From Tsukamurella pulmonis (GTDB lineage Bacteria; Actinomycetota; Actinomycetes; Mycobacteriales; Mycobacteriaceae), in NCBI RefSeq assembly GCF_900103175.1, contig NZ_FNLF01000002.1:806001-870000 (forward strand): a stretch of DNA of 64,000 nt. Reading direction: 5' to 3'. Position numbers and translations under genes: made by a program. Under the pieces are notes generated by a model. That model saw only the letters and a program-made list of their open reading frames with translations, searched no databases and was not told the DNA's origin. Below, in pieces: positions 1 to 64,000 of this stretch (positions within the stretch are counted from its first letter, which is position 1; each line of letters starts with the position of its first letter).

Positions 1-1
1 G

Positions 2-346
2 GAGCCGCACGATCCGCCCCGGGTGCTGCGCTCGCCCAGCGCCGAGATCGAGCTGCCCAAGTCGATGCTGCTCGTGCGGTACGCGCCAGTGCCCTACCGG
101 CGCACCGCCGATCACGCGAGCCGCGCTGAGATCCTGCGCCGTGACGAGCACACCTGCCAGTACGCGGGCTGCGGGGCGCGGGCGGCGACGATCGACCATG
201 TCTTCCCGCGTTCGCGCGGTGGCGGCAACACGTGGACCAACCTCGTCGCGTGCTGCGCGCCGTGCAACCACCGCAAGGCCGATCGCACCCCGCCGGAGGC
301 GGGCATGCGCCTGGTGCGCGAGCCCTTCCGCCCCGCGGCCGTCTGA
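2..346 (+). CDS. HNH endonuclease, 5' end cut by window
   Basis: The frame is open from the first bases of the window, so the true start lies upstream; an internal GTG at 23 is possible but would drop part of the preserved frame. The C-terminal half carries a compact HNH fold: paired cysteines (CQYAGC and CAPCN) that would hold a structural zinc, the IDHVFPRSRGG block with the catalytic His, then NTWTNL and HRKADR. This is the McrA-like HNH form common in actinobacterial chromosomes, often of unknown biological role (DNA nicking, restriction or repair). It ends seven bases before the convergent thiD stop. Family confidence is high; the substrate is unknown. Confidence 0.85.
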   Translation, partial: EPHDPPRVLRSPSAEIELPKSMLLVRYAPVPYRRTADHASRAEILRRDEHTCQYAGCGARAATIDHVFPRSRGGGNTWTNLVACCAPCNHRKADRTPPEAGMRLVREPFRPAAV

Positions 347-352
347 GTCCCG

Positions 353-3066
<2,714 letters not shown>

Positions 3067-3101
3067 GCACTACCGAGCGTAACGCACCCTGCGAGGAGAG
3101 G

Positions 3102-4232
3102 TCAGGCGATCCGCACACCGCGCGGCAGGTTCGCCGCCGGAACCCGCAGGCGGCGGGCTGCGAACGCCAGTCCGATGCCACCCAGCGCCAGATTCGCCAA
3201 CAGGCCCCAGGACCAGGTGCGACCTACTTCCCTGGTGTCGTCGCCGTAGCCACCGACGGACACCGAGTAGGCCTCGCCGTACCGCTCGGCGCACGTCTCG
3301 TCGTGATTCCTGTCGGCTCCGACGCGAACGTCGGACACCAGATCGGCGAGTTCGCCGAGGGTCGATTCGTCGGGGGCGGGGTCGCTCGAGGTGTAGTCCG
3401 CGTACCGGCGACCGTGGCCGCGGGCCTCGCGACCGGGATCGGACTGTGCGGCGGCATCGGCGAACACCACGGCGGGGTTGGCGGCCAGGACCCACCAGAT
3501 CCGTTCGGTGTGAGTGACTTCGACGTCTTCGCGGACCTCCGTGCACCGTCCGCTGCCGTCCGCTTTGTTATAGGCGAAGCGGGTCTGCACCGCCGACTGG
3601 GTGCCGACCGTGGCGGGAGCGAGCATCGCCGTGATCACGGGGAGTCCGATGAGCAGGAACAGCACCGCCAGCTGCGTCACCGCCGCGGAACCGATCGGAC
3701 GGGAGAACAGCGCGGACATTCCCAGCCCGAGACCGCAGTACGCGAGGAGCACGAGCGCGATGACAGCGATGCCGAGCAGGGAGAAGGCGACCGGATAGTG
3801 GGCCTCCACGATCGCCCAGATCAGGTACGGCGTCGAGACTAGGAGCAGGGCGCAGGAAGCGATCCATGCCCCGAGGAGCTTGCCCATGGCGATCTGGAAC
3901 CCGCTGGCGGGCGTCGCCTGGACCACCGCCAGCGTCGCGTCCTTGCGATCGCCGTTGATGGCCGTGGCCGTCATCGTCGGTGCGATCACCAGGCCGAGGA
4001 AGCCGACGAATCCCAGCACGATGAAGTAGAGATTCTCGGACCACCCGTTGTAAGCCCACGACGTCCGCGAGGTCGAGGACAGCGCGAACCAGAGTGAGCC
4101 GAAGACGACGAGGCTCACGACCAGGAAGAAGATCCCCAGCAGGACGCGCCAGCGGGTGGCGCGGGTGCGCTGGCGCAGTTCCAGGCCGACGATCACGCCG
4201 ACGGTGCGCCACCATCCGGTGAAGGTGCTCAT
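3102..4232 (-). CDS. ABC-2 type transporter permease
   Basis: This 376-residue integral membrane subunit has a short cytoplasmic N terminus (GLELRQRTRATRWR) and hydrophobic segments near residues 30-50, 75-95, 120-145, 150-175 and 185-210. A polar loop of about 110 residues (220-335) is probably extracellular, and a final membrane helix follows before the basic tail. This is the layout of the ABC-2/NatB-like permeases. Its start overlaps the stop of the ATPase gene upstream (ATGA), so the two form one transporter. The substrate is unknown. Confidence 0.88.
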   Translation of the reverse strand: MSTFTGWWRTVGVIVGLELRQRTRATRWRVLLGIFFLVVSLVVFGSLWFALSSTSRTSWAYNGWSENLYFIVLGFVGFLGLVIAPTMTATAINGDRKDATLAVVQATPASGFQIAMGKLLGAWIASCALLLVSTPYLIWAIVEAHYPVAFSLLGIAVIALVLLAYCGLGLGMSALFSRPIGSAAVTQLAVLFLLIGLPVITAMLAPATVGTQSAVQTRFAYNKADGSGRCTEVREDVEVTHTERIWWVLAANPAVVFADAAAQSDPGREARGHGRRYADYTSSDPAPDESTLGELADLVSDVRVGADRNHDETCAERYGEAYSVSVGGYGDDTREVGRTWSWGLLANLALGGIGLAFAARRLRVPAANLPRGVRIA

Positions 4233-5068
4233 GTGCGATCGGCCTCCAGTGCGAAGTAGGAGTCCTCGAGAGCGTTGGTGGCGCGGGCGAACTCGACCAC
4301 CCGGTCACCGTCGGCGATGCGCTGCGCGAGATGCGCGGCGGCATCGTCCTCGGAGGAGAACTCGAGGTACGTTCCGCCGCTCGGCGGTTCGCCGATCAAC
4401 CGGATGCGCCACCGGGTGGTGGTGGATTCGGGTGGTGGCTCGGTCCGGCCCCGTGCCATGAGCACCACCTCGTCGACCATCTCGCCGAGCTCGGACAGGA
4501 TGTGCGAGGAGACGAGGACGGCGACGCCGCTGTCGGCGAGCGCGCGCAGGGAATCGCGCAGCTCGAAGCGGGAGCGGGGGTCCATGCCGGAGGCGGGCTC
4601 GTCGAGCAGCAGGATCGGCGGGTGGTGCACCATCGCGCGGGCGAACCCGAGCCGCTGCTTCTGCCCGCGGGAGAGCACCTGCGCCGGCCGGTCCGCGAAC
4701 TCCGTCAGGTGCACGCGGGCCAGCAGGTCCTTCGCGCGGGCGTGGGCCTCCCCCGACGGGACGCCGTACAACTTCGCGAAGGTGGTCAGGATCTCGGTGG
4801 GGGTCAACGAATCCCACGTGCCGAAGACGTCGGGCATCCAGCCGATGCGGCCGCGCAGGTCCTCGGGAGCGATGGGTGCACCGTCGAGCTCGATGCTTCC
4901 GCCGGACGGCCGGAGCAACCCGGCGAGCATCAGCAGCAGGGTCGTCTTGCCGGCGCCGTTCGGACCGACCAGGCCGGTGATGCGGCCCGGGGCGAGAGTG
5001 AGGCTGGCGTCGGCCACCGCGACGTGCTGGGAGAAGGTCCGCGTGAGGCCGCGGGCGACGAGCGTCAT
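4229..5068 (-). CDS. ABC transporter ATP-binding protein (export type)
   Basis: This is a 279-residue nucleotide-binding subunit with Walker A GPNGAGKTT, Q-loop region GWMPD, signature LSRGQKQRLG, Walker B ILLLDEPASGMD and the switch His in VSSHILSE. The signature LSRGQ and the 'PASGMD' D-loop are typical of ATPases paired with ABC-2 permeases, and the partner permease follows with a four-base overlap. An earlier in-frame ATG at 5107 exists, but the family begins at MTLVARGLTRTF, so 5068 was chosen. The stretch 5069-5201 separates it from a divergent gene and holds no obvious operator. Confidence 0.93.
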   Translation of the reverse strand: MTLVARGLTRTFSQHVAVADASLTLAPGRITGLVGPNGAGKTTLLLMLAGLLRPSGGSIELDGAPIAPEDLRGRIGWMPDVFGTWDSLTPTEILTTFAKLYGVPSGEAHARAKDLLARVHLTEFADRPAQVLSRGQKQRLGFARAMVHHPPILLLDEPASGMDPRSRFELRDSLRALADSGVAVLVSSHILSELGEMVDEVVLMARGRTEPPPESTTTRWRIRLIGEPPSGGTYLEFSSEDDAAAHLAQRIADGDRVVEFARATNALEDSYFALEADRT

Positions 5069-5201
5069 GACTGCCACAGTAGTCGCAGTTCGATATTCAC
5101 GATCCACAAATGTGACGGATGTGAAAACACTCCCCGCGTGTTCGCCGACTTGTCGGAGTTCGGGCGTACGGTGGGGTGACCCGCATCACATGGAGGTGTT
5201 C

Positions 5202-5543
5202 ATGGCTGACAAGGTCGAGGTTCCCCCGCCCACGCTGGAACTGGGGGAGTCGCTGCGTCTGTTCGACAATCCGGTGCGCGACCGGTACGAACTCTGGTCG
5301 GGCGACGAGCTCATCGGAGTGGAGGGGTACGAGGTCACCGAGCAGGGGGATGTGATCCTGCTGCACACGGTGGTCATGGAGAAGTTCGGCAAGCAGGGCT
5401 TCGCCCGTGCGCTGGTCTCCGGCGTCCTGGACGACCTGCGTTCGCGGGGTCGCCGCGTGATCCCCGTGTGCACCTACGTGCGCTCGTTCCTCACCCGGTT
5501 CCCGCAGTATCAGGACGTGGTCGCCTCGGCGGCGCACACCTAG
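5202..5543 (+). CDS. Small GNAT-like N-acetyltransferase
   Basis: A 113-residue protein of the short GNAT-like family resembling E. coli YjdJ. The acetyl-CoA loop (GKQGFARALVSGVLDDL) and the following VIPVCTYVRSFLTRFPQY segment are the diagnostic core; substrates of this family are generally unknown. The ATG at 5202 has GGAGG five bases upstream, which favours it over an in-frame ATG at 5190. Its TAG stop shares the four bases CTAG with the stop of the convergent DUF1990 gene. Confidence 0.85.
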   Translation: MADKVEVPPPTLELGESLRLFDNPVRDRYELWSGDELIGVEGYEVTEQGDVILLHTVVMEKFGKQGFARALVSGVLDDLRSRGRRVIPVCTYVRSFLTRFPQYQDVVASAAHT

Positions 5544-6025
5544 CGGTCCGGCCGGCGCAGCGCCCGCACGTACCGGGCGCGCGCCACCCGCTGCGCGACG
5601 AGCAGGAGTGGGAAGGCCCACCGCCATGGTCCGCCCGGTGCCGGCCGCGTCAGTGAGCGGATCGTCAGGAGCACCGCGGCGCCGTCGCGGTGCACGACGA
5701 AGGCCTCCTCGCCGCGCACCGGATGCCCCGGGAGTGCGCGGTAGGAGAAGCCGACGCGCTCGGCGGAGCGCACCACGTCGAGGACCTGCACCGGCTCGCG
5801 CACGGTGACGCCCGCGAGGCCGGCCGTCACGACGAGGCGCTGCCCGGATGTCGCGGGTCCGTCGGACGAGACCGCGAAGCCGCTGCGAGTCTTGACCGCC
5901 CAGCGGAGCACGTCGTGCGCGGCGCGGGCGAAATCGTCGTCGCCGTGGCCGATCGTCGCGGTGATCTCCGAACGCCTGAACTGGGCGGGCGTGCTGTCCC
6001 AGGTGGGCGCATCGGGCCGCGTCAT
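5540..6025 (-). CDS. DUF1990 family protein
   Basis: A 161-residue protein of the DUF1990 family, a widespread actinobacterial group with no assigned biochemistry. The family pattern is clear: RRSEITATIGHG, a central VKTRSGFAV, FSYRALPGHPVRGEEAF and a C-terminal LTRPAPGGPW. Its ATG overlaps the stop of the acetyltransferase gene upstream, so it is probably co-translated with it. Its stop overlaps that of the convergent small GNAT gene through CTAG. Function is not inferred. Confidence 0.85.
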   Translation of the reverse strand: MTRPDAPTWDSTPAQFRRSEITATIGHGDDDFARAAHDVLRWAVKTRSGFAVSSDGPATSGQRLVVTAGLAGVTVREPVQVLDVVRSAERVGFSYRALPGHPVRGEEAFVVHRDGAAVLLTIRSLTRPAPGGPWRWAFPLLLVAQRVARARYVRALRRPDR

Positions 6026-6909
6026 CGGAGCTCGGTCCAGTAGTGGTAGCCGTGGTGCCGGATGAATCCGTTCGCGCCGTAGAGGCTTCGCGCGGCGGTG
6101 TTCTCGTGGGTGACCTCGAGGAAGACCCGCTGTGCGCCCCGCTGGGCCGCCCTCGCCCGTAGCGCGGCGAGCAGGCGGGTGGCGTGCCCGCGCCGGCGGT
6201 GGGCGGGGGAGACGGCCATCGAGCCGAGAGCGCCCCAGAGCGTCCCCGCCGCGTCGGCGATGAGTGCCAGTCGCCCCGCGGCCACGGGGGCGCCGCCGGT
6301 GTCCATGAGCGTCGCGAACAGGGCGGTCCCGTCCACGGAGGTGACCAACGGCTCCGCCGCGCCGGTCAGCGCCAGCCATGTCCGATCCGGCGCGTCCGCG
6401 AACCGGACGTCGGATTCCGGGCCGGCCGTGGCGGGCGCGGTGAGGACGTCCGTCGGCTGGACCACCGGAGCCAGCGCGGTCGCGCCGCGCAGGAGCCGGT
6501 CGGACAGCGTCAGGTGCAGGGGCAGACCGCGTTCGGCGTACCAGGCGCGCACGCGGTCGAGCCGGTCGAGCGAGGCGTCGGGATGCAGCGGCGCCGCGCA
6601 GCTCGCCCGGTTCCCCGGCACCCCGGGTGCGGCGCGACAGAGCCAGCCGTCGACCCACTCGCGCTCCATCGACCACCACGACCGGGCGCGCGCGAGGTCG
6701 AGCGAGCGGATCTCGCTCGCCCGCACCGGTCGGGGAGGCACCGTCTTCGCCCGGACGACGTCGGCGCGAGGGATCAGGTGCTCCGCGCCGTCCCGGTCCG
6801 CCCGGACGAGCAGGGCGTCACCGTCGGCGAGCAGGGTGCCGATGACGTCCGAGGCCTGCCCGGACGGCAGCAGCCGCCGGATCACCACCCGGTCGCCGGG
6901 GACGGGCAC
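6022..6909 (-). CDS. GNAT family N-acetyltransferase (Rv0428c-like)
   Basis: A 295-residue protein in two parts. The first 60 or so residues form a small beta-rich domain (VVIRRLLPSGQASDVIGTLL) and the rest is GNAT-like, ending with a typical acetyl-CoA loop (AVSPAHRRRGHATRLLAAL) and the ENTAARSLYGANGF segment. Length, architecture and its place just after def match Rv0428c of M. tuberculosis. The acceptor substrate is unknown. It lies one base after the def stop and overlaps DUF1990, forming a def-GNAT-DUF1990 run on the minus strand. Confidence 0.88.
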   Translation of the reverse strand: MPVPGDRVVIRRLLPSGQASDVIGTLLADGDALLVRADRDGAEHLIPRADVVRAKTVPPRPVRASEIRSLDLARARSWWSMEREWVDGWLCRAAPGVPGNRASCAAPLHPDASLDRLDRVRAWYAERGLPLHLTLSDRLLRGATALAPVVQPTDVLTAPATAGPESDVRFADAPDRTWLALTGAAEPLVTSVDGTALFATLMDTGGAPVAAGRLALIADAAGTLWGALGSMAVSPAHRRRGHATRLLAALRARAAQRGAQRVFLEVTHENTAARSLYGANGFIRHHGYHYWTELR

Positions 6910-6910
6910 G

Positions 6911-7501
6911 TCAGTGACCGAAGGGGTCTTCGACGGTGCCCGGCACCCAGGTCAGACCGGGCTCGGTCCAGCCCTGCTTCTTGATGAACTTCTTCGCCTG
7001 CCGCGCGTAGCGGCCGGTGAGCACGTCGGTGTAGAGGAAGCCGTCGAGGTGGCCGGTCTCGTGCTGCAGCATCCGCGCGAAGAACCCGGTGCCCTCGATC
7101 TCGACCTTCTCGCCGTTGCGGTCGGTGCCGACGACCTTCGCCCAGTCCGCGCGGCCCGTCGGGAAGGACTCACCGGGGACGGAGAGGCAGCCCTCCCAGT
7201 CCTCGTCGGGGTCCGGCATCGTCTCGGGGATCTCGGAGGTGGTCAGGACGGGGTTGATCACCTCGCCGCGGCGGCGCTCGCCGCTCTCCTCGTCGGGGCA
7301 GTCGTAGACGAACAGGCGCAGGTCGCGCCCCACTTGATTGCCGGCGAGGCCGACGCCGTTGGCGACGTCCATCGTCTCGTACATGTCGTCGAGCAGGGCG
7401 ACGATCTCAGCCGACGGCTTGCCGTCCGCATCCAGCTCGACGGGCGTCGTGGGGGTGTGCAGCACGGGGTCGCCGACGATGACGATGGGGAGAACGGACA
7501 T
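6911..7501 (-). CDS. def: Peptide deformylase
   Basis: It removes the formyl group from the initiator methionine of new proteins. The 196-residue protein carries all three metal-site motifs: [19 protein letters not shown] with the metal-binding Cys, and HETGHLDG with the two metal-binding His residues and the catalytic Glu. The ATG at 7501 yields the family N terminus ([15 protein letters not shown]); longer upstream readings are not conserved in character. It matches Rv0429c in context and is divergent from the DUF3263 gene. Confidence 0.97.
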
Positions 7502-7674
7502 GGGGGACACGGTAGTCGGGCGGGTTCGGGGACGCACCCGCGCACCGTCCGGTCGAGCGGCCTCGACACCCCGGCCGATCCGCGACACGCCCCCGTAGCC
7601 CCGCGACGCCGCCCGCGGCCGTGGTTAGATTGACGCGAACTACAGAAGTGTTATTTCGAATGCGAGGGGAACGC

Positions 7675-8001
7675 ATGGAGGGCGCCGGTGCGGCCGCGCA
7701 GAACACGGTCCGAACTGACGCGCAGCCCGTCGACGAGCGCGGCGAGGACGGCCTGACCAGGCGCGAACACGACATCCTGGCCTTCGAGCGCCAGTGGTGG
7801 AAGTACGCGGGCGCCAAGGAGGACGCGATCAAGGAGCTCTTCGGGCTCTCCGCGACGCGCTACTACCAGGTGCTCAACGCCCTGGTCGACACGCCCGAGG
7901 CGCTGGCCGCCGACCCCATGCTCGTCAAGCGGCTGCGCCGCGTCCGCGCGAGCCGGCAGAAGGCCCGTGCCGCCCGCAAGCTCGGCTTCGAGATCACGTG
8001 A
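7675..8001 (+). CDS. DUF3263 domain protein (Rv0430-like)
   Basis: A 108-residue protein with the compact DUF3263 fold: LTRREHDILAFERQWWKYAGAKEDAIKELFGLSATRYYQVLN, followed by a basic tail ([22 protein letters not shown]). The helical core resembles a small DNA-binding or sigma-like helix-turn-helix, but no function is proven. The ATG at 7675 has GAGGGGA five bases upstream; ATGs further upstream lack such a site. The same gene follows divergent def in M. tuberculosis (Rv0430). Confidence 0.88.
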   Translation: MEGAGAAAQNTVRTDAQPVDERGEDGLTRREHDILAFERQWWKYAGAKEDAIKELFGLSATRYYQVLNALVDTPEALAADPMLVKRLRRVRASRQKARAARKLGFEIT

Positions 8002-8020
8002 TCCGATACAGTCGGGTGTC

Positions 8021-8488
8021 GTGAGCACACAGAACACCCGCGCCGTCCCGATCCGGACGATCATCATGATCCTGATCTCGGCCGCGATCATCCTCGCGGC
8101 CGTCGGCGTCCACGGGCTCGTGACGCGCAACGACGATCCGCAGGCCGCGCTCAACGCCCAGGAGGAGAAGATCCAGGCCGCCGCCACGCAGACGGCGAAG
8201 CCCGCTGCGGACACGCCGCCGGTCTGCCTGCTCTCCGTCGCCAAGGCACCCGTCGCCGACACCCGTGATCGCCTGAAGAAGGCCGGCATCACCGTGCAGG
8301 GCGAGAACGCCGCCGCCTGGCCGAACCGGCCCGCCGCGCCGCGCGCGACCACCGTGTTCTTCGACGAGGGCGGCGAGGCCGCCGCCGAGACGGTCTCCAC
8401 CGCGATCCCCGGATCCGCCACCGCACCGCGGCCCGCGGGGCTCGAGGCGTGCGAGGGTGAGCTCGCCGTCGCCGTCGTGAAAAAGTAG
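8021..8488 (+). CDS. LytR_C domain membrane protein (Rv0431-like)
   Basis: A 155-residue single-pass protein. After a short polar start there is a membrane helix at about residues 12-32 (IIMILISAAIILAAVGVHG), a linker, and an extracytoplasmic LytR_C-type domain beginning near VCLLSVAK and including VADTRDRLKKAGITV. This domain is found alone or at the end of LytR-CpsA-Psr cell-wall ligases. The GTG start lies 19 bases after the DUF3263 stop, and context matches Rv0431. A wall-associated role is inferred only. Confidence 0.82.
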   Translation: MSTQNTRAVPIRTIIMILISAAIILAAVGVHGLVTRNDDPQAALNAQEEKIQAAATQTAKPAADTPPVCLLSVAKAPVADTRDRLKKAGITVQGENAAAWPNRPAAPRATTVFFDEGGEAAAETVSTAIPGSATAPRPAGLEACEGELAVAVVKK

Positions 8489-8607
8489 CCCGCGACGAGC
8501 CGACCGGGGACCTGTCCCGCGCCGCGACAGCGGCCCCGATATGATTTCGGGCAACACCAGCCCCAGGGCGGCCCAGCCCCAGGTAGCCGTTCCATAAGGA
8601 GTCATCG

Positions 8608-9342
8608 ATGACGAAGCGTCAGTTCCTCGCCCCGATCGCGATCCTTCCGGTGGCGGCCATCGCCCTGTCGGGCTGCACGACCAACGAGGAGCCCGCGGAC
8701 AGCCCCGGAACGACGCCCGCCGTCGTCACGGGCGCGACGGTGCCCGCCCAGGGCCCCGTCCGCAGCCTCGACCCCAACGCCCACGGCGAGGAGCCCGCGG
8801 GCGGCGAGAGCGCGCCGTCGTCCGGCGCCGCCGAGGCGTCGCTCGTCAAGCCCGACGGCAGCAGCGCCGGCAAGGCCACCTTCTCGGAGAAGGACGGCGT
8901 CGTCGTGGTCGACGTGCGCGTCACCGGCCTGCCGGCCGGCTTCCACGGCATGCACATCCACGAGGTGGGCAAGTGCGAGCCGAACTCGGTCGCCAAGAAC
9001 GGCGCCCCCGGCTCGGCCACCAACTTCGGCTCGGCGGGCGGCCACTGGCAGAAGCCGGGCGCCTCGGGCCACCCGATGACCGGCGACCTGGTCTCGATCT
9101 ACGTCAACGCCAACGGCACGGGCCAGACGGTCACCAGCACCGGCGCGTTCACCCTCGCGGACATCAAGAAGAACGCCGAGGGCAACGCCCTGATGATCCA
9201 CGCGGGCCCGGACAACTTCGGCAACATCCCGTCCTCGCGCTACGCCAACGTCGTTCCCGGCCAGCCGGTGCCCGACGAGACCACCCTGAGCACCGGCGAC
9301 GCCGGCGGGCGCATCGCCTGCGGCGTGATCAAGGTCGGTTAG
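8608..9342 (+). CDS. sodC: Cu/Zn superoxide dismutase lipoprotein
   Basis: A 244-residue secreted enzyme that converts superoxide to peroxide and oxygen at the cell surface. It begins with a lipoprotein signal peptide (lipobox LSGC, Cys23), then an Ala/Gly/Ser-rich linker. The SOD core has HGMHIHEVGKCEPNS (copper ligands and the first disulfide Cys), the zinc loop around GGHWQKPGASGHPMTGDL, and RIACGVI with the second disulfide Cys. An AAGGAG ribosome site precedes the ATG. It corresponds to Rv0432. Confidence 0.96.
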   Translation: MTKRQFLAPIAILPVAAIALSGCTTNEEPADSPGTTPAVVTGATVPAQGPVRSLDPNAHGEEPAGGESAPSSGAAEASLVKPDGSSAGKATFSEKDGVVVVDVRVTGLPAGFHGMHIHEVGKCEPNSVAKNGAPGSATNFGSAGGHWQKPGASGHPMTGDLVSIYVNANGTGQTVTSTGAFTLADIKKNAEGNALMIHAGPDNFGNIPSSRYANVVPGQPVPDETTLSTGDAGGRIACGVIKVG

Positions 9343-9344
9343 TC

Positions 9345-10481
9345 ATCGAGCCCGTCGCCTTCGCGGCGTCGCCGCGGCCGACGATCGGTGTCGAATGGGA
9401 ATTCGCACTCGTCGACCGCGAGACCTCGGACCTGGTCAGTAGGGCCGGGGAGCTGTTCGACGGGGTGCGGGCCTCCCGCCCGGACATCGCCTCCCAGGTG
9501 CACTCGGAGATGCTCCGCAACACCGTCGAGGTGGTGACGGGCGTCTGTGAGAACACCGCCGAGGCGATGGCGGACCTGGCGGCGGTGATCCGCGCGGTGC
9601 GCGAGACCTCCGACCCGATGGGCGTGGAGCTCTTCGGTGCGGGCACGCACCCGTTCGCGCAGTGGAACGCGCAGCAGCTCACCGAGAACCCGCGCTACGA
9701 CGAGTTGATCGCCCGCACCCAGTGGTGGGGCCGGCAGATGCTGATCTGGGGCGTGCACGTGCACGTCGGGGTGAACCATCGCGACAAGGTGCTGCCGATC
9801 ATCTCGGCGCTGCTCAACCACTACCCGCACCTGCTGGCGCTCTCCGCCAGCTCTCCGATGTGGGGCGGCCACGACACCGGCTACGCGAGCACCCGCGCGA
9901 TGATGTTCCAGCAGTTGCCCACCGCGGGCCTGCCCTTCCAGTTCGAGCGGTGGAGCGAGTTCGAGCGCTTCGTGCACGACCAGAAGACGACCGGGATCAT
10001 CGATGATCTCAACGAGATCCGCTGGGACATCCGGCCCGCGTGCCACCTGGGCACCATCGAGGTGCGGATCTGCGACGGGATGTCCTCGTTCGCGGAGCTC
10101 GAGGCCGTGGTCGCGCTGATCCACTGCCTCGTCGTGTGGCTCGACGGCCGGCTCGACGCCGGCGAGACCCTGCCGACGCTGCCGCCGTGGCACGTGCAGG
10201 AGAACAAGTGGCGCGCCGCCCGCTACGGCCTCGACGCCATCATCATCCAGGACGCCGACAACAACGAGCGCCTGGTCACCGAGGACCTCGACGACCTGCT
10301 CGAGCAGCTGGCGCCCATCGCCCGCCGGCTCGGCTGCACCCGCGAGCTGGAGGCCGTCGCCGCGATCCCGCGCCACGGCGCCTCCTACCAGCGGCAGCGG
10401 ATGGTCGCCGACGGGGTGTGCAGCACCGACGCGTACCGCGACGTGGTCCGGTCGGTGACCGGCGAGCTGATCCTGCCGTAG
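9345..10481 (+). CDS. Glutamate-cysteine ligase-like (YbdK family), non-ATG start
   Basis: A carboxylate-amine ligase of the YbdK/GCS2 family, counterpart of Rv0433, of about 378 residues. Conserved blocks include GVEWEFALVD near the N terminus, ELFGAGTHPFAQW, WGRQMLIWGVHVHVGVN, ENKWRAARYGLDA and GASYQRQRM. Family members can join glutamate and cysteine, but the physiological role here is not known, since these bacteria normally use mycothiol. No ATG, GTG or TTG lies between the sodC coding region and GVEWEF in this frame. The best fit is an ATC codon at 9345, three bases after the sodC stop, with AAGG ten bases before it. The start is therefore uncertain. Confidence 0.85.
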   Translation: MEPVAFAASPRPTIGVEWEFALVDRETSDLVSRAGELFDGVRASRPDIASQVHSEMLRNTVEVVTGVCENTAEAMADLAAVIRAVRETSDPMGVELFGAGTHPFAQWNAQQLTENPRYDELIARTQWWGRQMLIWGVHVHVGVNHRDKVLPIISALLNHYPHLLALSASSPMWGGHDTGYASTRAMMFQQLPTAGLPFQFERWSEFERFVHDQKTTGIIDDLNEIRWDIRPACHLGTIEVRICDGMSSFAELEAVVALIHCLVVWLDGRLDAGETLPTLPPWHVQENKWRAARYGLDAIIIQDADNNERLVTEDLDDLLEQLAPIARRLGCTRELEAVAAIPRHGASYQRQRMVADGVCSTDAYRDVVRSVTGELILP

Positions 10482-10531
10482 ACGCGGCGGGCCGGGCGAG
10501 GGCTCTGCACCCATAGACGTATTCGTCTTTG

Positions 10532-10554
10532 TTAACGATAATCGTTGTCGTTAA
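10532..10554. promoter_or_regulatory. Fur/Zur-type operator before the metallophore operon
   Basis: Seven-base inverted arms TTAACGA and TCGTTAA flank a nine-base centre. Inside is a perfect 6-1-6 inverted repeat AACGAT-A-ATCGTT, the spacing used by Fur-superfamily repressors (Fur, Zur, Nur). It differs from the IdeR/DtxR consensus seen elsewhere in this window. It ends ten bases before the GTG of the permease gene and includes GATAAT, a plausible -10 hexamer, so binding would block transcription. Metal identity is inferred; zinc is my first guess. Confidence 0.65.
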
Positions 10555-10563
10555 TGTTGCCGC

Positions 10564-11631
10564 GTGTCCTCCGCCCCACCGCTTCCCCGCTCCGGCGGAG
10601 CCCCGTTCCTCCTCGTCGGAGCGCTCGTCGTCGTCCTGCTCGGCTCGATGGCCGTCGCGGTCTCGCTCGGTGCCGCGACGGTGCCCCTCGCCGACGTCCG
10701 GCGCCTGATCTGGGCGGCCCTCGGCAACGGGACGATCGCCCGCGAGGACTTCTCGACCTACTCGATCCTGTGGGACCTCCGCGTCCCCCGGGTACTGCTC
10801 GCGGCCCTCGTCGGCGCGGGGCTCGCGATCGCGGGGGTGGCCTGCCAGGCGCTCGTCCGCAACCCGCTCGCCGATCCGTTCATCCTCGGCATCTCCAGCG
10901 GCGCCTCCGTCGGCGCCAGCTTCGTGGTGACCACCGGCGTGGTGGCCGGGCTGGGCGTCGCGGGCACCGCGGGGGCGGCGTTCGTCACCGCCGTCCTCGC
11001 CTCGATCCTGGTGTACCTACTCAGCCGGACCCCGGACGGCGCACTGCACCCCGTCCGCCTGGTCCTCACGGGCGTCGTGCTCGCCTTCGCCTTCCAGGGG
11101 CTCGCCGGCGCGATCGTGTTCTTCGATCCGGTCGGCGACGCCGCGCGCTCGGTGATGTTCTGGCTGCTCGGCGGGCTCGGCGGCGCGCAGTGGTCGGTGC
11201 TGCCGCTCGTCGCGGCGACGGTCGTCGCCGGCGCGGTGGTCACCGGTCGCCTCGCCGGGACGCTCGACGTCCTGGCGCAGGGCGACGAGGCGGCCTCCGC
11301 GCTCGGCCTCGATCCGCACCGCGCACGCCGCGCACTGTTCCTGGTCATCGTCGTGCTGACCTCGGTGCTGGTCGCCGTCGCGGGCACCGTGGGCTTCGTC
11401 GGGCTCGTCGTCCCGCACGCCGTCCGGATGATCGTCGGGCCCGCGCACCGCCGGGTGCTGCTGCTCGCCCCGCTCGTCGGCGCGGTCCTGCTGGTATGGG
11501 TGGACCTGCTCAGCAGGCTGCTCGTGGCGCCGCGCGAGCTGCCGCTGGGCATCGTGACCGCCGTGGTCGGGGTACCGGTCTTCGTTGTGCTGCTGCGGCG
11601 CCGCGGAGGCCTGCTCGGTGGTGCCGCGTGA
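10564..11631 (+). CDS. FecCD-type metal/metallophore ABC permease
   Basis: A 355-residue permease of the FecCD/BtuC type with about ten hydrophobic segments. The diagnostic NPLADPFILGISSGASVGAS block and the coupling-helix region ASALGLDPHRARR are present, and the C terminus has GLVVPHAVRM and PRELPLGIVTA. Such permeases import iron-siderophores, haem, cobalamin or other metal chelates. The GTG start sits ten bases after a Fur/Zur-type operator with no strong ribosome site, so a leaderless or near-leaderless transcript is possible. It is the first of seven genes. Confidence 0.92.
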   Translation: MSSAPPLPRSGGAPFLLVGALVVVLLGSMAVAVSLGAATVPLADVRRLIWAALGNGTIAREDFSTYSILWDLRVPRVLLAALVGAGLAIAGVACQALVRNPLADPFILGISSGASVGASFVVTTGVVAGLGVAGTAGAAFVTAVLASILVYLLSRTPDGALHPVRLVLTGVVLAFAFQGLAGAIVFFDPVGDAARSVMFWLLGGLGGAQWSVLPLVAATVVAGAVVTGRLAGTLDVLAQGDEAASALGLDPHRARRALFLVIVVLTSVLVAVAGTVGFVGLVVPHAVRMIVGPAHRRVLLLAPLVGAVLLVWVDLLSRLLVAPRELPLGIVTAVVGVPVFVVLLRRRGGLLGGAA

Positions 11632-12377
11632 AGGTCGAACTGCGCGGGATCACGGTCGACATCAACGGAATCCGCATCCTCGACGACATCTCACTGGTCA
11701 TCGACGCGGGCGCACACGTCGGGCTGATCGGCCCCAACGGGAGCGGCAAGTCGACTCTGTTGCGCTGCCTGTACCGGGCGATCGAGCCCTCGGCCGGCAC
11801 CGTCCGCGTCGCGGGGGACGACCTGCACGCGTTGCGCCGCAAGGAGGCGGCGCGCCGCATCGCCGCGGTCACGCAGAGCGAATCCGGGCACCTCGGGTTC
11901 ACGGCGGGGGAGACGGTGATGCTGGGACGGTTCGCGCACGGCGACGCCGGCAGCACGACGGCCGCCCGCGCCTGCGCGGACGCGCTCGCCGCCGTCGGCG
12001 CCACCCACCTGGGCCCCCGCAGCGTGCTGGACCTCTCCGGCGGCGAGCGCCAGCGCGTCCTCATCGCCCGCGCGCTGGCGCAGGACACTCCGGTCCTCCT
12101 GCTCGACGAGCCGCTCAACCACCTCGACGTCCGGCACCAGCTCGACCTGCTGCGCCTCCTGCGGGCCAGCGCCAAGACCACCGTCACCGCCATCCACGAC
12201 ATCGACCTCGCGGCCCAGAGCTGCGATCGGCTCGTCCTCCTGGACGCGGGGCGCGTGGTCGCCACCGGCACCCCCGCCGAGGTGCTGACGCCGGACCGCG
12301 TCGAGGCCGTCTACGGCGTCCGGCCCACCGTCGTGGCGACCGCCGGCGGCCCGCCGCGCATCAGCTTCGACCTCTAG
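11628..12377 (+). CDS. FecE-type ABC transporter ATPase
   Basis: A 249-residue ATPase for the preceding permease, with Walker A GPNGSGKST, signature LSGGERQRV, Walker B VLLLDEPLNHLD and the switch His in TAIHDIDLA. This is the FecE/BtuD pattern. The GTG start overlaps the permease stop (GTGA). A related set of three ABC genes is labelled a proposed F420-0 transporter in some automatic annotations, but the operator and neighbours here fit metal uptake better. Confidence 0.93.
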   Translation: MKVELRGITVDINGIRILDDISLVIDAGAHVGLIGPNGSGKSTLLRCLYRAIEPSAGTVRVAGDDLHALRRKEAARRIAAVTQSESGHLGFTAGETVMLGRFAHGDAGSTTAARACADALAAVGATHLGPRSVLDLSGGERQRVLIARALAQDTPVLLLDEPLNHLDVRHQLDLLRLLRASAKTTVTAIHDIDLAAQSCDRLVLLDAGRVVATGTPAEVLTPDRVEAVYGVRPTVVATAGGPPRISFDL

Positions 12378-12405
12378 CCCCCTCACCGATCGAAAGGATC
12401 GACCG

Positions 12406-13404
12406 ATGCACTCCCGCCCTCTGCTCGCCGCCCTGGCGGCGAGCGCCCTGCTCGCGGTCACCGCGTGCGGCGCCCGTCCCGCCGAGTCGGCGACGGACCT
12501 CATCGACGTCACCAACTGCGGTGTGCACCAGCAGTACCGGTCGCCCACGGCCGCCGTGCCCTACGACGTCTCGGCGATCGAGAAGATGTTCGCGCTCGGG
12601 CTCACCGACCGCATCAAGGGCATCGCCCTGCCGAAGACGGTGCACGGGGTGATCGCCAAGTCCCCCTACCGCGACGACTACGCGAAGGTGCCGATCATCA
12701 GCGACGGCGTCCTCGCGCAGGAGCCGCTCGTCGCCGCCAAGGCCGACTGGGTATTCGCGGGCTGGCAGGCCGGGTTCAGTCCGGCCCGCGGCGTCACCCC
12801 CGAATCCCTGGGCAAGCTGCGGATCGACAGCTACATGCAGGAGGAGACCTGCTACAACTACGGCGCCGATCCCGCGCCCCGGCCGATCGATCCCCTCGCG
12901 GACACCTATGCCGATCTCACCAACCTCGGCGCGATCTTCCGGGTGCAGGACCGCGCGGCGGCGCTCGTGGACGGGCTCCGCACCCGGCAGCGCGGGCTGG
13001 AGGAGCGCGCGGCCCGTAAGAGCGTCCGGCCCTCGGTCTTCGTCTACGACTCCGGCACGGCGGAGCCCTACACCGCCGGCCGGCGCGCCGCCGCCGACCA
13101 GGTGGTCTCCCTCGCCGGCGGTCGCTCGGTCACCCACGACGTGGACGGCCGGTGGACCACCGTCGGCTGGGAGTCCGTCGTCCGCTCCCAGCCCGAGGTG
13201 ATCGTCATCGTCGACTACGACAAGCAGCCCGCGCAGCAGAAGATCGACTACCTGCGGCAGTCCTCTCCGATCAAGGACTCACCGGCCGTGCGGGAGAACC
13301 GCATCCGGGTGGTGGACTACGCCGAGCTGGTGGCGAGCCCGCGCAACCTCGACGCCGCAGCGGCGCTCGCGGACTACCTGGAGCAGAGCGGGGTGGCCCG
13401 ATGA
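12406..13404 (+). CDS. Periplasmic-binding lipoprotein of metal-chelate transporter
   Basis: A 332-residue FecB/BtuF-like binding protein anchored by a lipobox (VTAC, Cys21). The two-lobed type III fold is indicated by the first-lobe motifs around KMFALGLTDRI and by the second lobe beginning RPSVFVYDSGTAEPYTAG. Three non-lipobox cysteines occur (in TNCGVHQQY, EETCYNY and the N-terminal region), with a nearby HQQY, which may form a disulfide or touch ligand. A GAAAGGA ribosome site lies seven bases before the ATG. It should deliver the chelate to the two upstream transporter genes. Confidence 0.88.
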   Translation: MHSRPLLAALAASALLAVTACGARPAESATDLIDVTNCGVHQQYRSPTAAVPYDVSAIEKMFALGLTDRIKGIALPKTVHGVIAKSPYRDDYAKVPIISDGVLAQEPLVAAKADWVFAGWQAGFSPARGVTPESLGKLRIDSYMQEETCYNYGADPAPRPIDPLADTYADLTNLGAIFRVQDRAAALVDGLRTRQRGLEERAARKSVRPSVFVYDSGTAEPYTAGRRAAADQVVSLAGGRSVTHDVDGRWTTVGWESVVRSQPEVIVIVDYDKQPAQQKIDYLRQSSPIKDSPAVRENRIRVVDYAELVASPRNLDAAAALADYLEQSGVAR

Positions 13405-14195
13405 CCGCGCCCGGCACCGTCGCCGACGTCCTCGATCTCGCCCGTGGGGCGGAGCAGGACGCGGTCGCCCGCAGCGTCTTCTTCGTCGCGCACGGCACCC
13501 GCCTCGCGGGGAGCGATCAGCGCTACCGCAACCGGTACGTCCTCGTGCGCGTCGGGGATTCCTTCGGCGCGTGCGCCTTCGAGGAGGGCGAGCTCGACCC
13601 GGACGTCGCGGACCTGTCCGGGGAGCCCCTCACGGCACTGCTCGATCACGCGGCGCAACCGCTGCGGATCGCCGCCGCGGACGCGGCGCTCGGTGCCGCG
13701 GCCCCGCACCGCGAGGATCCGCGCGCCGAACTGCGCACCCTGCCCACCGGCACCCCCGACGAGCGGGCCGTCGCGCGGGACGCGGCGGTCGCGGAACTGC
13801 TCACCGTCGCGCCCGGCGCCCGCGTGGCCCTCATCGGCGTGGTGAACCCCCTCGTCGCGGCCATCCGAGAGCGGGGCGGCGAGCCGCTGCTCGCGGACCG
13901 GAACCTGCAGCGCACCCACTGGGGCGACCCCGTCGCGGACGACCACCACGCCGTGATCGCCGAGGCCGATGCGGTGCTCGCGACCGGAATGACTCTGGGC
14001 AACGGCAGTTTCGACGAGATCCTCGCCACCTGCCGGGAGCGCGGCGTGCCGCTCGCCGTGTACGCGCAGAGCGGTTCCGCCGTCGCGCGCGCCTTCCTCG
14101 GCGCGGGCCTGACCGCCCTCTCGGCCGAGCACTTCCCGTTCTCCCAGTTCTCCGCCGACGCCTCGCCGATGTACCTGTACCGGGGGCACGCATGA
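13401..14195 (+). CDS. DUF364 / Rossmann-like putative metal-chelation protein
   Basis: A 264-residue protein matching the DUF364 type, which combines an N-terminal enolase-N-like part with a Rossmann-like domain. The recognisable parts are the N-terminal VFFVAHGTRLAGSDQRYRN region and the C-terminal stretch VALIGVVNPLVAAIRERGG, ADAVLATGMTLGNGSFDEIL and VPLAVYAQSGSA. The family has been predicted to bind or chelate heavy metals, without firm biochemistry. It overlaps the binding-protein gene and the MFS gene by four bases each. I infer a biosynthetic or metal-handling role. Confidence 0.75.
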   Translation: MTAPGTVADVLDLARGAEQDAVARSVFFVAHGTRLAGSDQRYRNRYVLVRVGDSFGACAFEEGELDPDVADLSGEPLTALLDHAAQPLRIAAADAALGAAAPHREDPRAELRTLPTGTPDERAVARDAAVAELLTVAPGARVALIGVVNPLVAAIRERGGEPLLADRNLQRTHWGDPVADDHHAVIAEADAVLATGMTLGNGSFDEILATCRERGVPLAVYAQSGSAVARAFLGAGLTALSAEHFPFSQFSADASPMYLYRGHA

Positions 14196-15397
14196 GCGCA
14201 CCGCTGGACCGCCCGCTGCCCGACGGGGTTCTCGTCCGCGCGATCTGGCCCCTGCTCGCGGCCGCCGCGCTCGGCCTGGTGCCGTTCACCGTGATGGCGA
14301 ACTTCCTCGTGGCCATCGCCGCCGACGCCCACGCGGGGGTCGACCTCATCGGCAGCCTGCGGGGGCTCGGCGGCGTCGCCGCCCTGCTGGTCGGCGTCGC
14401 GGCCGCGCCCCTGCTGGACCGGCTCTCCCGCTCCTCGGTCGCCGCGCTTGCCCTGCTGGTGCTCGCGGTGGGCTGCGCCCTTGCGCTGCAGGGCAGTACG
14501 GCGGCATGGATCGGCTTCTGCCTGCTGATCGGGGCGGGCACCGCGGTGCTCAACCCCGCGCTCTCGGCGATGGCCGCCGACCGGTTCGCGTCGCCCGCCG
14601 CATCCGCGCGCGCCGCGACCCTGGTCTCCTCGACGATGACGCTCACCGCCGTCCTCGCCGCCCCGGTACTCGCGCTGCCCGCCGTGCTCTGGGGATGGCG
14701 CGTCGACATGGCCGCGACCGCGGTGGTGCTGCTCGTCGTCGCCGTACTGGTGTTCCGTCGGCGCGACCCGCACGGCGGCGACACGTCGGTGAGCTACCTG
14801 CAGGCGTTCCGGACCGTCCGGGCCCTGCCCGGCGCGCTCGAGGCACTGGCGGTCTCGATGCTGCGGACGCTGGCCTTCATGGGCTCGCTCGCCTACATCG
14901 CCGCCGCGTTCGGGCAGCGTTTCGGCATCGGAACCGGCTGGTTCTCCCTGGTCTGGGCGACCTCCGGCCTGGCCTTCTTCCTCGGGAACTTCCTGGGCGG
15001 CAAGATGATGCAGGATCGCGGTGCGGACCGCCTGTTCGGCACGGTGATGACCGCTATCGTCGTCGCCACCGTCGCGATGGTGGGCCTGTACACGGTGCCG
15101 CACCTCGCCCTTGCGTGGCCGATGGTGGCGCTCGTCTCCGCCGCGCACGCCGTGATCGCCGCGGCGGTGACCACCACGCTGGTCCGCACGGCGGGTCCCG
15201 TCCGCGGCACCGTCCTCTCCCTCAACGGTGCGGCGCAGAGCGTCGGCGTCTTCGCCGGCGCCGGGCTGGCCGGTGCGGCGCTCGCGATCGGGGGATGGAC
15301 GGGCGTGGGCCTGGTACTCGGCGGCGCCACCGCGCTCGCCGCCGTCTTCGCCCGGCGCGCGCTGCGCCGGGCCGAAGCGGCGGAGGCGTCGGCATGA
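14192..15397 (+). CDS. MFS transporter, putative metallophore exporter
   Basis: A 401-residue major facilitator protein with about twelve hydrophobic segments, a central loop around residues 185-205 (RRRDPHGGDTSVSYLQ) and the helix 2-3 motif region PLLDRLSRSS. It resembles drug/sugar-type MFS exporters, in which the substrate cannot be read from sequence. Its location between a chelate importer and two small-molecule enzymes, with ATGA overlaps on both sides, suggests that it exports the molecule the importer later recovers. That role is inferred. Confidence 0.82.
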   Translation: MSAPLDRPLPDGVLVRAIWPLLAAAALGLVPFTVMANFLVAIAADAHAGVDLIGSLRGLGGVAALLVGVAAAPLLDRLSRSSVAALALLVLAVGCALALQGSTAAWIGFCLLIGAGTAVLNPALSAMAADRFASPAASARAATLVSSTMTLTAVLAAPVLALPAVLWGWRVDMAATAVVLLVVAVLVFRRRDPHGGDTSVSYLQAFRTVRALPGALEALAVSMLRTLAFMGSLAYIAAAFGQRFGIGTGWFSLVWATSGLAFFLGNFLGGKMMQDRGADRLFGTVMTAIVVATVAMVGLYTVPHLALAWPMVALVSAAHAVIAAAVTTTLVRTAGPVRGTVLSLNGAAQSVGVFAGAGLAGAALAIGGWTGVGLVLGGATALAAVFARRALRRAEAAEASA

Positions 15398-16314
15398 GCG
15401 CCGCGCGCAACCGGTCCCGCGGCCGCGGGGTGGGGCGCAGCCCCGGGCACCACGGCGAGATCCTGCAGGGCCGCTTCCGCTGTCCCGTGCTCGACGAATG
15501 CCCGGGCCTGGTGACGGTGCCCATCGGCACCGTCGGCTCCGTCGCGGTCTTCGAGCCGGACTCCTCCGGCGCGGTGCGCGCACACGCCGCGGGGGACGGG
15601 CACGCGGTCAGCAAGGCCCGCCGCGCGGCCGAGGCGACCGTCGCGCACCTGCTCTCGCGCGGCGCCTGCGGGTTCGACGGCGGGGACCTGCGCATCGCGC
15701 GGACCACCGCGATCGGCCTCGGCCTGGGATCGTCGACGGCGGACGTCCTCGCCGCGGTGCGCGCCGTCGCCGACAGCGGCGGGATCGAGCTGGACGCCGG
15801 GACCGTCGCGCATCTGGCCGTCGGCGCCGAAGGGGCGTCCGATCCGCTGTGGTCCGATCGGCCGATCCTGTTCGCGCACCGGCACGGTCACGTCATCGAG
15901 GAACTCGGCCCGCACCTGCCGCCGATGCTGCTCGTGCGCTGCGTGCTCGGCGGCCCCGTCGACACGCTCGCGCTCCGGCCCCTCGGCGAGGGCGAGGTCG
16001 ACGAGTACGAACAGCTCCGGGCACTGCTGCGCCGGGCGATCGCCGGACGCGACGCGGCGGGCGTCGCCGCCGTCGCCACGCGCAGCGCCGTCCTCAACCA
16101 GAGCCGCCACTACAAGCCCGGCCTGGATCGGCTCATCGCGTCGGCTCGACGGCGCGGTGCGCTCGGTGTCCAGGTGGCGCACTCCGGGAACGTGGCGGGC
16201 CTGCTCTTCGATCATGAGCACCCGCCGGGCCGCCTGCGCCGCGCGTGCGCGGCGATGCGCGACGAGGGCATCCGCGTGGACGACGCACCCGTCGTGATCG
16301 GCGGTGCCGCATGA
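15394..16314 (+). CDS. GHMP kinase, PduX (L-threonine kinase)-like
   Basis: A 306-residue GHMP-superfamily kinase. The N-terminal GRSPGHHGEILQGRF resembles the CGELxQG entry of PduX-type L-threonine kinases, and the ATP loop GLGLGSSTAD (residues 108-117) is the GHMP motif 2. The C-terminal glycine-rich segment GALGVQVAHSGNVAGLLFD fits motif 3. PduX makes O-phospho-L-threonine for cobamide synthesis, but no cobamide genes are nearby. With the next gene, I infer activation of a hydroxy-amino acid (Thr or Ser) as its phosphate. It overlaps both neighbours by four bases. Confidence 0.8.
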   Translation: MSAARNRSRGRGVGRSPGHHGEILQGRFRCPVLDECPGLVTVPIGTVGSVAVFEPDSSGAVRAHAAGDGHAVSKARRAAEATVAHLLSRGACGFDGGDLRIARTTAIGLGLGSSTADVLAAVRAVADSGGIELDAGTVAHLAVGAEGASDPLWSDRPILFAHRHGHVIEELGPHLPPMLLVRCVLGGPVDTLALRPLGEGEVDEYEQLRALLRRAIAGRDAAGVAAVATRSAVLNQSRHYKPGLDRLIASARRRGALGVQVAHSGNVAGLLFDHEHPPGRLRRACAAMRDEGIRVDDAPVVIGGAA

Positions 16315-17312
16315 TGATCCACGGGCACATCGCCGAGGCGCTGAGCCGGCCCGCGCTGATCCGCGGCAGCGAGCGCCGCTACCTGCTGCGGTTCGAGTCG
16401 ATGAAGGTCGCCTCCGCCCGCGCCGCGCTGCGGGAGGCGCTCGCGGCGGGCCGGGTGCGGCCCGGCGGCACCGTCATCGACTCCTCGTCGGGGATCTACG
16501 CCTACGCGCTGGCGCTGGCCTGCCACGAGGCAGGGGTGCGCTGCCGCATCATCGGCTCCACCACCATCGACGAGGGCCTGCGCATCCAATTGCTGGCGCT
16601 GGGTGTCGAACTCGAGCAGATGCCGCCGTCCGCGTCGCTCAAGCTGGACCAGGACCGCCGCGTCCGCCGCATCACCGAACTGCTGGCCGATGACCCGTCG
16701 CTGCACTGGATGCGCCAGTACCACGATCCGGTGCACTACATCGGCTATCGCGAGATCGCCTGCGGCGCAGCGGCGGAACTCGCGGCGGAGGGCGTCGCGA
16801 CGGTGCGGCTCGTCGCGCCGGTCGGCTCCGGTGTCTCCAGCGGGGCGCTGCGCCTCGGGCTCGAGGAGGCCGGAATGGCCGTCGAACTGGTCGGGGTGCA
16901 GCCCTTCGGCAGCGTCACCTTCGGATCCGAGCACGTCGACGACCCCGCCATGCTCATCGCTGGCATCGGCTCGTCGATCCCGTTCGCCAACGTCCGGCAC
17001 GGGCTCTACGACGTGATCCACTGGGTGTCCTTCGACGTGGCCCGCGCCGGCACCCACCGACTGCTGCGGCAGCACGCGCTGTTCGCCGGGCTCTCCTCCG
17101 GCGCGGGGCATGTCGCCGCGGACTACGAGCAGGACCACGGCGCACCGGTCGACGCCACCGTGCAGGTGCTGCCGGACACCGGGCACCGCTACCAGGCGGC
17201 GCTCGTGGGGGACGGCCCGGCGGAGCCGGAACCGCCGCTGCTCGTGGACGATCCGGCGGAGATCGCGCTGCCGTGGTCGCGGATGCGATGGGCGCGGCGC
17301 GCCGGCCGCTAG
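16311..17312 (+). CDS. Cysteine-synthase-fold PLP-dependent enzyme
   Basis: A 333-residue fold-type II PLP enzyme. ESMKVASARAAL places the PLP lysine at residue 32. GSGVSSGAL (172-180) is the phosphate-binding glycine loop, LSSGAGHVAA (261-270) matches the family's GxSSGA block, and VLPDTGHRY is the C-terminal signature. The usual TSGNTG loop reads SSSGIY (58-63), so the Asn that normally touches the PLP ring is Ile. By analogy with SbnA, which joins phosphoserine to an amine donor, it may replace the phosphate made by the upstream kinase with a nucleophile. Substrates are unknown. Its TAG overlaps the convergent mnhG stop through CTAG. Confidence 0.82.
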   Translation: MMIHGHIAEALSRPALIRGSERRYLLRFESMKVASARAALREALAAGRVRPGGTVIDSSSGIYAYALALACHEAGVRCRIIGSTTIDEGLRIQLLALGVELEQMPPSASLKLDQDRRVRRITELLADDPSLHWMRQYHDPVHYIGYREIACGAAAELAAEGVATVRLVAPVGSGVSSGALRLGLEEAGMAVELVGVQPFGSVTFGSEHVDDPAMLIAGIGSSIPFANVRHGLYDVIHWVSFDVARAGTHRLLRQHALFAGLSSGAGHVAADYEQDHGAPVDATVQVLPDTGHRYQAALVGDGPAEPEPPLLVDDPAEIALPWSRMRWARRAGR

Positions 17313-17641
17313 TCGCGACTGCCGGTCTCCATCTGATCCCGCTCGATCGTGCGGTCCCGCAACCGCTGCTCCTGGTAGGCCACCCGGCCCACGCGGTGCG
17401 CGACGGCGGGCGCCGTGATCATCGTGAACAGGCCCACCAGCACCAGCATCCACACGTCGACGGAATCGATCATCTGCACGATCGCCCCCGCCAGCAGTAG
17501 CAGCAGGCCGAAGGTCTGCGGCTTGGTGGCCGCGTGCATCCGGGTGAGCGTGTCCGGGAAGCGGATGATGCCGATCGAGGCGGTCACCGCGAACGCGGCG
17601 CCGGAGAGGAACAGGATCGCGGAGATGATGTCGACGATCAT
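17309..17641 (-). CDS. mnhG: Na+/H+ antiporter subunit G
   Basis: A 110-residue membrane subunit of the multisubunit Mrp/Mnh cation-proton antiporter. Three hydrophobic segments are present, and the conserved IGIIRFPDTLTRMHAATKPQT stretch between segments 1 and 2 identifies subunit G. The ATG overlaps the mnhF stop. Family confidence is high; the C-terminal tail is charged and cytoplasmic. Confidence 0.93.
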   Translation of the reverse strand: MIVDIISAILFLSGAAFAVTASIGIIRFPDTLTRMHAATKPQTFGLLLLLAGAIVQMIDSVDVWMLVLVGLFTMITAPAVAHRVGRVAYQEQRLRDRTIERDQMETGSRD

Positions 17642-17961
17642 CGCTGGCCCCCGTTCCGCGGAGCGATGTCCGGCGTCTCGTCCGGCGGTGACGGGGCCGT
17701 CCCGGCATCGTCGGGAACGCGGAAGCGCACCACGGACACCGAGCCCACGAACCCGACGAGCGAGAGCGCAACGATGCCGGGGATGACCGACGAGTTGCGG
17801 CTGTAGGCCGCCCACACGGCGAGGCCGCCGACGGCGATCGCGACCAGCGCGTCGACGGCGACGACCCGGTCCAGCGTGTTCGGCCCGCGCAGCAGCCGGT
17901 AGGCGGTGAGGAAGGCGGCGATCATCAGGACCACGCCGGTGATCACGAAGACGACGGTCAT
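17638..17961 (-). CDS. mnhF: Na+/H+ antiporter subunit F
   Basis: A 107-residue subunit with three predicted membrane helices and the conserved LLRGPNTLDRVVAVDAL motif of MrpF/PhaF. The C-terminal tail (about 25 residues, Pro/Asp-rich) is longer than usual. The ATG overlaps the mnhE stop and its stop overlaps the mnhG start, so the last genes of the operon are translationally linked. Confidence 0.93.
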   Translation of the reverse strand: MTVVFVITGVVLMIAAFLTAYRLLRGPNTLDRVVAVDALVAIAVGGLAVWAAYSRNSSVIPGIVALSLVGFVGSVSVVRFRVPDDAGTAPSPPDETPDIAPRNGGQR

Positions 17962-18656
17962 GACTTGTCCTCTCCCTCGGGCCGGTGGGTCCTGCGGTAC
18001 GCGATCTCGGGCGCGGCCATCCGCCGGGCGTCGCCGGCCAGGCCCCGCCCCTCCGACGTGACGTGGTGGTACTCGTCGTCGTCGATGCCGTGCATCGGGC
18101 TGGCGTGCCACTCGTTGTCGCGCTCGAAGGCGTCGATGAACAGTCGCTCGAGACGCGCTGTGCTGCGGTAGAACTGGCGCACGGCCTTCTCGCTGCTCAC
18201 GTCCACCACGTGCACGTAGAGCAGGCGACGCCTGGTGTCGATCTCGAGCACCATCGTGCCCGGGATCAGGTTCATCATGTCCACCAGCAGCGTGAGCACC
18301 AGGTCGGACTTGATCGAGACCTTCGCGCGCAGCACCGCGCTGAGCGGCATCGCGCCGGGCCGGATCGCCAGCCAGGCGACCTCGACCGACGAGCGGAACA
18401 TCTCCACCACGAAGACTGCCATCAGCTTGAGCAGCGCCCCCAGATGCACGCGGCCCTCGACGGGCACCGGCGGCAACGGGAGCAGCAGCAGGATCGCCAG
18501 GCCCACGAGCAGGCCGCCCGCGATGTTGCCCCACGTCACGCTGCCCCACAGCATCACCCACACCGCGTCGAGCCAGAGCAGCTGCCCCACCTTGACCAGG
18601 ACGGCGCGTCCGTCGTGCAGGTCGGGCAGGATCCGTGCCACGAGTCGCCTAGCCAT
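17958..18656 (-). CDS. mnhE: Na+/H+ antiporter subunit E
   Basis: A 232-residue MrpE subunit. The membrane part is near residues 20-75. It is followed by EVAWLAIRPG and the conserved LTLLVDMMNLIPGTMVLEID stretch, in which SDLVLTLLVDMMNLIPGT is the family hallmark. The C-terminal 80 residues are hydrophilic and cytoplasmic. The start at 18656 overlaps the mnhD end by eight bases and gives the basic N terminus ARRLVARIL. Confidence 0.92.
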   Translation of the reverse strand: MARRLVARILPDLHDGRAVLVKVGQLLWLDAVWVMLWGSVTWGNIAGGLLVGLAILLLLPLPPVPVEGRVHLGALLKLMAVFVVEMFRSSVEVAWLAIRPGAMPLSAVLRAKVSIKSDLVLTLLVDMMNLIPGTMVLEIDTRRRLLYVHVVDVSSEKAVRQFYRSTARLERLFIDAFERDNEWHASPMHGIDDDEYHHVTSEGRGLAGDARRMAAPEIAYRRTHRPEGEDKS

Positions 18657-20376
18657 GCGCGCCCCCCTCACGGTTCTCCGGTCCGACGGTGCCGGGCGCA
18701 CCGTCGGCCGCGGCGGTCAGCGGTTCGTACGCGTGCCAGCCGCCGGCACCGTCGGGGGTCTTGAGCTTGGCGACGCCCTCGGGTCCGAGCACTGCCTCGA
18801 TGTAATCGGCGCGCCCGATCAGCTGCTCGGCGGCGCGGTCGGTGACGGTGAACATCGGGCCGGCGAGCAGCGCGAGGACCAGCCCCACCCCGAGCAGGCC
18901 GGCGGTGGGCGCGACCATGCTCAGCGGCATCCGGCCCGGATCCTCGCGGTCGGCGAACTCGATGACGTCGGCGTCGTCGAGCAGGGCCTCCGGGTGCGCG
19001 ACGGCCAGCTGCCCCTCGGGGGCGTCGGAGCGGGGGCGCCAGAAGGCCTTGGTCCACACGCGGATCACCGCGTACAGCGTCAGCAGGGAGGTGATCACGC
19101 TGCCGGCGACCAGCACCCACGCCAGCACCGACCCCTGCTGCACGCCCGCCTCGATCAGGCCCACCTTGCCGACGAAGCCGGAGAAGGGCGGGATGCCGCC
19201 GAGGTTGAGCGCGGGCAGGAAGAACAGGATCGCGAGGACCGGGCTGGCCGCGGCGAGCCCGCCGAGGCGGCGCAGCGACGCCGCGCCCGCCTGCCGTTCG
19301 ATGAGGCCCACCACCAGGAACAGCGTGGTCTGCACGAGGATGTGGTGCACCACGTAGTAGATCGTCGAGCTCAGGCCCAGGGGGGTGGAGAGCGCGATGC
19401 CGAAGATCATGTAACCGATGTGGCTGACCAGCGTGAACGAGAGCAGACGCTTGATGTCCGTCTGGGCGATCGCACCCAGGATGCCGACGATCATGGTGAG
19501 CAGGCCGGCGATCATGAGCACGTCGTCGAGCGAACCGCCCGGGAAGAGCAGCGTGTGCGCCCGGATGATCGCGTACACGCCGACTTTGGTCAGCAAGCCG
19601 GCGAAGACCGCGGTGACCGGCGCCGGCGCCGTCGGATAGGAGTCCGGCAGCCAGGTGGAGAGCGGGAAGACGGCCGCTTTGATCCCGAAGGCCACCAGCA
19701 GCACCGCGAACAGCGTGGTCCGCGTCCCCGAGGGCAGGTCCTGCAGCTTGATCGCCATGTCGGCGAAGTTGAGCGTGCCCGTCGCGAAGTAGGCGTAGGC
19801 GATGCCCAGCAGGAAGACCACCGACGAGACCATCGAGACCATCACGTACGAGACGCCCGCCCGGATGCGGTCGGCGCTGCCGCCCACGGTGAGCAGGACG
19901 AAGCTCGCGGCGAGCAGCATCTCGAAGGAGACGAACAGGTTGAACAGGTCGCCCGAGAGGAAGGCGTTGCACACGCCCGCTGCGAGGATCAGGTAGGTGG
20001 GGTAGAAGATCGAGACGGGCTGGTGCTCGTCACCGTCGCGAATACCCTGGCCGACCGAGTAGACGAGCACGCCCAGCAGCACGATCGCCGAGACCAGCAC
20101 CATGAGCGCCGCCAGCTGATCGGCCACCAGGGTGATGCCGAGCGGGCTGCCCCCGCCGTCCCGATCGCCCCAGCCGCCGACGTGCAGCGCGACGGTGCCG
20201 TGCCGGTCGGTGTAGTACAGCATCATCGCGGACACCACGACGATGCCCGCGAGCGAGATCAGCGAGATCAACCGCTGCAGCCGGGGGTGCCGGCCCATGA
20301 CCATGGTGATCGCGGCGGCCACGATCGGCAGCACCGTCGGCAGCGGGATGAGGGCGAGCATCAGGGATTCGGTCAT
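18649..20376 (-). CDS. mnhD: Na+/H+ antiporter subunit D
   Basis: A 575-residue proton-translocating subunit related to NuoM/N of complex I, with about fourteen membrane helices. The conserved FVSFEMLLAASFVLL (the Glu used in proton transfer), FGIKAAVFPLSTWLPDSYPTAPAPVTA (Lys and Pro-rich discontinuous helix) and SHIGYMIFG blocks are all present. A C-terminal extension after the last helix is hydrophilic. The ATG at 20376 overlaps the mnhC stop, with GGAGGAGCG just upstream. Confidence 0.95.
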   Translation of the reverse strand: MTESLMLALIPLPTVLPIVAAAITMVMGRHPRLQRLISLISLAGIVVVSAMMLYYTDRHGTVALHVGGWGDRDGGGSPLGITLVADQLAALMVLVSAIVLLGVLVYSVGQGIRDGDEHQPVSIFYPTYLILAAGVCNAFLSGDLFNLFVSFEMLLAASFVLLTVGGSADRIRAGVSYVMVSMVSSVVFLLGIAYAYFATGTLNFADMAIKLQDLPSGTRTTLFAVLLVAFGIKAAVFPLSTWLPDSYPTAPAPVTAVFAGLLTKVGVYAIIRAHTLLFPGGSLDDVLMIAGLLTMIVGILGAIAQTDIKRLLSFTLVSHIGYMIFGIALSTPLGLSSTIYYVVHHILVQTTLFLVVGLIERQAGAASLRRLGGLAAASPVLAILFFLPALNLGGIPPFSGFVGKVGLIEAGVQQGSVLAWVLVAGSVITSLLTLYAVIRVWTKAFWRPRSDAPEGQLAVAHPEALLDDADVIEFADREDPGRMPLSMVAPTAGLLGVGLVLALLAGPMFTVTDRAAEQLIGRADYIEAVLGPEGVAKLKTPDGAGGWHAYEPLTAAADGAPGTVGPENREGGAHG

Positions 20377-20954
20377 CGCTCCTCCTCCTGCTCGGCCGTC
20401 GGCAACTGCTTCTCGCGGGGCACGCTCGGCAGCGGAAGGGCGCCGGTGTCGACGACGTCGACCCGCGCCTGCTGCAGTTCCTCGGGGGTGAGGAGACGGC
20501 CGTCCGGGCCGTACGCGTCGCCCAGGGCCGACGGTGCGCCCGTGATCGGATCGTCCGAGGCGTCGTAGTCGGGATCGTCGGCGGCGATGTCCACGTCGCG
20601 CTCGAGCACCTTCGTGTCTTCGGGGTCGTCGTCGACCTCGTCGTCGGTGTTGATGGTGAAGGAGCGGTAGGCCAGCGCGAGGATGAAGGCCGCCATGCCC
20701 ATCGTGATGACGATGGCCGTGAGGATCATGGCCTGCGCCAGCGGATCCGCGTCGGTGAGCCGCCCTTCCGAGAAGTACCCGACGATGGGCGGGTTGCCGG
20801 GCGGGGAGGACAGCGCGAGCAGCACCAGGTTCACCGCGTTGCTGAACAGGATGATGCCCATGAGCATCCGGGTGAGGCTGCGGTCGAGCAGCAGGTACAC
20901 GCCGGTGGCGACCATGACGGCGACGGCGCCGAAGAGACCGATGTCGACGATCAT
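20373..20954 (-). CDS. mnhC: Na+/H+ antiporter subunit C with acidic tail
   Basis: A 193-residue NuoK-like subunit. The first 110 residues are the usual three-helix core (GVYLLLDRSLTRMLMGIILFSNAVNLVLL, then AQAMILTAIVITMGMAAFILALAYR). The remaining 80 or so residues form an acidic, probably disordered cytoplasmic tail (DDEVDDDPEDTK onward), absent from most MnhC proteins of about 113 residues. Starts and stops overlap both neighbours by four bases. Confidence 0.93.
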   Translation of the reverse strand: MIVDIGLFGAVAVMVATGVYLLLDRSLTRMLMGIILFSNAVNLVLLALSSPPGNPPIVGYFSEGRLTDADPLAQAMILTAIVITMGMAAFILALAYRSFTINTDDEVDDDPEDTKVLERDVDIAADDPDYDASDDPITGAPSALGDAYGPDGRLLTPEELQQARVDVVDTGALPLPSVPREKQLPTAEQEEER

Positions 20955-23866
20955 CGCGCGCCACCTCCCGACTGCACGGGCAGGGGCGAGGTCATGTCGG
21001 CGGGGGATCCCTCCAGGTCGAGTCGCGCGCCCAGGCTGCGCAGCACGTCGAGGACGAGGCCCACGACGATGAGGTACACGCCGGCGTCGAAGATCAGCGC
21101 GGTCACCACCTTGACGTCACCGAAGATCGCGAGGGTGAACTCGAAGGCGACCGAGGACATGGCGGGGGCTCCCGCGAGCAGCGAGACGATGGTGCCGCTG
21201 GCCGCGAGCAGCAGGCCCGTGCCGAGGATGCGGCCCGCGTCCACCGGCAGCGCCTCGCCGATCTCGTACCGGCCGCCCGCCAGGTAGCGCAGGACCAGCG
21301 CCAGTCCCGCGGTGAGGCCGCCCGCGAAGCCGCCGCCGGGAGCGTTGTGACCGGCGAAGAAGAAGAAGACCGAGACCACCATGATCGTCGGGAAGGCCAG
21401 CCGCGAGGTGATCTCCAGGACCAGCGAGCGGTGCCGCGGGTCGCGCAGTGCGCTGCCGCGCAGCCACGTGGTGCCCGGTGCGGCGGCCGCCGCGGCCGCG
21501 GCGGCGGCGCTGACCCGCGGCGCGGAGCCGAAGCGGCGGTTGCGGAAGACCAGCGAGGCGACGCCCGTCGCCGCGACGAGCAGTACGGAGATCTCACCGA
21601 AGGTGTCCCAGGCGCGGATGTCGACCAGGATCACGTTCACGGTGTTGTGGCCGTAGCCGAACTTGTAGGCCTGGTCGGGGAGCCGATCGGCGACGGGGGC
21701 CGCGACCCGGGCACCGCGGGCGGCGATCGCCACCACCACGACCATCGCCGCCACGGCGACACCGAGCAGCGCGCGGGCGATGCGCGAGGGCCGGTTGCCC
21801 GTGATCGGCGCCTCCGCGGGCAGCTTGCGCAGCACCAACACGAAGATCACCAGGGTCAGCGTCTCCACCAGGAACTGGGTGAGCGCGAGGTCGGGGGCGC
21901 CGTAGATCGCGAAGATCACGCCCGTGCCGTAGCCCGTGACGCCGACGACGAGCACCGTCGCCAGGCGGTTGCGCAGCACCACCGCGGTCAGGGCGGCGGC
22001 GCACATGAGCACCGAGATCGACAGGAACAGCGGCGAGGCCTCGACCCGCAGTTCGGGACGCGTGGTGGTGCCGAACGCCAGCACCAGGAGCGGCAGCAGC
22101 ACCAGCGTCAGCAGGACGGTGCCCTGCGTCAGCGGCAGCGAACCGCGCTGGGTGAACTGCGTCATGCGCAGCGAGATCACGTCGGCGCCGCGCAGGGTGG
22201 CGTCGTAGAGCCGGTCGGCGTTGCCCAGCAGCACGCTGTTGCGCCGGCGCAGGCGCGAGAACGGGCTGTGCGGCTGGACGATGACGACGCCCGTCGCGAT
22301 GATCAGCACCGTGAGCAGCAGCGGCAGCGTGAATCCGTGCCACAGCGCGAGGTGGTACGGCTCCGCCGCCGGCGGGAAGGCCCGGTCCGGGTACTGCGCC
22401 AGCACGTGATCGAGCCACGGCGAGAAGACGCCGGCGAGCAGGCTCAGGCCGGCGAGCAGTGCGGGACCGGCCAGGAACAGCGGGCCGATGCCGTGCATGT
22501 TCTCCACGGCGCTGGTGGGCTTGGCCTGCCCTTTGCGGCCGAACGCGCCCCACAGGAACCGGACGCTGTAGGCCACCGTCAGCGCGGATCCCGCGCACAG
22601 CCCGATCAGCAGCAGCACCGGCAGCGGCGACGGCAGGGCGGCGTGCAGCATGGTCTCGAGCGCGGCCTCCTTGCCGACGAAGCCGTACAGCGGCGGGATA
22701 CCGGCCATCGACGCGGCGGCGAGCGCCGCGATCACCGCGAGCACCTTGTGCCGGTCGCCGAGCATCGCCAGGCGGCGGATGTCGCGAGTGCCGGTCGCGT
22801 GGTCGATGATGCCGACGACCATGAAGAGCGTCGCCTTGAACAGCGCGTGCGCGGTGAGCATCGTGATGCCCGCGAGCGCGACGTTCCGCTCGCCGGTGCC
22901 GACCAGCACCATCAGCATGCCGAGCTGGCTGACGGTGCCGAAGGCGAGGATCAGCTTGAGATCGAACTCGCGCAGGGCGCGCCAGCCGGCCAGGACCATC
23001 GTCAGGATGCCCAGGCCCAGCACGATGACGCGCCAGGCCGTGAGGTGCGCGAAGGCGGGCGCGAGCAGCGCGACGAGGAAGACGCCGGCTTTGACCATCG
23101 CGGCGGCGTGCAGGTAGCCGGAGACGGGCGTCGGCGCGGCCATGGCGCCGGGGAGCCAGAAGTGGAAGGGCACGATCGCCGACTTGCTGATCGCGCCGAT
23201 GAGGATCAGCACCACGCCGACCTCGACACCGATCGAGATGGTCGACGGGTCGGCCGTCGCGCGGGCGATGACCTCGGAGAAGAGGTAGCTGCCGTAGTGC
23301 TCGCCCAGTTCGATGATGCCGACCAGCATCGCCAGGCCGCCGAGGGTGGTCACGAGCAGTGCCTGCGTGGCGGCGCGACGGCTGGTCGCGCGCTCGGCGT
23401 AGTAGCCGACGAGCAGGAAGCTCAGCACCGACGTGAGCTCCCAGAAGACGTACATCACCAGCATGTTGTCGCTGACCACGAGGCCGAACATGACCGCCAT
23501 GAAGGCGACCAGCTCGGCGGCGAAGGTGGGCAGCTTGCGGGTGTTGGAGACGCCGGTGAAGTAGCCGGCGCAGTAGACCAGGATCACGGCGCCGACCCCG
23601 AGGACCAGCACCGACATCACCGCGGCGAGCGGGGTGAGCCGCAGGTCGACGTTCATGTTCAGGGCGGGGACCCACTGCAGCGTCTCGGTGCGGTCGGGTT
23701 CGCCGTCGGCCGGCCAGACGGTGATGATCCAGACCAGGGCGGCTGCGGGGGCGGCGGCGAGACCGAGGAATCCGCGCGCGCCGAATCGGCCCACCACGAC
23801 GGGGGCGGCTAAGGTCGCCAATGACAAACAGGCAAGGATGACAAGCAAGGGCACTCCGTCCTTCAT
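20951..23866 (-). CDS. mnhA: Na+/H+ antiporter subunit A fused to subunit B
   Basis: A 971-residue protein. Residues 1 to about 770 are the MrpA/NuoL-like part with FWELTSVLSFLLVGYY, KSAIVPFHFWLPGAMAAPTPVS and HALFKATLFMVVG. The last 150 or so residues are an MrpB domain (FFFFAGHNAPGGGFAGGL, DAGVYLIVVGL). The two are joined by a linker containing a ten-alanine run. No separate mnhB exists, so this is an A-B fusion, common in actinobacteria. It is the first gene of the operon, starting 53 bases from a divergent lipoprotein gene. Confidence 0.94.
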   Translation of the reverse strand: MKDGVPLLVILACLSLATLAAPVVVGRFGARGFLGLAAAPAAALVWIITVWPADGEPDRTETLQWVPALNMNVDLRLTPLAAVMSVLVLGVGAVILVYCAGYFTGVSNTRKLPTFAAELVAFMAVMFGLVVSDNMLVMYVFWELTSVLSFLLVGYYAERATSRRAATQALLVTTLGGLAMLVGIIELGEHYGSYLFSEVIARATADPSTISIGVEVGVVLILIGAISKSAIVPFHFWLPGAMAAPTPVSGYLHAAAMVKAGVFLVALLAPAFAHLTAWRVIVLGLGILTMVLAGWRALREFDLKLILAFGTVSQLGMLMVLVGTGERNVALAGITMLTAHALFKATLFMVVGIIDHATGTRDIRRLAMLGDRHKVLAVIAALAAASMAGIPPLYGFVGKEAALETMLHAALPSPLPVLLLIGLCAGSALTVAYSVRFLWGAFGRKGQAKPTSAVENMHGIGPLFLAGPALLAGLSLLAGVFSPWLDHVLAQYPDRAFPPAAEPYHLALWHGFTLPLLLTVLIIATGVVIVQPHSPFSRLRRRNSVLLGNADRLYDATLRGADVISLRMTQFTQRGSLPLTQGTVLLTLVLLPLLVLAFGTTTRPELRVEASPLFLSISVLMCAAALTAVVLRNRLATVLVVGVTGYGTGVIFAIYGAPDLALTQFLVETLTLVIFVLVLRKLPAEAPITGNRPSRIARALLGVAVAAMVVVVAIAARGARVAAPVADRLPDQAYKFGYGHNTVNVILVDIRAWDTFGEISVLLVAATGVASLVFRNRRFGSAPRVSAAAAAAAAAAPGTTWLRGSALRDPRHRSLVLEITSRLAFPTIMVVSVFFFFAGHNAPGGGFAGGLTAGLALVLRYLAGGRYEIGEALPVDAGRILGTGLLLAASGTIVSLLAGAPAMSSVAFEFTLAIFGDVKVVTALIFDAGVYLIVVGLVLDVLRSLGARLDLEGSPADMTSPLPVQSGGGAR

Positions 23867-23919
23867 GAGCGGGGTGTCGTTCGCTGTCAGATTCTACCGG
23901 TAGGGATGTCGGGAGCTGC

Positions 23920-24369
23920 ATGGACCAGTCGACGGATCGTCCGACCACTTCTGCGGGGCGCCTCGTGCGGGGCGCGCTCGCCCTTCTCACGGCGGGGGCG
24001 CTCGTCCTCGGCGCCGCGGGCTGCGGCGACGACACCGCGAACGAGCCTTCGGCCGCGGTCACCCTGCCCGCGACGTTCCCCAAGGACGAGGTGCCGATCG
24101 TCGACGGCAACCTCATCGACGCGGGTGAGCGCTCGCAGGGCGGCGTCACCGTGTTCAACGCGACGGTCCAGGCCGGCGACGACGGATTCGACAACGCGAA
24201 GAAGAAGCTGACCGACGCGGGCTACCTCGCCCTGGGCGCCGGCGCGGGCACACCGGACAACGCCTCGCAGTCGGCGCAGTTCTCCGGCAAGGGGTACGTG
24301 GTGACCGTGAGTTCGGTGCAGGCCGGCGCCGTCCCGAACGCGGTCTTCTACTCCATCAGCAAGGCCTAG
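23920..24369 (+). CDS. Small lipoprotein of unknown function
   Basis: A 149-residue secreted protein with a long basic N-region, hydrophobic core and lipobox GAAGC (Cys35). The mature part (about 114 residues) has VPIVDGNLIDAGERSQGGVTVFNATVQ and ends in VPNAVFYSISKA, giving a small mixed alpha/beta domain with no cofactor or catalytic motif I recognise. It is divergent from mnhA, and the short gap of about 50 bases must carry both promoters. I cannot assign a function. Confidence 0.8.
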   Translation: MDQSTDRPTTSAGRLVRGALALLTAGALVLGAAGCGDDTANEPSAAVTLPATFPKDEVPIVDGNLIDAGERSQGGVTVFNATVQAGDDGFDNAKKKLTDAGYLALGAGAGTPDNASQSAQFSGKGYVVTVSSVQAGAVPNAVFYSISKA

Positions 24370-24382
24370 CCCTTCGTCCGTT

Positions 24383-24451
24383 CCGAAACCGGGCGAAAAT
24401 CGCGTCGGACTGCGATATCTGTGTTCTGACCTGGAATCGGCCCGGTTTCGG
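24383..24451. repeat. Dispersed inverted repeat, copy 1
   Basis: Twelve-base arms CCGAAACCGGGC and GCCCGGTTTCGG enclose 45 bases that pair poorly. The outer arms match the ends of the two longer hairpins at 25407 and 46405, so this looks like a decayed member of the same family. It lies after the stop of the small lipoprotein gene. Bases 24452-24550 up to the next gene contain nothing else I recognise. Confidence 0.7.
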
Positions 24452-24550
24452 TCGGCGCTTCCTCCACAACTTTGCGTACATAACGTTTTCTGTCCACAGC
24501 CGGGGCCTCGCGACGGCTTTCGCCGGGTGGCGCCGGTGCACGCTGCACGG

Positions 24551-25408
24551 GTGGACAGCGATGCACTCATCGTGCGGCTCGCCGCGGAGGACGGCGGCGT
24601 CGTCTCGCGGCAGCACCTCCTCCGCTCCGGTGTCGACGCGAGGCGGATCAGTGAGCTGCGGCGACGCGGTGGGCTCACGGTGATCCGCCGCGGCTGGTAC
24701 GCCCTGCCCGGTGCCGCTCCCGCGGTCGTCGCGACGGTGCGGGCCGGCGCCGTCGTCGCCTGCGTCTCCGCGCTGGAGCACCGGCACGGCGTGTGGATTC
24801 CGCCGAACCAGCGCCGACTGCACGTCCGCTGGTCGGAGCACCGCAGCCGGCCGCGGTTCGAGCACCGGTGCGGCGCCCGCCCGGCCCTGCCGACGCCGAT
24901 CCGCGCGGTGGACGCACTGGGCGACGCCCTGCGCTGCGCCGCCGACTGCCTCGAGCGCGACATGCTCGTCGCGGTGCTCGAATCGACGCTGCGCCTGCCC
25001 GTGCCGTACACGCTCGCGGATCTGGAGCAGTGCTTCGCCGGCGCCGCGCAGCGGATCACCACGCTGCTGCCCGCGCTCGACCCGCTCGCCGGATCGGGAA
25101 CGGAGTCGCTGGTGCGGTTCCGGCTGCGGAGCGAGCACATCGCGGTCCGCTCGCAGGTGGTGATCCCCGGTGTCGGCCGGGTCGACCTCGTCGTCGGCGA
25201 TCGGCTCATCATCGAATGCGACAGCGACGGTTTCCACAACGGTGCACAGCGACGGCGGGACTACCGTCGCGACCGCATCGCGACCGTCGGCGGGTACCTC
25301 GTGCTCCGCGTCGACTACGCCGAGGTGATCGACCAGTGGGACGAGATCCTCGAGGAGATCCGCGCGATCATCCGGGCGGGCCGGCATCGCGGGGTGACCG
25401 CATTCTGA
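24551..25408 (+). CDS. AbiEi/DUF559-like protein
   Basis: A 285-residue protein. The N-terminal third is an AbiEi-antitoxin-like winged helix (VVSRQHLLRSGVDARRISELRRRGGLTVIRRGWYALPG). The C-terminal part has VDLVVGDRLIIECDSDGFHNGAQRRRDYRRDR, a DUF559/Vsr-like endonuclease-type core with a D-ExD-like acidic set. This combination is frequent in actinobacteria and of unknown role; no toxin partner is adjacent, so it is not called a toxin-antitoxin pair. GTG at 24551 gives the start VDSDALIVRL; GTG at 24527 is possible. Its stop lies inside a 24-bp hairpin. Confidence 0.8.
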   Translation: MDSDALIVRLAAEDGGVVSRQHLLRSGVDARRISELRRRGGLTVIRRGWYALPGAAPAVVATVRAGAVVACVSALEHRHGVWIPPNQRRLHVRWSEHRSRPRFEHRCGARPALPTPIRAVDALGDALRCAADCLERDMLVAVLESTLRLPVPYTLADLEQCFAGAAQRITTLLPALDPLAGSGTESLVRFRLRSEHIAVRSQVVIPGVGRVDLVVGDRLIIECDSDGFHNGAQRRRDYRRDRIATVGGYLVLRVDYAEVIDQWDEILEEIRAIIRAGRHRGVTAF

Positions 25409-25471
25409 AACCGGGCCGATTCTCGATCAGGATCGCCCTACGCCGCCCTGATCGAGAATCGGCCCGGTTTC
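25407..25471. terminator. Dispersed inverted repeat, copy 2 (bidirectional terminator)
   Basis: A perfect 24-base stem (25407-25430 with 25448-25471) has a 17-base loop. The left arm begins GAAACCGGGCCGATTCTCG. It overlaps the TGA of the preceding gene and ends eight bases from the stop of the convergent ATPase gene, so it is well placed to terminate both. Copy 3 at 46405 shares arm sequence and loop length. Confidence 0.85.
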
Positions 25472-25478
25472 GGAACGG

Positions 25479-27683
25479 CTACGTCGCGCGACGGTCCGCG
25501 TACGCCTGCAGATCCGCGACCTGCGCCGGGTCGAGCGACGGCCGGACCACCTGCCGGGCCGCCTCGACCTCGGCCGCCGTGACGATGGCGGCGTCGAGAT
25601 CGCGCCGCATCGCGGTGAGCGCGGCCTCGCGCAACAGCGCGCTGCAATCGGCGGCGGAGTAGCCGTCGAGTTGCTCGGCCAGCGCCTCCAGGTCCACGTC
25701 GTCCGCCAGCGGGATCGCGCGCGAGCTGGTCCTGAGGATCTCGGCGCGGGCCTGCGCGTCCGGCGGCGGCACGAAGATCAGTCGCTCCAGCCGGCCGGGG
25801 CGCAGCAGCGCGGGATCGACCAGGTCCGGGCGGTTCGTCGCGCCCAGCACCACCACATCGCGCAGCGGCTCGGCACCGTCGAGTTCGGTGAGCAGCGAGG
25901 CCACCACCTTGTCGCCCACCCCGGAGTCCGACGACTGCCCGCGACGCGGCGCCAGCGCGTCCACCTCATCGAGGAAGATCAGCGACGGCGCGCTGCCCCG
26001 CGCCCGCGCGAACAGGTCACGCACCGCCTTCTCCGACTCGCCGACCCACTTGTTCATCAGCTCGGCGCCCTTGACCGCGTGGACCGACAGCTGGCCCGAC
26101 GCGGCGAGCGCCCGCACGACGAAGGTCTTGCCGCAACCGGGCGGCCCGTAGAGCAGCACACCGCGGGGCGGCTCCACACCCAGTCGCGCGAAGGTGTCCG
26201 GGTGGCGCAGCGGCCACAGCACCGTCTCCGTGAGCGCCTGCTTGGTCTCGACCATGTCGCCGACGTCGTCGAGCGTGATCGACCCGACCGCCACCTCCTC
26301 GGTCGCCGACCGCGACACCGGGCGGATCACCGACAGTGCGCCCAGCAGATCGGGCTGCGTGATCGCGATCGGCAGGTCGGTGCCCACGACCCGCGCCGCG
26401 GCGCGCAGCGCGCCCTCGCGGCACAGCGCGGCCAGGTCGGCGGCGACGAACCCGGGTGCCCGCAGCGCGATCGCGTGCAGGTCGAGCTCGGCGGTGGGCG
26501 CCTCGCGCAGGAGCAGCTCGAGCAGCTGCTCGCGCTCCTTCGCGTCCGGCAGGTCGACGGTGACCGTCCGCTCGGCCAGGTCCGGCTCGCGCAGCCGCGA
26601 ATCCAGTTCGCCCGGGGCGGAGGTGGTCGCGAGCAGCGCGACCCGCGGAGTGGCGACGACCCGCCGCAACTCGTCGAGGATCACGGTCGAGACGGGCTCG
26701 CGGGTGGCGGGCAACAGCGCCTCCACATCGCGCACCAGCAGCGCGGACCCGGATTCGCCGACCGCGGCGATCGCGCGGGCCGCGGCGTCGCGCACCCGGT
26801 CCAGCCGCGCCTGCGACTCGAGCGCGCCGGTCAGCGCACCGTCGAGCTCGATCAGGGGCCGCGGCGCCACGACGGACCGCGCGACGGTGGCCTTGCCGCC
26901 GCCCGTCGGCCCCGTGATGAGCACGCCGAGCCGGGCGGGCGCGCCCAGCTTCTCCAGCAGTTCCGGCTCGTCGAGCGCCAGGGAGATCCACTCGGTGAGT
27001 CGGCGGACCGCGTCGTCGGCGCCGACCAGGTCGGCGACCGGGCGCACCGGGGCGGTGTCCACCTCGGGCACCTCGGCGGTGAAGGTCACGGCCGGCGCGG
27101 ACGCGGGGGCGGGCACGGCGACGCCGTCGTCGTCGGCCCACATCACCGCCGAGTTCGGTTGCACCGAGACGGGCCCGGGGGACGGGTCGACCGAGACCAC
27201 GGTCAGCAGCTCGTTGGTCCAGGTGATGCCCACCAGCCGCGAGAGCTGCTGCACCGCATCCGCCGTCGACGTGCCGGGGCCCAGGTCGCGCGGCAGCAGC
27301 GAGACGCTGTCGCCCGGCATCATCACCTTCCCGAGCAGCGCCTGCCGCAGGGCGGCACCGTCGAGCGCGGTGCGGGTGAGCGTGCTGCCGCGCAGCAGCA
27401 CCCGCTTGGCGCCGTAGACGGTGGCGGGGGAGATCACGACGGTCGCGTCCTCGCGCAGCCCGCAGTTGGTGATGGTCAGCTCGTCGAGCAGCGCGACGCC
27501 GGGCGCCGTGCCCGACGGTGCCGCCGCGACGACGGCCGCCGTGCGTCGCGCGCCGAGCAGCTCGATCCCGTCCCACTCGCGCAGCCCGAGCGCGGCGAGC
27601 GCCTCGGGATGGATGCGGACGATGCCCCGTCGCGCCTCGAGGGCGGAGGTCTGCAGGCGGACGGTGAGCGACAGGTTCGACAC
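25479..27683 (-). CDS. Cdc48/VCP-like double AAA+ ATPase (Rv0435c-like)
   Basis: A 734-residue protein. The N-terminal 180 residues form a Cdc48-type N domain (double-psi beta barrel, LEARRGIVRIHPEALAALGL). The first AAA module is degenerate: its P-loop reads GPTGGGKAT and its Walker B is LLVRDVEA, lacking the catalytic Glu. The second module is intact, with GPPGCGKT, LIFLDEVDAL and the arginine-finger region NRPDLVDPALLRPGR. Such ATPases unfold or remodel proteins. GTG start at 27683. It matches Rv0435c next to pssA. Its substrates are unknown. Confidence 0.92.
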   Translation of the reverse strand: MSNLSLTVRLQTSALEARRGIVRIHPEALAALGLREWDGIELLGARRTAAVVAAAPSGTAPGVALLDELTITNCGLREDATVVISPATVYGAKRVLLRGSTLTRTALDGAALRQALLGKVMMPGDSVSLLPRDLGPGTSTADAVQQLSRLVGITWTNELLTVVSVDPSPGPVSVQPNSAVMWADDDGVAVPAPASAPAVTFTAEVPEVDTAPVRPVADLVGADDAVRRLTEWISLALDEPELLEKLGAPARLGVLITGPTGGGKATVARSVVAPRPLIELDGALTGALESQARLDRVRDAAARAIAAVGESGSALLVRDVEALLPATREPVSTVILDELRRVVATPRVALLATTSAPGELDSRLREPDLAERTVTVDLPDAKEREQLLELLLREAPTAELDLHAIALRAPGFVAADLAALCREGALRAAARVVGTDLPIAITQPDLLGALSVIRPVSRSATEEVAVGSITLDDVGDMVETKQALTETVLWPLRHPDTFARLGVEPPRGVLLYGPPGCGKTFVVRALAASGQLSVHAVKGAELMNKWVGESEKAVRDLFARARGSAPSLIFLDEVDALAPRRGQSSDSGVGDKVVASLLTELDGAEPLRDVVVLGATNRPDLVDPALLRPGRLERLIFVPPPDAQARAEILRTSSRAIPLADDVDLEALAEQLDGYSAADCSALLREAALTAMRRDLDAAIVTAAEVEAARQVVRPSLDPAQVADLQAYADRRAT

Positions 27684-27719
27684 GCGTCCACCCTAGTTCG
27701 CGGTGGAGCGCCGGGTGCG

Positions 27720-28616
27720 TCAGTCCTCGCGGGTCGGGCGGCGCAGGCCCATGCGGGCGGCCGAGCGCCGGGTACCGCGGCCGACGGTGGCCGCGCGCCG
27801 GTTCGGGCGCACCGCGCGCCGTTGCTCGCGGCGCATCTGGCGGCGCTCGGCGGGCTTGTTGTCCCAGGCCTCGGGCCGGGCGACGACCCACCGCTTGGAG
27901 CGCCACGCGAACGGGATGTGCAGCAGGTAGATCGCGATCACCACGAGGAAGGCGATGTACGGGTAGGTCAGGATCAGGGCGGCCAGGCCGGCGACCAGCA
28001 CGAGCACGCCGGCGGCCTTCGCGGGCTGCACCGTCATCGACTTGAAGCTCGAGGTCGGGATGCGGGAGACGGTCAGTGCGGCGACGAACAGCGTCCAGCC
28101 GGCGACGAACGGCGTGCTCACCCACCAGCCGTCGCCCCACTCCTGCTGGGCGGCGAGCGGGGCCAGGACCAGCAGCGCGCCGGCGGGCGCGGGCACCCCG
28201 ACGAAGAAGTCCTTGGTGTACGCGGGCGCCGTGGGGTCGGCGGCGAGGGTGTTGAACCGCGCGAGCCGCAGCACCATCGCCACGACGAACAGCAGCGCGA
28301 CGAACCACCCCGACGGCGAACCCGGGAAGCACACGAAGTACAGGATCAGCGCGGGCGTGACGCCGAAGTTGATGGCGTCGGCCAGGGAGTCCAGCTCGGC
28401 GCCGATCTTGGTGGACGCCCCCAGCAGACGGGCCACGCGGCCGTCGAGACCGTCGAGGATCGCGGCGATGACGACCAGCATGAGTGCCAGGTCGACCTTG
28501 CCGTCCGCCGCGAAGCGCACGCCCGTCAGGCCCGCGCACAGCGCGGCCACCGTCAGCACGGACGGCAGGATCATGACGCCGACGGGGCGGTGCTGCTCGG
28601 CGGGGGACTCGGTCAC
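27720..28616 (-). CDS. pssA: CDP-diacylglycerol-serine O-phosphatidyltransferase
   Basis: It makes phosphatidylserine in the inner membrane. The CDP-alcohol phosphotransferase signature is intact at DGLDGRVARLLGASTKIGAE-LDSLAD, and several hydrophobic helices follow. The protein has 298 residues with an unusually basic tail (RRQMRREQRRAVRPNRR). The GTG start overlaps the psd stop (GTGA), so the two steps of phosphatidylethanolamine synthesis are co-translated. Corresponds to Rv0436c. Confidence 0.96.
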   Translation of the reverse strand: MTESPAEQHRPVGVMILPSVLTVAALCAGLTGVRFAADGKVDLALMLVVIAAILDGLDGRVARLLGASTKIGAELDSLADAINFGVTPALILYFVCFPGSPSGWFVALLFVVAMVLRLARFNTLAADPTAPAYTKDFFVGVPAPAGALLVLAPLAAQQEWGDGWWVSTPFVAGWTLFVAALTVSRIPTSSFKSMTVQPAKAAGVLVLVAGLAALILTYPYIAFLVVIAIYLLHIPFAWRSKRWVVARPEAWDNKPAERRQMRREQRRAVRPNRRAATVGRGTRRSAARMGLRRPTRED

Positions 28617-29335
28617 GGCAGGCGCGCGATCACGGTCTCGGCCGCCACCGCCCGCTGGCCGCTGTAGACGGTCAGCTCGGTGCCGGCGGGGAAGTAGGTG
28701 TCGACGCGGGAGCCGAACCGGATGATGCCGTAGGTCTCGCCGAGCTCGAGCGTGTCGCCCGGTGCGCAGTCGGTGCGGATGCGCCGCGCCACGAGGCCGG
28801 CGATCTGCACGACCCCGACGGGCCCGTGCTCGGTCGCGAGGCGCACCGTGGTGCGCTCGTTGCGGTCGCTGGCGTCGGGCAGATCGGCGGGGAGGAACTG
28901 GCCGTCGGTGTGCACCACGGAGTCGACGACGCCGGCGAGCGGCGCGCGCTGCACGTGCGCGTCGAAGACCGACAGGAAGATCGACACGCGGGGCAGCGGC
29001 GCGTCGCCCAGGCCCAGCTCACGCGGGGGCACGTGCTCGTCGACGAGGGTCACCTCGCCGTCGGCGGGCGCCACCGCGACACCCTCGGCGGTGGGGACCA
29101 CGCGCGGCGGGTGCCGGAAGAAGCCGGCGCAGGCGCCGGCCGTGATCAGGGCGGGGACCCGGATCCAGCTCTTGCGGTAGCCGACCGCCGCCACCCCGAG
29201 GGCGCCCGCGATGAACGGGGTGCCCGCGGGGTGCAGCGGCGGAACGGTGTGCCGGATGAGTTCGGCGATGTGCTCGATGCCGGTGGAGTGCTCGGTCAGA
29301 TGTCCGTCGACCGGCGTGCGAGGTCGGCGTGCCAC
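28613..29335 (-). CDS. psd: Phosphatidylserine decarboxylase
   Basis: It converts phosphatidylserine to phosphatidylethanolamine. The 240-residue protein is the short Psd form. The self-cleavage site that creates the pyruvoyl group is the RFGS motif near the C terminus (Gly-Ser bond), and FLSVFDAHVQRAP contains the conserved His used in maturation. Two hydrophobic segments lie near residues 38-75. It precedes pssA as in M. tuberculosis (Rv0437c). Confidence 0.96.
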   Translation of the reverse strand: MARRPRTPVDGHLTEHSTGIEHIAELIRHTVPPLHPAGTPFIAGALGVAAVGYRKSWIRVPALITAGACAGFFRHPPRVVPTAEGVAVAPADGEVTLVDEHVPPRELGLGDAPLPRVSIFLSVFDAHVQRAPLAGVVDSVVHTDGQFLPADLPDASDRNERTTVRLATEHGPVGVVQIAGLVARRIRTDCAPGDTLELGETYGIIRFGSRVDTYFPAGTELTVYSGQRAVAAETVIARLP

Positions 29336-29391
29336 CTAACGTCCCTTCGATGCAGTGCTCATGTCGGGGGACATCTTCTCACCCGACGGCG

Positions 29392-29703
29392 CTATCCTTT
29401 GCGTCCGGTGACCAGCTTCACGATGAACAGCAGGATGCACGCGCCGGCCACGGCGGTGAAGAACGTGAACCAGTAGCCGCCGCCCTTCACGTCGATTCCC
29501 AGCTTGGTGAGGATGAAGCCACCGGCGACGCCGCCGATGATGCCGACCACGACGTTGAGGATGAAGCCCATCTGCTTGTCGGTGCCCATGAACTTGCTGG
29601 CGATCCAACCGGCGAGGCCGCCGATGACGATCCATCCGATCCATCCGACCTTGTCGGGGGTGAACGATGCTGCGATGAGTGCGTCGGCGTACTGGGTGAT
29701 CAT
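29392..29703 (-). CDS. GlsB/YeaQ/YmgE family membrane protein
   Basis: A 103-residue membrane protein with three hydrophobic helices and the glycine-rich family pattern IGGLAGWIASKFMG, NVVVGIIGGVAGGF. The older name 'transglycosylase-associated' has no firm basis, and family members are often linked to stress or envelope conditions. It sits between moeA and psd on the same strand with small gaps. The 56 bases before psd show no clear terminator. Confidence 0.88.
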   Translation of the reverse strand: MITQYADALIAASFTPDKVGWIGWIVIGGLAGWIASKFMGTDKQMGFILNVVVGIIGGVAGGFILTKLGIDVKGGGYWFTFFTAVAGACILLFIVKLVTGRKG

Positions 29704-29712
29704 GTTTGCCTC

Positions 29713-30927
29713 CTAGTCGGTGCCGTTCAGAGCGAGCACGTCCACCGGATCCCCCGCGGCCAGATGCTCGACCTCGGCGGGCACGTCCAGTAGGCAGTTC
29801 GCCTGTGAGAGCCATCGTAAGTAGTGCGATCCCGGCCCGCCGACAACCGAGACCGAATCGGTACCGTCGCCGTCCGTCGTGAGCAGTCCGCGCAGGTACT
29901 GGCGCTTGCCGGGAATCGAGTCCACGGGCTCGGCGAGCCGTGCGGTGCGTCGTGGGCCGCCCGGCAGGCCCATCGCCGCGCGCAGCGCGGGCCGCAGGAA
30001 GACCTCGAAGGAGACCAGCGCGCTGACGGGGTTGCCGGGGAACGTGACGAACGGGACCCGCGCCCCGTCGTCGAATCCGACGGTGCCGCACCCCTGCGGC
30101 ATGCCGGGTTGCATGGCGACCTTGACGAACTCGACGCCGCGGCCGAAGAGGGCGTCCTTGACCACCTCGTACGCTCCCGCGCTGACCCCGCCGCTGGTCA
30201 CGACGAGGTCGATCCCGCCGGCCGCGACGCGCTCGGCGAGCCGGGCCAGGAAGGCGTCGGCGTCGTCCGCCACGAACCGCACGACCTCCGCGGTGCCGCC
30301 GGCCGCGCGGATCGCGCTGGCGAGCATCGGGGCGTTCGACTCGTAGATCTGCCCGGGCCGCAGCGGCGTGCCCGGTTCCACCAGCTCGGAGCCTGTGGAG
30401 AGGACCGCGACGTGCAGCGGGGCGCTCACGCGGACCGTCGGGTGCCCGAGCGCCGCCAGCAGCCCGACGGTGGCGGGCGAGACCCGTTCGCCGCCGCGCA
30501 GCGCGACCTCGCCGGCCGCGATGTCGCTGCCCGCGGCGCGGAAGAACCGGCCGGGTTCGGGCGCCTCGTCGATGCGGACCCGCTCCACGCCGCCGTCGGT
30601 CCGCTCGACCGGCACGATCGCGTCGGCACCGTCGGGGAGGGGCGCGCCGGTCATGATGCGGCACGCGGTCCCGGGCGCCAGGGCGGGTACGTCGGTGCGG
30701 CCGGCGGGGACGTCGAAGGCGACGGGCAGCACGGCACCGGCGACGGCCTCGGATGCGCGCACCGCGTACCCGTCCATCGCGGAATTGGTGAACGGGGGCA
30801 GGGAGAGCGGCGCGACGACGTCGCCCGCGAGACGCAGGCCCACCGCGTCCTCGGGCGGCAGGTCGACGGTCCGCGGTCGGCCGAGCACGGCGGCGACGGC
30901 CGCGCGGTGCTCCTCGACGGACCTCAT
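29713..30927 (-). CDS. moeA: Molybdopterin molybdotransferase MoeA
   Basis: It inserts molybdate into adenylated molybdopterin. The 404-residue protein has PPFTNSAMDGYAVRASE, IMTGAPLPDGADAIVPVE, the STGSEL and SGGVSAGAYEVVK nucleotide-binding motifs, and VTFPGNPVSALVSFEVF, followed by domain IV. The ATG overlaps the stop of the M20 peptidase upstream, an unrelated function, so the overlap probably reflects compact packing. Corresponds to Rv0438c (moeA2) in position. Confidence 0.95.
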   Translation of the reverse strand: MRSVEEHRAAVAAVLGRPRTVDLPPEDAVGLRLAGDVVAPLSLPPFTNSAMDGYAVRASEAVAGAVLPVAFDVPAGRTDVPALAPGTACRIMTGAPLPDGADAIVPVERTDGGVERVRIDEAPEPGRFFRAAGSDIAAGEVALRGGERVSPATVGLLAALGHPTVRVSAPLHVAVLSTGSELVEPGTPLRPGQIYESNAPMLASAIRAAGGTAEVVRFVADDADAFLARLAERVAAGGIDLVVTSGGVSAGAYEVVKDALFGRGVEFVKVAMQPGMPQGCGTVGFDDGARVPFVTFPGNPVSALVSFEVFLRPALRAAMGLPGGPRRTARLAEPVDSIPGKRQYLRGLLTTDGDGTDSVSVVGGPGSHYLRWLSQANCLLDVPAEVEHLAAGDPVDVLALNGTD

Positions 30928-32318
30928 CCGGCCGCGGCGGGAGCCTGTGCCCCGGCCAGCCGGGTGAGCAGCAGCGCCTCGGCGAGCGCGGTGCGGCGCA
31001 GCTCCTGCGGGTCGACGGACTCGTTGGGCGCGTGGATGCGGCACTGCGGCTCCTCGACGCCGAGCAGCGCGATCTCGGCCGCCGGGGCGGCCTTGCGCAG
31101 CTGCGTGCACAGCGGGATCGAGCCGCCCTGGCCGCTGAAGGCGACCTCGGCACCGTCGTACGCCTGGGTCAGTGCCTCGCGCAGCACGGTGTAGGCGGGG
31201 CCGGTGGTCTCGGCGGCGAAGGGCTCGCCGACGGACTCGACGACCGCGTCCACGTGCGCGCCCCACGGCGCGTGGTTGGTCAGGTGCGCGACCAGCAGGT
31301 GCCCGGCGTGGTGCGGGTCGGTGCCCGGCGGCACGCGCAGGTTGAGCAGCGCGGCGGCGCGGGGCTGGATCGCGGCCGCGGCGGTCGCGGTGGCCGGGGC
31401 GTCCAGGCCGATGACGGTGACCGCCGGGCGCGCCCACAACTGGTCGGCGATGGTGCCGGAGCCGAGGATCGCGGCGTCGTCGTAGATGGCGGCGTCGGTG
31501 GCGAACTGCGCCGGCTCGTAGGGCTCGCCGGACCAGCGGGCCGAGCCGTCGAGCCCGTCGATCGTGGTGTTGCCGAAGCCGTCCCGCAGCGTCGCGAGCA
31601 GCGCGATCAGGGCGGCGAGGGCGTCGGGCGCGGCGCCGCCGAAGGCGCCGGAGTGCAGATCGGAGGTGCCGGTGCTCAGCTCCACGCGGACGCTGGCGAC
31701 GCCCCGCAGCGAGGTGGTCAGCGTGGGACGGCCGACGGCGACGTTGCCGGTGTCGCCGATGACGATGAGGTCGGCCTGCGCCAGCTCGGGCCGCTCGGCC
31801 ACCAGGTCCTCGAGGCCGGCGCCGCCGCCCTCCTCGGAGCCCTCGATGATGATCCGCACGCCCACCGGGAAGGACCCGTCCTCGCCGCGGACCGCCCGCA
31901 GCGCGGTCAGGTGCGCGACGAGGTTGCCCTTGCAGTCGGCGGAGCCGCGTCCGTACCAGCGCTCGGCCCCGTCGGGCCCGGGGCGGGTGGTCAGCGTGAA
32001 CGGGTCGGACTCCCAGGCCTCCCGCGGCCCGGGCGGCTGCACGTCGTGGTGGCTGTAGAGCAGCACCGTCGGGGCGCCCTGCGGAGCAGGCGTGTGCCCG
32101 ACGATCGCGACGGAACCGTCGGAGGTGGTGACCTTCTCGATGTTCGCGATGCCGGCGTCCGCGAAGGCCTTCGCCACCCACTGCGCCGATGCGGCGTTGG
32201 GCTCGGGACCGAACTCGGGGGAGTCGTGCACGGACGGGTGCGCCACCAGCTCCGCCAGGTCCGACCTGGCCTTGTCCATCAATTCCGCGACGGTCTCCCG
32301 CAGGCTGCGCTCGGTCAT
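30924..32318 (-). CDS. M20 family dipeptidase/deacylase
   Basis: A 464-residue zinc peptidase of the M20/ArgE/DapE superfamily. YSHHDVQPPGP carries the first metal His and Asp, GRGSADCKGNLVAHL the bridging Asp, and EGSEEGGGAGLEDL the catalytic Glu pair; a C-terminal His (in IHAPNESV) completes the site. A dimerisation insert lies near residues 200-320. It may cleave dipeptides; the exact substrate cannot be read. ATG at 32318 faces a divergent lipoprotein gene across 75 bases. Confidence 0.92.
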   Translation of the reverse strand: MTERSLRETVAELMDKARSDLAELVAHPSVHDSPEFGPEPNAASAQWVAKAFADAGIANIEKVTTSDGSVAIVGHTPAPQGAPTVLLYSHHDVQPPGPREAWESDPFTLTTRPGPDGAERWYGRGSADCKGNLVAHLTALRAVRGEDGSFPVGVRIIIEGSEEGGGAGLEDLVAERPELAQADLIVIGDTGNVAVGRPTLTTSLRGVASVRVELSTGTSDLHSGAFGGAAPDALAALIALLATLRDGFGNTTIDGLDGSARWSGEPYEPAQFATDAAIYDDAAILGSGTIADQLWARPAVTVIGLDAPATATAAAAIQPRAAALLNLRVPPGTDPHHAGHLLVAHLTNHAPWGAHVDAVVESVGEPFAAETTGPAYTVLREALTQAYDGAEVAFSGQGGSIPLCTQLRKAAPAAEIALLGVEEPQCRIHAPNESVDPQELRRTALAEALLLTRLAGAQAPAAAG

Positions 32319-32393
32319 CGGCTCACCCTAGCGCGGCTTCAGTGCGCGGCAAGGTGCTCGTGGTTGACTTGAGTGACTCTGGAGGAGGAATCC

Positions 32394-33560
32394 ATGGTGC
32401 GGAAGTCCCTGGTCGTCGCGGGGGCGGCGGTGCTGCTCGCGGGCTGTTCGACGACGGTGGCGGGCTCGCCGGTGGCGGACCCGTCCGGCGTGCCGAAGCC
32501 GGACACCGGCTCCTACGCGACGGCCCCGCGCACGATCGCCCCGATGTCGGAGAAGGTGCAGATCGCCGCGGAGGCGTTCCGGATGGTGGCGATCATCCCG
32601 CTCGCCACCGAGATCGACGGGGCGATCCGCTTCGGCGGGCGGCCCTCGGTGGGGCGGATGTCGAGCACGATCAAGTCCGTGTACGGCGACGGCGTCGGCG
32701 CGGCCCTCGCGGGGCACGAGGTCGGCGCCTACACGTCCGGGACCGACAAGTCGCCCTCCTCGGACTCGACGGCCCTGGGCAACCAACTGATCACGGGCCT
32801 GTTCCGGTTCAAGGACGACGCGGCGGCGCGGGCGGCCGTGGCCGATCCGGCGGTCATGGGTGAGGACAAGGGCTTCGGCAGCGGCAAACCCATCCCCAAG
32901 ACCCCCGTCACCGTCCCCGGCTACGCGGAGGCGCGGGCGTACTCGAAGGCCTCCTCCGGGGCGACCTCCGTGGTGGGACTGCTCGCCAGTGGGCGCTTCG
33001 TCCTCGCGGCGTACACGCGCGGGCCGGTCGAGCAGGTCAAGAAGTTCTTCGACCTGCAGCTGCCCGCGCTCAAGGGGTTCGCTCCGACGCCCGTCGAGAA
33101 GTTCTCCACGCTCACCCGCGATCACGACGACATGCTCCGGTACACCCTGGCCGAGCAGAGCCCGACGGTGTTCGAGGCCGCGCTGCCGGCGCGCACGCTG
33201 GTCAGCGGGCAGACCGACGTGACCGCGGCGCAGAAGGACTTCGCGGACACGGGCGTCGATTACATCGCCGTTGCCGGCAACATCGTCTACCGCGCCCGGG
33301 ACGCGGGCGCGGCGAAGACGCTGAGCGATCGCTTCATCACGGAGATCCAGACGTTGCGGAAGGGCGCCAACGTCGAGACGGTGACCGGCGTCCCCGGCGG
33401 CCGTTGCCTGAAGACCCCGAAGTACCCGGGCGCGACGTCGACCAATTCCTACTGCGTGGTGCCCGTCGGGCGGTACCTCGCCGAGGTCAGCGACGCCCAG
33501 GACACTCGAGCGAAGCAGGCGCTCGGCGCGTCCTACCTGATCCTGCAGGGGGCGAAATGA
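32394..33560 (+). CDS. DUF7373-like lipoprotein, paralogue 1
   Basis: A 388-residue secreted lipoprotein (lipobox LAGC, Cys18) behind a strong GGAGGAGGAA ribosome site, which sets the ATG at 32394. The mature N terminus reads STTVAGSPVADPSGVPKPDTGSY, shared in altered form by the next two genes. The C-terminal half has two cysteines in GGRCLKTPK and SYCVVPVGRY that may pair. This is a Mycobacteriales lipoprotein family of unknown role, probably DUF7373. It is the first of three tandem copies. Confidence 0.85.
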   Translation: MVRKSLVVAGAAVLLAGCSTTVAGSPVADPSGVPKPDTGSYATAPRTIAPMSEKVQIAAEAFRMVAIIPLATEIDGAIRFGGRPSVGRMSSTIKSVYGDGVGAALAGHEVGAYTSGTDKSPSSDSTALGNQLITGLFRFKDDAAARAAVADPAVMGEDKGFGSGKPIPKTPVTVPGYAEARAYSKASSGATSVVGLLASGRFVLAAYTRGPVEQVKKFFDLQLPALKGFAPTPVEKFSTLTRDHDDMLRYTLAEQSPTVFEAALPARTLVSGQTDVTAAQKDFADTGVDYIAVAGNIVYRARDAGAAKTLSDRFITEIQTLRKGANVETVTGVPGGRCLKTPKYPGATSTNSYCVVPVGRYLAEVSDAQDTRAKQALGASYLILQGAK

Positions 33561-34732
33561 GGCACGCGCGTCTGACGGTGATCGCTACGGCGCTCCTGCT
33601 CGCGGGCTGTTCGACGACGGTGGCGGGTACTCCCGTCGCGGATCCGTCCGCCGCGTCGAAGCCGGAGACCGGGTCGTATTCGACCGAGGCGCGGACCATC
33701 GGCGCCACCAGTCAGGAGGACGGCGAGGCGCTCGAGGGGTACCGCATGGCGGAGACGGTGCCGTACCTCTACGAGGTCGATCCGGCGCTGCGCTTCAACG
33801 GGAAGGTGCGGGCGGGCAGCCGCTCGTCGATCGGGGGGATCGCCAAGGAGATCTTCGGTTCCGTTCCCGGTGAGGCACTTGCAGCGGCGGAGGCGGGGGT
33901 CACCGTCGGCGCCGATGACACGAAGACGGGGGCGACGAGCGATGCGCAGCGGAAGTCGCGCGGTGTCGTCGTCGGCGTGTACCGGATGGCCTCCCCGGCG
34001 GCCGCGACCTCGGCGGTGGGGCCGGGACTGCGGGGGTTGGACGCGCCGCTCTTCGGGCAGGCGCCGCCGCCGAAGGTCACGACGCGGATCCCCGGCTACG
34101 ACGGTGCCGTCGCCTACACGATGACCCGGCAGACGAGTACGGCGACCGTCGCCCTCCTCGCGTACAAGCAGTTCGTGATCGGTGTGTACGGCGACCTCTC
34201 GGGCGAGCAGGTCAAGACCTATTTCGACAAGCAGACCAAGGGGCTCGACGGGTTCACCCCGACTCCGCTCGACAAGGTCACCACCCTCAAGCTCGATCCC
34301 GACGGCGTTGCAGGCATGACGGTGAGCCCCGCGAAGGGCAACGGCGGGTACTCGCTGCCCGCGCGGGTCGCGGTGCTGCGCCAGACCGACGTGCAGCGGT
34401 CGGTGAAGACCTTCGCCGACGCCGGCGTCGACGTGGTGGGCAGCGGCGGCAGCACCACGTACCGCGCGAAGGACGCGCAGGGTGCGCAGCACGTCGTCGA
34501 CGAGTTCCTCGCAGAGAACAAGGCCGCCTTCCCCAAGGCGCAGAGCGAATCGATCAAGGGCGTCCCCGGCAGCACCTGCCTGACCTACGCGGCGTACGAG
34601 GGCGCGCCGTCCACCGACACCTGGTGCATCGTCGCGGTCGGCCGGTTCGTCGCGGAGGTCAGCGCGGATCAGCGTGTGCAGGCCGCGCAGGCCGTCGGCG
34701 CCGCCTACGTGATCCTCAAGAGCCGGCAGTGA
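33557..34732 (+). CDS. DUF7373-like lipoprotein, paralogue 2
   Basis: A 391-residue copy with lipobox LAGC (Cys18) and STTVAGTPVADPS after it. The paired cysteines recur (GSTCLTYAAYE and DTWCIVAVGRF). The ATG overlaps the stop of paralogue 1. A 32-base block spanning the lipobox (33596-33627) is identical to 32433-32464 in paralogue 1, suggesting recent duplication or gene conversion. Function unknown. Confidence 0.85.
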   Translation: MRHARLTVIATALLLAGCSTTVAGTPVADPSAASKPETGSYSTEARTIGATSQEDGEALEGYRMAETVPYLYEVDPALRFNGKVRAGSRSSIGGIAKEIFGSVPGEALAAAEAGVTVGADDTKTGATSDAQRKSRGVVVGVYRMASPAAATSAVGPGLRGLDAPLFGQAPPPKVTTRIPGYDGAVAYTMTRQTSTATVALLAYKQFVIGVYGDLSGEQVKTYFDKQTKGLDGFTPTPLDKVTTLKLDPDGVAGMTVSPAKGNGGYSLPARVAVLRQTDVQRSVKTFADAGVDVVGSGGSTTYRAKDAQGAQHVVDEFLAENKAAFPKAQSESIKGVPGSTCLTYAAYEGAPSTDTWCIVAVGRFVAEVSADQRVQAAQAVGAAYVILKSRQ

Positions 34733-34751
34733 TGCGACGGAGCGCCGGCTC

Positions 34752-35939
34752 GTGACAGCAGGGATCCGGCGGACGATCACGGCACTCACCGGGTGCCTGC
34801 TCCTGTCCGGGTGCGCCCAGACCGTGGAGGGATCACCGACCGCGGACTCGTCCGCCGTGCCGCGCCCGGAGACCGGTTCCTTCTCCACCACGGCCCGCTC
34901 GCTCGGCGCACCCACGCACGCGAGCGGTCAGATGCTCGAATCCCTGCGCATGGCGGAGACGATCCCGTACCTGTTCGACATCGATCCGGCGCTCCACCTG
35001 TCGGGTACGGTCCGGGCCGAAGGCCGAGCGGCGTTGCCGCAGATGGTGAGGTACATGTTCGGGACCGCGGCGGGCACCGCGCTCCGCGATGCGGAGGTCG
35101 GGACCGCGGTGAGCGCATCGAACGCCGTCGGTGGCGGGATGGACGATCCGACGGTCGCGCTGCGTGAAGTCACCGTCAGCGTCTTCCGGATGGCCTCGTC
35201 GGACGAGGCGAGTCGGGCGGTGGGCCCGGGGCTGCTGGCCGCGGAGGACGTCCCGACGGGCGGTGCGGCGCCGCCGAAGGTCGTGATGTCCGTGCCCCGC
35301 TACGGGAATGCCGTTGCCTACAGCCAGGACTTCCGTGGAGGGAAGAATCCGACGATCGCGCTGGTGGCGCACGACCGGTACGTGATCGGGGTGCGCGGCG
35401 ATCTCGGTGTCGAGCAGATCCGCGCGTACTTCGACAAGCAGACGGCGGAGCTCGATCGCTTCATCCCGACCCCGCTGGAGAAGGTGACCACACTCGCGCT
35501 CGATCGGGACGGAGTGGCGGGGCTGACGGTGGCACCGGCGGACGGGGCGACGAGTTACGCGATGTCGCCGCGCGTGGCGGCTCTGCAGCGGACCGATGTC
35601 CAGCGCTCCGTGCGGGCCTTCGCGGATGCCGGCGTCGATGCGGTGGGCGTCGGCGCCGGTACGACGTCGCGGGCGAAGGACGCCCCGGGAGCCGCGCGCC
35701 TCGCCGATGCCCTGCTCGCCGAGTACACGGAGACCAAGCCCTCGATGCAGCGCGAATCCGTGCCGGGAGTCCCTCGTGGAACGTGCCTGACGTATCGGTT
35801 CAAAGTCGGTTCCGATGCCACCAGGACGACGTGCGTGGTGCCGGTCGGACGCCACGTCGCCGAGTTCACCGACCCGCAGCGCGGGCGGGCGATACAGGGC
35901 ATCGGCGCGGCGTACCTGATCCTCGACGGGCGGCGATAG
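34752..35939 (+). CDS. DUF7373-like lipoprotein, paralogue 3
   Basis: A 395-residue copy with lipobox LSGC (Cys21) and a GTG start 19 bases after paralogue 2. It keeps the TVEGSPTADSS... and RPETGSF pattern and the C-terminal cysteines (RGTCLTYRFK and RTTCVVPVGRH). It resembles paralogue 2 more than paralogue 1: both have a PPKV segment and long DVQRSV(R/K)(A/T)FADAGVD stretches. A strong hairpin follows the stop. Function unknown. Confidence 0.85.
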   Translation: MTAGIRRTITALTGCLLLSGCAQTVEGSPTADSSAVPRPETGSFSTTARSLGAPTHASGQMLESLRMAETIPYLFDIDPALHLSGTVRAEGRAALPQMVRYMFGTAAGTALRDAEVGTAVSASNAVGGGMDDPTVALREVTVSVFRMASSDEASRAVGPGLLAAEDVPTGGAAPPKVVMSVPRYGNAVAYSQDFRGGKNPTIALVAHDRYVIGVRGDLGVEQIRAYFDKQTAELDRFIPTPLEKVTTLALDRDGVAGLTVAPADGATSYAMSPRVAALQRTDVQRSVRAFADAGVDAVGVGAGTTSRAKDAPGAARLADALLAEYTETKPSMQRESVPGVPRGTCLTYRFKVGSDATRTTCVVPVGRHVAEFTDPQRGRAIQGIGAAYLILDGRR

Positions 35940-35950
35940 GCCGCTCCACG

Positions 35951-35986
35951 ACGAAGCGCGCGCCCCCTCGGGGACGCGCGCTTCGT
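35951..35986. terminator. Bidirectional terminator hairpin
   Basis: Twelve-base perfect arms (ACGAAGCGCGCG and its complement) continue inward with CCCC/GGGG pairing. It lies between the convergent stops of lipoprotein paralogue 3 and the SRPBCC gene. There is no U-run, as is usual in high-GC actinobacteria. Confidence 0.8.
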
Positions 35987-35999
35987 GGGATCGGAGAGG

Positions 36000-36461
36000 C
36001 TACTTCGCCTCGGCCTCGGTCTTGATGTGCGAGAGGGTCTGCTTCATGCCGACCAGCAGGCCGCGCTCGAAGTCGTCGTTGCCGCCCAGGAGCGCCGCGA
36101 CGAGGGCGCTGCTCAGCGCGGTGGTCTTGCCGCCGGCCGCCTCGCGCCGCTCCACGACGGTGGTCTTGTCCCCGTCGGGAACGAGGGTGAAGCTCCACAC
36201 GGTGTGGTTCTCGGCCACGCGGAACGCGACGCGCTCGTTCGGCGTGAATTCGGTGACCTGGCTGTTGGTCGGCCAGACCTTCCAGCCCTGACGGTTGATG
36301 TTCAGCATGCGGGTGCCCACCTTGAGCGGGCCGCCGAAGACGAACACCTTCTTGCACTGCGGGCTGCGACGGCCCATCGCCTCGAGGTCGGACACGACCG
36401 ACCAGACCTTCTCCACGGGCGCGTCGATCACGACGCTCGACTCCAATACGGGGGTTGCCAT
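36000..36461 (-). CDS. SRPBCC (START/Bet v1-like) family protein
   Basis: A 153-residue protein with the polyketide-cyclase/SRPBCC pattern: ESSVVIDAPVEKVWSVVSD at the start, a beta-rich middle (TRMLNINRQGW, VTEFTPNERVAFRV), and a C-terminal helix (FERGLLVGMKQTLSHIK). Such proteins bind hydrophobic ligands, and the ligand here is unknown. Its start faces the groEL regulatory region across about 50 bases, so the promoter likely overlaps the CIRCE-containing stretch on the other strand. Confidence 0.85.
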   Translation of the reverse strand: MATPVLESSVVIDAPVEKVWSVVSDLEAMGRRSPQCKKVFVFGGPLKVGTRMLNINRQGWKVWPTNSQVTEFTPNERVAFRVAENHTVWSFTLVPDGDKTTVVERREAAGGKTTALSSALVAALLGGNDDFERGLLVGMKQTLSHIKTEAEAK

Positions 36462-36514
36462 GACCGGATCCTACCCAGGGGTAGGAAAGGTCCGCGCAGC
36501 CAGCGGTGAACGAC

Positions 36515-36541
36515 CTTGCACTCGACACTGCCGAGTGCTAG
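36515..36541. promoter_or_regulatory. CIRCE operator 1 (HrcA site), imperfect
   Basis: CTTGCACTC, nine bases, GAGTGCTAG. This matches the TTAGCACTC-N9-GAGTGCTAA consensus with a changed left end. TTGCAC inside it could also serve as a -35 hexamer. It lies upstream of groEL, eight bases before the second site. Confidence 0.8.
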
Positions 36542-36548
36542 AAACGAC

Positions 36549-38338
<1,790 letters not shown>

Positions 38339-38362
38339 GTCCCCGCCTCCGGATCAGGATTC

Positions 38363-38396
38363 CGGGCCCGGCATCGTCACGACGGTGCCGGGCCCG
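38363..38396 (+). terminator. Terminator hairpin after groEL
   Basis: Fourteen-base arms (CGGGCCCGGCATCG with CGGTGCCGGGCCCG, one G-T pair) and a six-base loop, 24 bases after the groEL stop. It is a GC-rich stem without a U-run. The remaining bases up to htpG at 38524 probably carry the htpG promoter. Confidence 0.8.
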
Positions 38397-38523
38397 CCCT
38401 GTTCCGACATTCAGGTCTTGCGGGGGTCGGCGACGGAATCTTGCCGCGAAGCCCCGCAGAACCCGAATTTCGGAACGACCAGACGTTGTTCATTCCCTCC
38501 TTCGTGTTCAGAAAGGCGACGAC

Positions 38524-40437
38524 GTGACCGCAGAGACCCTTCAGTTCCAGGCTGAGACAGACCAACTGCTCTCGCTGATGATCCACTCCGTCTACTCGGA
38601 GAAGGACGTCTTCCTGCGCGAGTTGATCTCCAACGCCTCGGACGCCCTCGACAAGCTGCGGCTCGAGGCGTACCAGGACAAGGACCTCGATGCGGACGCC
38701 TCGGATCTGCACATCGAGCTGCGCCCCGACGCCGAGGCCTGCACGCTCACGATCAGCGACAACGGCATCGGTATGAGGCGCGAGGACGTCGTCGACCTCA
38801 TCGGCACCCTCGCCAAGTCCGGCACCGGCGAGCTCAAGCGCAAGCTCGAGGCGGCTAAGCAGGCCAAGGAACAGGGCGCCTCCGCGGAGCTGATCGGGCA
38901 GTTCGGCATCGGCTTCTACTCGGCGTTCATGGTCGCCGACCGCGTCGTGCTCACCACCCGCAAGGCCGGCGAGGACACCGCGACGCGTTGGGAGTCCGAG
39001 GGGCACGGCACCTACACCGTCACCGACCTCACCGGCGACGACGTGCCCGCCGGCCACGGCACGACCATCACCCTGCACCTGCGCGCCGCGGACGGCGACG
39101 AGAGCCTGCACGACTACGCCTCCGAGCACGTGCTGCGGACGGTGGTGCGGCGCTACAGCGACTTCATCGCCTTCCCCATCCGACTGGTGCTGCCCGCGTC
39201 CGAGGATGCCGACACCGAGGGCGAGAACACCGGCCCCGAGACGCTGAACTCCATGCAGGCGTTGTGGGCCCGCCCGAAGGACGAGGTCTCCGCCGAGGAG
39301 TACGCCGACTTCTACCGGCACATCAGCCACGCCTTCGACGAGCCGCTGGAGACGATCGCGTTCCGCGCCGAGGGCACCTTCGAGTACCAGGCGCTGCTGT
39401 TCATCCCGACGATGCCGCCCTTCGACATGTTCTACCGCAACACCAAGCCGGGGCCGGCGCTCTACGTCAAGCGCGTCTTCATCATGGACCACTGCGAGGC
39501 GCTGCTCCCGCCGTACCTGCGCTTCATCACCGGCGTCGTGGACGCACAGGACCTCTCGCTCAACGTCTCCCGCGAGATCCTGCAGAACGACCGCCACCTC
39601 GTGATGATCCGCAAGCGCCTCGTCAAGCGGGTCCTGCAGACGATCACCGCCCTGCGCGAGAACGAGCGGGAGAAGTACGAGACCTTCTGGACCGCGTTCG
39701 GCGCGGTCCTCAAGGAGGGCCTGCTCGACGATCAGGACAACCGCGAAACCCTGCTCAAGGCATCGTCGTTCGCGTCGACCTTCAGCGAGGACGGCACCAC
39801 GGGCCTCGCGGAGTACGTCTCGCGCATGCCCGAGGGACAGGACGTGATCTACTACGCCACCGGCGAGTCGCGGCGGCAGCTCGAGTCGTCCCCGCACCTG
39901 GAGGCGTTCGCCGCCAAGGGCTTCGAGGTACTGCTCCTCACCGACCAGGTCGACGAACTGTGGACCACGGGCGCGGAGTTCGACGGTAAGCGGTTCGTCT
40001 CCGTCGCCAAGGGCGAGGCCGATCTCGGCGACGACGCGCCGGAGGCCGAGGGCTTCGAGCCGCTCACGACGTGGCTCGCCGAGGTGCTGACCGACAAGGT
40101 CTCCGGTGTGCGCCTGACCTCGCGCCTGACCACTTCGCCCGCCTGCCTCGTGGGTGGCGAGTTCGACCTCACGCCGCAGCTCGAGCAGATGTACCGCGCC
40201 AGCGGCCAGGAGGTGCCGCGCACCCGCCGCACCCTGGAGCTCAACCCGGAGAACGACCTCGTCAAGGGCCTGCGCGACCGCGTCGTCGGCGACGGGGCCG
40301 CGCGCGACGACGAGGCACTCAAGGACGCCGCCGAGATCCTCTACGGCACCGCCGTTCTCGCCGAAGGTGGCGCACCGGCGGAGCCCGCCGAGTTCGCCGC
40401 CGTGCTCGCGCGGCATCTGGCGCGCGAGCTCGCCTGA
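38524..40437 (+). CDS. htpG: Molecular chaperone HtpG (Hsp90)
   Basis: A 637-residue Hsp90. The GHKL ATP site is intact: ELISNASDALDKLR (catalytic Glu and Asn), LTISDNGIGMRREDV, and IGQFGIGFYSAFMVAD. The middle domain has NVSREILQND with the ATPase Arg, and the C-terminal domain follows. The GTG start has AGAAAGG seven bases upstream. It is next to groEL on the same strand but separated by a hairpin, so it is probably its own heat-shock unit. Confidence 0.97.
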   Translation: MTAETLQFQAETDQLLSLMIHSVYSEKDVFLRELISNASDALDKLRLEAYQDKDLDADASDLHIELRPDAEACTLTISDNGIGMRREDVVDLIGTLAKSGTGELKRKLEAAKQAKEQGASAELIGQFGIGFYSAFMVADRVVLTTRKAGEDTATRWESEGHGTYTVTDLTGDDVPAGHGTTITLHLRAADGDESLHDYASEHVLRTVVRRYSDFIAFPIRLVLPASEDADTEGENTGPETLNSMQALWARPKDEVSAEEYADFYRHISHAFDEPLETIAFRAEGTFEYQALLFIPTMPPFDMFYRNTKPGPALYVKRVFIMDHCEALLPPYLRFITGVVDAQDLSLNVSREILQNDRHLVMIRKRLVKRVLQTITALRENEREKYETFWTAFGAVLKEGLLDDQDNRETLLKASSFASTFSEDGTTGLAEYVSRMPEGQDVIYYATGESRRQLESSPHLEAFAAKGFEVLLLTDQVDELWTTGAEFDGKRFVSVAKGEADLGDDAPEAEGFEPLTTWLAEVLTDKVSGVRLTSRLTTSPACLVGGEFDLTPQLEQMYRASGQEVPRTRRTLELNPENDLVKGLRDRVVGDGAARDDEALKDAAEILYGTAVLAEGGAPAEPAEFAAVLARHLARELA

Positions 40438-40446
40438 TCGACGTAG

Positions 40447-40480
40447 GCCGCGGCGCCCGGCACTCCCGGGGCACCGCGGC
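40447..40480 (+). terminator. Terminator hairpin after htpG
   Basis: GCCGCGG and CCGCGGC arms with further CGG/CCG pairing inside, followed by TTTC, ten bases after the htpG stop. This is a plausible intrinsic terminator. Confidence 0.7.
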
Positions 40481-40560
40481 TTTCAGTCGGCGGCAAGCGG
40501 AGGGAAAGCAGGAATTGCCACGCTGGCGTCATCGCACAGAACTGTGCTGACGACGAAGGA

Positions 40561-41052
40561 GTGGCAGTGGCTTTCCCCGTAGCGCCTGAGCAGGGCTGGA
40601 TCCGACTGATCTGCCAGCCCGGTGACTCGCCTGACGCCTTCATCGAGTACGAGTACAGCGTGCACGTCAGCGCGTTCGTCGACAGCGTCGCCCGGATGGC
40701 GGCATGGGGTGAGTCGATCCTCCCCGTCGCCCCTGGCGACCATGTGCTCAGTGTGCAGTTGGGTACCGCTCTGGCGCTCGGTGGTCCCGGGATGGCGCTC
40801 GGCGTGCCGAGCGCGATGTTCGGCACGGCGAGTATCCCGCTCCGGGTGGCTGCGGGTCAGACGGTAACGGTGTTCTACGCCGCTCCCAACAGCGGCGGGA
40901 CGCCGGGGAGCTTCAGCTTCACGCCGCCGCCCCCGCCACCGACCAACGGCTACAAAGTCGTGCAGATCGCGATCCTGTGGATCTGTGGCGGCATTCTGCT
41001 CGCCATTCTGTTGGCGGCGCTCGCCCTCCTCGTCTTTGTCATGGCTGCCTAA
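40561..41052 (+). CDS. Tail-anchored small protein, unknown
   Basis: A 163-residue protein I do not recognise. The first 115 residues look like a beta-rich soluble domain (GWIRLICQPGDSPDAFIEYEYSVHVSAFVDS, PVAPGDHVLSVQLGTAL, IPLRVAAGQTVTVFYAAP). A proline run (TPPPPPPTNG) then leads into a C-terminal membrane helix at about 135-161. The layout suggests a cytoplasmic domain held at the membrane. GTG at 40561 follows a GAAGGA site. It has its own promoter space after the htpG terminator. Confidence 0.7.
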   Translation: MAVAFPVAPEQGWIRLICQPGDSPDAFIEYEYSVHVSAFVDSVARMAAWGESILPVAPGDHVLSVQLGTALALGGPGMALGVPSAMFGTASIPLRVAAGQTVTVFYAAPNSGGTPGSFSFTPPPPPPTNGYKVVQIAILWICGGILLAILLAALALLVFVMAA

Positions 41053-41094
41053 CCCCGATCCTGTTCGTCGAGGCATCGGCGTACCGTCGGGGAC

Positions 41095-41610
41095 ATGGAC
41101 GACGCGACGGCTGCACGGGACCTGCTCATCGACTCCTTCGCCCGCATCCTCGAGCACGCGGAGGACGTGACGGACGGGCTCACCGCGGAGATCGCGAACC
41201 GCCGGATCGTGCCGGAGGCCAACACGATCGCGTGGTTGGTGTGGCACAGCGCCCGGGTGATCGACGCGCAGCTCGCACCGATCACGGGCGTCGAGGAGGT
41301 CTGGACCGCAAGCGACTGGTACGGCCGCTTCGGTCTCGATCTGCCGCCGGAGTCCACCGGCTACGGGCACAGCCGCGCCGAGGCGGCCGAGGTGCACGGG
41401 AGCGACGCGCTGCTCATCGGGTACTTCCGCGACGTCGACGCGATGGCGCAGCGCTACCTGGCCGGCATCACCGAGCACGAGCTGGCCCGCGTGATCGACG
41501 AGGCGTGGGACCCGCCGGTCACCGTCGCGGTGCGGCTGGTGAGCATCGTCGACGACTGTGCCCAGCACCTCGGCGCTGCCGCCTATCTCAAGGGCGCACT
41601 CGTTCCCTGA
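41095..41610 (+). CDS. DinB/DUF664 family protein (mycothiol-dependent type)
   Basis: A 171-residue four-helix DinB-like protein. The metal-ligand histidines are likely those in TIAWLVWHSARVIDAQL and near the C terminus in DDCAQHLGAAAYLKG. It matches the DUF664 branch, some of whose members are mycothiol-dependent transferases; its own substrate is unknown. Its ATG follows the previous stop by about 40 bases. It converges with the PucR-type regulator, with eleven bases between stops. Confidence 0.82.
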   Translation: MDDATAARDLLIDSFARILEHAEDVTDGLTAEIANRRIVPEANTIAWLVWHSARVIDAQLAPITGVEEVWTASDWYGRFGLDLPPESTGYGHSRAEAAEVHGSDALLIGYFRDVDAMAQRYLAGITEHELARVIDEAWDPPVTVAVRLVSIVDDCAQHLGAAAYLKGALVP

Positions 41611-41620
41611 GCCGGGGCGG

Positions 41621-42832
41621 TCAAGAGATGGGGCCGAACGTCCGCACGCAGTGCAGTGCCAGCTCCACGTGCACCCGCCGTTCATCGATCGGGTGCCCCA
41701 GCAGCTGCTCGATCTGCCGAATCCGATAGCGAACGGTGTTGGGGTGCAGCACCAGCGCCTCGCCCGCGGCCCGCGCATCGCCTCCGGCGCCGAGGAACGC
41801 CAGGGCCGTCTCCCGCAGCCGCGCAGCCGAATCCGTCGGCGCGGCGAGCTCGCCGAGCTCCCGCTGGATCAGCGTCCGCGCACCGGCCGGGCCCGCGATC
41901 CCGTGCGCCAGGCACGCCAGCTCCGCGTCCTCGTAGGCGACGGCCCGCCTTCCGGTCCGCTGCGCGACCTCCAGTGCCGCAGCGGCTTCGGCTTCGCTGC
42001 GCCGGAACCCGTCGATCCCGGGATGCGCGGTGCCGAGGGCGCAGCGCACCGTCGGGGCAAGGTCCTGCAGGTCGGGCGTCGCGGAACCGGCGCTCCAACA
42101 GCGCAGTGACCGCGCCCCGGTGCGCAGGGCCAGGCGGTGCTCGCCGCCGACGGCGCGGTGCACCGCGAGCCCCGCGCGCTCGAGGAGGCGGTGCACGTCG
42201 GCGTCGGGGACACCGTCGTCGACCCACAGGACGTAGGCGGTGTGCGTCGCGGTCACCGGGTAGCCGAGCGCCGCACTGACCTCGCCCGCGTCGACCTCCT
42301 GCCCGGACAGCACGGCCTCCACGGCGCCGGCCTGCCGGGCGAGCGCGCCGCGCTGCCACTGCTCGCGCTCGGCGGTGAAGGTGCCGATCATCTCCTCGAT
42401 CGCGTTGTCGAGCCAGTCCGTGGTCCGCGGCCAGAAGTACAGCAGCACCTCGCTGCGCACCTGCACGTCGTCGATCTCGGCGGCCGTCGTCCCGGTGAAG
42501 ACCTCCCACGCCGCGTTCTGCCCGAAGCGGTACACGCCGAGCAGCACCTGGATCTCGAAGCCGCGCCGGGCCATCGTCCGGGCCAGGTCGTGCGTCTCCT
42601 CGCCGGGGCTCGCCGTCGACGACGTGCGGGTGATCGCCGAGAGCACGCCGCGCCAGTGCGCCCGTGTGCTCGCGTCGAGCTCGGCGCGGAGCAACGGCTC
42701 GCTCATCGCGGGGATCGCGGTCACGATCGCGTCGTCCACCGTGGCGACCATCGCGTCCAGCATCCGCTCGTTCTCGGCATTGCGGGAGAACTCCGTGAGC
42801 CAGTCGCGGGCCGGCGCGCTCAGGTGGCCCAT
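41621..42832 (-). CDS. PucR/CdaR-type transcriptional regulator
   Basis: A 403-residue regulator with a C-terminal PucR helix-turn-helix (AGEALVLHPNTVRYRIRQIEQLLGHPIDERR), a GGDEF-like central part of the CdaR type, and an N-terminal ligand region. The start is uncertain: ATG at 42832 gives MGHLSAPARDWL, while GTG at 42883 would add 17 residues, and neither has a clear ribosome site. It is divergent from the aldehyde dehydrogenase and alcohol oxidase genes and is the obvious candidate to control them. The spacer 42833-42959 shows no strong operator. Confidence 0.87.
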   Translation of the reverse strand: MGHLSAPARDWLTEFSRNAENERMLDAMVATVDDAIVTAIPAMSEPLLRAELDASTRAHWRGVLSAITRTSSTASPGEETHDLARTMARRGFEIQVLLGVYRFGQNAAWEVFTGTTAAEIDDVQVRSEVLLYFWPRTTDWLDNAIEEMIGTFTAEREQWQRGALARQAGAVEAVLSGQEVDAGEVSAALGYPVTATHTAYVLWVDDGVPDADVHRLLERAGLAVHRAVGGEHRLALRTGARSLRCWSAGSATPDLQDLAPTVRCALGTAHPGIDGFRRSEAEAAAALEVAQRTGRRAVAYEDAELACLAHGIAGPAGARTLIQRELGELAAPTDSAARLRETALAFLGAGGDARAAGEALVLHPNTVRYRIRQIEQLLGHPIDERRVHVELALHCVRTFGPIS

Positions 42833-42959
42833 CGGGCCTGCTTTTTGTTCCGGGGGACAAATCCCGCTTCGATCGTTGCTCACGACACCAAGAATATGAC
42901 GTCGATCACAACAGAACATAGGAGTGCCGAACAACACAGCCGACCGCAGGAGTCCGACG

Positions 42960-44381
<1,422 letters not shown>

Positions 44382-44422
44382 GCGCCCACCCGACCGCACC
44401 TACTCCCGTAAGGAACACCGCC

Positions 44423-46393
44423 ATGAGCTTCACCTTCGACGCGCGCCGCCGCGCCACCCTCACCGCCGTCGTCGACACCTTCGTCGCCTCGGTCCCCCGC
44501 GAGGACGACCCCACCGGATTCTGGGCCGTCAAGGGCAGCGACCTGCAGGTCGACGCCGCCGTGGAGGAGTACCTCCTCGGTCACCTCCCCGAGGAGCAGC
44601 TGGAGGGCCTCGGCGAGCTCCTCGACACCGCCGCCCTCGTCGGCATGAAGAACCAGCCGCAGGCGATCCGCGAGGTGATCCTCGCGAACCTCTCCGGCAT
44701 CGCGCCCGAGGCGGGCCTCGCCGTCGCGAGCCTGTGCCAGCTGTCCACCATGATCGCCTACGGCCTCATGGACGAGCAGGGCCGCAACCCGCTCTGGGCC
44801 GGAATGGGCTATCCGGGACCGGTGTCCGCGCCGCCCGCGACTCCCAAGACCATCACCACGATCGCCCCGACCGCGGGCGAGACCCTCACCGCCGACGTCG
44901 TGATCGTCGGCAGCGGCAGCGGCGGCGGCGTCACCGCCGCCGAGCTGGCCCGCGCGGGCAAGAAGGTCATCGTGGTCGAGGGCGGCTCGTACCGCAACGA
45001 GGCCGACTTCGTGCAGAACGAGCTCTTCGCCTACCAGACCCTGTTCCTACGCGGCGGCTTCTTCCCGACGGCCGACGGCACCGTGATGCTCGCGGCCGGC
45101 GCCACCGTCGGCGGCGGGAGCACGGTGAACTGGTCCAACTCGCTCCGCACCCCCGACGTGGTGCGCAAGGAGTGGGCCGACGCCGGCCTCGAGGACGCCC
45201 TCGGCCCCGAGTTCGACGAGCACCTCGACGCGGTCTTCTCGCGGATGGGCTGCAACAGCGAGGTCGCCACCCAGAACGGCCCGCACCGGATGCTCGCGGC
45301 CGGCGCGGCGGGCCTGGGCTACTCCTACCGGCTCGCCGACCTCAACGTGAACCCGGACCGCTACGACGTGGTGCGCAGCGCCTACAGCGGCATGGGGGAT
45401 CAGACCGGCGCGAAGAACGGCACGATGCGCACGTTCCTGCAGGACGCCTCCGACGCCGGCGCGCGCCTGCTGCCGAACACCCGGATCGCCACCGTCACCA
45501 CCGTGGACGCGGCCGACGGTGTGCGCACCACCACCGGCGTGGAGGGTGTGCACACCGACCCCGCCACCGGCGCGCAGACGCCGGTGCGGATCGAGGCGCC
45601 CACCGTGGTCGTGGCCGCCGGCAGCCTGGAGACGCCGGCGCTCCTGCTGCGCTCCGGGATCGGCGGCCCCGCCGTCGGGCAGAGCCTGCGCCTGCACCCC
45701 GCGACGCTGGTGAGCGGCATCTACGACGAGCCGATGGCGCCGTGGGAGGGTCCCGCGATGGCCGGCGTGATGAACGAGTTCGCCGACGCCGATGCGGGGT
45801 ACGGGTTCCTCATCGAATGCGTGCAGCACCTGCCGGGGCTGTTCGCGAGCATCGTGCCCTGGCTGGGCGGCGAGCGGCACAAGGAGCTGGCCGCGCAGTA
45901 CGGCAACCGTGCCGACTGGGTGGTGCTGGTCAAGGACCGCGGCACGGGCACCGTCACCATCGGCCCCGACGGCGAGGCTGTGCACACCTACCCCTTCGAC
46001 GACGAGCTGGACCGCAAGCACCTGCGGGAGGGCATCGCGGTCTCGATCCGGATGCAGGAGGCGGCGGGCGCCCAGCAGATCTACCTCTCCGGCCAGCGCT
46101 TCGAGCCGTGGCGTCGCGGCGACGATCTGGAGGCCTACATCGCGAAGGTCAACGAGATCCCGATCGGTCCCGGCGGCACCCCGGTGTTCAGCGCGCACCA
46201 GATGTGCAGCGCCCCACTGGGTGCGGATCCGGCGACGTCAGTGGCGAATCCGTCGGGCGAGCTGCACGACACCCGCGGCGTGTGGATCGCCGACGCCAGC
46301 GGCATGCCCACCTGCTCCGGCGTGAACCCGATGATCACCACGATGGCGCTGGCGCACCGCACCGCGACCAACCTGCTCGCTGCGGACGCCTGA
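44423..46393 (+). CDS. GMC oxidoreductase (fatty-alcohol-oxidase-like)
   Basis: A 656-residue flavoprotein with an unusual alpha-helical N-terminal 150 residues before the FAD fold, as in long-chain alcohol oxidases. The FAD motif VVIVGSGSGGGVTAAELARAGK (glycines at 163-169) is complete, GATVGGGSTVNWS is the second GMC signature, and HQMCSAPLG plus GVNPMITTMAL form the C-terminal active-site region. It probably oxidises an alcohol to an aldehyde for the upstream dehydrogenase. An AAGGA site precedes the ATG. Confidence 0.9.
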   Translation: MSFTFDARRRATLTAVVDTFVASVPREDDPTGFWAVKGSDLQVDAAVEEYLLGHLPEEQLEGLGELLDTAALVGMKNQPQAIREVILANLSGIAPEAGLAVASLCQLSTMIAYGLMDEQGRNPLWAGMGYPGPVSAPPATPKTITTIAPTAGETLTADVVIVGSGSGGGVTAAELARAGKKVIVVEGGSYRNEADFVQNELFAYQTLFLRGGFFPTADGTVMLAAGATVGGGSTVNWSNSLRTPDVVRKEWADAGLEDALGPEFDEHLDAVFSRMGCNSEVATQNGPHRMLAAGAAGLGYSYRLADLNVNPDRYDVVRSAYSGMGDQTGAKNGTMRTFLQDASDAGARLLPNTRIATVTTVDAADGVRTTTGVEGVHTDPATGAQTPVRIEAPTVVVAAGSLETPALLLRSGIGGPAVGQSLRLHPATLVSGIYDEPMAPWEGPAMAGVMNEFADADAGYGFLIECVQHLPGLFASIVPWLGGERHKELAAQYGNRADWVVLVKDRGTGTVTIGPDGEAVHTYPFDDELDRKHLREGIAVSIRMQEAAGAQQIYLSGQRFEPWRRGDDLEAYIAKVNEIPIGPGGTPVFSAHQMCSAPLGADPATSVANPSGELHDTRGVWIADASGMPTCSGVNPMITTMALAHRTATNLLAADA

Positions 46394-46404
46394 CCGCCGA
46401 ACCT

Positions 46405-46467
46405 AAACCGGCCCGTTTCTCGATCAGACGGATGTATTTCCATCCTGATCGAAAAACGGGCCGGTTT
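46405..46467. terminator. Dispersed inverted repeat, copy 3 (bidirectional terminator)
   Basis: A 23-base stem with one mismatch (left arm begins AAACCGGCCCGTTTCTCG) and a 17-base loop. It lies between the convergent stops of the GMC oxidase and the LLM oxidoreductase. The CTCGATCAG inner part and the AAACCGG outer part match copy 2 at 25407. Confidence 0.85.
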
Positions 46468-46479
46468 CGGCAGCCGTGG

Positions 46480-47406
46480 TCAGAGGTCAGCGACCTGCGG
46501 CAGCACCTCGGCGCCGATCCACTCCACGTGGTCGAGATCGCTCTGGTCGAGAACCTGCAGGTAGACGCGCTGGGCGCCGGCCTCGGCGAAGGTGCCCAGC
46601 TTGTCGACGATCTCCGCGGCGGAGCCGGTGAGTCCGTTCTCCCGTAGCTCGGGGAGCTGGCGGCCGATGGTCGCGGCGCGGCGCGCGACCGTCGCCTCGT
46701 CGGAACCGCCGCACACCACCTGCGCGGCGGACTTGATGATCGACTTCGGATCGCGGCCGGCTGCGGTGGCGGCGGCGTCGACACGGGCCCACACGGCCGC
46801 GGCCTCCTCGACCGGCACGAAGGGCGTGTTGTACTCGTCGGCGAAGCGCGCGGCCAGGGCGGCGCTGCGCTTCTTACCGGTGCCGCCGAGCACGATCGGC
46901 ACGTGCGCCTGCGCGGGCTTGGGCAGCGCGGGGGAGTCCACGAGCGAGAAGTGCTCACCGCGGAAGGTGTACCGGCCCTGCGCCTCCCACAGTCCGGTGA
47001 CGATCTCCAGGGTCTCCTCGAACCGCGCGAAGCGCTCCTTGACGTCGGGGAAGGGGATCGCGTACGCGGCGTGCTCCTCGGAGAACCAGCCGGCGCCGAG
47101 CCCCAGCTCCACGCGCCCGCCCGACATCTCGTCGACCTGCGCGACGGAGATTGCCAGCGGACCGGGGAAGCGGAAGGTCGCGGAGGTGACCAGGGTGCCG
47201 AGGCGGATGGTGGAGGTCTCCCGCCCGATCGCGCCCAGGGTGATCCACGAGTCGGTGGGGCCGGGCGCCCCGTCGACGTTCATCGCCACGTAGTGGTCGG
47301 ATCGGAAGAACGCGCCGAAGCCGGCGGCCTCCGCGGTCCGCGCGACGGCGAGCTGGTCGGCGTAGGTGGCACCCTGCTGGGGTTCGACGAAGATGCGTAG
47401 CTCCAT
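46480..47406 (-). CDS. LLM class F420-dependent oxidoreductase
   Basis: A 308-residue luciferase-like monooxygenase-fold protein. It has FGAFFRSDHYVAM, TIRLGTLVTSATFRFPGPLA, ELGLGAGWFSEEHAAYAIPFP and VPIVLGGTGKKR, the pattern of the F420-dependent branch found in mycobacteria. The exact substrate is unknown. ATG at 47406 (MELRIFVEPQQG) was preferred to an upstream start that adds a non-conserved segment. It is divergent from the siderophore-binding lipoprotein gene. Confidence 0.9.
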   Translation of the reverse strand: MELRIFVEPQQGATYADQLAVARTAEAAGFGAFFRSDHYVAMNVDGAPGPTDSWITLGAIGRETSTIRLGTLVTSATFRFPGPLAISVAQVDEMSGGRVELGLGAGWFSEEHAAYAIPFPDVKERFARFEETLEIVTGLWEAQGRYTFRGEHFSLVDSPALPKPAQAHVPIVLGGTGKKRSAALAARFADEYNTPFVPVEEAAAVWARVDAAATAAGRDPKSIIKSAAQVVCGGSDEATVARRAATIGRQLPELRENGLTGSAAEIVDKLGTFAEAGAQRVYLQVLDQSDLDHVEWIGAEVLPQVADL

Positions 47407-47479
47407 GGGAGACCACTGTGCCACTCCGGCTGGAGACGCGTGCGATCGATGGGCACAGGGCCGGCCGGCGGCCATATGG

Positions 47480-47498
47480 TTTGATAAGCCTGTCCTAA
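47480..47498. promoter_or_regulatory. IdeR/DtxR-like iron box 1
   Basis: Read on the minus strand, TTAGGACAGGCTTATCAAA matches about 15 of 19 positions of the TTAGGTTAGGCTAACCTAA-type iron box. It lies 22 bases before the ATG of an iron-siderophore binding lipoprotein, the expected position for iron repression. Confidence 0.7.
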
Positions 47499-47519
47499 AT
47501 GTTCTGAGAAAGGCACTTC

Positions 47520-48506
47520 ATGGCCAAGCATGTGCGATACCTGGTCGCCATCCTGTGCGCCGTCGGCCTGGTCGCCGGTTGCGGCGGTGGCTCGTCCGAC
47601 TCCGGCACCGACGCGGGCGCGACGCGCACCGTCAGCACGGTCAAGGGCGACATCACGATCCCCGTCGCGCCGAAGCGGGTCGTGCTGCTCAACTACAACC
47701 TCGCGGGCTACCTCTACGACCTCGGCCTGCCCGTGGTGTCGATGGTCACCGAGTACACCGACCGCGATCCCGCGACGGCGCAGCCCTTCGACGCCTGGAA
47801 GGACGACTTCACCAAGGCCGGGACGAAGTTCATGCACTGGCCGGCCGGTGGCTACAACCTCGAGGCGATCGCCGCGGAGAAGCCCGACCTCATCGTCGGC
47901 GGCGGTCTCGGCTTCCCGTTCAAGCAGACGAACGACGCCTACGACCGGCTCAAGGCCATCGCGCCGACCCTCGTGGTCGACAACAAGGCGGAGAGCTGGA
48001 ATCAGCAGTTCGAGTTCCTCGCCAAGGCCTTCGACCAGCCGCAGGTGTACCAGGACGCCGTGAAGAAGTACGACGCGCGCGTCGCGCAGGTCAAGGCGGC
48101 CATCACGCCGCCGCCCGGCCCCGTGGCCTTCCTCTCGATGACCGCACAGGGCAAGGCCTACGGCCTGATCGAGAACCGCGGCGTCCCGGCCGAATTCGCC
48201 AAGCTCGGCATCGAGCCCGCCCCGATCTTCGCGAGCGGCAAATTCAAGCCGTACACCGCCGGCGGCGACTCCTACGAGATCACCCCGGAACAGCTGCCCA
48301 GCACGGTGACGCAGCCCTCGGTGTTCATCGTCGGCTTCAGCGGGCAGACCTTCGACGCGAACTCGCTGCGCTCGCAGCCGGTCTACGCCTCGCTCCCGGC
48401 GTTCTCCGCGAACCGTGCCTTCGACCTGCCGTACTGGGTCCAGCGCCCCGACTTCGACAAGGCGATGGCCACCCTCGACGTCGTCGAGAAGATGTTCACG
48501 AAGTAG
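47520..48506 (+). CDS. Ferric-siderophore binding lipoprotein 1
   Basis: A 328-residue FecB-like substrate-binding protein with lipobox VAGC (Cys21), then GDITIPVAPKRVVLLNYNLAGYLYDLGLPVV, the typical first lobe, and IAAEKPDLIVGGG. It should deliver a ferric siderophore to a FecCD transporter; no permease or ATPase is adjacent, so these lie elsewhere. Iron control is suggested by the upstream iron box. It converges on NRPS 1 with a perfect 18-bp hairpin between. Confidence 0.9.
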   Translation: MAKHVRYLVAILCAVGLVAGCGGGSSDSGTDAGATRTVSTVKGDITIPVAPKRVVLLNYNLAGYLYDLGLPVVSMVTEYTDRDPATAQPFDAWKDDFTKAGTKFMHWPAGGYNLEAIAAEKPDLIVGGGLGFPFKQTNDAYDRLKAIAPTLVVDNKAESWNQQFEFLAKAFDQPQVYQDAVKKYDARVAQVKAAITPPPGPVAFLSMTAQGKAYGLIENRGVPAEFAKLGIEPAPIFASGKFKPYTAGGDSYEITPEQLPSTVTQPSVFIVGFSGQTFDANSLRSQPVYASLPAFSANRAFDLPYWVQRPDFDKAMATLDVVEKMFTK

Positions 48507-48516
48507 TCCGCCCCGA

Positions 48517-48559
48517 ACCACGAGAGCCGCGGCCGAGGAATCTTCGGCCGCGGCTCTCG
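48517..48559. terminator. Bidirectional terminator between binding protein and NRPS 1
   Basis: A perfect 18-base stem (CACGAGAGCCGCGGCCGA and its complement) with a seven-base loop, placed between the two convergent stops. Confidence 0.9.
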
Positions 48560-48572
48560 TGCGTTGCGGGTG

Positions 48573-51500
48573 TCAGTCGACCACCGCCTCCTGTGTCACC
48601 GTCGCGACCAGCTCGCCGTCCGCGCGCGCGGCGATCCCGGCGACGGTGCGCCCCTCCAGCACGTCGCGGGCGCTGAGTTCGATGCCGCGGCGGCGTGCTC
48701 GGGAGATCAGCTGCAGGGCCATCAGCGAGTCGCCGCCGAGCTCGGTGAAGTCGTCGGACAGCCGGACCGCGTCGTCGCCGAGCAGCTCGCGGAAGACGGA
48801 GAGCAGCACCGCCTCGGCCGGGGTCCGCGGCTCCCGGTGAGGCGGCTGCCGGTCGTCGCACACCACGGCGGGGTGATCGGGAGTGGCGGCCACATGGGCA
48901 CCGACTTCGGTGAGCAGCGGGCCGTACTCGCCGCGCGCCGGCACCGCCCCGAGCGCGAGCATCGCCGCCCGCTCCACGGCGGGCAGCGCGCCGATCACGC
49001 CGACGGGGGTGTCGGGCGCCGCGACCACGGCGCGCAGCACCTCGGTGATCAACCGCCCGTACGCCTGCACCGTCTCCGCGGAGAGCACGTCCGGGCGGTA
49101 CCCCAGGCGCAGGGTCAGGCGCTCGCCGGGCAGCACGACCACGGTGAGCGGGTAGTGCGTGGCATCGGTGATGTCGACACCCGTCAGATCGAGGCCGGGT
49201 TCGACCGGCTGCACGTGCCGGTCGGAGAGGGGGAAGTTCTCCGTGACCACCATGGTGTCGAACAGCGGGCCGAGCCCGGCGGCGCGGGTGATCTCGATCA
49301 GCCCCAGGTGGTGATGGTCGGAGAGGGCCATCGATCGGCGGTGGACGTCCGCGAGGACCTCGCCGACGGGCCGCTCGGGCGCCACGCGCACCCGGACCGC
49401 GATCGCCTCGCCGAGCTGCCCGACCATGGTGCCCACGCCGGGCACCTCGACGGGTCGGCCCGAGACCGGGCACCCGAAGACCACGTCGCGGCGGCCGGTC
49501 AGGCGGCCCAGCAGTACGCCCCACGCGGTGTGCAGCACGCTCGTCAGGGTGGTGCCGCGGGTGCGCGCCAGCTCGGCGAGTCCGCGCGTGAGCGCCCCGT
49601 CGAGCTCGATCAGGGTGTGCGCGGGCGGCGCATCGGCGGCACCGGAACCGGTGGGCGCCAGCAGCGTCGGGGCGTCCAGCCCGGACAGCTCCTCCTCCCA
49701 CGCCGCGCGGGCGGCGGGAACGTCCCGCTCCGCGCGCCAGCGGTAGTAGGCGTCGAGCGGCGCGGCCGCGGGAGCGTCGGGGCCGCCGCCCAGTTCGGCG
49801 TAGATCGCCAGCAGCGTGCGCCCGGCGATCGGCATGGACCAACCGTCGAGCAGGCAGTGGTGATTGGTCAGGGCCAGACGATGGCTCTCGGGGCCGGTGC
49901 GGCACAGCAGGAACCGGATCAACGGGGCGGTCTCCGGATCGAAGCGACGCGCCTGCTCGGCCGCGGCGATCGCGGCGAACGCGGCCGCCGGGTTCGGGCG
50001 GTCCGTCAGGTCGTGGAAGGCGAACTCGGGCCGCACGGCCTCCGGGATCACCTGCACCACATCGGAGGAGGCGGTGTAGCCGAGCCGGGTGCGCAGCGAG
50101 GGCACCCGGCGCAGCAGCTCGGCGGCCGCCGCGGCCATACGGTCCGGGTCGACGGGGCCGCGCAGGTACGTCGCGGCCTGCACTATGTACCTGTCGGGCT
50201 CGCCGTCGGCGAGGACCTCCGAGTGATAGGCGAGGCCCACCTGCAGCGCGGTGGCGGGCAGGACGTCCGCGACCGGGCCGTCGTGCTCCAGCAGGTCGAT
50301 GTCGGCCTGGTCCAGCGTCACCAGGGGCAGGTCCGACGGGGTGAGGCCGCCGCCGTCGGGCCCGATCCGCTCCGCGTGCGCGGCGAGTGCCGACACGGCC
50401 TCCGCCCAGCACTCCTGCAGGTCCGCGACCGCGGCGGGACCGAGGACGCCGCCGGCCGCGGTCCACTCGACGGTGAGCCCGTCGTCGCCGTCGAAGCAGT
50501 TGATCGCCAGCACCTGCTCCAACGCCTTGGCGGCGGGGTCGAGGACGGAGAACGGGGTGTCCGCCGGCAGTCGCCAGCCGCCGTCGGGGGCGGCGAACCG
50601 CCCGAGGTAGTTGAACACCACGTCCGGCGCGGGCGCCATCGGCTCCGCGCCGGGATCGAGGTGCCGGAGCACGCCGTAGCCGACCCCGTGGCCGGGAACC
50701 CCGCGCCGGGCCTCCTTGACGGCGCGCACCAGGCGGCCCGCCGCGTCGCCGCCGGCGAGCGCATCGGTGAGCGCGTCGTCCGCGAGCGGAACCGGCAGTC
50801 GGACGGGGTGTTCGAGCGTGAACCAGCCGACGGTCCGCGCGAGATCGGCGGAGCGGATCACCTGTTCGCGTCCGTGCCCCTCGACGGTGACCGTCGCCGC
50901 GGGCCGCGGGTCCAGGCCCGCGCGGCGACGGCGCAGGCGCAGCGCCAGGGCGAGCGCCGCGAGGAGCGTCTCCTCCGCGTTGGCGCGGTAGGCGCTCGCG
51001 AGGGCACCGGTGACCGCGGCCGCGACCGGCGCCGCGATGCGGGTGCGCGTGACGGTGGCGGTGGCGACCCGGTCGATCGCGGGGTTCAGCAGGCGCCCGC
51101 CGAGCCGCTCGGCATCGGCGAGTGCATCCCGCCAGTAGCCGGATTCCGCACGGTAGGAGCCGTTCTCGCCGTGCTCGGCCAGCGCTAGCGCGTGCGCGCG
51201 CCACGGGGTGGCCTCGGCCCGCACCGCGGGCGCACCGCCCTCCATCGCGGCGCGGTGCGCCTGCGGCAGGTCGGCGAGCAGCACCCGCCAGGAGACGCCG
51301 TCGACGGCGAGGTGGTGGATCACCAGTACGAGCCGGTCCGGGGCGCCGTCGCCGCGCACGATGCGCGCCCGCAGCACGGCGCCCGAGGCCGGGTCGAGCT
51401 CGGCGGCGAGTGCGGCCGCGGCGTCGTCGACGGCGCCCGTACCCACGCTGACCTCGAGGTCCGGGACCTCGGCGACGACGGTGAGCGTGCCGCCGGTCAG

Positions 51501-54500
51501 GCGCAGCCGCAGCGCGGGATGCGCCGCGACCACGGCGTGCAGGGCGGCGCGCACGGTCTCCGGGCTCGCGCCGTCGGGCAGTTCGGGGGCGATCCACTGC
51601 GCGTACCCGGCGATGTCCGCCGGATCGGGGTTGAGCGCGAGCAGCGCGGCGACGATCGGCGGTGCGGCGAACGTGCCGTCGGCCGCGGCGACGGGCCCCT
51701 GCTCCTCGGTGGCGATCTCCGTGGCCGCGGCGGCGAGCGCGGCGAAGCCGCTGCCGGAGAGGAAGTCCCGCGGCCGGATCTCCAGCCCGCGCGAGCGCAG
51801 CTCACTGCACACGGTGATGGCGCTGATGCTGTCGCCGCCCAGGCTGAAGAAGTCGTCGTCGACGCTCACGGTGCTCACCTCGAACGCGGCCGCCACCACC
51901 GCGCAGAGAATGCGTTCGCGGTCGGTGCGCGGGGCGCGGCCGGACGCGGCGACGGCGGGGGCGGGCAGCGCGGCGCGTTCGAGCTTGCCGTTGATCGTCA
52001 CCGGTAGCTCGTCGAGTACCAGCACCGCCGACGGCACCATGTGCTCGGGCATCGCAGCGCCCAGCGCGGCACGGACGCCGTCGGCGGTGACGGCGCCGGT
52101 CACGTAGCCCACCAGGCGATCCCGGCCGGCGTCGGTACGCACCACGGCAGCGGCGCTGGTGACCCCCGCGACGGCCGCGAGCGCGGTCTCGACCTCCGCC
52201 AGCTCGATCCGGTAGCCGCGGATCTTGACCTGGCCGTCGCCGCGGCCGAGGTACTCGTAGCCGGCATCGCCGTGCCGGCGCACGCGGTCGCCGGTGCGGT
52301 ACATCCGGGATCCCGGGGCGCCGAAGGGGTTCGCGACGAACCGCTCCGCGGTCGCGGCGGGCAGGTTGAGATAGCCGCGTGCCAGGTGGGGTCCGGCGAG
52401 GTACAGCTCGCCGATCTCGCCGTCCCGGACCGGTTGCAGCGCACCGTCGAGCGCGTACGCGGCGGTGCCGGGTACGGCCCGGCCGATGACGGGCGTCTCG
52501 CCGGCCACGACCGCCGCGGTGGCGTCCACCGCGGCCTCGGTGGGGCCGTAGAGGTTGACCGCGGGCACGCCCGTGCCCGCGATCCGCCGCCACAGGGCAG
52601 GGCCGGTCGCCTCGCCGCCCAGGATGAGCAGGGCCGGGCGGTGCTCGCCGTCGAGCAGCCCCGCGTCGATCAGCGGCGCCGCCATCGACGGGGTGGTGTC
52701 CACGACGTCGATCCGGTCCGCGCGGTAGGCGGCGAGCAGAGCGTCGGCGTCGCGGGCGGTGTCCGTGTCGTAGACGTGCAGCGCGTGCCCGCCCAGCAGC
52801 CACAGCAGCTGGTCGAGGGAGGCGTCGAAGGAGAACGAGTAGGTGTGCGCACAGTGCAGCCGCCGGTCGGCGTCCCCGCCGGTCGCCGGTTCCACGAGCG
52901 TCGAGCGGTGGTGCTGCAGCAGGCTGGTCAGTCCGCCGGCCCGTGCCGCTACGCCCTTGGGCCGGCCCGTGGAGCCGGAGGTGTGGATGATGTAGGCGAG
53001 GTGGTCCGGGTGCCGCGGGGCGGCGAGCTCCGGCGCCGCGAGGGGAGCGCCCGAGAGCGCCGCGCGCCGGGCGCGCACCGCGGGGTCGTCGAGCAGCAGG
53101 ACGGGAAAGCCCTGCGGGACGGCGGAACCCACGACGGTCAGCAGCAGGGCGGGGCGCGAGTCGGCGACCAGCTCGGCGTGCCGGGCGGGCGGGTGCGCGG
53201 GATCGAGGTACTGGTACGCGGCGCCCGCGTCCAGCACCGCGAGCAGGCAGGTCACCAGCTCGACGCCGCGCGGCAGCGCCAGCGCCACCACGTCCTCCGC
53301 GCCGACGCCCTCGGCGCGCAGCATCCGGGCGGTGCGGTGCACCTGCTCGGCGAGCTCGCCGAAGGTGAGCTCCTCGTCGCCGTGGACCAGCGCGAGGGCA
53401 CCCGGATCGCGCTGCGCCTGCGCGGCGAGCGCGTCCGGCACGGTCTGCGCCGGATGCGCCGATCCCGGTGTGCGGGAACGGTCGATCAGCTCCGCGCGCA
53501 GGCCCGGCGGGAGCAGGTCCACCTCACCGAGCGCGGGCGCGGCCGGTGCGGCGAGGGCGGTGATCAGTGCGATCACGGTGTCGAGCCGGCCCTGCACCTG
53601 CGCCGGCGACGCCGAGCGCGCGTCGACCTCGAAACCCAGCAGGAGTCCGCCGGTCGTCGTGGGGATCACGCTGAGCCCGTAGTCCTCCGGCGGTCCGCCC
53701 GCCACGTTGCGCATCGTGCCCGCCGACCCCGCGAAGTCGAGGGTGAGGTCGAAGGCCTTGAGGTTGATGCCGCGGCCGTGCAGCAGCGCGCCCACGTTCG
53801 GGGCGCCGAGATCGCGCGGCAGGTCCTCGCCGCGGTAGCGCTGGTGGGCCCGCATGCCGCGCATGGTCTCCGCGATCCGGGTGCTCAGGTCCGCCAGGCG
53901 GTCCTCGGCGCGCACCGCGACGCGCAGCGGCAGCACGTTGACTGCCATCGCCGGGGTGCGCAGTCCCACGCGGCCGGTACGGCACATGAGCGGCATCGCG
54001 AAGACCACGTCGGACTCACCGAGCGTGCGGTGTAGGAACGCGGCGTAGCAGGCGATCAGCGCCTCGCCCCAGGTGGTCCCGGACTCGTCGGCCACCCGGC
54101 GCAGCTCGTCGAAGACCTCGGCGGGCAGCTCCGCGCGGGCGGTGTGCACGGCACCCGCGGGACCGTCGAGGCCCGGGCGCTCCGGCGGATCGGGCAGGGG
54201 CGTGAGCACGTCGCGCCAGTGGGCGCGGTCGTCCTCGTGCTGCGTGCTCGCGCGGTACTCGCGATCGGCGTCGACGAAGTCGGCGAACGAGCCGAAGGGC
54301 GAGGCCGGCGGCGCGGTGCCCGCCCGCAGCGCGCTGTAGTGGGCCGCGACGCGGCGCGAGAGCATCGCGGCGGAGTAGCCGTCGAAGACGAGGTGGTGCC
54401 CCAGCTGGGTGTACCAGACCTCGGTGTCCGAGAGCCGCAGGATCGTGTAGGCGAACAGGTCCCGGTCGGTCATCGGCGCGCAGTGCACCGCCAGCCGCGC

Positions 54501-54866
54501 GCGTTCGGCGGTCACCGCGGCCTCGGCCGCGGCCCGCGGGTCCGCCTCGCCCCGCAGGTCGACCACGGCCGGCTCCGGCGGGGGCGAGGCGTCGATCCAC
54601 TGCCGCGGACCGTCGGGCGTGTGCACCACCCGCAGCCGCAGGCTGCCGGCCTCGGCGCGCGTGCGGGCGATGGCCGTGCGCAGCGCCGCCAGGTCGACGG
54701 GGTGTTCGCCTGCGATCTCCAGGACGTCGCCCACCACGTAGTACGGCGAATCCGGCTCCAGCCGTTGGGCGTTCCAGATCCCGAGCTGTGCCGCGGTGAG
54801 GGACAACAGGGTCGGTGCGTCGGCGCCTGCCGGTACCGGGGAAGGGGTGGCCTCTGCGAGGGTCAC
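48573..54866 (-). CDS. Siderophore NRPS 1: C-A-T-E-C-T, last module lacks A domain
   Basis: A 2,097-residue synthetase. C1 (about 20-450) has HHLVFDG at 157-163. The A domain (about 460-970) has [16 protein letters not shown] and NGK. T1 carries LGGDSIS near 1009. The E domain (about 1070-1500) has HHLAVDG, EGHGRE and FNYLGRF. C2 (about 1530-1970) has HHCLLDG at 1669-1675. T2 carries LGGDS with Ser at 2047. My hand-read A code, DADDIGLVDK, has three acidic residues and suggests a basic amino acid (Arg, Lys or Orn), which the E domain would turn to D. The second module has no A domain. GTG at 54866 has AGGAG upstream. Confidence 0.93.
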
Positions 54867-54895
54867 GGCGGTGGCTCCTGGGCGGTGCGAAGGGG

Positions 54896-55096
54896 CTAGC
54901 GGGGGAGGGGGACGGGCTGCGGGCGCAGGTCCGTCCAGACGGCGTCGACGTGGTCGCGGCAGTCCGCGCGCGAGGCGGGACCGTACTCGACGGACCAGCC
55001 CGCGGGGACCCGAGCGAAGCGCGGCCACAGCGAGCGCTGACCACTCGCGTTGCGCAGGACCAGGAAGCCGGCGTCCGAATCGTCGAACGGATTCAC
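54896..55096 (-). CDS. MbtH-like NRPS accessory protein
   Basis: A 66-residue MbtH-family protein (MNPFDDSDAGFLVLRNASGQ, SLWPRFARVPAGW, then DHVDAVWTDLRP). These proteins bind and activate NRPS adenylation domains. The conserved Trp residues are present, and the S/L-E-D-R region is slightly altered. The GTG start overlaps the stop of the aryl carrier protein gene. NRPS 1 starts 29 bases after its stop. Confidence 0.95.
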   Translation of the reverse strand: MNPFDDSDAGFLVLRNASGQRSLWPRFARVPAGWSVEYGPASRADCRDHVDAVWTDLRPQPVPLPR

Positions 55097-55329
55097 CCGC
55101 CCACCACGAGCTGCTGCCAGTGGGCAAGCTCCGGCTGCTCCGCGAGATCGGGGAACTCGATGTCGGCGGCGCCCGCGTCGCGCCAGCGCTGGATCAGCGT
55201 CATCACGCGTACCGAGTCCAGCCCGAGGTCGAAGAGGTTGTCATCGTCCGCGATCGACTGCGGGGGCACCTGCAGCAGCTCGGCGACGTCGGCGCGCACG
55301 CGCTCAGCGGTCAGGGGGGAGGTGGACAT
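55093..55329 (-). CDS. Stand-alone aryl carrier protein
   Basis: A 78-residue carrier protein with the phosphopantetheine site FDLGLDSVRVM. The DDNLFDLGLDSVRVMTLIQRW stretch closely resembles the aryl carrier end of EntB, so it probably holds salicylate or 2,3-dihydroxybenzoate and donates it to the first C domain of NRPS 1. No isochorismatase domain is fused. It is the first gene of the carrier-MbtH-NRPS 1 operon, downstream of an iron box. Confidence 0.88.
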   Translation of the reverse strand: MSTSPLTAERVRADVAELLQVPPQSIADDDNLFDLGLDSVRVMTLIQRWRDAGAADIEFPDLAEQPELAHWQQLVVGG

Positions 55330-55369
55330 GTCGGAAACCGTCTCCTTGAGGTAGCCTGCGGTCGATCAG

Positions 55370-55388
55370 GTAGGTAAGCCTACACTTG
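55370..55388. promoter_or_regulatory. IdeR/DtxR-like iron box 2
   Basis: GTAGGTAAGCCTACACTTG matches about 15 of 19 positions of the iron-box consensus and contains the core AGGTAAGCCTA. It lies in the 115-base gap between the divergent aryl-carrier operon and the siderophore-interacting protein gene and could control both. Confidence 0.8.
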
Positions 55389-55444
55389 GCACTAGGAGGT
55401 CGCGCATGCTGCACCGCGGCGCGGCCCGACGGTTGGAGTGATCC

Positions 55445-56341
55445 ATGAAGTGGAACGATTTCGTCCTGACCCTCACCGCCACCTCGCAGGTCGCGGAGAA
55501 CCTGCTGCGCCTCGAGTTCGAGGTGGGCGACGGCACCGACGGGGGCTACGTCCCCATCGCGCCGGGGGACGAGTCGATCGCCTTCTACTTCTCCCCCGAC
55601 GGTGACGAGCTGCGCGCCCGCCCCTCGGAGGACCCCGCGGCCCTCGGCGGCTGGGAGATCGGCGATCCCGAGCGCAGCGCGGGGCACCGCAACTACTCGG
55701 TGCGCGCCTACGATCCCGCAACCCGCCGGATGCTGGTGGACGTGGCCGAGCACGGGCACGGGCCCGCCATCGACTGGTTCCGCGCCGCGCGGCCCGGGTG
55801 GCGACTGCTCGCCGCCGGTCCCCGTTCCTGGTACGCGCCCCCCGCGGACGCGTCGCGGCACGTCCTCGCCGGCGATCTCGCAGCGCTGCCGGCGCTCGCC
55901 CGCATCCTGGAGGAGACGCCCGCGGGCGTCGACGTGACCGTCATCGCCGAGGTTCTCGATCGCAGTGAGATCGCCTATCTCCCCGAGCGGCCGGGCACCG
56001 AGGTGGTCGAGGTGATCGGCACCGGCAACGGCGCCGCGCCCAGCCGCCTGCCGGAGGTGCTGCGCACCGTCGACCTGCCGACGGACGGCTACCTGTGGCT
56101 CGCGGGGGAGGCGGCCGACACCCGCGCGGCGAAGAAGCACGTGCGGGGCCTGGGCTGGGCGCGCGACCGGGCCGACGTGGTGGGGTACTGGCGGCACGAC
56201 GCCGAGGCGTGGACCAAGCGCTTCGAGGCGGCGGGGGAGGAGCGGCTGCGCGCCGTCTTCGCCGAGGCGCTGGCGGCGGGCAAGTCCCGCGACGAGGCCA
56301 CTGATCTGTACGAGCAGGCGCTCGAGGCCGCGGGCCTCTGA
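55445..56341 (+). CDS. Siderophore-interacting protein (ferric-siderophore reductase)
   Basis: A 298-residue SIP/ViuB-type flavoprotein that reduces imported ferric siderophores to release iron in the cytoplasm. RNYSVRAYD is the FAD-binding motif, GPRSWYAPP follows the pyrophosphate region, and the second domain has LAGEAADTRAAKKHV and VVGYWRHDAEAW. A C-terminal helix of about 35 residues extends past the usual end. It ends at a 52-base perfect palindrome. Confidence 0.93.
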   Translation: MKWNDFVLTLTATSQVAENLLRLEFEVGDGTDGGYVPIAPGDESIAFYFSPDGDELRARPSEDPAALGGWEIGDPERSAGHRNYSVRAYDPATRRMLVDVAEHGHGPAIDWFRAARPGWRLLAAGPRSWYAPPADASRHVLAGDLAALPALARILEETPAGVDVTVIAEVLDRSEIAYLPERPGTEVVEVIGTGNGAAPSRLPEVLRTVDLPTDGYLWLAGEAADTRAAKKHVRGLGWARDRADVVGYWRHDAEAWTKRFEAAGEERLRAVFAEALAAGKSRDEATDLYEQALEAAGL

Positions 56342-56344
56342 CCG

Positions 56345-56396
56345 CGAAGACGAAAGGGCCCCGGGAGCGATCGCTCCCGGGGCCCTTTCGTCTTCG
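56345..56396. terminator. Perfect 52-base palindromic bidirectional terminator
   Basis: Two 26-base arms (left begins CGAAGACGAAAGGGCCCCGG) meet without a spacer at GCGATCGC. It lies between the convergent stops of the siderophore-interacting protein and binding lipoprotein 2, three bases after the former. Confidence 0.9.
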
Positions 56397-56407
56397 TGTG
56401 CGGAGTG

Positions 56408-57436
56408 TCAGCCGGCGTTCTTAGCGGCCGTGCTGAGCAGCGGCAGGTAGCGCTCCAGCATCCAGGGCAGGTTCAGCACGTTCGGCGAGCTCACGGCGAA
56501 CACCAGCGGCGGATCCGTCAGCGGCACGTAGGACTTGCGCTGCGGGGCGGTGAGGCTGGTGAAGACCGGGTTGGACTCGGTCGACTGCTGCTTCGCGGCG
56601 TCCAGGTACCAGGAGGTGAGCACCTGGGGGTTGTACTGCGGCACGTTCTCCCAGCTGACCGGCGCGGCGAACTTGCCGGGCGGGGTCTGCTCGCGCAGCG
56701 CGGCCAGCGACGGGAGCGGGGTGAAGCCCAGGCTCCCGAGCAGCTGGGTGCGGGGATCGGTGTCGAAGTAGATGTTCAGGCCGTCCGTGGTGGTGGCGCT
56801 CGCCGCGGCGATGGTCTTGCCGGCGAACTCCGGGTGCGCGGCCTTGGCGTCGGCGATCTGCTTGTCGGCGGTGGCGACCAGCGAGGCCGCCTCCTTGTCC
56901 TTGCCCAGGGCCTTACCGACGGTGGTGGTCTGGTCCTTCCAGGAGGTCTGCCACGTGCGGCCGGGGTAGGCCACCGTCGGCGCGATCTTGGACAGGTTCG
57001 CGTACTGGTCCGCGGTGAGTCCCGACTGCACGGCGAGGATCACGTCGGGCTTGAGCGCGGCGATCTGCTCGAGCGGGATCGACTTGCTCGACTCGGCCAG
57101 CAGGGTGGGCTTCGCATCGCCCAGCTTGTCCTTGACCCACGGCACGATGCCGCCCTCGCAGCCGCAGTCGGACTTCATGTCCCGCATGCCGACGGGGATC
57201 ACACCCAGGGCGACGGCCGCCTCGGTGCTGCCCCACCCGAGGGTGACGACGCGCTCCGGCTTCTTCGCGATCTCGGCAGTGCCGAGCGCGGACTGGATGG
57301 ACACGGGGAAGCCCGCCGTGTCCTGCGACGACGAGGAGTCATCGGACGATCCGCCCGAGCCGCAGGCCGTGACCAGCATGGTCATGGCCGCGGTGGCGGC
57401 GAGCGCGATGCGCGCTCGACGGAATCGAAGTGTCAC
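56408..57436 (-). CDS. Ferric-siderophore binding lipoprotein 2
   Basis: A 342-residue FecB-like lipoprotein (lipobox VTAC, Cys25) with a Ser/Asp-rich linker. The first lobe includes [24 protein letters not shown] and [16 protein letters not shown] cysteine pair in KSDCGCEGG is unusual. The GTG start overlaps the NRPS 2 stop (GTGA), so uptake and synthesis are translationally coupled, which supports this lipoprotein as the receptor for the cluster's own product. Confidence 0.92.
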
Positions 57437-60400
57437 CGGGTGTTCCTTTCATCTGCCCGCAGGAGTGCGGAGTTCAATGTGCGGCCGATCTCGGCGATCG
57501 GTCCGGGCTGCGTCATGTCCTTGTGCTCGCAGTCCACGTCGTGGTTGTCGATGGTGCCGGTGAAGTACGGCCGCCACAGCGGGTACGTCGCCGACGTCGC
57601 GGGGTTGCGCGCCGCGGTGAAGAAGACGAGGTCGCCGTCCACCTCGGCCTGGTACGGCTCGGCCTCCAGGTTCACCGCGTTGGCGAAGTTGTCGATCATC
57701 GCGTTGGGCGTGACCTCGGTGATGCCGGCCAGCGCGCTGCCCTCCGACTGCAGCACGTCGATCACTGCCTGCCGCGTGATCCCCTTGTCCACCAGGGGCT
57801 GCGGGTCGTAGCCCACCATGTAGAGCAGCGCCGCGAGGGCGTCCTGCTCGGTGGGTACCGACGGCCAGGCGTCCGACGGGAAGGAGTCGAGCATCGCCAC
57901 CACGCCCACCGGCTCCCCGGCGGCTTGCAGCTCCGCGGCGATGGCGTGCGCCACGACGCCGCCGAGCGACCAGCCGACCAGGTGGTACGGCCCGTGCGGG
58001 GCGACCTCGCGCATCCGCTCCAGGTACTCGAGCGCCATCTCGCGCAGCGTCCCGGGCGGCCGCGAGCCGGTCGCCAGGTTCGACGCCTGGATGCCGTACA
58101 GCGGGAAGCGCTCGTCGAGGTGACGCAGCAGACCCGCGTAGCCCCAGCTGATCCCGCCCGCGGGGTGGAAGCAGAACACCGGCGCACCGTCGCCCGTGGT
58201 GCGGAACGGCAGCACCGGGCCCAGGCCCGAGTCCTCCTCGCCCGCACCGGACTCCAGGCGGGCGACCAGCTCGCCCACGGTCGGCGCCGCGAACAGCGTG
58301 GCGACGGTCGCGTTCACGCCGAACTCCGCGCCGATCTCGGTCATCAACCTGGCGGCCAGCAGGGAGTGCCCGCCGAGGTCGAAGAAGTTGTCGTCGATGC
58401 CCACCGCGTCCAGCCCGAGCGTGCGCGCGAACATCGCGCACACGCGCTCCTCGCGCGGGGTCCGCGGTCCGCGGCCCGAGATCTTGTGCGCGGAGGCCGG
58501 TTCCGGGAGGGACTTCAGGTCCACCTTGCCGTTGGGCAGGCGGGGGAACTCGGGCAGCGGCACGAAGATCGCCGGCACCATGTACTGCGGCAGCCGGGAG
58601 CGGGCGCGCCGGGTCAGCGCGTCGGCGTCGAACGTCGCGCCCGCGACGGTGGTCACGTACGCGACGATCCGCTCGCCGAGCACCGCGACCGCGACATCGG
58701 CCACCGATTCGTCGGCGCCGATCACGGTCTCGATCTCGCCGAGCTCGATCCGGAAGCCGCGCACCTTGACCTGCGAATCGGCCCGTCCGCCGAAGTACAG
58801 CTGTCCGTCCTCGCCCCACCACACCAGGTCGGACGTGCGGTACATCCGTCCGCCCGGCACGAACGGGTCGTCGAGGAACCGCTCGGCCGTCTGCTCGGGC
58901 CGGTTGCGGTAGCCCAGCGCCACCGACGGCCCACCCAGGTAGAGCTCACCGACGGTGCCGGGCGGCACCGGACGCAGCCCCTCGTCGAGGACGTAGCCGC
59001 GCATGCCGGGGTCGGGCGGGCCGATGGGCACCGGGCCGGTGTGCTCGGGCGCGATCGTCGCGATCGTCGCGTTGACGGTGCACTCGGTGGGGCCGTAGGC
59101 GTTGAACAGCCGCCGTCCCGGGGCGAACCGTGCGATGAGCGAGGGAGTCAGCTTCTCGGCGCCGAGCATGAGATCGATGCCCGGTGCCAGGTCCGCATCG
59201 GGCGGGAAGGCCGCGGCGAAGGACGGGGGTACGCCGACGAAGTTCACCCGCTCGGCCTCGATCACCTCCAGCAGCGGCCGGCCGGGGATCCGGTCCTCCT
59301 CGCGCGCGACGACCAGCGTCCCGCCCGAGCACAGCCCCCACATCAGTTGCCAGAAGCCGAGGTCGAAGCTGATCGAGGAGAAGTGCAGGGCGCGGGTGTG
59401 CGGGCCCATGCCGATCACATCGCGCTGCAGCACCAGCAGATCGGCGATGCCGCGGTGCGCGACCTCCACGCCCTTCGGGCGCCCCGTCGAACCGGACGTG
59501 TAGATCAGGTACGCCAGGTCGTCGGGCGACGGTGCCTCCCGCCGGAGCGATTCGACCTCGGCGCCGCCCCCGGTCGCGGCGAGCGCCCCGCCGGGGGCGA
59601 AGGCCGCCACGAAGTCCGGCTCGCCGAGGATCACCTTCGGGGCGGCGTCGTCGATCATGTCGGCCAGCCGGTCCGCGGGGTAGCTGGGATCGAGGGGCAC
59701 GTAGGCCGCCCCGGCCCGCAGGACCGCGACCACCGCGGCGATCATCTCCGCGCTGCGGGGCAGGGCGATGCCGACCACGTCGCCGCGGCCGATGCCGAGC
59801 GCCACCAGGTGCGCGCCGAGCGCATCGGTCCAGGCGAGCACGTCACCGTAGGTGTAGCGCGCGCCCCCGCAGACCAGCGCCTCTGCGGCGGGATCGGTGC
59901 GGGCGATCGGGAGGAAGACCTCCGCGAACTCGCGCGCCGGCTCCTCGTGCGCGGTGTACGACCAGGCGCGCAGCTCGTCACGCTCGGCGTCGGTGAGCAG
60001 GTCGGCCGCGGTGAGGGGCGCCGTGGGCGCGGCGGGCAGCTCGGTCAACGCGAGGCGGAACCGCTCGGCCAGGCGCTGCGCGGTCGACGGGGCGAACAGC
60101 TCGGTGGAGTACTCGAGGTCGATCGCGATCCCCGCGCCGCCCTCGGCGTCGGTGGTCTCGACGCACCGGAACGACAGGTCGAACTTCGCGGTCTCGGTGC
60201 CCACGAGTTCCGTCGTCATGCGCGCATCGGTCGGGCTCCCCGCCCAGTGCGAGAGCATCACCTGGAACAGCGGGTGACGGCCGCTCGCGCGGGGCGGGTT
60301 CACGGCGTCGACCACCGCGTCGAACGGGACGGCGGCGTGCGCGAAGGCGCCGAGGTCACGGTCCCGGACGTGGCCCAGCGCATCCTCGAAGCTCACGACC

Positions 60401-63400
60401 GCACTCAGGTCGGTGCGCAGCACCACGGTGTTGACGAAGCAGCCGATGAGCGGGTCCGTCGCGGGGTGATCGCGGCCGGCCACCGGCGTGCCCACGCAGA
60501 GGTCGTCGCCGGAACCGAAGCGGCGCAGCGTGACCGCGAGCGCGGCGTGCAGCGCCATGAACACGCTGGCGTCCGCCGCCTCGGCCACGGCCCGCAGCCG
60601 CCGGTGCTCCGCGGCACCGAGCCGGGTCCGCACGACGGCGCCCGCGCCGGTCGGCAGCGCGGGGCGCGGGAAGTCCGTGCGCCACGACGGCTCGGTGGGG
60701 GCGTCGGCGAGGGCCTCGCGCCAGAAGGCGAGACCGCGCTCGGCGCCGTCGCCGGCGTTCTCCTGCTGCCACAGCGTCACGTCCCGGTAGGTGGGGGCGT
60801 CGGCCGGCCAGTCCGCGCCCGGCTCGCCCGCGAGCCGAGCGGCGTAGGCGCGCCCGAACTCCTCGGTGAACCGCTCGCGGGAGGACTCGTCGCCGATGAT
60901 GTGGTGCATGGCGACGCCGATGCCCTCCGGCGCGGCGAAGGTGCGCACCGGCGGCGCGGTGGCGAGGTCGAAGCCGCTCGCCAGCGCCTCGGCGACCGCG
61001 GCGCGGAGATCGGGGACCGCAGTCGGTCGCGGTGACCAGGAGAGAACCTCCTGCACGGGCGCACCGTCCTGCACCGGGAAGCGGGTGCGCAGGCTCTCCT
61101 GCCGTCGGGCGACATCGGTGAGGGCCGCCAGCGCGGCGTCCACGTCGAGGGGGCGGCCGTCGGTGGGGCGCAGCACCAGGCCGAGGAGGTAGGCGTCCGC
61201 GCCCTCGAGCCGGGAGAGCAGCCACAGGCGCTCCTGCGCTGGAGAGAGCGGGGTGGGGCCCGCGCCGGCGGCGCCGGCCGTCGGTCCGTCCGTCGCGTGC
61301 CCGGCCTGCGCGCCGTCGCCGGCGAGCGCGGCGAGGGCGCGTGGGGTGGGGCCGGCGAAGACGTCCGCCAGGCGCACAGCGGCGAGCCCGGGCAGCTCAG
61401 CGAGGCGACGCACCAGGTGCACGGCGAGCAGGGAATGCCCGCCGAGGGCGAAGAAACCGTCGTCCGGGTCGACCGCGTCGACGCCGGTGACCTCGGCGAA
61501 GACCGCGCAGACCTCGCCGACGAGTCCGGTGGCGCGCGGTCCGGTGCCGGCCGTCCCCGCGAAGGCGGGCGCGGGGAGGGCGCGCTTGTCGACCTTGCCG
61601 TTGACCGTCAGCGGGAACCGCGGCAGCGGGATCACCAGCGCGGGCACCATGTAGCCGGGGAGCCGGGCGGCGAGGTGAGCCAGCACCGCGTCCTCGGACC
61701 CGGCGGGCGCGAGGACGTAGGTGACGAGTCCGTCGTCGCCGCTGGGCAGCGCCGTGAGCACCGTGACGGCGCCCGCCACGTCGGGATGGTCGATGGCCGC
61801 GGCGTCGATCTCCGCGGGCTCGACGCGGTGCCCGCGCAGCTGCACCTGATCGTCGGTGCGGCCGATGTACTCGAGCAGCCCCGTGGGCGTGACCCGGGCG
61901 CGGTCGCCGGTGCGGTACATCCTGCCCTCCCCGAAGGGATCGGGCACGAACCGGTCCGCCGTCAGATCGGGACGCCCGAGGTAGCCCGCGGACAGGCCCG
62001 GGCCGGCGACGTACATCTCACCGATCCGTCCGGGCGGCACCGGCTCCCGGTTCTCGTCGAGGACGTAGGCGCGCAGATCGGCGAGGGGCCGGCCGATGAT
62101 CGACGCCGGGGAGTCGGACTCCCGGAGCACGTGCTCGGTCACGTGCACCGTGGTCTCGGTGATGCCGTACATGTTCACCAAGGCGGGCCCGGTGCCGGTG
62201 ACATGATCACCGAACCGGTCGAACCACGGCCGCAGCCGCGCGGGCTCGAGGCGCTCGCCACCGAAGACGATGTGCCGCAACTTCTCCGCGGCGGCGGCGG
62301 ACAGCTCGTGCTGCAGCGCGTAGAACGCGGCGGGCGTCTGGTTCAGCACGGTGACCCCGTGCCGCTCGATCAGTTCCGCGACCCGGGCGGGATCGGTGAC
62401 GTCCTCGCGGGTGGGTGTCACGACGGCGCCGCCGTGCAGCAGCGCGCCCCACAGCTCCCACACCGCGAAGTCGAAGGCGTAGGAGTGGAACATGATCCAC
62501 CGGTCCGCGGGGCCGAATCGCAGGGCGGTCGCGGTGAACAGGCGGAGCACGTGCTGGTGCCCGATGGGCACGCCCTTGGGCGTGCCCGTGGATCCGGAGG
62601 TGTAGATCACGTAGGCGGTGCCGTGCGGCACCCGCGCGGCGTCCGGGTTCGGGGCCAGCGCATCGACGGCACCGTCCGCGCGGACCACGGCGGTCGGCCC
62701 GGCGTCCGCGACGATGAAGTCCGCTCGCGCGGAGGGGGTTCCGGGGTCGACGGGCAGGTAGGCGGCCCCCGTCCGGAGGACGCCGAGTACCGCGGTGGCC
62801 ACCTCGGGGCCGCGGGGAACGGAGATCTGCACGAGGTCGCCCGCCGCGACACCGGCCTCCCGCAGGCGGTCGGCGAGCTCCTCGGACGCGGCGCGCAGGT
62901 CCGCGTAGGTGAGGGCGGCACCGTCGGGGGAGAGGACGGCGGGCGCGTCCGGAGTCTCCTCGGCCCGGGCGTCGAAGGCCTGCACCAGGGTCCGCTCGCC
63001 GGTAGCGGCGGCCCAGGCCCGCGCGTCGGCGGCCGTGAACCAGTCGATCTCGGCGGCGGGCGCGTCCGGTGCGGCGAAGAACGCCGCCGTGAACGCCGCG
63101 AGCCGGTCGGCGTGCCCGGCGATCTCGGCGGCGGTGTGCAGGTCCGGGTTCGCGGCGAGGTCGATCCGCAGGCGCGGCCCCGCGTCGGTCTGCAGCGATT
63201 CGACGGTGATCGAGACGTCGGCGATCGGGCCCGCGGCGAGTACCTCGAAGTCGGAGGGGCCGCCGGGGATCGGGAGGTTCGAGGCGAAGGGCTTGACGTT
63301 GACGAGCACGCCGGCGCCGGTGCGGTGATGCTCGCCGGCGGCGACGGCGCGCAGGCCGCTCTCCGCCGCGGCGGCCAGCTCGGCCGGGGTCGTCTCCGGC

Positions 63401-64000
63401 TCGACGGTGAGCGGCAACGCGGCGATCCAGGCCGCCGAGAGCGGCGAATTCATGCTCGCGGACGCCCGGCCCAGGACGGGAACGCCGACGCGCACGTCGG
63501 TCGTGCCCGTCAGGCGCGCGGTGTACGCGGCGACGGCGGCGACGGTCCACGGGGCCCAGGGGGTGGGTACCGTCCCCGCGTCGACGGTGCGCACGGCGTG
63601 CAGCGGGCCCGGCGTCGCGGGGGCCTCGCCCTCGGACCAGCGGGTCAGGGGGCGGACAGCGGGGTCGTTCCCCGGTCCGTCGGCGGGCTCGGGGGCGGGC
63701 AGCGACTCCGGGGTGATCAGCCGGGACGCGGGCGGTTCGGTTCCCTCCGCGAGGGCGGCGTAGATCCGGCCGATCCGCCGCCGGAGCAGGGCGTAGCCGT
63801 AGCCGTCCAGGATCAGGTGGTGCGCCCACAGGCACCAGCCGATGCGCGGCCCGTCCTCGTGCGCGATGCGCACGACCAGGGCGCCCACCGTCCGGTCGCG
63901 CACCGGGTCGATCGTCCGGTGCGCCGCGCGCCGGAAGAGGCGGCGGGCGGCGTCGACGTCCCCGACGTCGGCGCGCTCGATCACCGGCGTGGCCGTGGGA
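57433..64000 (-). CDS. Siderophore NRPS 2: (C)-A-T-C-A-T-TE, N terminus cut by window
   Basis: At least 2,183 residues, numbered from a GTG at 63984; the frame stays open to the edge and the first C domain lacks its start. C1 has HHLILDG (55-61). A1 (about 330-800) reads DFWNVGMVHK, the threonine code. T1 carries LGGHS near 848. C2 (about 910-1330) has HHIIGDE at 1027-1033. A2 (about 1350-1790) reads DLWGMGAVNK, which I cannot assign. T2 has Ser at 1874. The type I thioesterase has GWSLGG (Ser2006), with candidate Asp2033 and His2154. It releases the finished peptide. Confidence 0.94.

What the first reader, a model, noticed from the sequence alone, without database searches (positions are those of the whole stretch)
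10532..17312. Seven-gene candidate non-NRPS metallophore system behind a Fur/Zur-type operator
One tightly overlapping operon joins a FecCD importer, a DUF364 protein predicted to chelate metals, an MFS exporter, a PduX-like GHMP kinase and a cysteine-synthase-fold PLP enzyme. This provides importer, exporter and a two-step small-molecule pathway under what looks like metal control. It is neither an NRPS nor a nicotianamine/opine (CntKLM) system, and I know of no described pathway with this set. It interrupts the otherwise conserved Rv0433-Rv0435c gene order, so it is probably an accessory insertion.
Basis: partly seen in the sequence, partly recalled or inferred. Interest (0 to 1): 0.85.

Follow-up and report, generated by a model that had tools for sequence, protein, structure and literature searches.

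The report
Zinc-controlled candidate metal-scavenging operon
Seven genes behind a likely zinc-repressor site look like a kit for making, exporting and re-importing a small zinc-binding molecule; related kits occur in many actinobacteria, but the product and the enzyme chemistry are not known.

Summary
Seven tightly packed genes (10564-17312) encode FecCD permease, ABC ATPase, substrate-binding protein, DUF364, MFS, GHMP kinase and an SbnA-like PLP enzyme, behind a palindrome at 10532-10554. Relatives are widespread: 417 PLP relatives, best 80 kept; DUF364, kinase, PLP and FecBCD stand together in 49 of 80 by strict criteria. A published Zur motif scores >=12/15 in 46 of 67 DUF364-bearing loci and 0 of 13 others. 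It is not the presumed EDDS operon. In the genus 12 of 16 genomes carry the PLP gene; three without it show an empty site. Best reading: a Zur-regulated, non-NRPS zincophore system with an enzyme set for which I found no description in a partial library. Product and chemistry are inferred, not shown.

The parts
10532..10554 (.). Zur-box-like operator TTAACGATAATCGTTGTCGTTAA (13 of 15 specified positions of taaTGaNAANNNTTNtCANta, by my count)
   Evidence: sequence; palindromes at the same distance in two congeners and similar boxes in another family; in-genome scan; published motif seen in passages of PMC5472717
10564..11631 (+). FecCD-type ABC permease (355 aa)
   Evidence: Pfam PF01032 3.2e-81
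11628..12377 (+). ABC transporter ATPase (249 aa)
   Evidence: PF00005 1.6e-31
12406..13404 (+). substrate-binding protein, FecB/BtuF type (332 aa)
   Evidence: PF01497 1.9e-11; NCBIfam TIGR03868 153.8 bits, below its 392.4 cut-off
13401..14195 (+). DUF364 protein (264 aa)
   Evidence: PF04016 2.1e-11; model pLDDT 93 with DUF364 crystal structures 3npg and 3l5o as top fold matches
14192..15397 (+). MFS transporter, inferred exporter (401 aa)
   Evidence: PF07690 3e-27; weak Cmx/CmrA efflux and CynX matches, far below cut-off
15394..16314 (+). GHMP-superfamily small-molecule kinase (306 aa)
   Evidence: PF00288 1.1e-8, PF08544 4.7e-5; relatives beside cysteine-synthase-family PLP genes in two proteobacterial plasmids opened
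16311..17312 (+). PLP enzyme of cysteine-synthase fold, SbnA-like (333 aa)
   Evidence: PF00291 5.6e-26; best NCBIfam model SbnA, 109 bits, under its 350-bit cut-off; top Foldseek match of the model is SbnA 5d84

Best explanation
A Zur-repressed, non-NRPS zincophore system. Inferred steps: (1) the GHMP kinase phosphorylates the hydroxyl of a small amino acid (threonine or serine the leading guesses); (2) the SbnA-like PLP enzyme replaces that phosphate with the amino group of a second amino acid, giving a small aminopolycarboxylate chelator; (3) DUF364 is a further enzyme of the pathway, or acts on the metal complex inside the cell; (4) the MFS exports the ligand; (5) FecBCD re-imports the metal complex. 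Shown by sequence: gene content, conservation of the set, and Zur-box motifs. Not shown: any substrate, the product, its metal, Zur binding, or the direction of the MFS.
For: Zur: a consensus of the window's and two congeners' operators gives 10 rows at 7 sites in the own genome, 0 for the reversed-pattern control (the operon's own hit is by construction). Four other sites stand at ZnuA + ABC ATPase, a CobW-family GTPase, ArsR + FUR regulators, and CobW/L28-L33-S14-S18, as in Zur regulons reviewed in PMC6103462 (passages). In 80 named loci a published Zur motif scores >=12/15 in cassette intergenic DNA of 46; 60 palindromic shuffles: mean 1.9, max 26. DUF364+ loci 46 of 67 (38 of 59 outside Tsukamurella), DUF364- 0 of 13. 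Gene set: 49 of 80 strict, 41 outside Tsukamurella, all 49 with an MFS of one of two types, 40 of 49 with a box >=12. The second MFS type matches an H+ antiporter model best and, weakly, enterobactin exporter EntS (36 bits, cut-off 324). Two DUF364+PLP loci have an SBP_bac_5 importer instead of FecBCD (in L190 DUF364 is just under cut-off, 22 vs 23 bits). PLP: top fold match SbnA; the PLP lysine and the positions of SbnA R132 and Y152 are K, R, Y (invariant in 33 rows), S185 is Gly.
Against: No biochemical, transcript or metabolite data. The PLP family lacks the Asn of the usual TSGN loop (SSSGIY here), so its reaction may differ from SbnA's. 13 of 67 DUF364+ loci have no close same-strand kinase: in 8 only a weaker (32-35%) GHMP hit on the other strand, in 5 none, so the kinase may not be essential or may be supplied elsewhere. 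13 of 80 loci lack DUF364; 10 of these are an ATP-grasp type without Zur box, so the PLP enzyme is not tied to zinc alone. One shuffled control reached 26 of 80. The loci are related, not independent. Less intergenic DNA was searched in DUF364- loci (mean 466 vs 1117 bases); over whole loci those ten still score at most 10, which also means that scores of 10 are near background. Two of 7 own-genome sites have no zinc gene beside them.
Confidence: 0.68

Rival explanations
1. The enzymes make an intracellular zinc buffer or cofactor; FecBCD imports a foreign metallophore or zinc complex, and the MFS does something else, so there is no self-made secreted ligand.
For: Only two to three enzymes are present; FecCD systems often import foreign siderophores (general knowledge). 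Metal and ligand specificity are untested.
Against: An MFS of one of two BLAST-distinct types accompanies the set in 65 of 80 loci and in all 49 strict ones, and importer types also swap: the enzymes keep company with both an MFS and a metallophore-type importer.
Confidence: 0.14
2. Zinc-sparing metabolism: kinase and PLP enzyme are stand-ins for zinc-dependent steps of amino-acid metabolism, like other paralogs in Zur regulons.
For: Zur regulons contain replacement enzymes and ribosomal proteins (PMC6103462 passages; own genome L065).
Against: Does not explain the dedicated FecBCD, MFS and DUF364; related kinase-PLP pairs also stand beside ATP-grasp and lyase genes in 6 of 20 fetched neighbourhoods, as in specialised metabolism.
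Confidence: 0.08
3. A corrinoid or F420-0-type salvage operon: FecBCD imports a cofactor precursor and the kinase is a PduX-type threonine kinase for the nucleotide loop.
For: NCBIfam's closest named families for the importer include F420-0 and B12 transporters, all below cut-off.
Against: Zur-box control; no cobamide gene among the seven; the PLP enzyme has the cysteine-synthase fold, not that of the aminotransferase-like CobD (recalled).
Confidence: 0.04

Closest known systems
[S,S]-EDDS system (aesA-D), Amycolatopsis japonica
   Same: actinobacterial operon behind a Zur-like box with a cysteine-synthase-fold PLP enzyme and an exporter, no NRPS; zinc/Zur control of EDDS is published (PMC9252823 passages)
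   Different: the presumed EDDS operon encodes OCD, Orn/Arg decarboxylase, PALP, MatE; no DUF364, kinase, FecBCD or MFS; its PALP aligns to the window PLP at 32% over only 196 aa.
Staphyloferrin B precursor enzyme SbnA
   Same: top fold match and best NCBIfam model of the PLP enzyme; R132 and Y152 positions kept
   Different: far under the SbnA cut-off; no SbnB-like gene among the seven; S185 is Gly; Asn of the substrate loop lost
Opine-like zincophores (staphylopine/pseudopaline, CntKLM)
   Same: logic of a small non-NRPS ligand with dedicated export and import (recalled; PMC7438024 seen in search listing only)
   Different: no nicotianamine-synthase-like or opine-dehydrogenase gene among the seven
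2,3-diaminobutyrate-type gene sets (friulimicin dabABC, recalled)
   Same: kinase + cysteine-synthase-fold PLP pair, found in 6 of 20 neighbourhoods with ATP-grasp and argininosuccinate-lyase-like genes
   Different: window operon has no lyase or ATP-grasp gene; those PLPs are only 30-37% identical
S. coelicolor SCO0472-SCO0476 Zur targets
   Same: reported Zur-regulated genes, SCO0472 a predicted substrate-binding lipoprotein (PMC6103462, PMC4726154, PMC6593405 passages)
   Different: homology to this operon not tested

Membership tests
Zur regulon | Zur box matching the genome's own Zur-type targets | tested here: met
   13/15 of the published actinobacterial motif by my count (motif)
Zur regulon | Zur binding and zinc-dependent expression | not testable with these tools
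   needs EMSA and transcripts
EDDS-type aminopolycarboxylate cluster | OCD + decarboxylase + PALP (gene set read from the presumed A. japonica operon) | tested here: not met
   no OCD or decarboxylase among the seven genes,
SbnA (TIGR03945) | score over the curated cut-off 349.95 | tested here: not met
   109.1 bits
Opine-like metallophore (CntKLM) | nicotianamine-synthase-like and opine dehydrogenase enzymes | tested here: not met
   Pfam of the seven genes
NRPS metallophore | NRPS modules | tested here: not met
   none among the seven genes
DUF364 (PF04016) | Pfam gathering score and fold | tested here: met
   44.1 vs 23 bits; fold matches 3npg, 3l5o
PduX L-threonine kinase | a PduX model or threonine kinase activity | tested here: inconclusive
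   GHMP domains only; no PduX model rang
metallophore system (function) | secreted metal-binding product | not testable with these tools
   needs metabolomics

The most novel reading that the evidence does not exclude
A new chemical class of zincophore, built by phosphorylation and PLP beta-replacement with a DUF364 enzyme and widespread in actinobacteria; its PLP core has been re-used with ATP-grasp ligases and other importers to make a wider family of ligands, perhaps for other metals.
Probability: 0.43. Interest if true: 0.87.

Novelty: new variant of a known kind. Interest (0 to 1): 0.73.

Why it matters
It would give zinc-starved actinobacteria, Streptomyces and Tsukamurella included, a metallophore route outside the classes tested here, and would give a pathway to DUF364, a family with crystal structures but, as far as I saw, no established function. 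The compact gene set makes the product directly testable.

Tried and rejected
Rejected: that this is the EDDS cluster. I suspected so after PMC10486106 (passages); but L156, the only PLP homolog at E <= 1e-60 in the presumed A. japonica genome, is an ATP-grasp type cluster, and the Zur-boxed operon L178 has other enzymes. That scan of A. japonica gave two sites only, the other (L177) without an evident zinc gene, and did not bring up znuA. Rejected: iron control (best IdeR-type match 12 of 19 in cassette intergenic DNA, 13 in one whole locus, L159). Rejected: corrinoid salvage (see rivals). Led nowhere: paper searches for phosphothreonine/SbnA, EDDS gene names, dabABC.

Literature: I found no description of this gene set (DUF364 + siderophore, 2 papers; Zur, metallophore, Streptomyces and others, 19 papers, listing only; 20 of 86 papers listed; DUF364 and GHMP kinase zero in all 20). 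The library lacks most subscription journals, incl. the EDDS and EDHA papers. No paper was read whole: all were seen as passages or listings.

Limits: genes in loci come from my own codon-score caller. Loose counts take any tblastn hit at E <= 1e-8 in a locus, so ATPase hits are unspecific and kinase hits include weak ones of 26-35%; the strict recount is. Only the best 80 of 417 PLP relatives were kept. Three of 13 DUF364- loci (L106, L132, L138) are on short or cut contigs. Of 38 kinase places I fetched 20, mostly the best. The tree holds 79 rows: 77 of 80 loci, the window and the presumed EDDS PALP, whose branch is very long. The record called plasmid of T. tyrosinosolvens carries deformylase and other likely chromosomal genes; I do not take it as proof of plasmid carriage.
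Full report
What is there. The window holds seven + strand genes between a GCS2-family gene (about 9339-10481) and the convergent mnhG of a Na+/H+ antiporter operon: FecCD permease, ABC ATPase, substrate-binding protein, DUF364, MFS, GHMP kinase and a PALP-family PLP enzyme. Five of six junctions are 4-base overlaps. A 23-base palindrome ends nine bases before the likely first start codon.

Is the operator Zur or Fur? The exact operator occurs once in the genome. A consensus of it with the operators of two congeners was scanned over the genome at up to 3 mismatches: 10 rows, 7 distinct sites, 0 with the reversed control pattern. One site is the operon, by construction. Four stand at znuA followed by an ABC ATPase gene, a CobW-family GTPase, an ArsR-FUR pair (the smtB-zur arrangement), and between a second CobW-family gene and genes for L28, L33, S14 and S18. 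Two (L062, inside an ORF; L066) have no zinc gene nearby and are probably chance. This resembles actinobacterial Zur regulons as tabulated in PMC6103462 (passages). The published actinobacterial motif taaTGaNAANNNTTNtCANta (PMC5472717, passages) agrees with the operator at 13 of 15 specified positions by my count.

Is the set conserved? The kinase is found in 33 of 249 genomes of the order at E <= 1e-10. Of 20 neighbourhoods fetched, 13 hold DUF364, kinase, PLP and FecBCD together, 6 hold the kinase and a more distant PLP with ATP-grasp and argininosuccinate-lyase-like genes (clustered with typed representatives), and 1 holds the kinase without these. A PLP-profile scan of genome contigs found 417 relatives; the best 80 were kept, from Tsukamurella, Rothia, Kocuria, Corynebacterium, Curtobacterium, Austwickia, Actinopolyspora, Amycolatopsis, Pseudonocardia, Nocardiopsis, many Streptomyces and others. 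DUF364, PLP, kinase and FecBCD are all in 56 of 80 by loose criteria and 49 of 80 by strict ones (same-strand kinase of at least 38% within 3 kb; 41 outside Tsukamurella). An MFS is in 65 of 80, as one of two types, never both, and in all 49 strict loci. A methyltransferase-like gene (c9) is in 13 of 80. DUF364 is in 67 of 80; of these 13 have no close same-strand kinase, 8 of them with only a weaker GHMP hit on the other strand. In the family of G138 (Pseudonocardiaceae by its named neighbours) 136 of 390 genomes carry the PLP gene at E <= 1e-60. In the window's genus, 12 of 16 genomes do; in three of the four without it the gcs2 gene is followed directly by mnhG, an empty site; in the fourth gcs2 lies at a contig end and was not read.

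Does the Zur box go with the set? In intergenic stretches around the cassette of the 80 loci the best match to the published motif is >=12/15 in 46; 60 palindromic shuffles give mean 1.9 and max 26 loci. All 46 bear DUF364: 46 of 67 (38 of 59 outside Tsukamurella) against 0 of 13 without it; at >=10 it is 64 of 67 against 1 of 13. The one (L138) is a 3.7-kb contig ending by the PLP gene. Less DNA was searched in the DUF364- loci (mean 466 vs 1117 bases), but the ten of ATP-grasp type score at most 10 even over whole loci; 10 is thus near background and 12 the safer line. In a PLP tree these ten form one supported clade nested in DUF364+ rows. The loci are related, so the counts are not independent events. 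Near single loci lie a FUR-family gene (L095) and a CobW-family gene (L118).

Chemistry. The PLP enzyme's model (pLDDT 89) matches SbnA best (5d84, E 1.4e-17, 22% identity). The lysine and the positions of SbnA R132 and Y152 are K, R and Y; S185 is Gly; the Asn of the TSGN loop is Ile. That R132, Y152 and S185 recognise O-phosphoserine is recalled; the PDB titles show only that Y152 and S185 variants were made. An O-phospho amino acid as substrate is plausible and would explain the kinase next to it; kinase relatives stand beside cysteine-synthase-family genes in the Azospirillum and Mesorhizobium records that I opened too. DUF364's model (pLDDT 93) matches the DUF364 crystal structures; the authors of 3l5o proposed condensation or hydrolysis in making metal-chelating compounds from genome context (PMC2954201, passages). 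The best guess is therefore an aminopolycarboxylate ligand; the product is not shown.

What it is not. The chromosome of 8,961,318 bases, which I recall as A. japonica's, has an operon behind a Zur-like box with OCD, Orn/Arg decarboxylase, PALP and MatE genes; I take it to be the EDDS operon. It shares with the window operon only a PALP-family enzyme (32% over 196 aa). The same genome's close PLP homolog sits in an ATP-grasp type cluster (L156) without a good Zur box (9/15).

Verdict. A probably Zur-controlled, accessory, widely conserved zincophore-like system with an enzyme set for which I found no description (partial library). It works, on this reading, like known zincophore systems; membership of the EDDS, SbnA and CntKLM families was tested and not met.

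Noticed in passing
L115, L124, L135, L137, L146, L156: A sister cluster type with a related PLP enzyme (51-53%), an ATP-grasp ligase and FecBCD (L156 with a Pfam-typed methyltransferase), without good Zur boxes: perhaps a ligand for another metal.
   Followed up: partly
L162 (G357), L190 (Rhodococcus sp. ZPP pRZP2): PLP + DUF364 clusters with an SBP_bac_5 (Opp/Nik/Cnt-type) importer instead of FecBCD; L162 adds a PhyH-type oxygenase, L190 an ATP-grasp and an enolase-superfamily gene.
   Followed up: partly
L118, L128, L133, L134, L139, L140, L141, L144: DUF364+PLP loci in which the only GHMP kinase hit is weaker (32-35%) and on the other strand.
   Followed up: partly
L051, L057, L058, L187: Kinase + PLP + ATP-grasp + argininosuccinate-lyase-like gene sets in actinobacteria and Azospirillum, perhaps di-amino-acid peptide pathways.
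   Followed up: no
L186 (NZ_LR134468.1): A record called plasmid 26 of T. tyrosinosolvens carries the operon with likely chromosomal neighbours; possibly an assembly piece.
   Followed up: no
L065 (own genome C2 about 3900247): Zur-box promoter between a CobW-family gene and L28-L33-S14-S18 genes.
   Followed up: yes
L188 (Mesorhizobium huakuii plasmid): Kinase-PLP pair beside a transketolase and a threonine synthase gene, close to an acyl-homoserine-lactone synthase.
   Followed up: no
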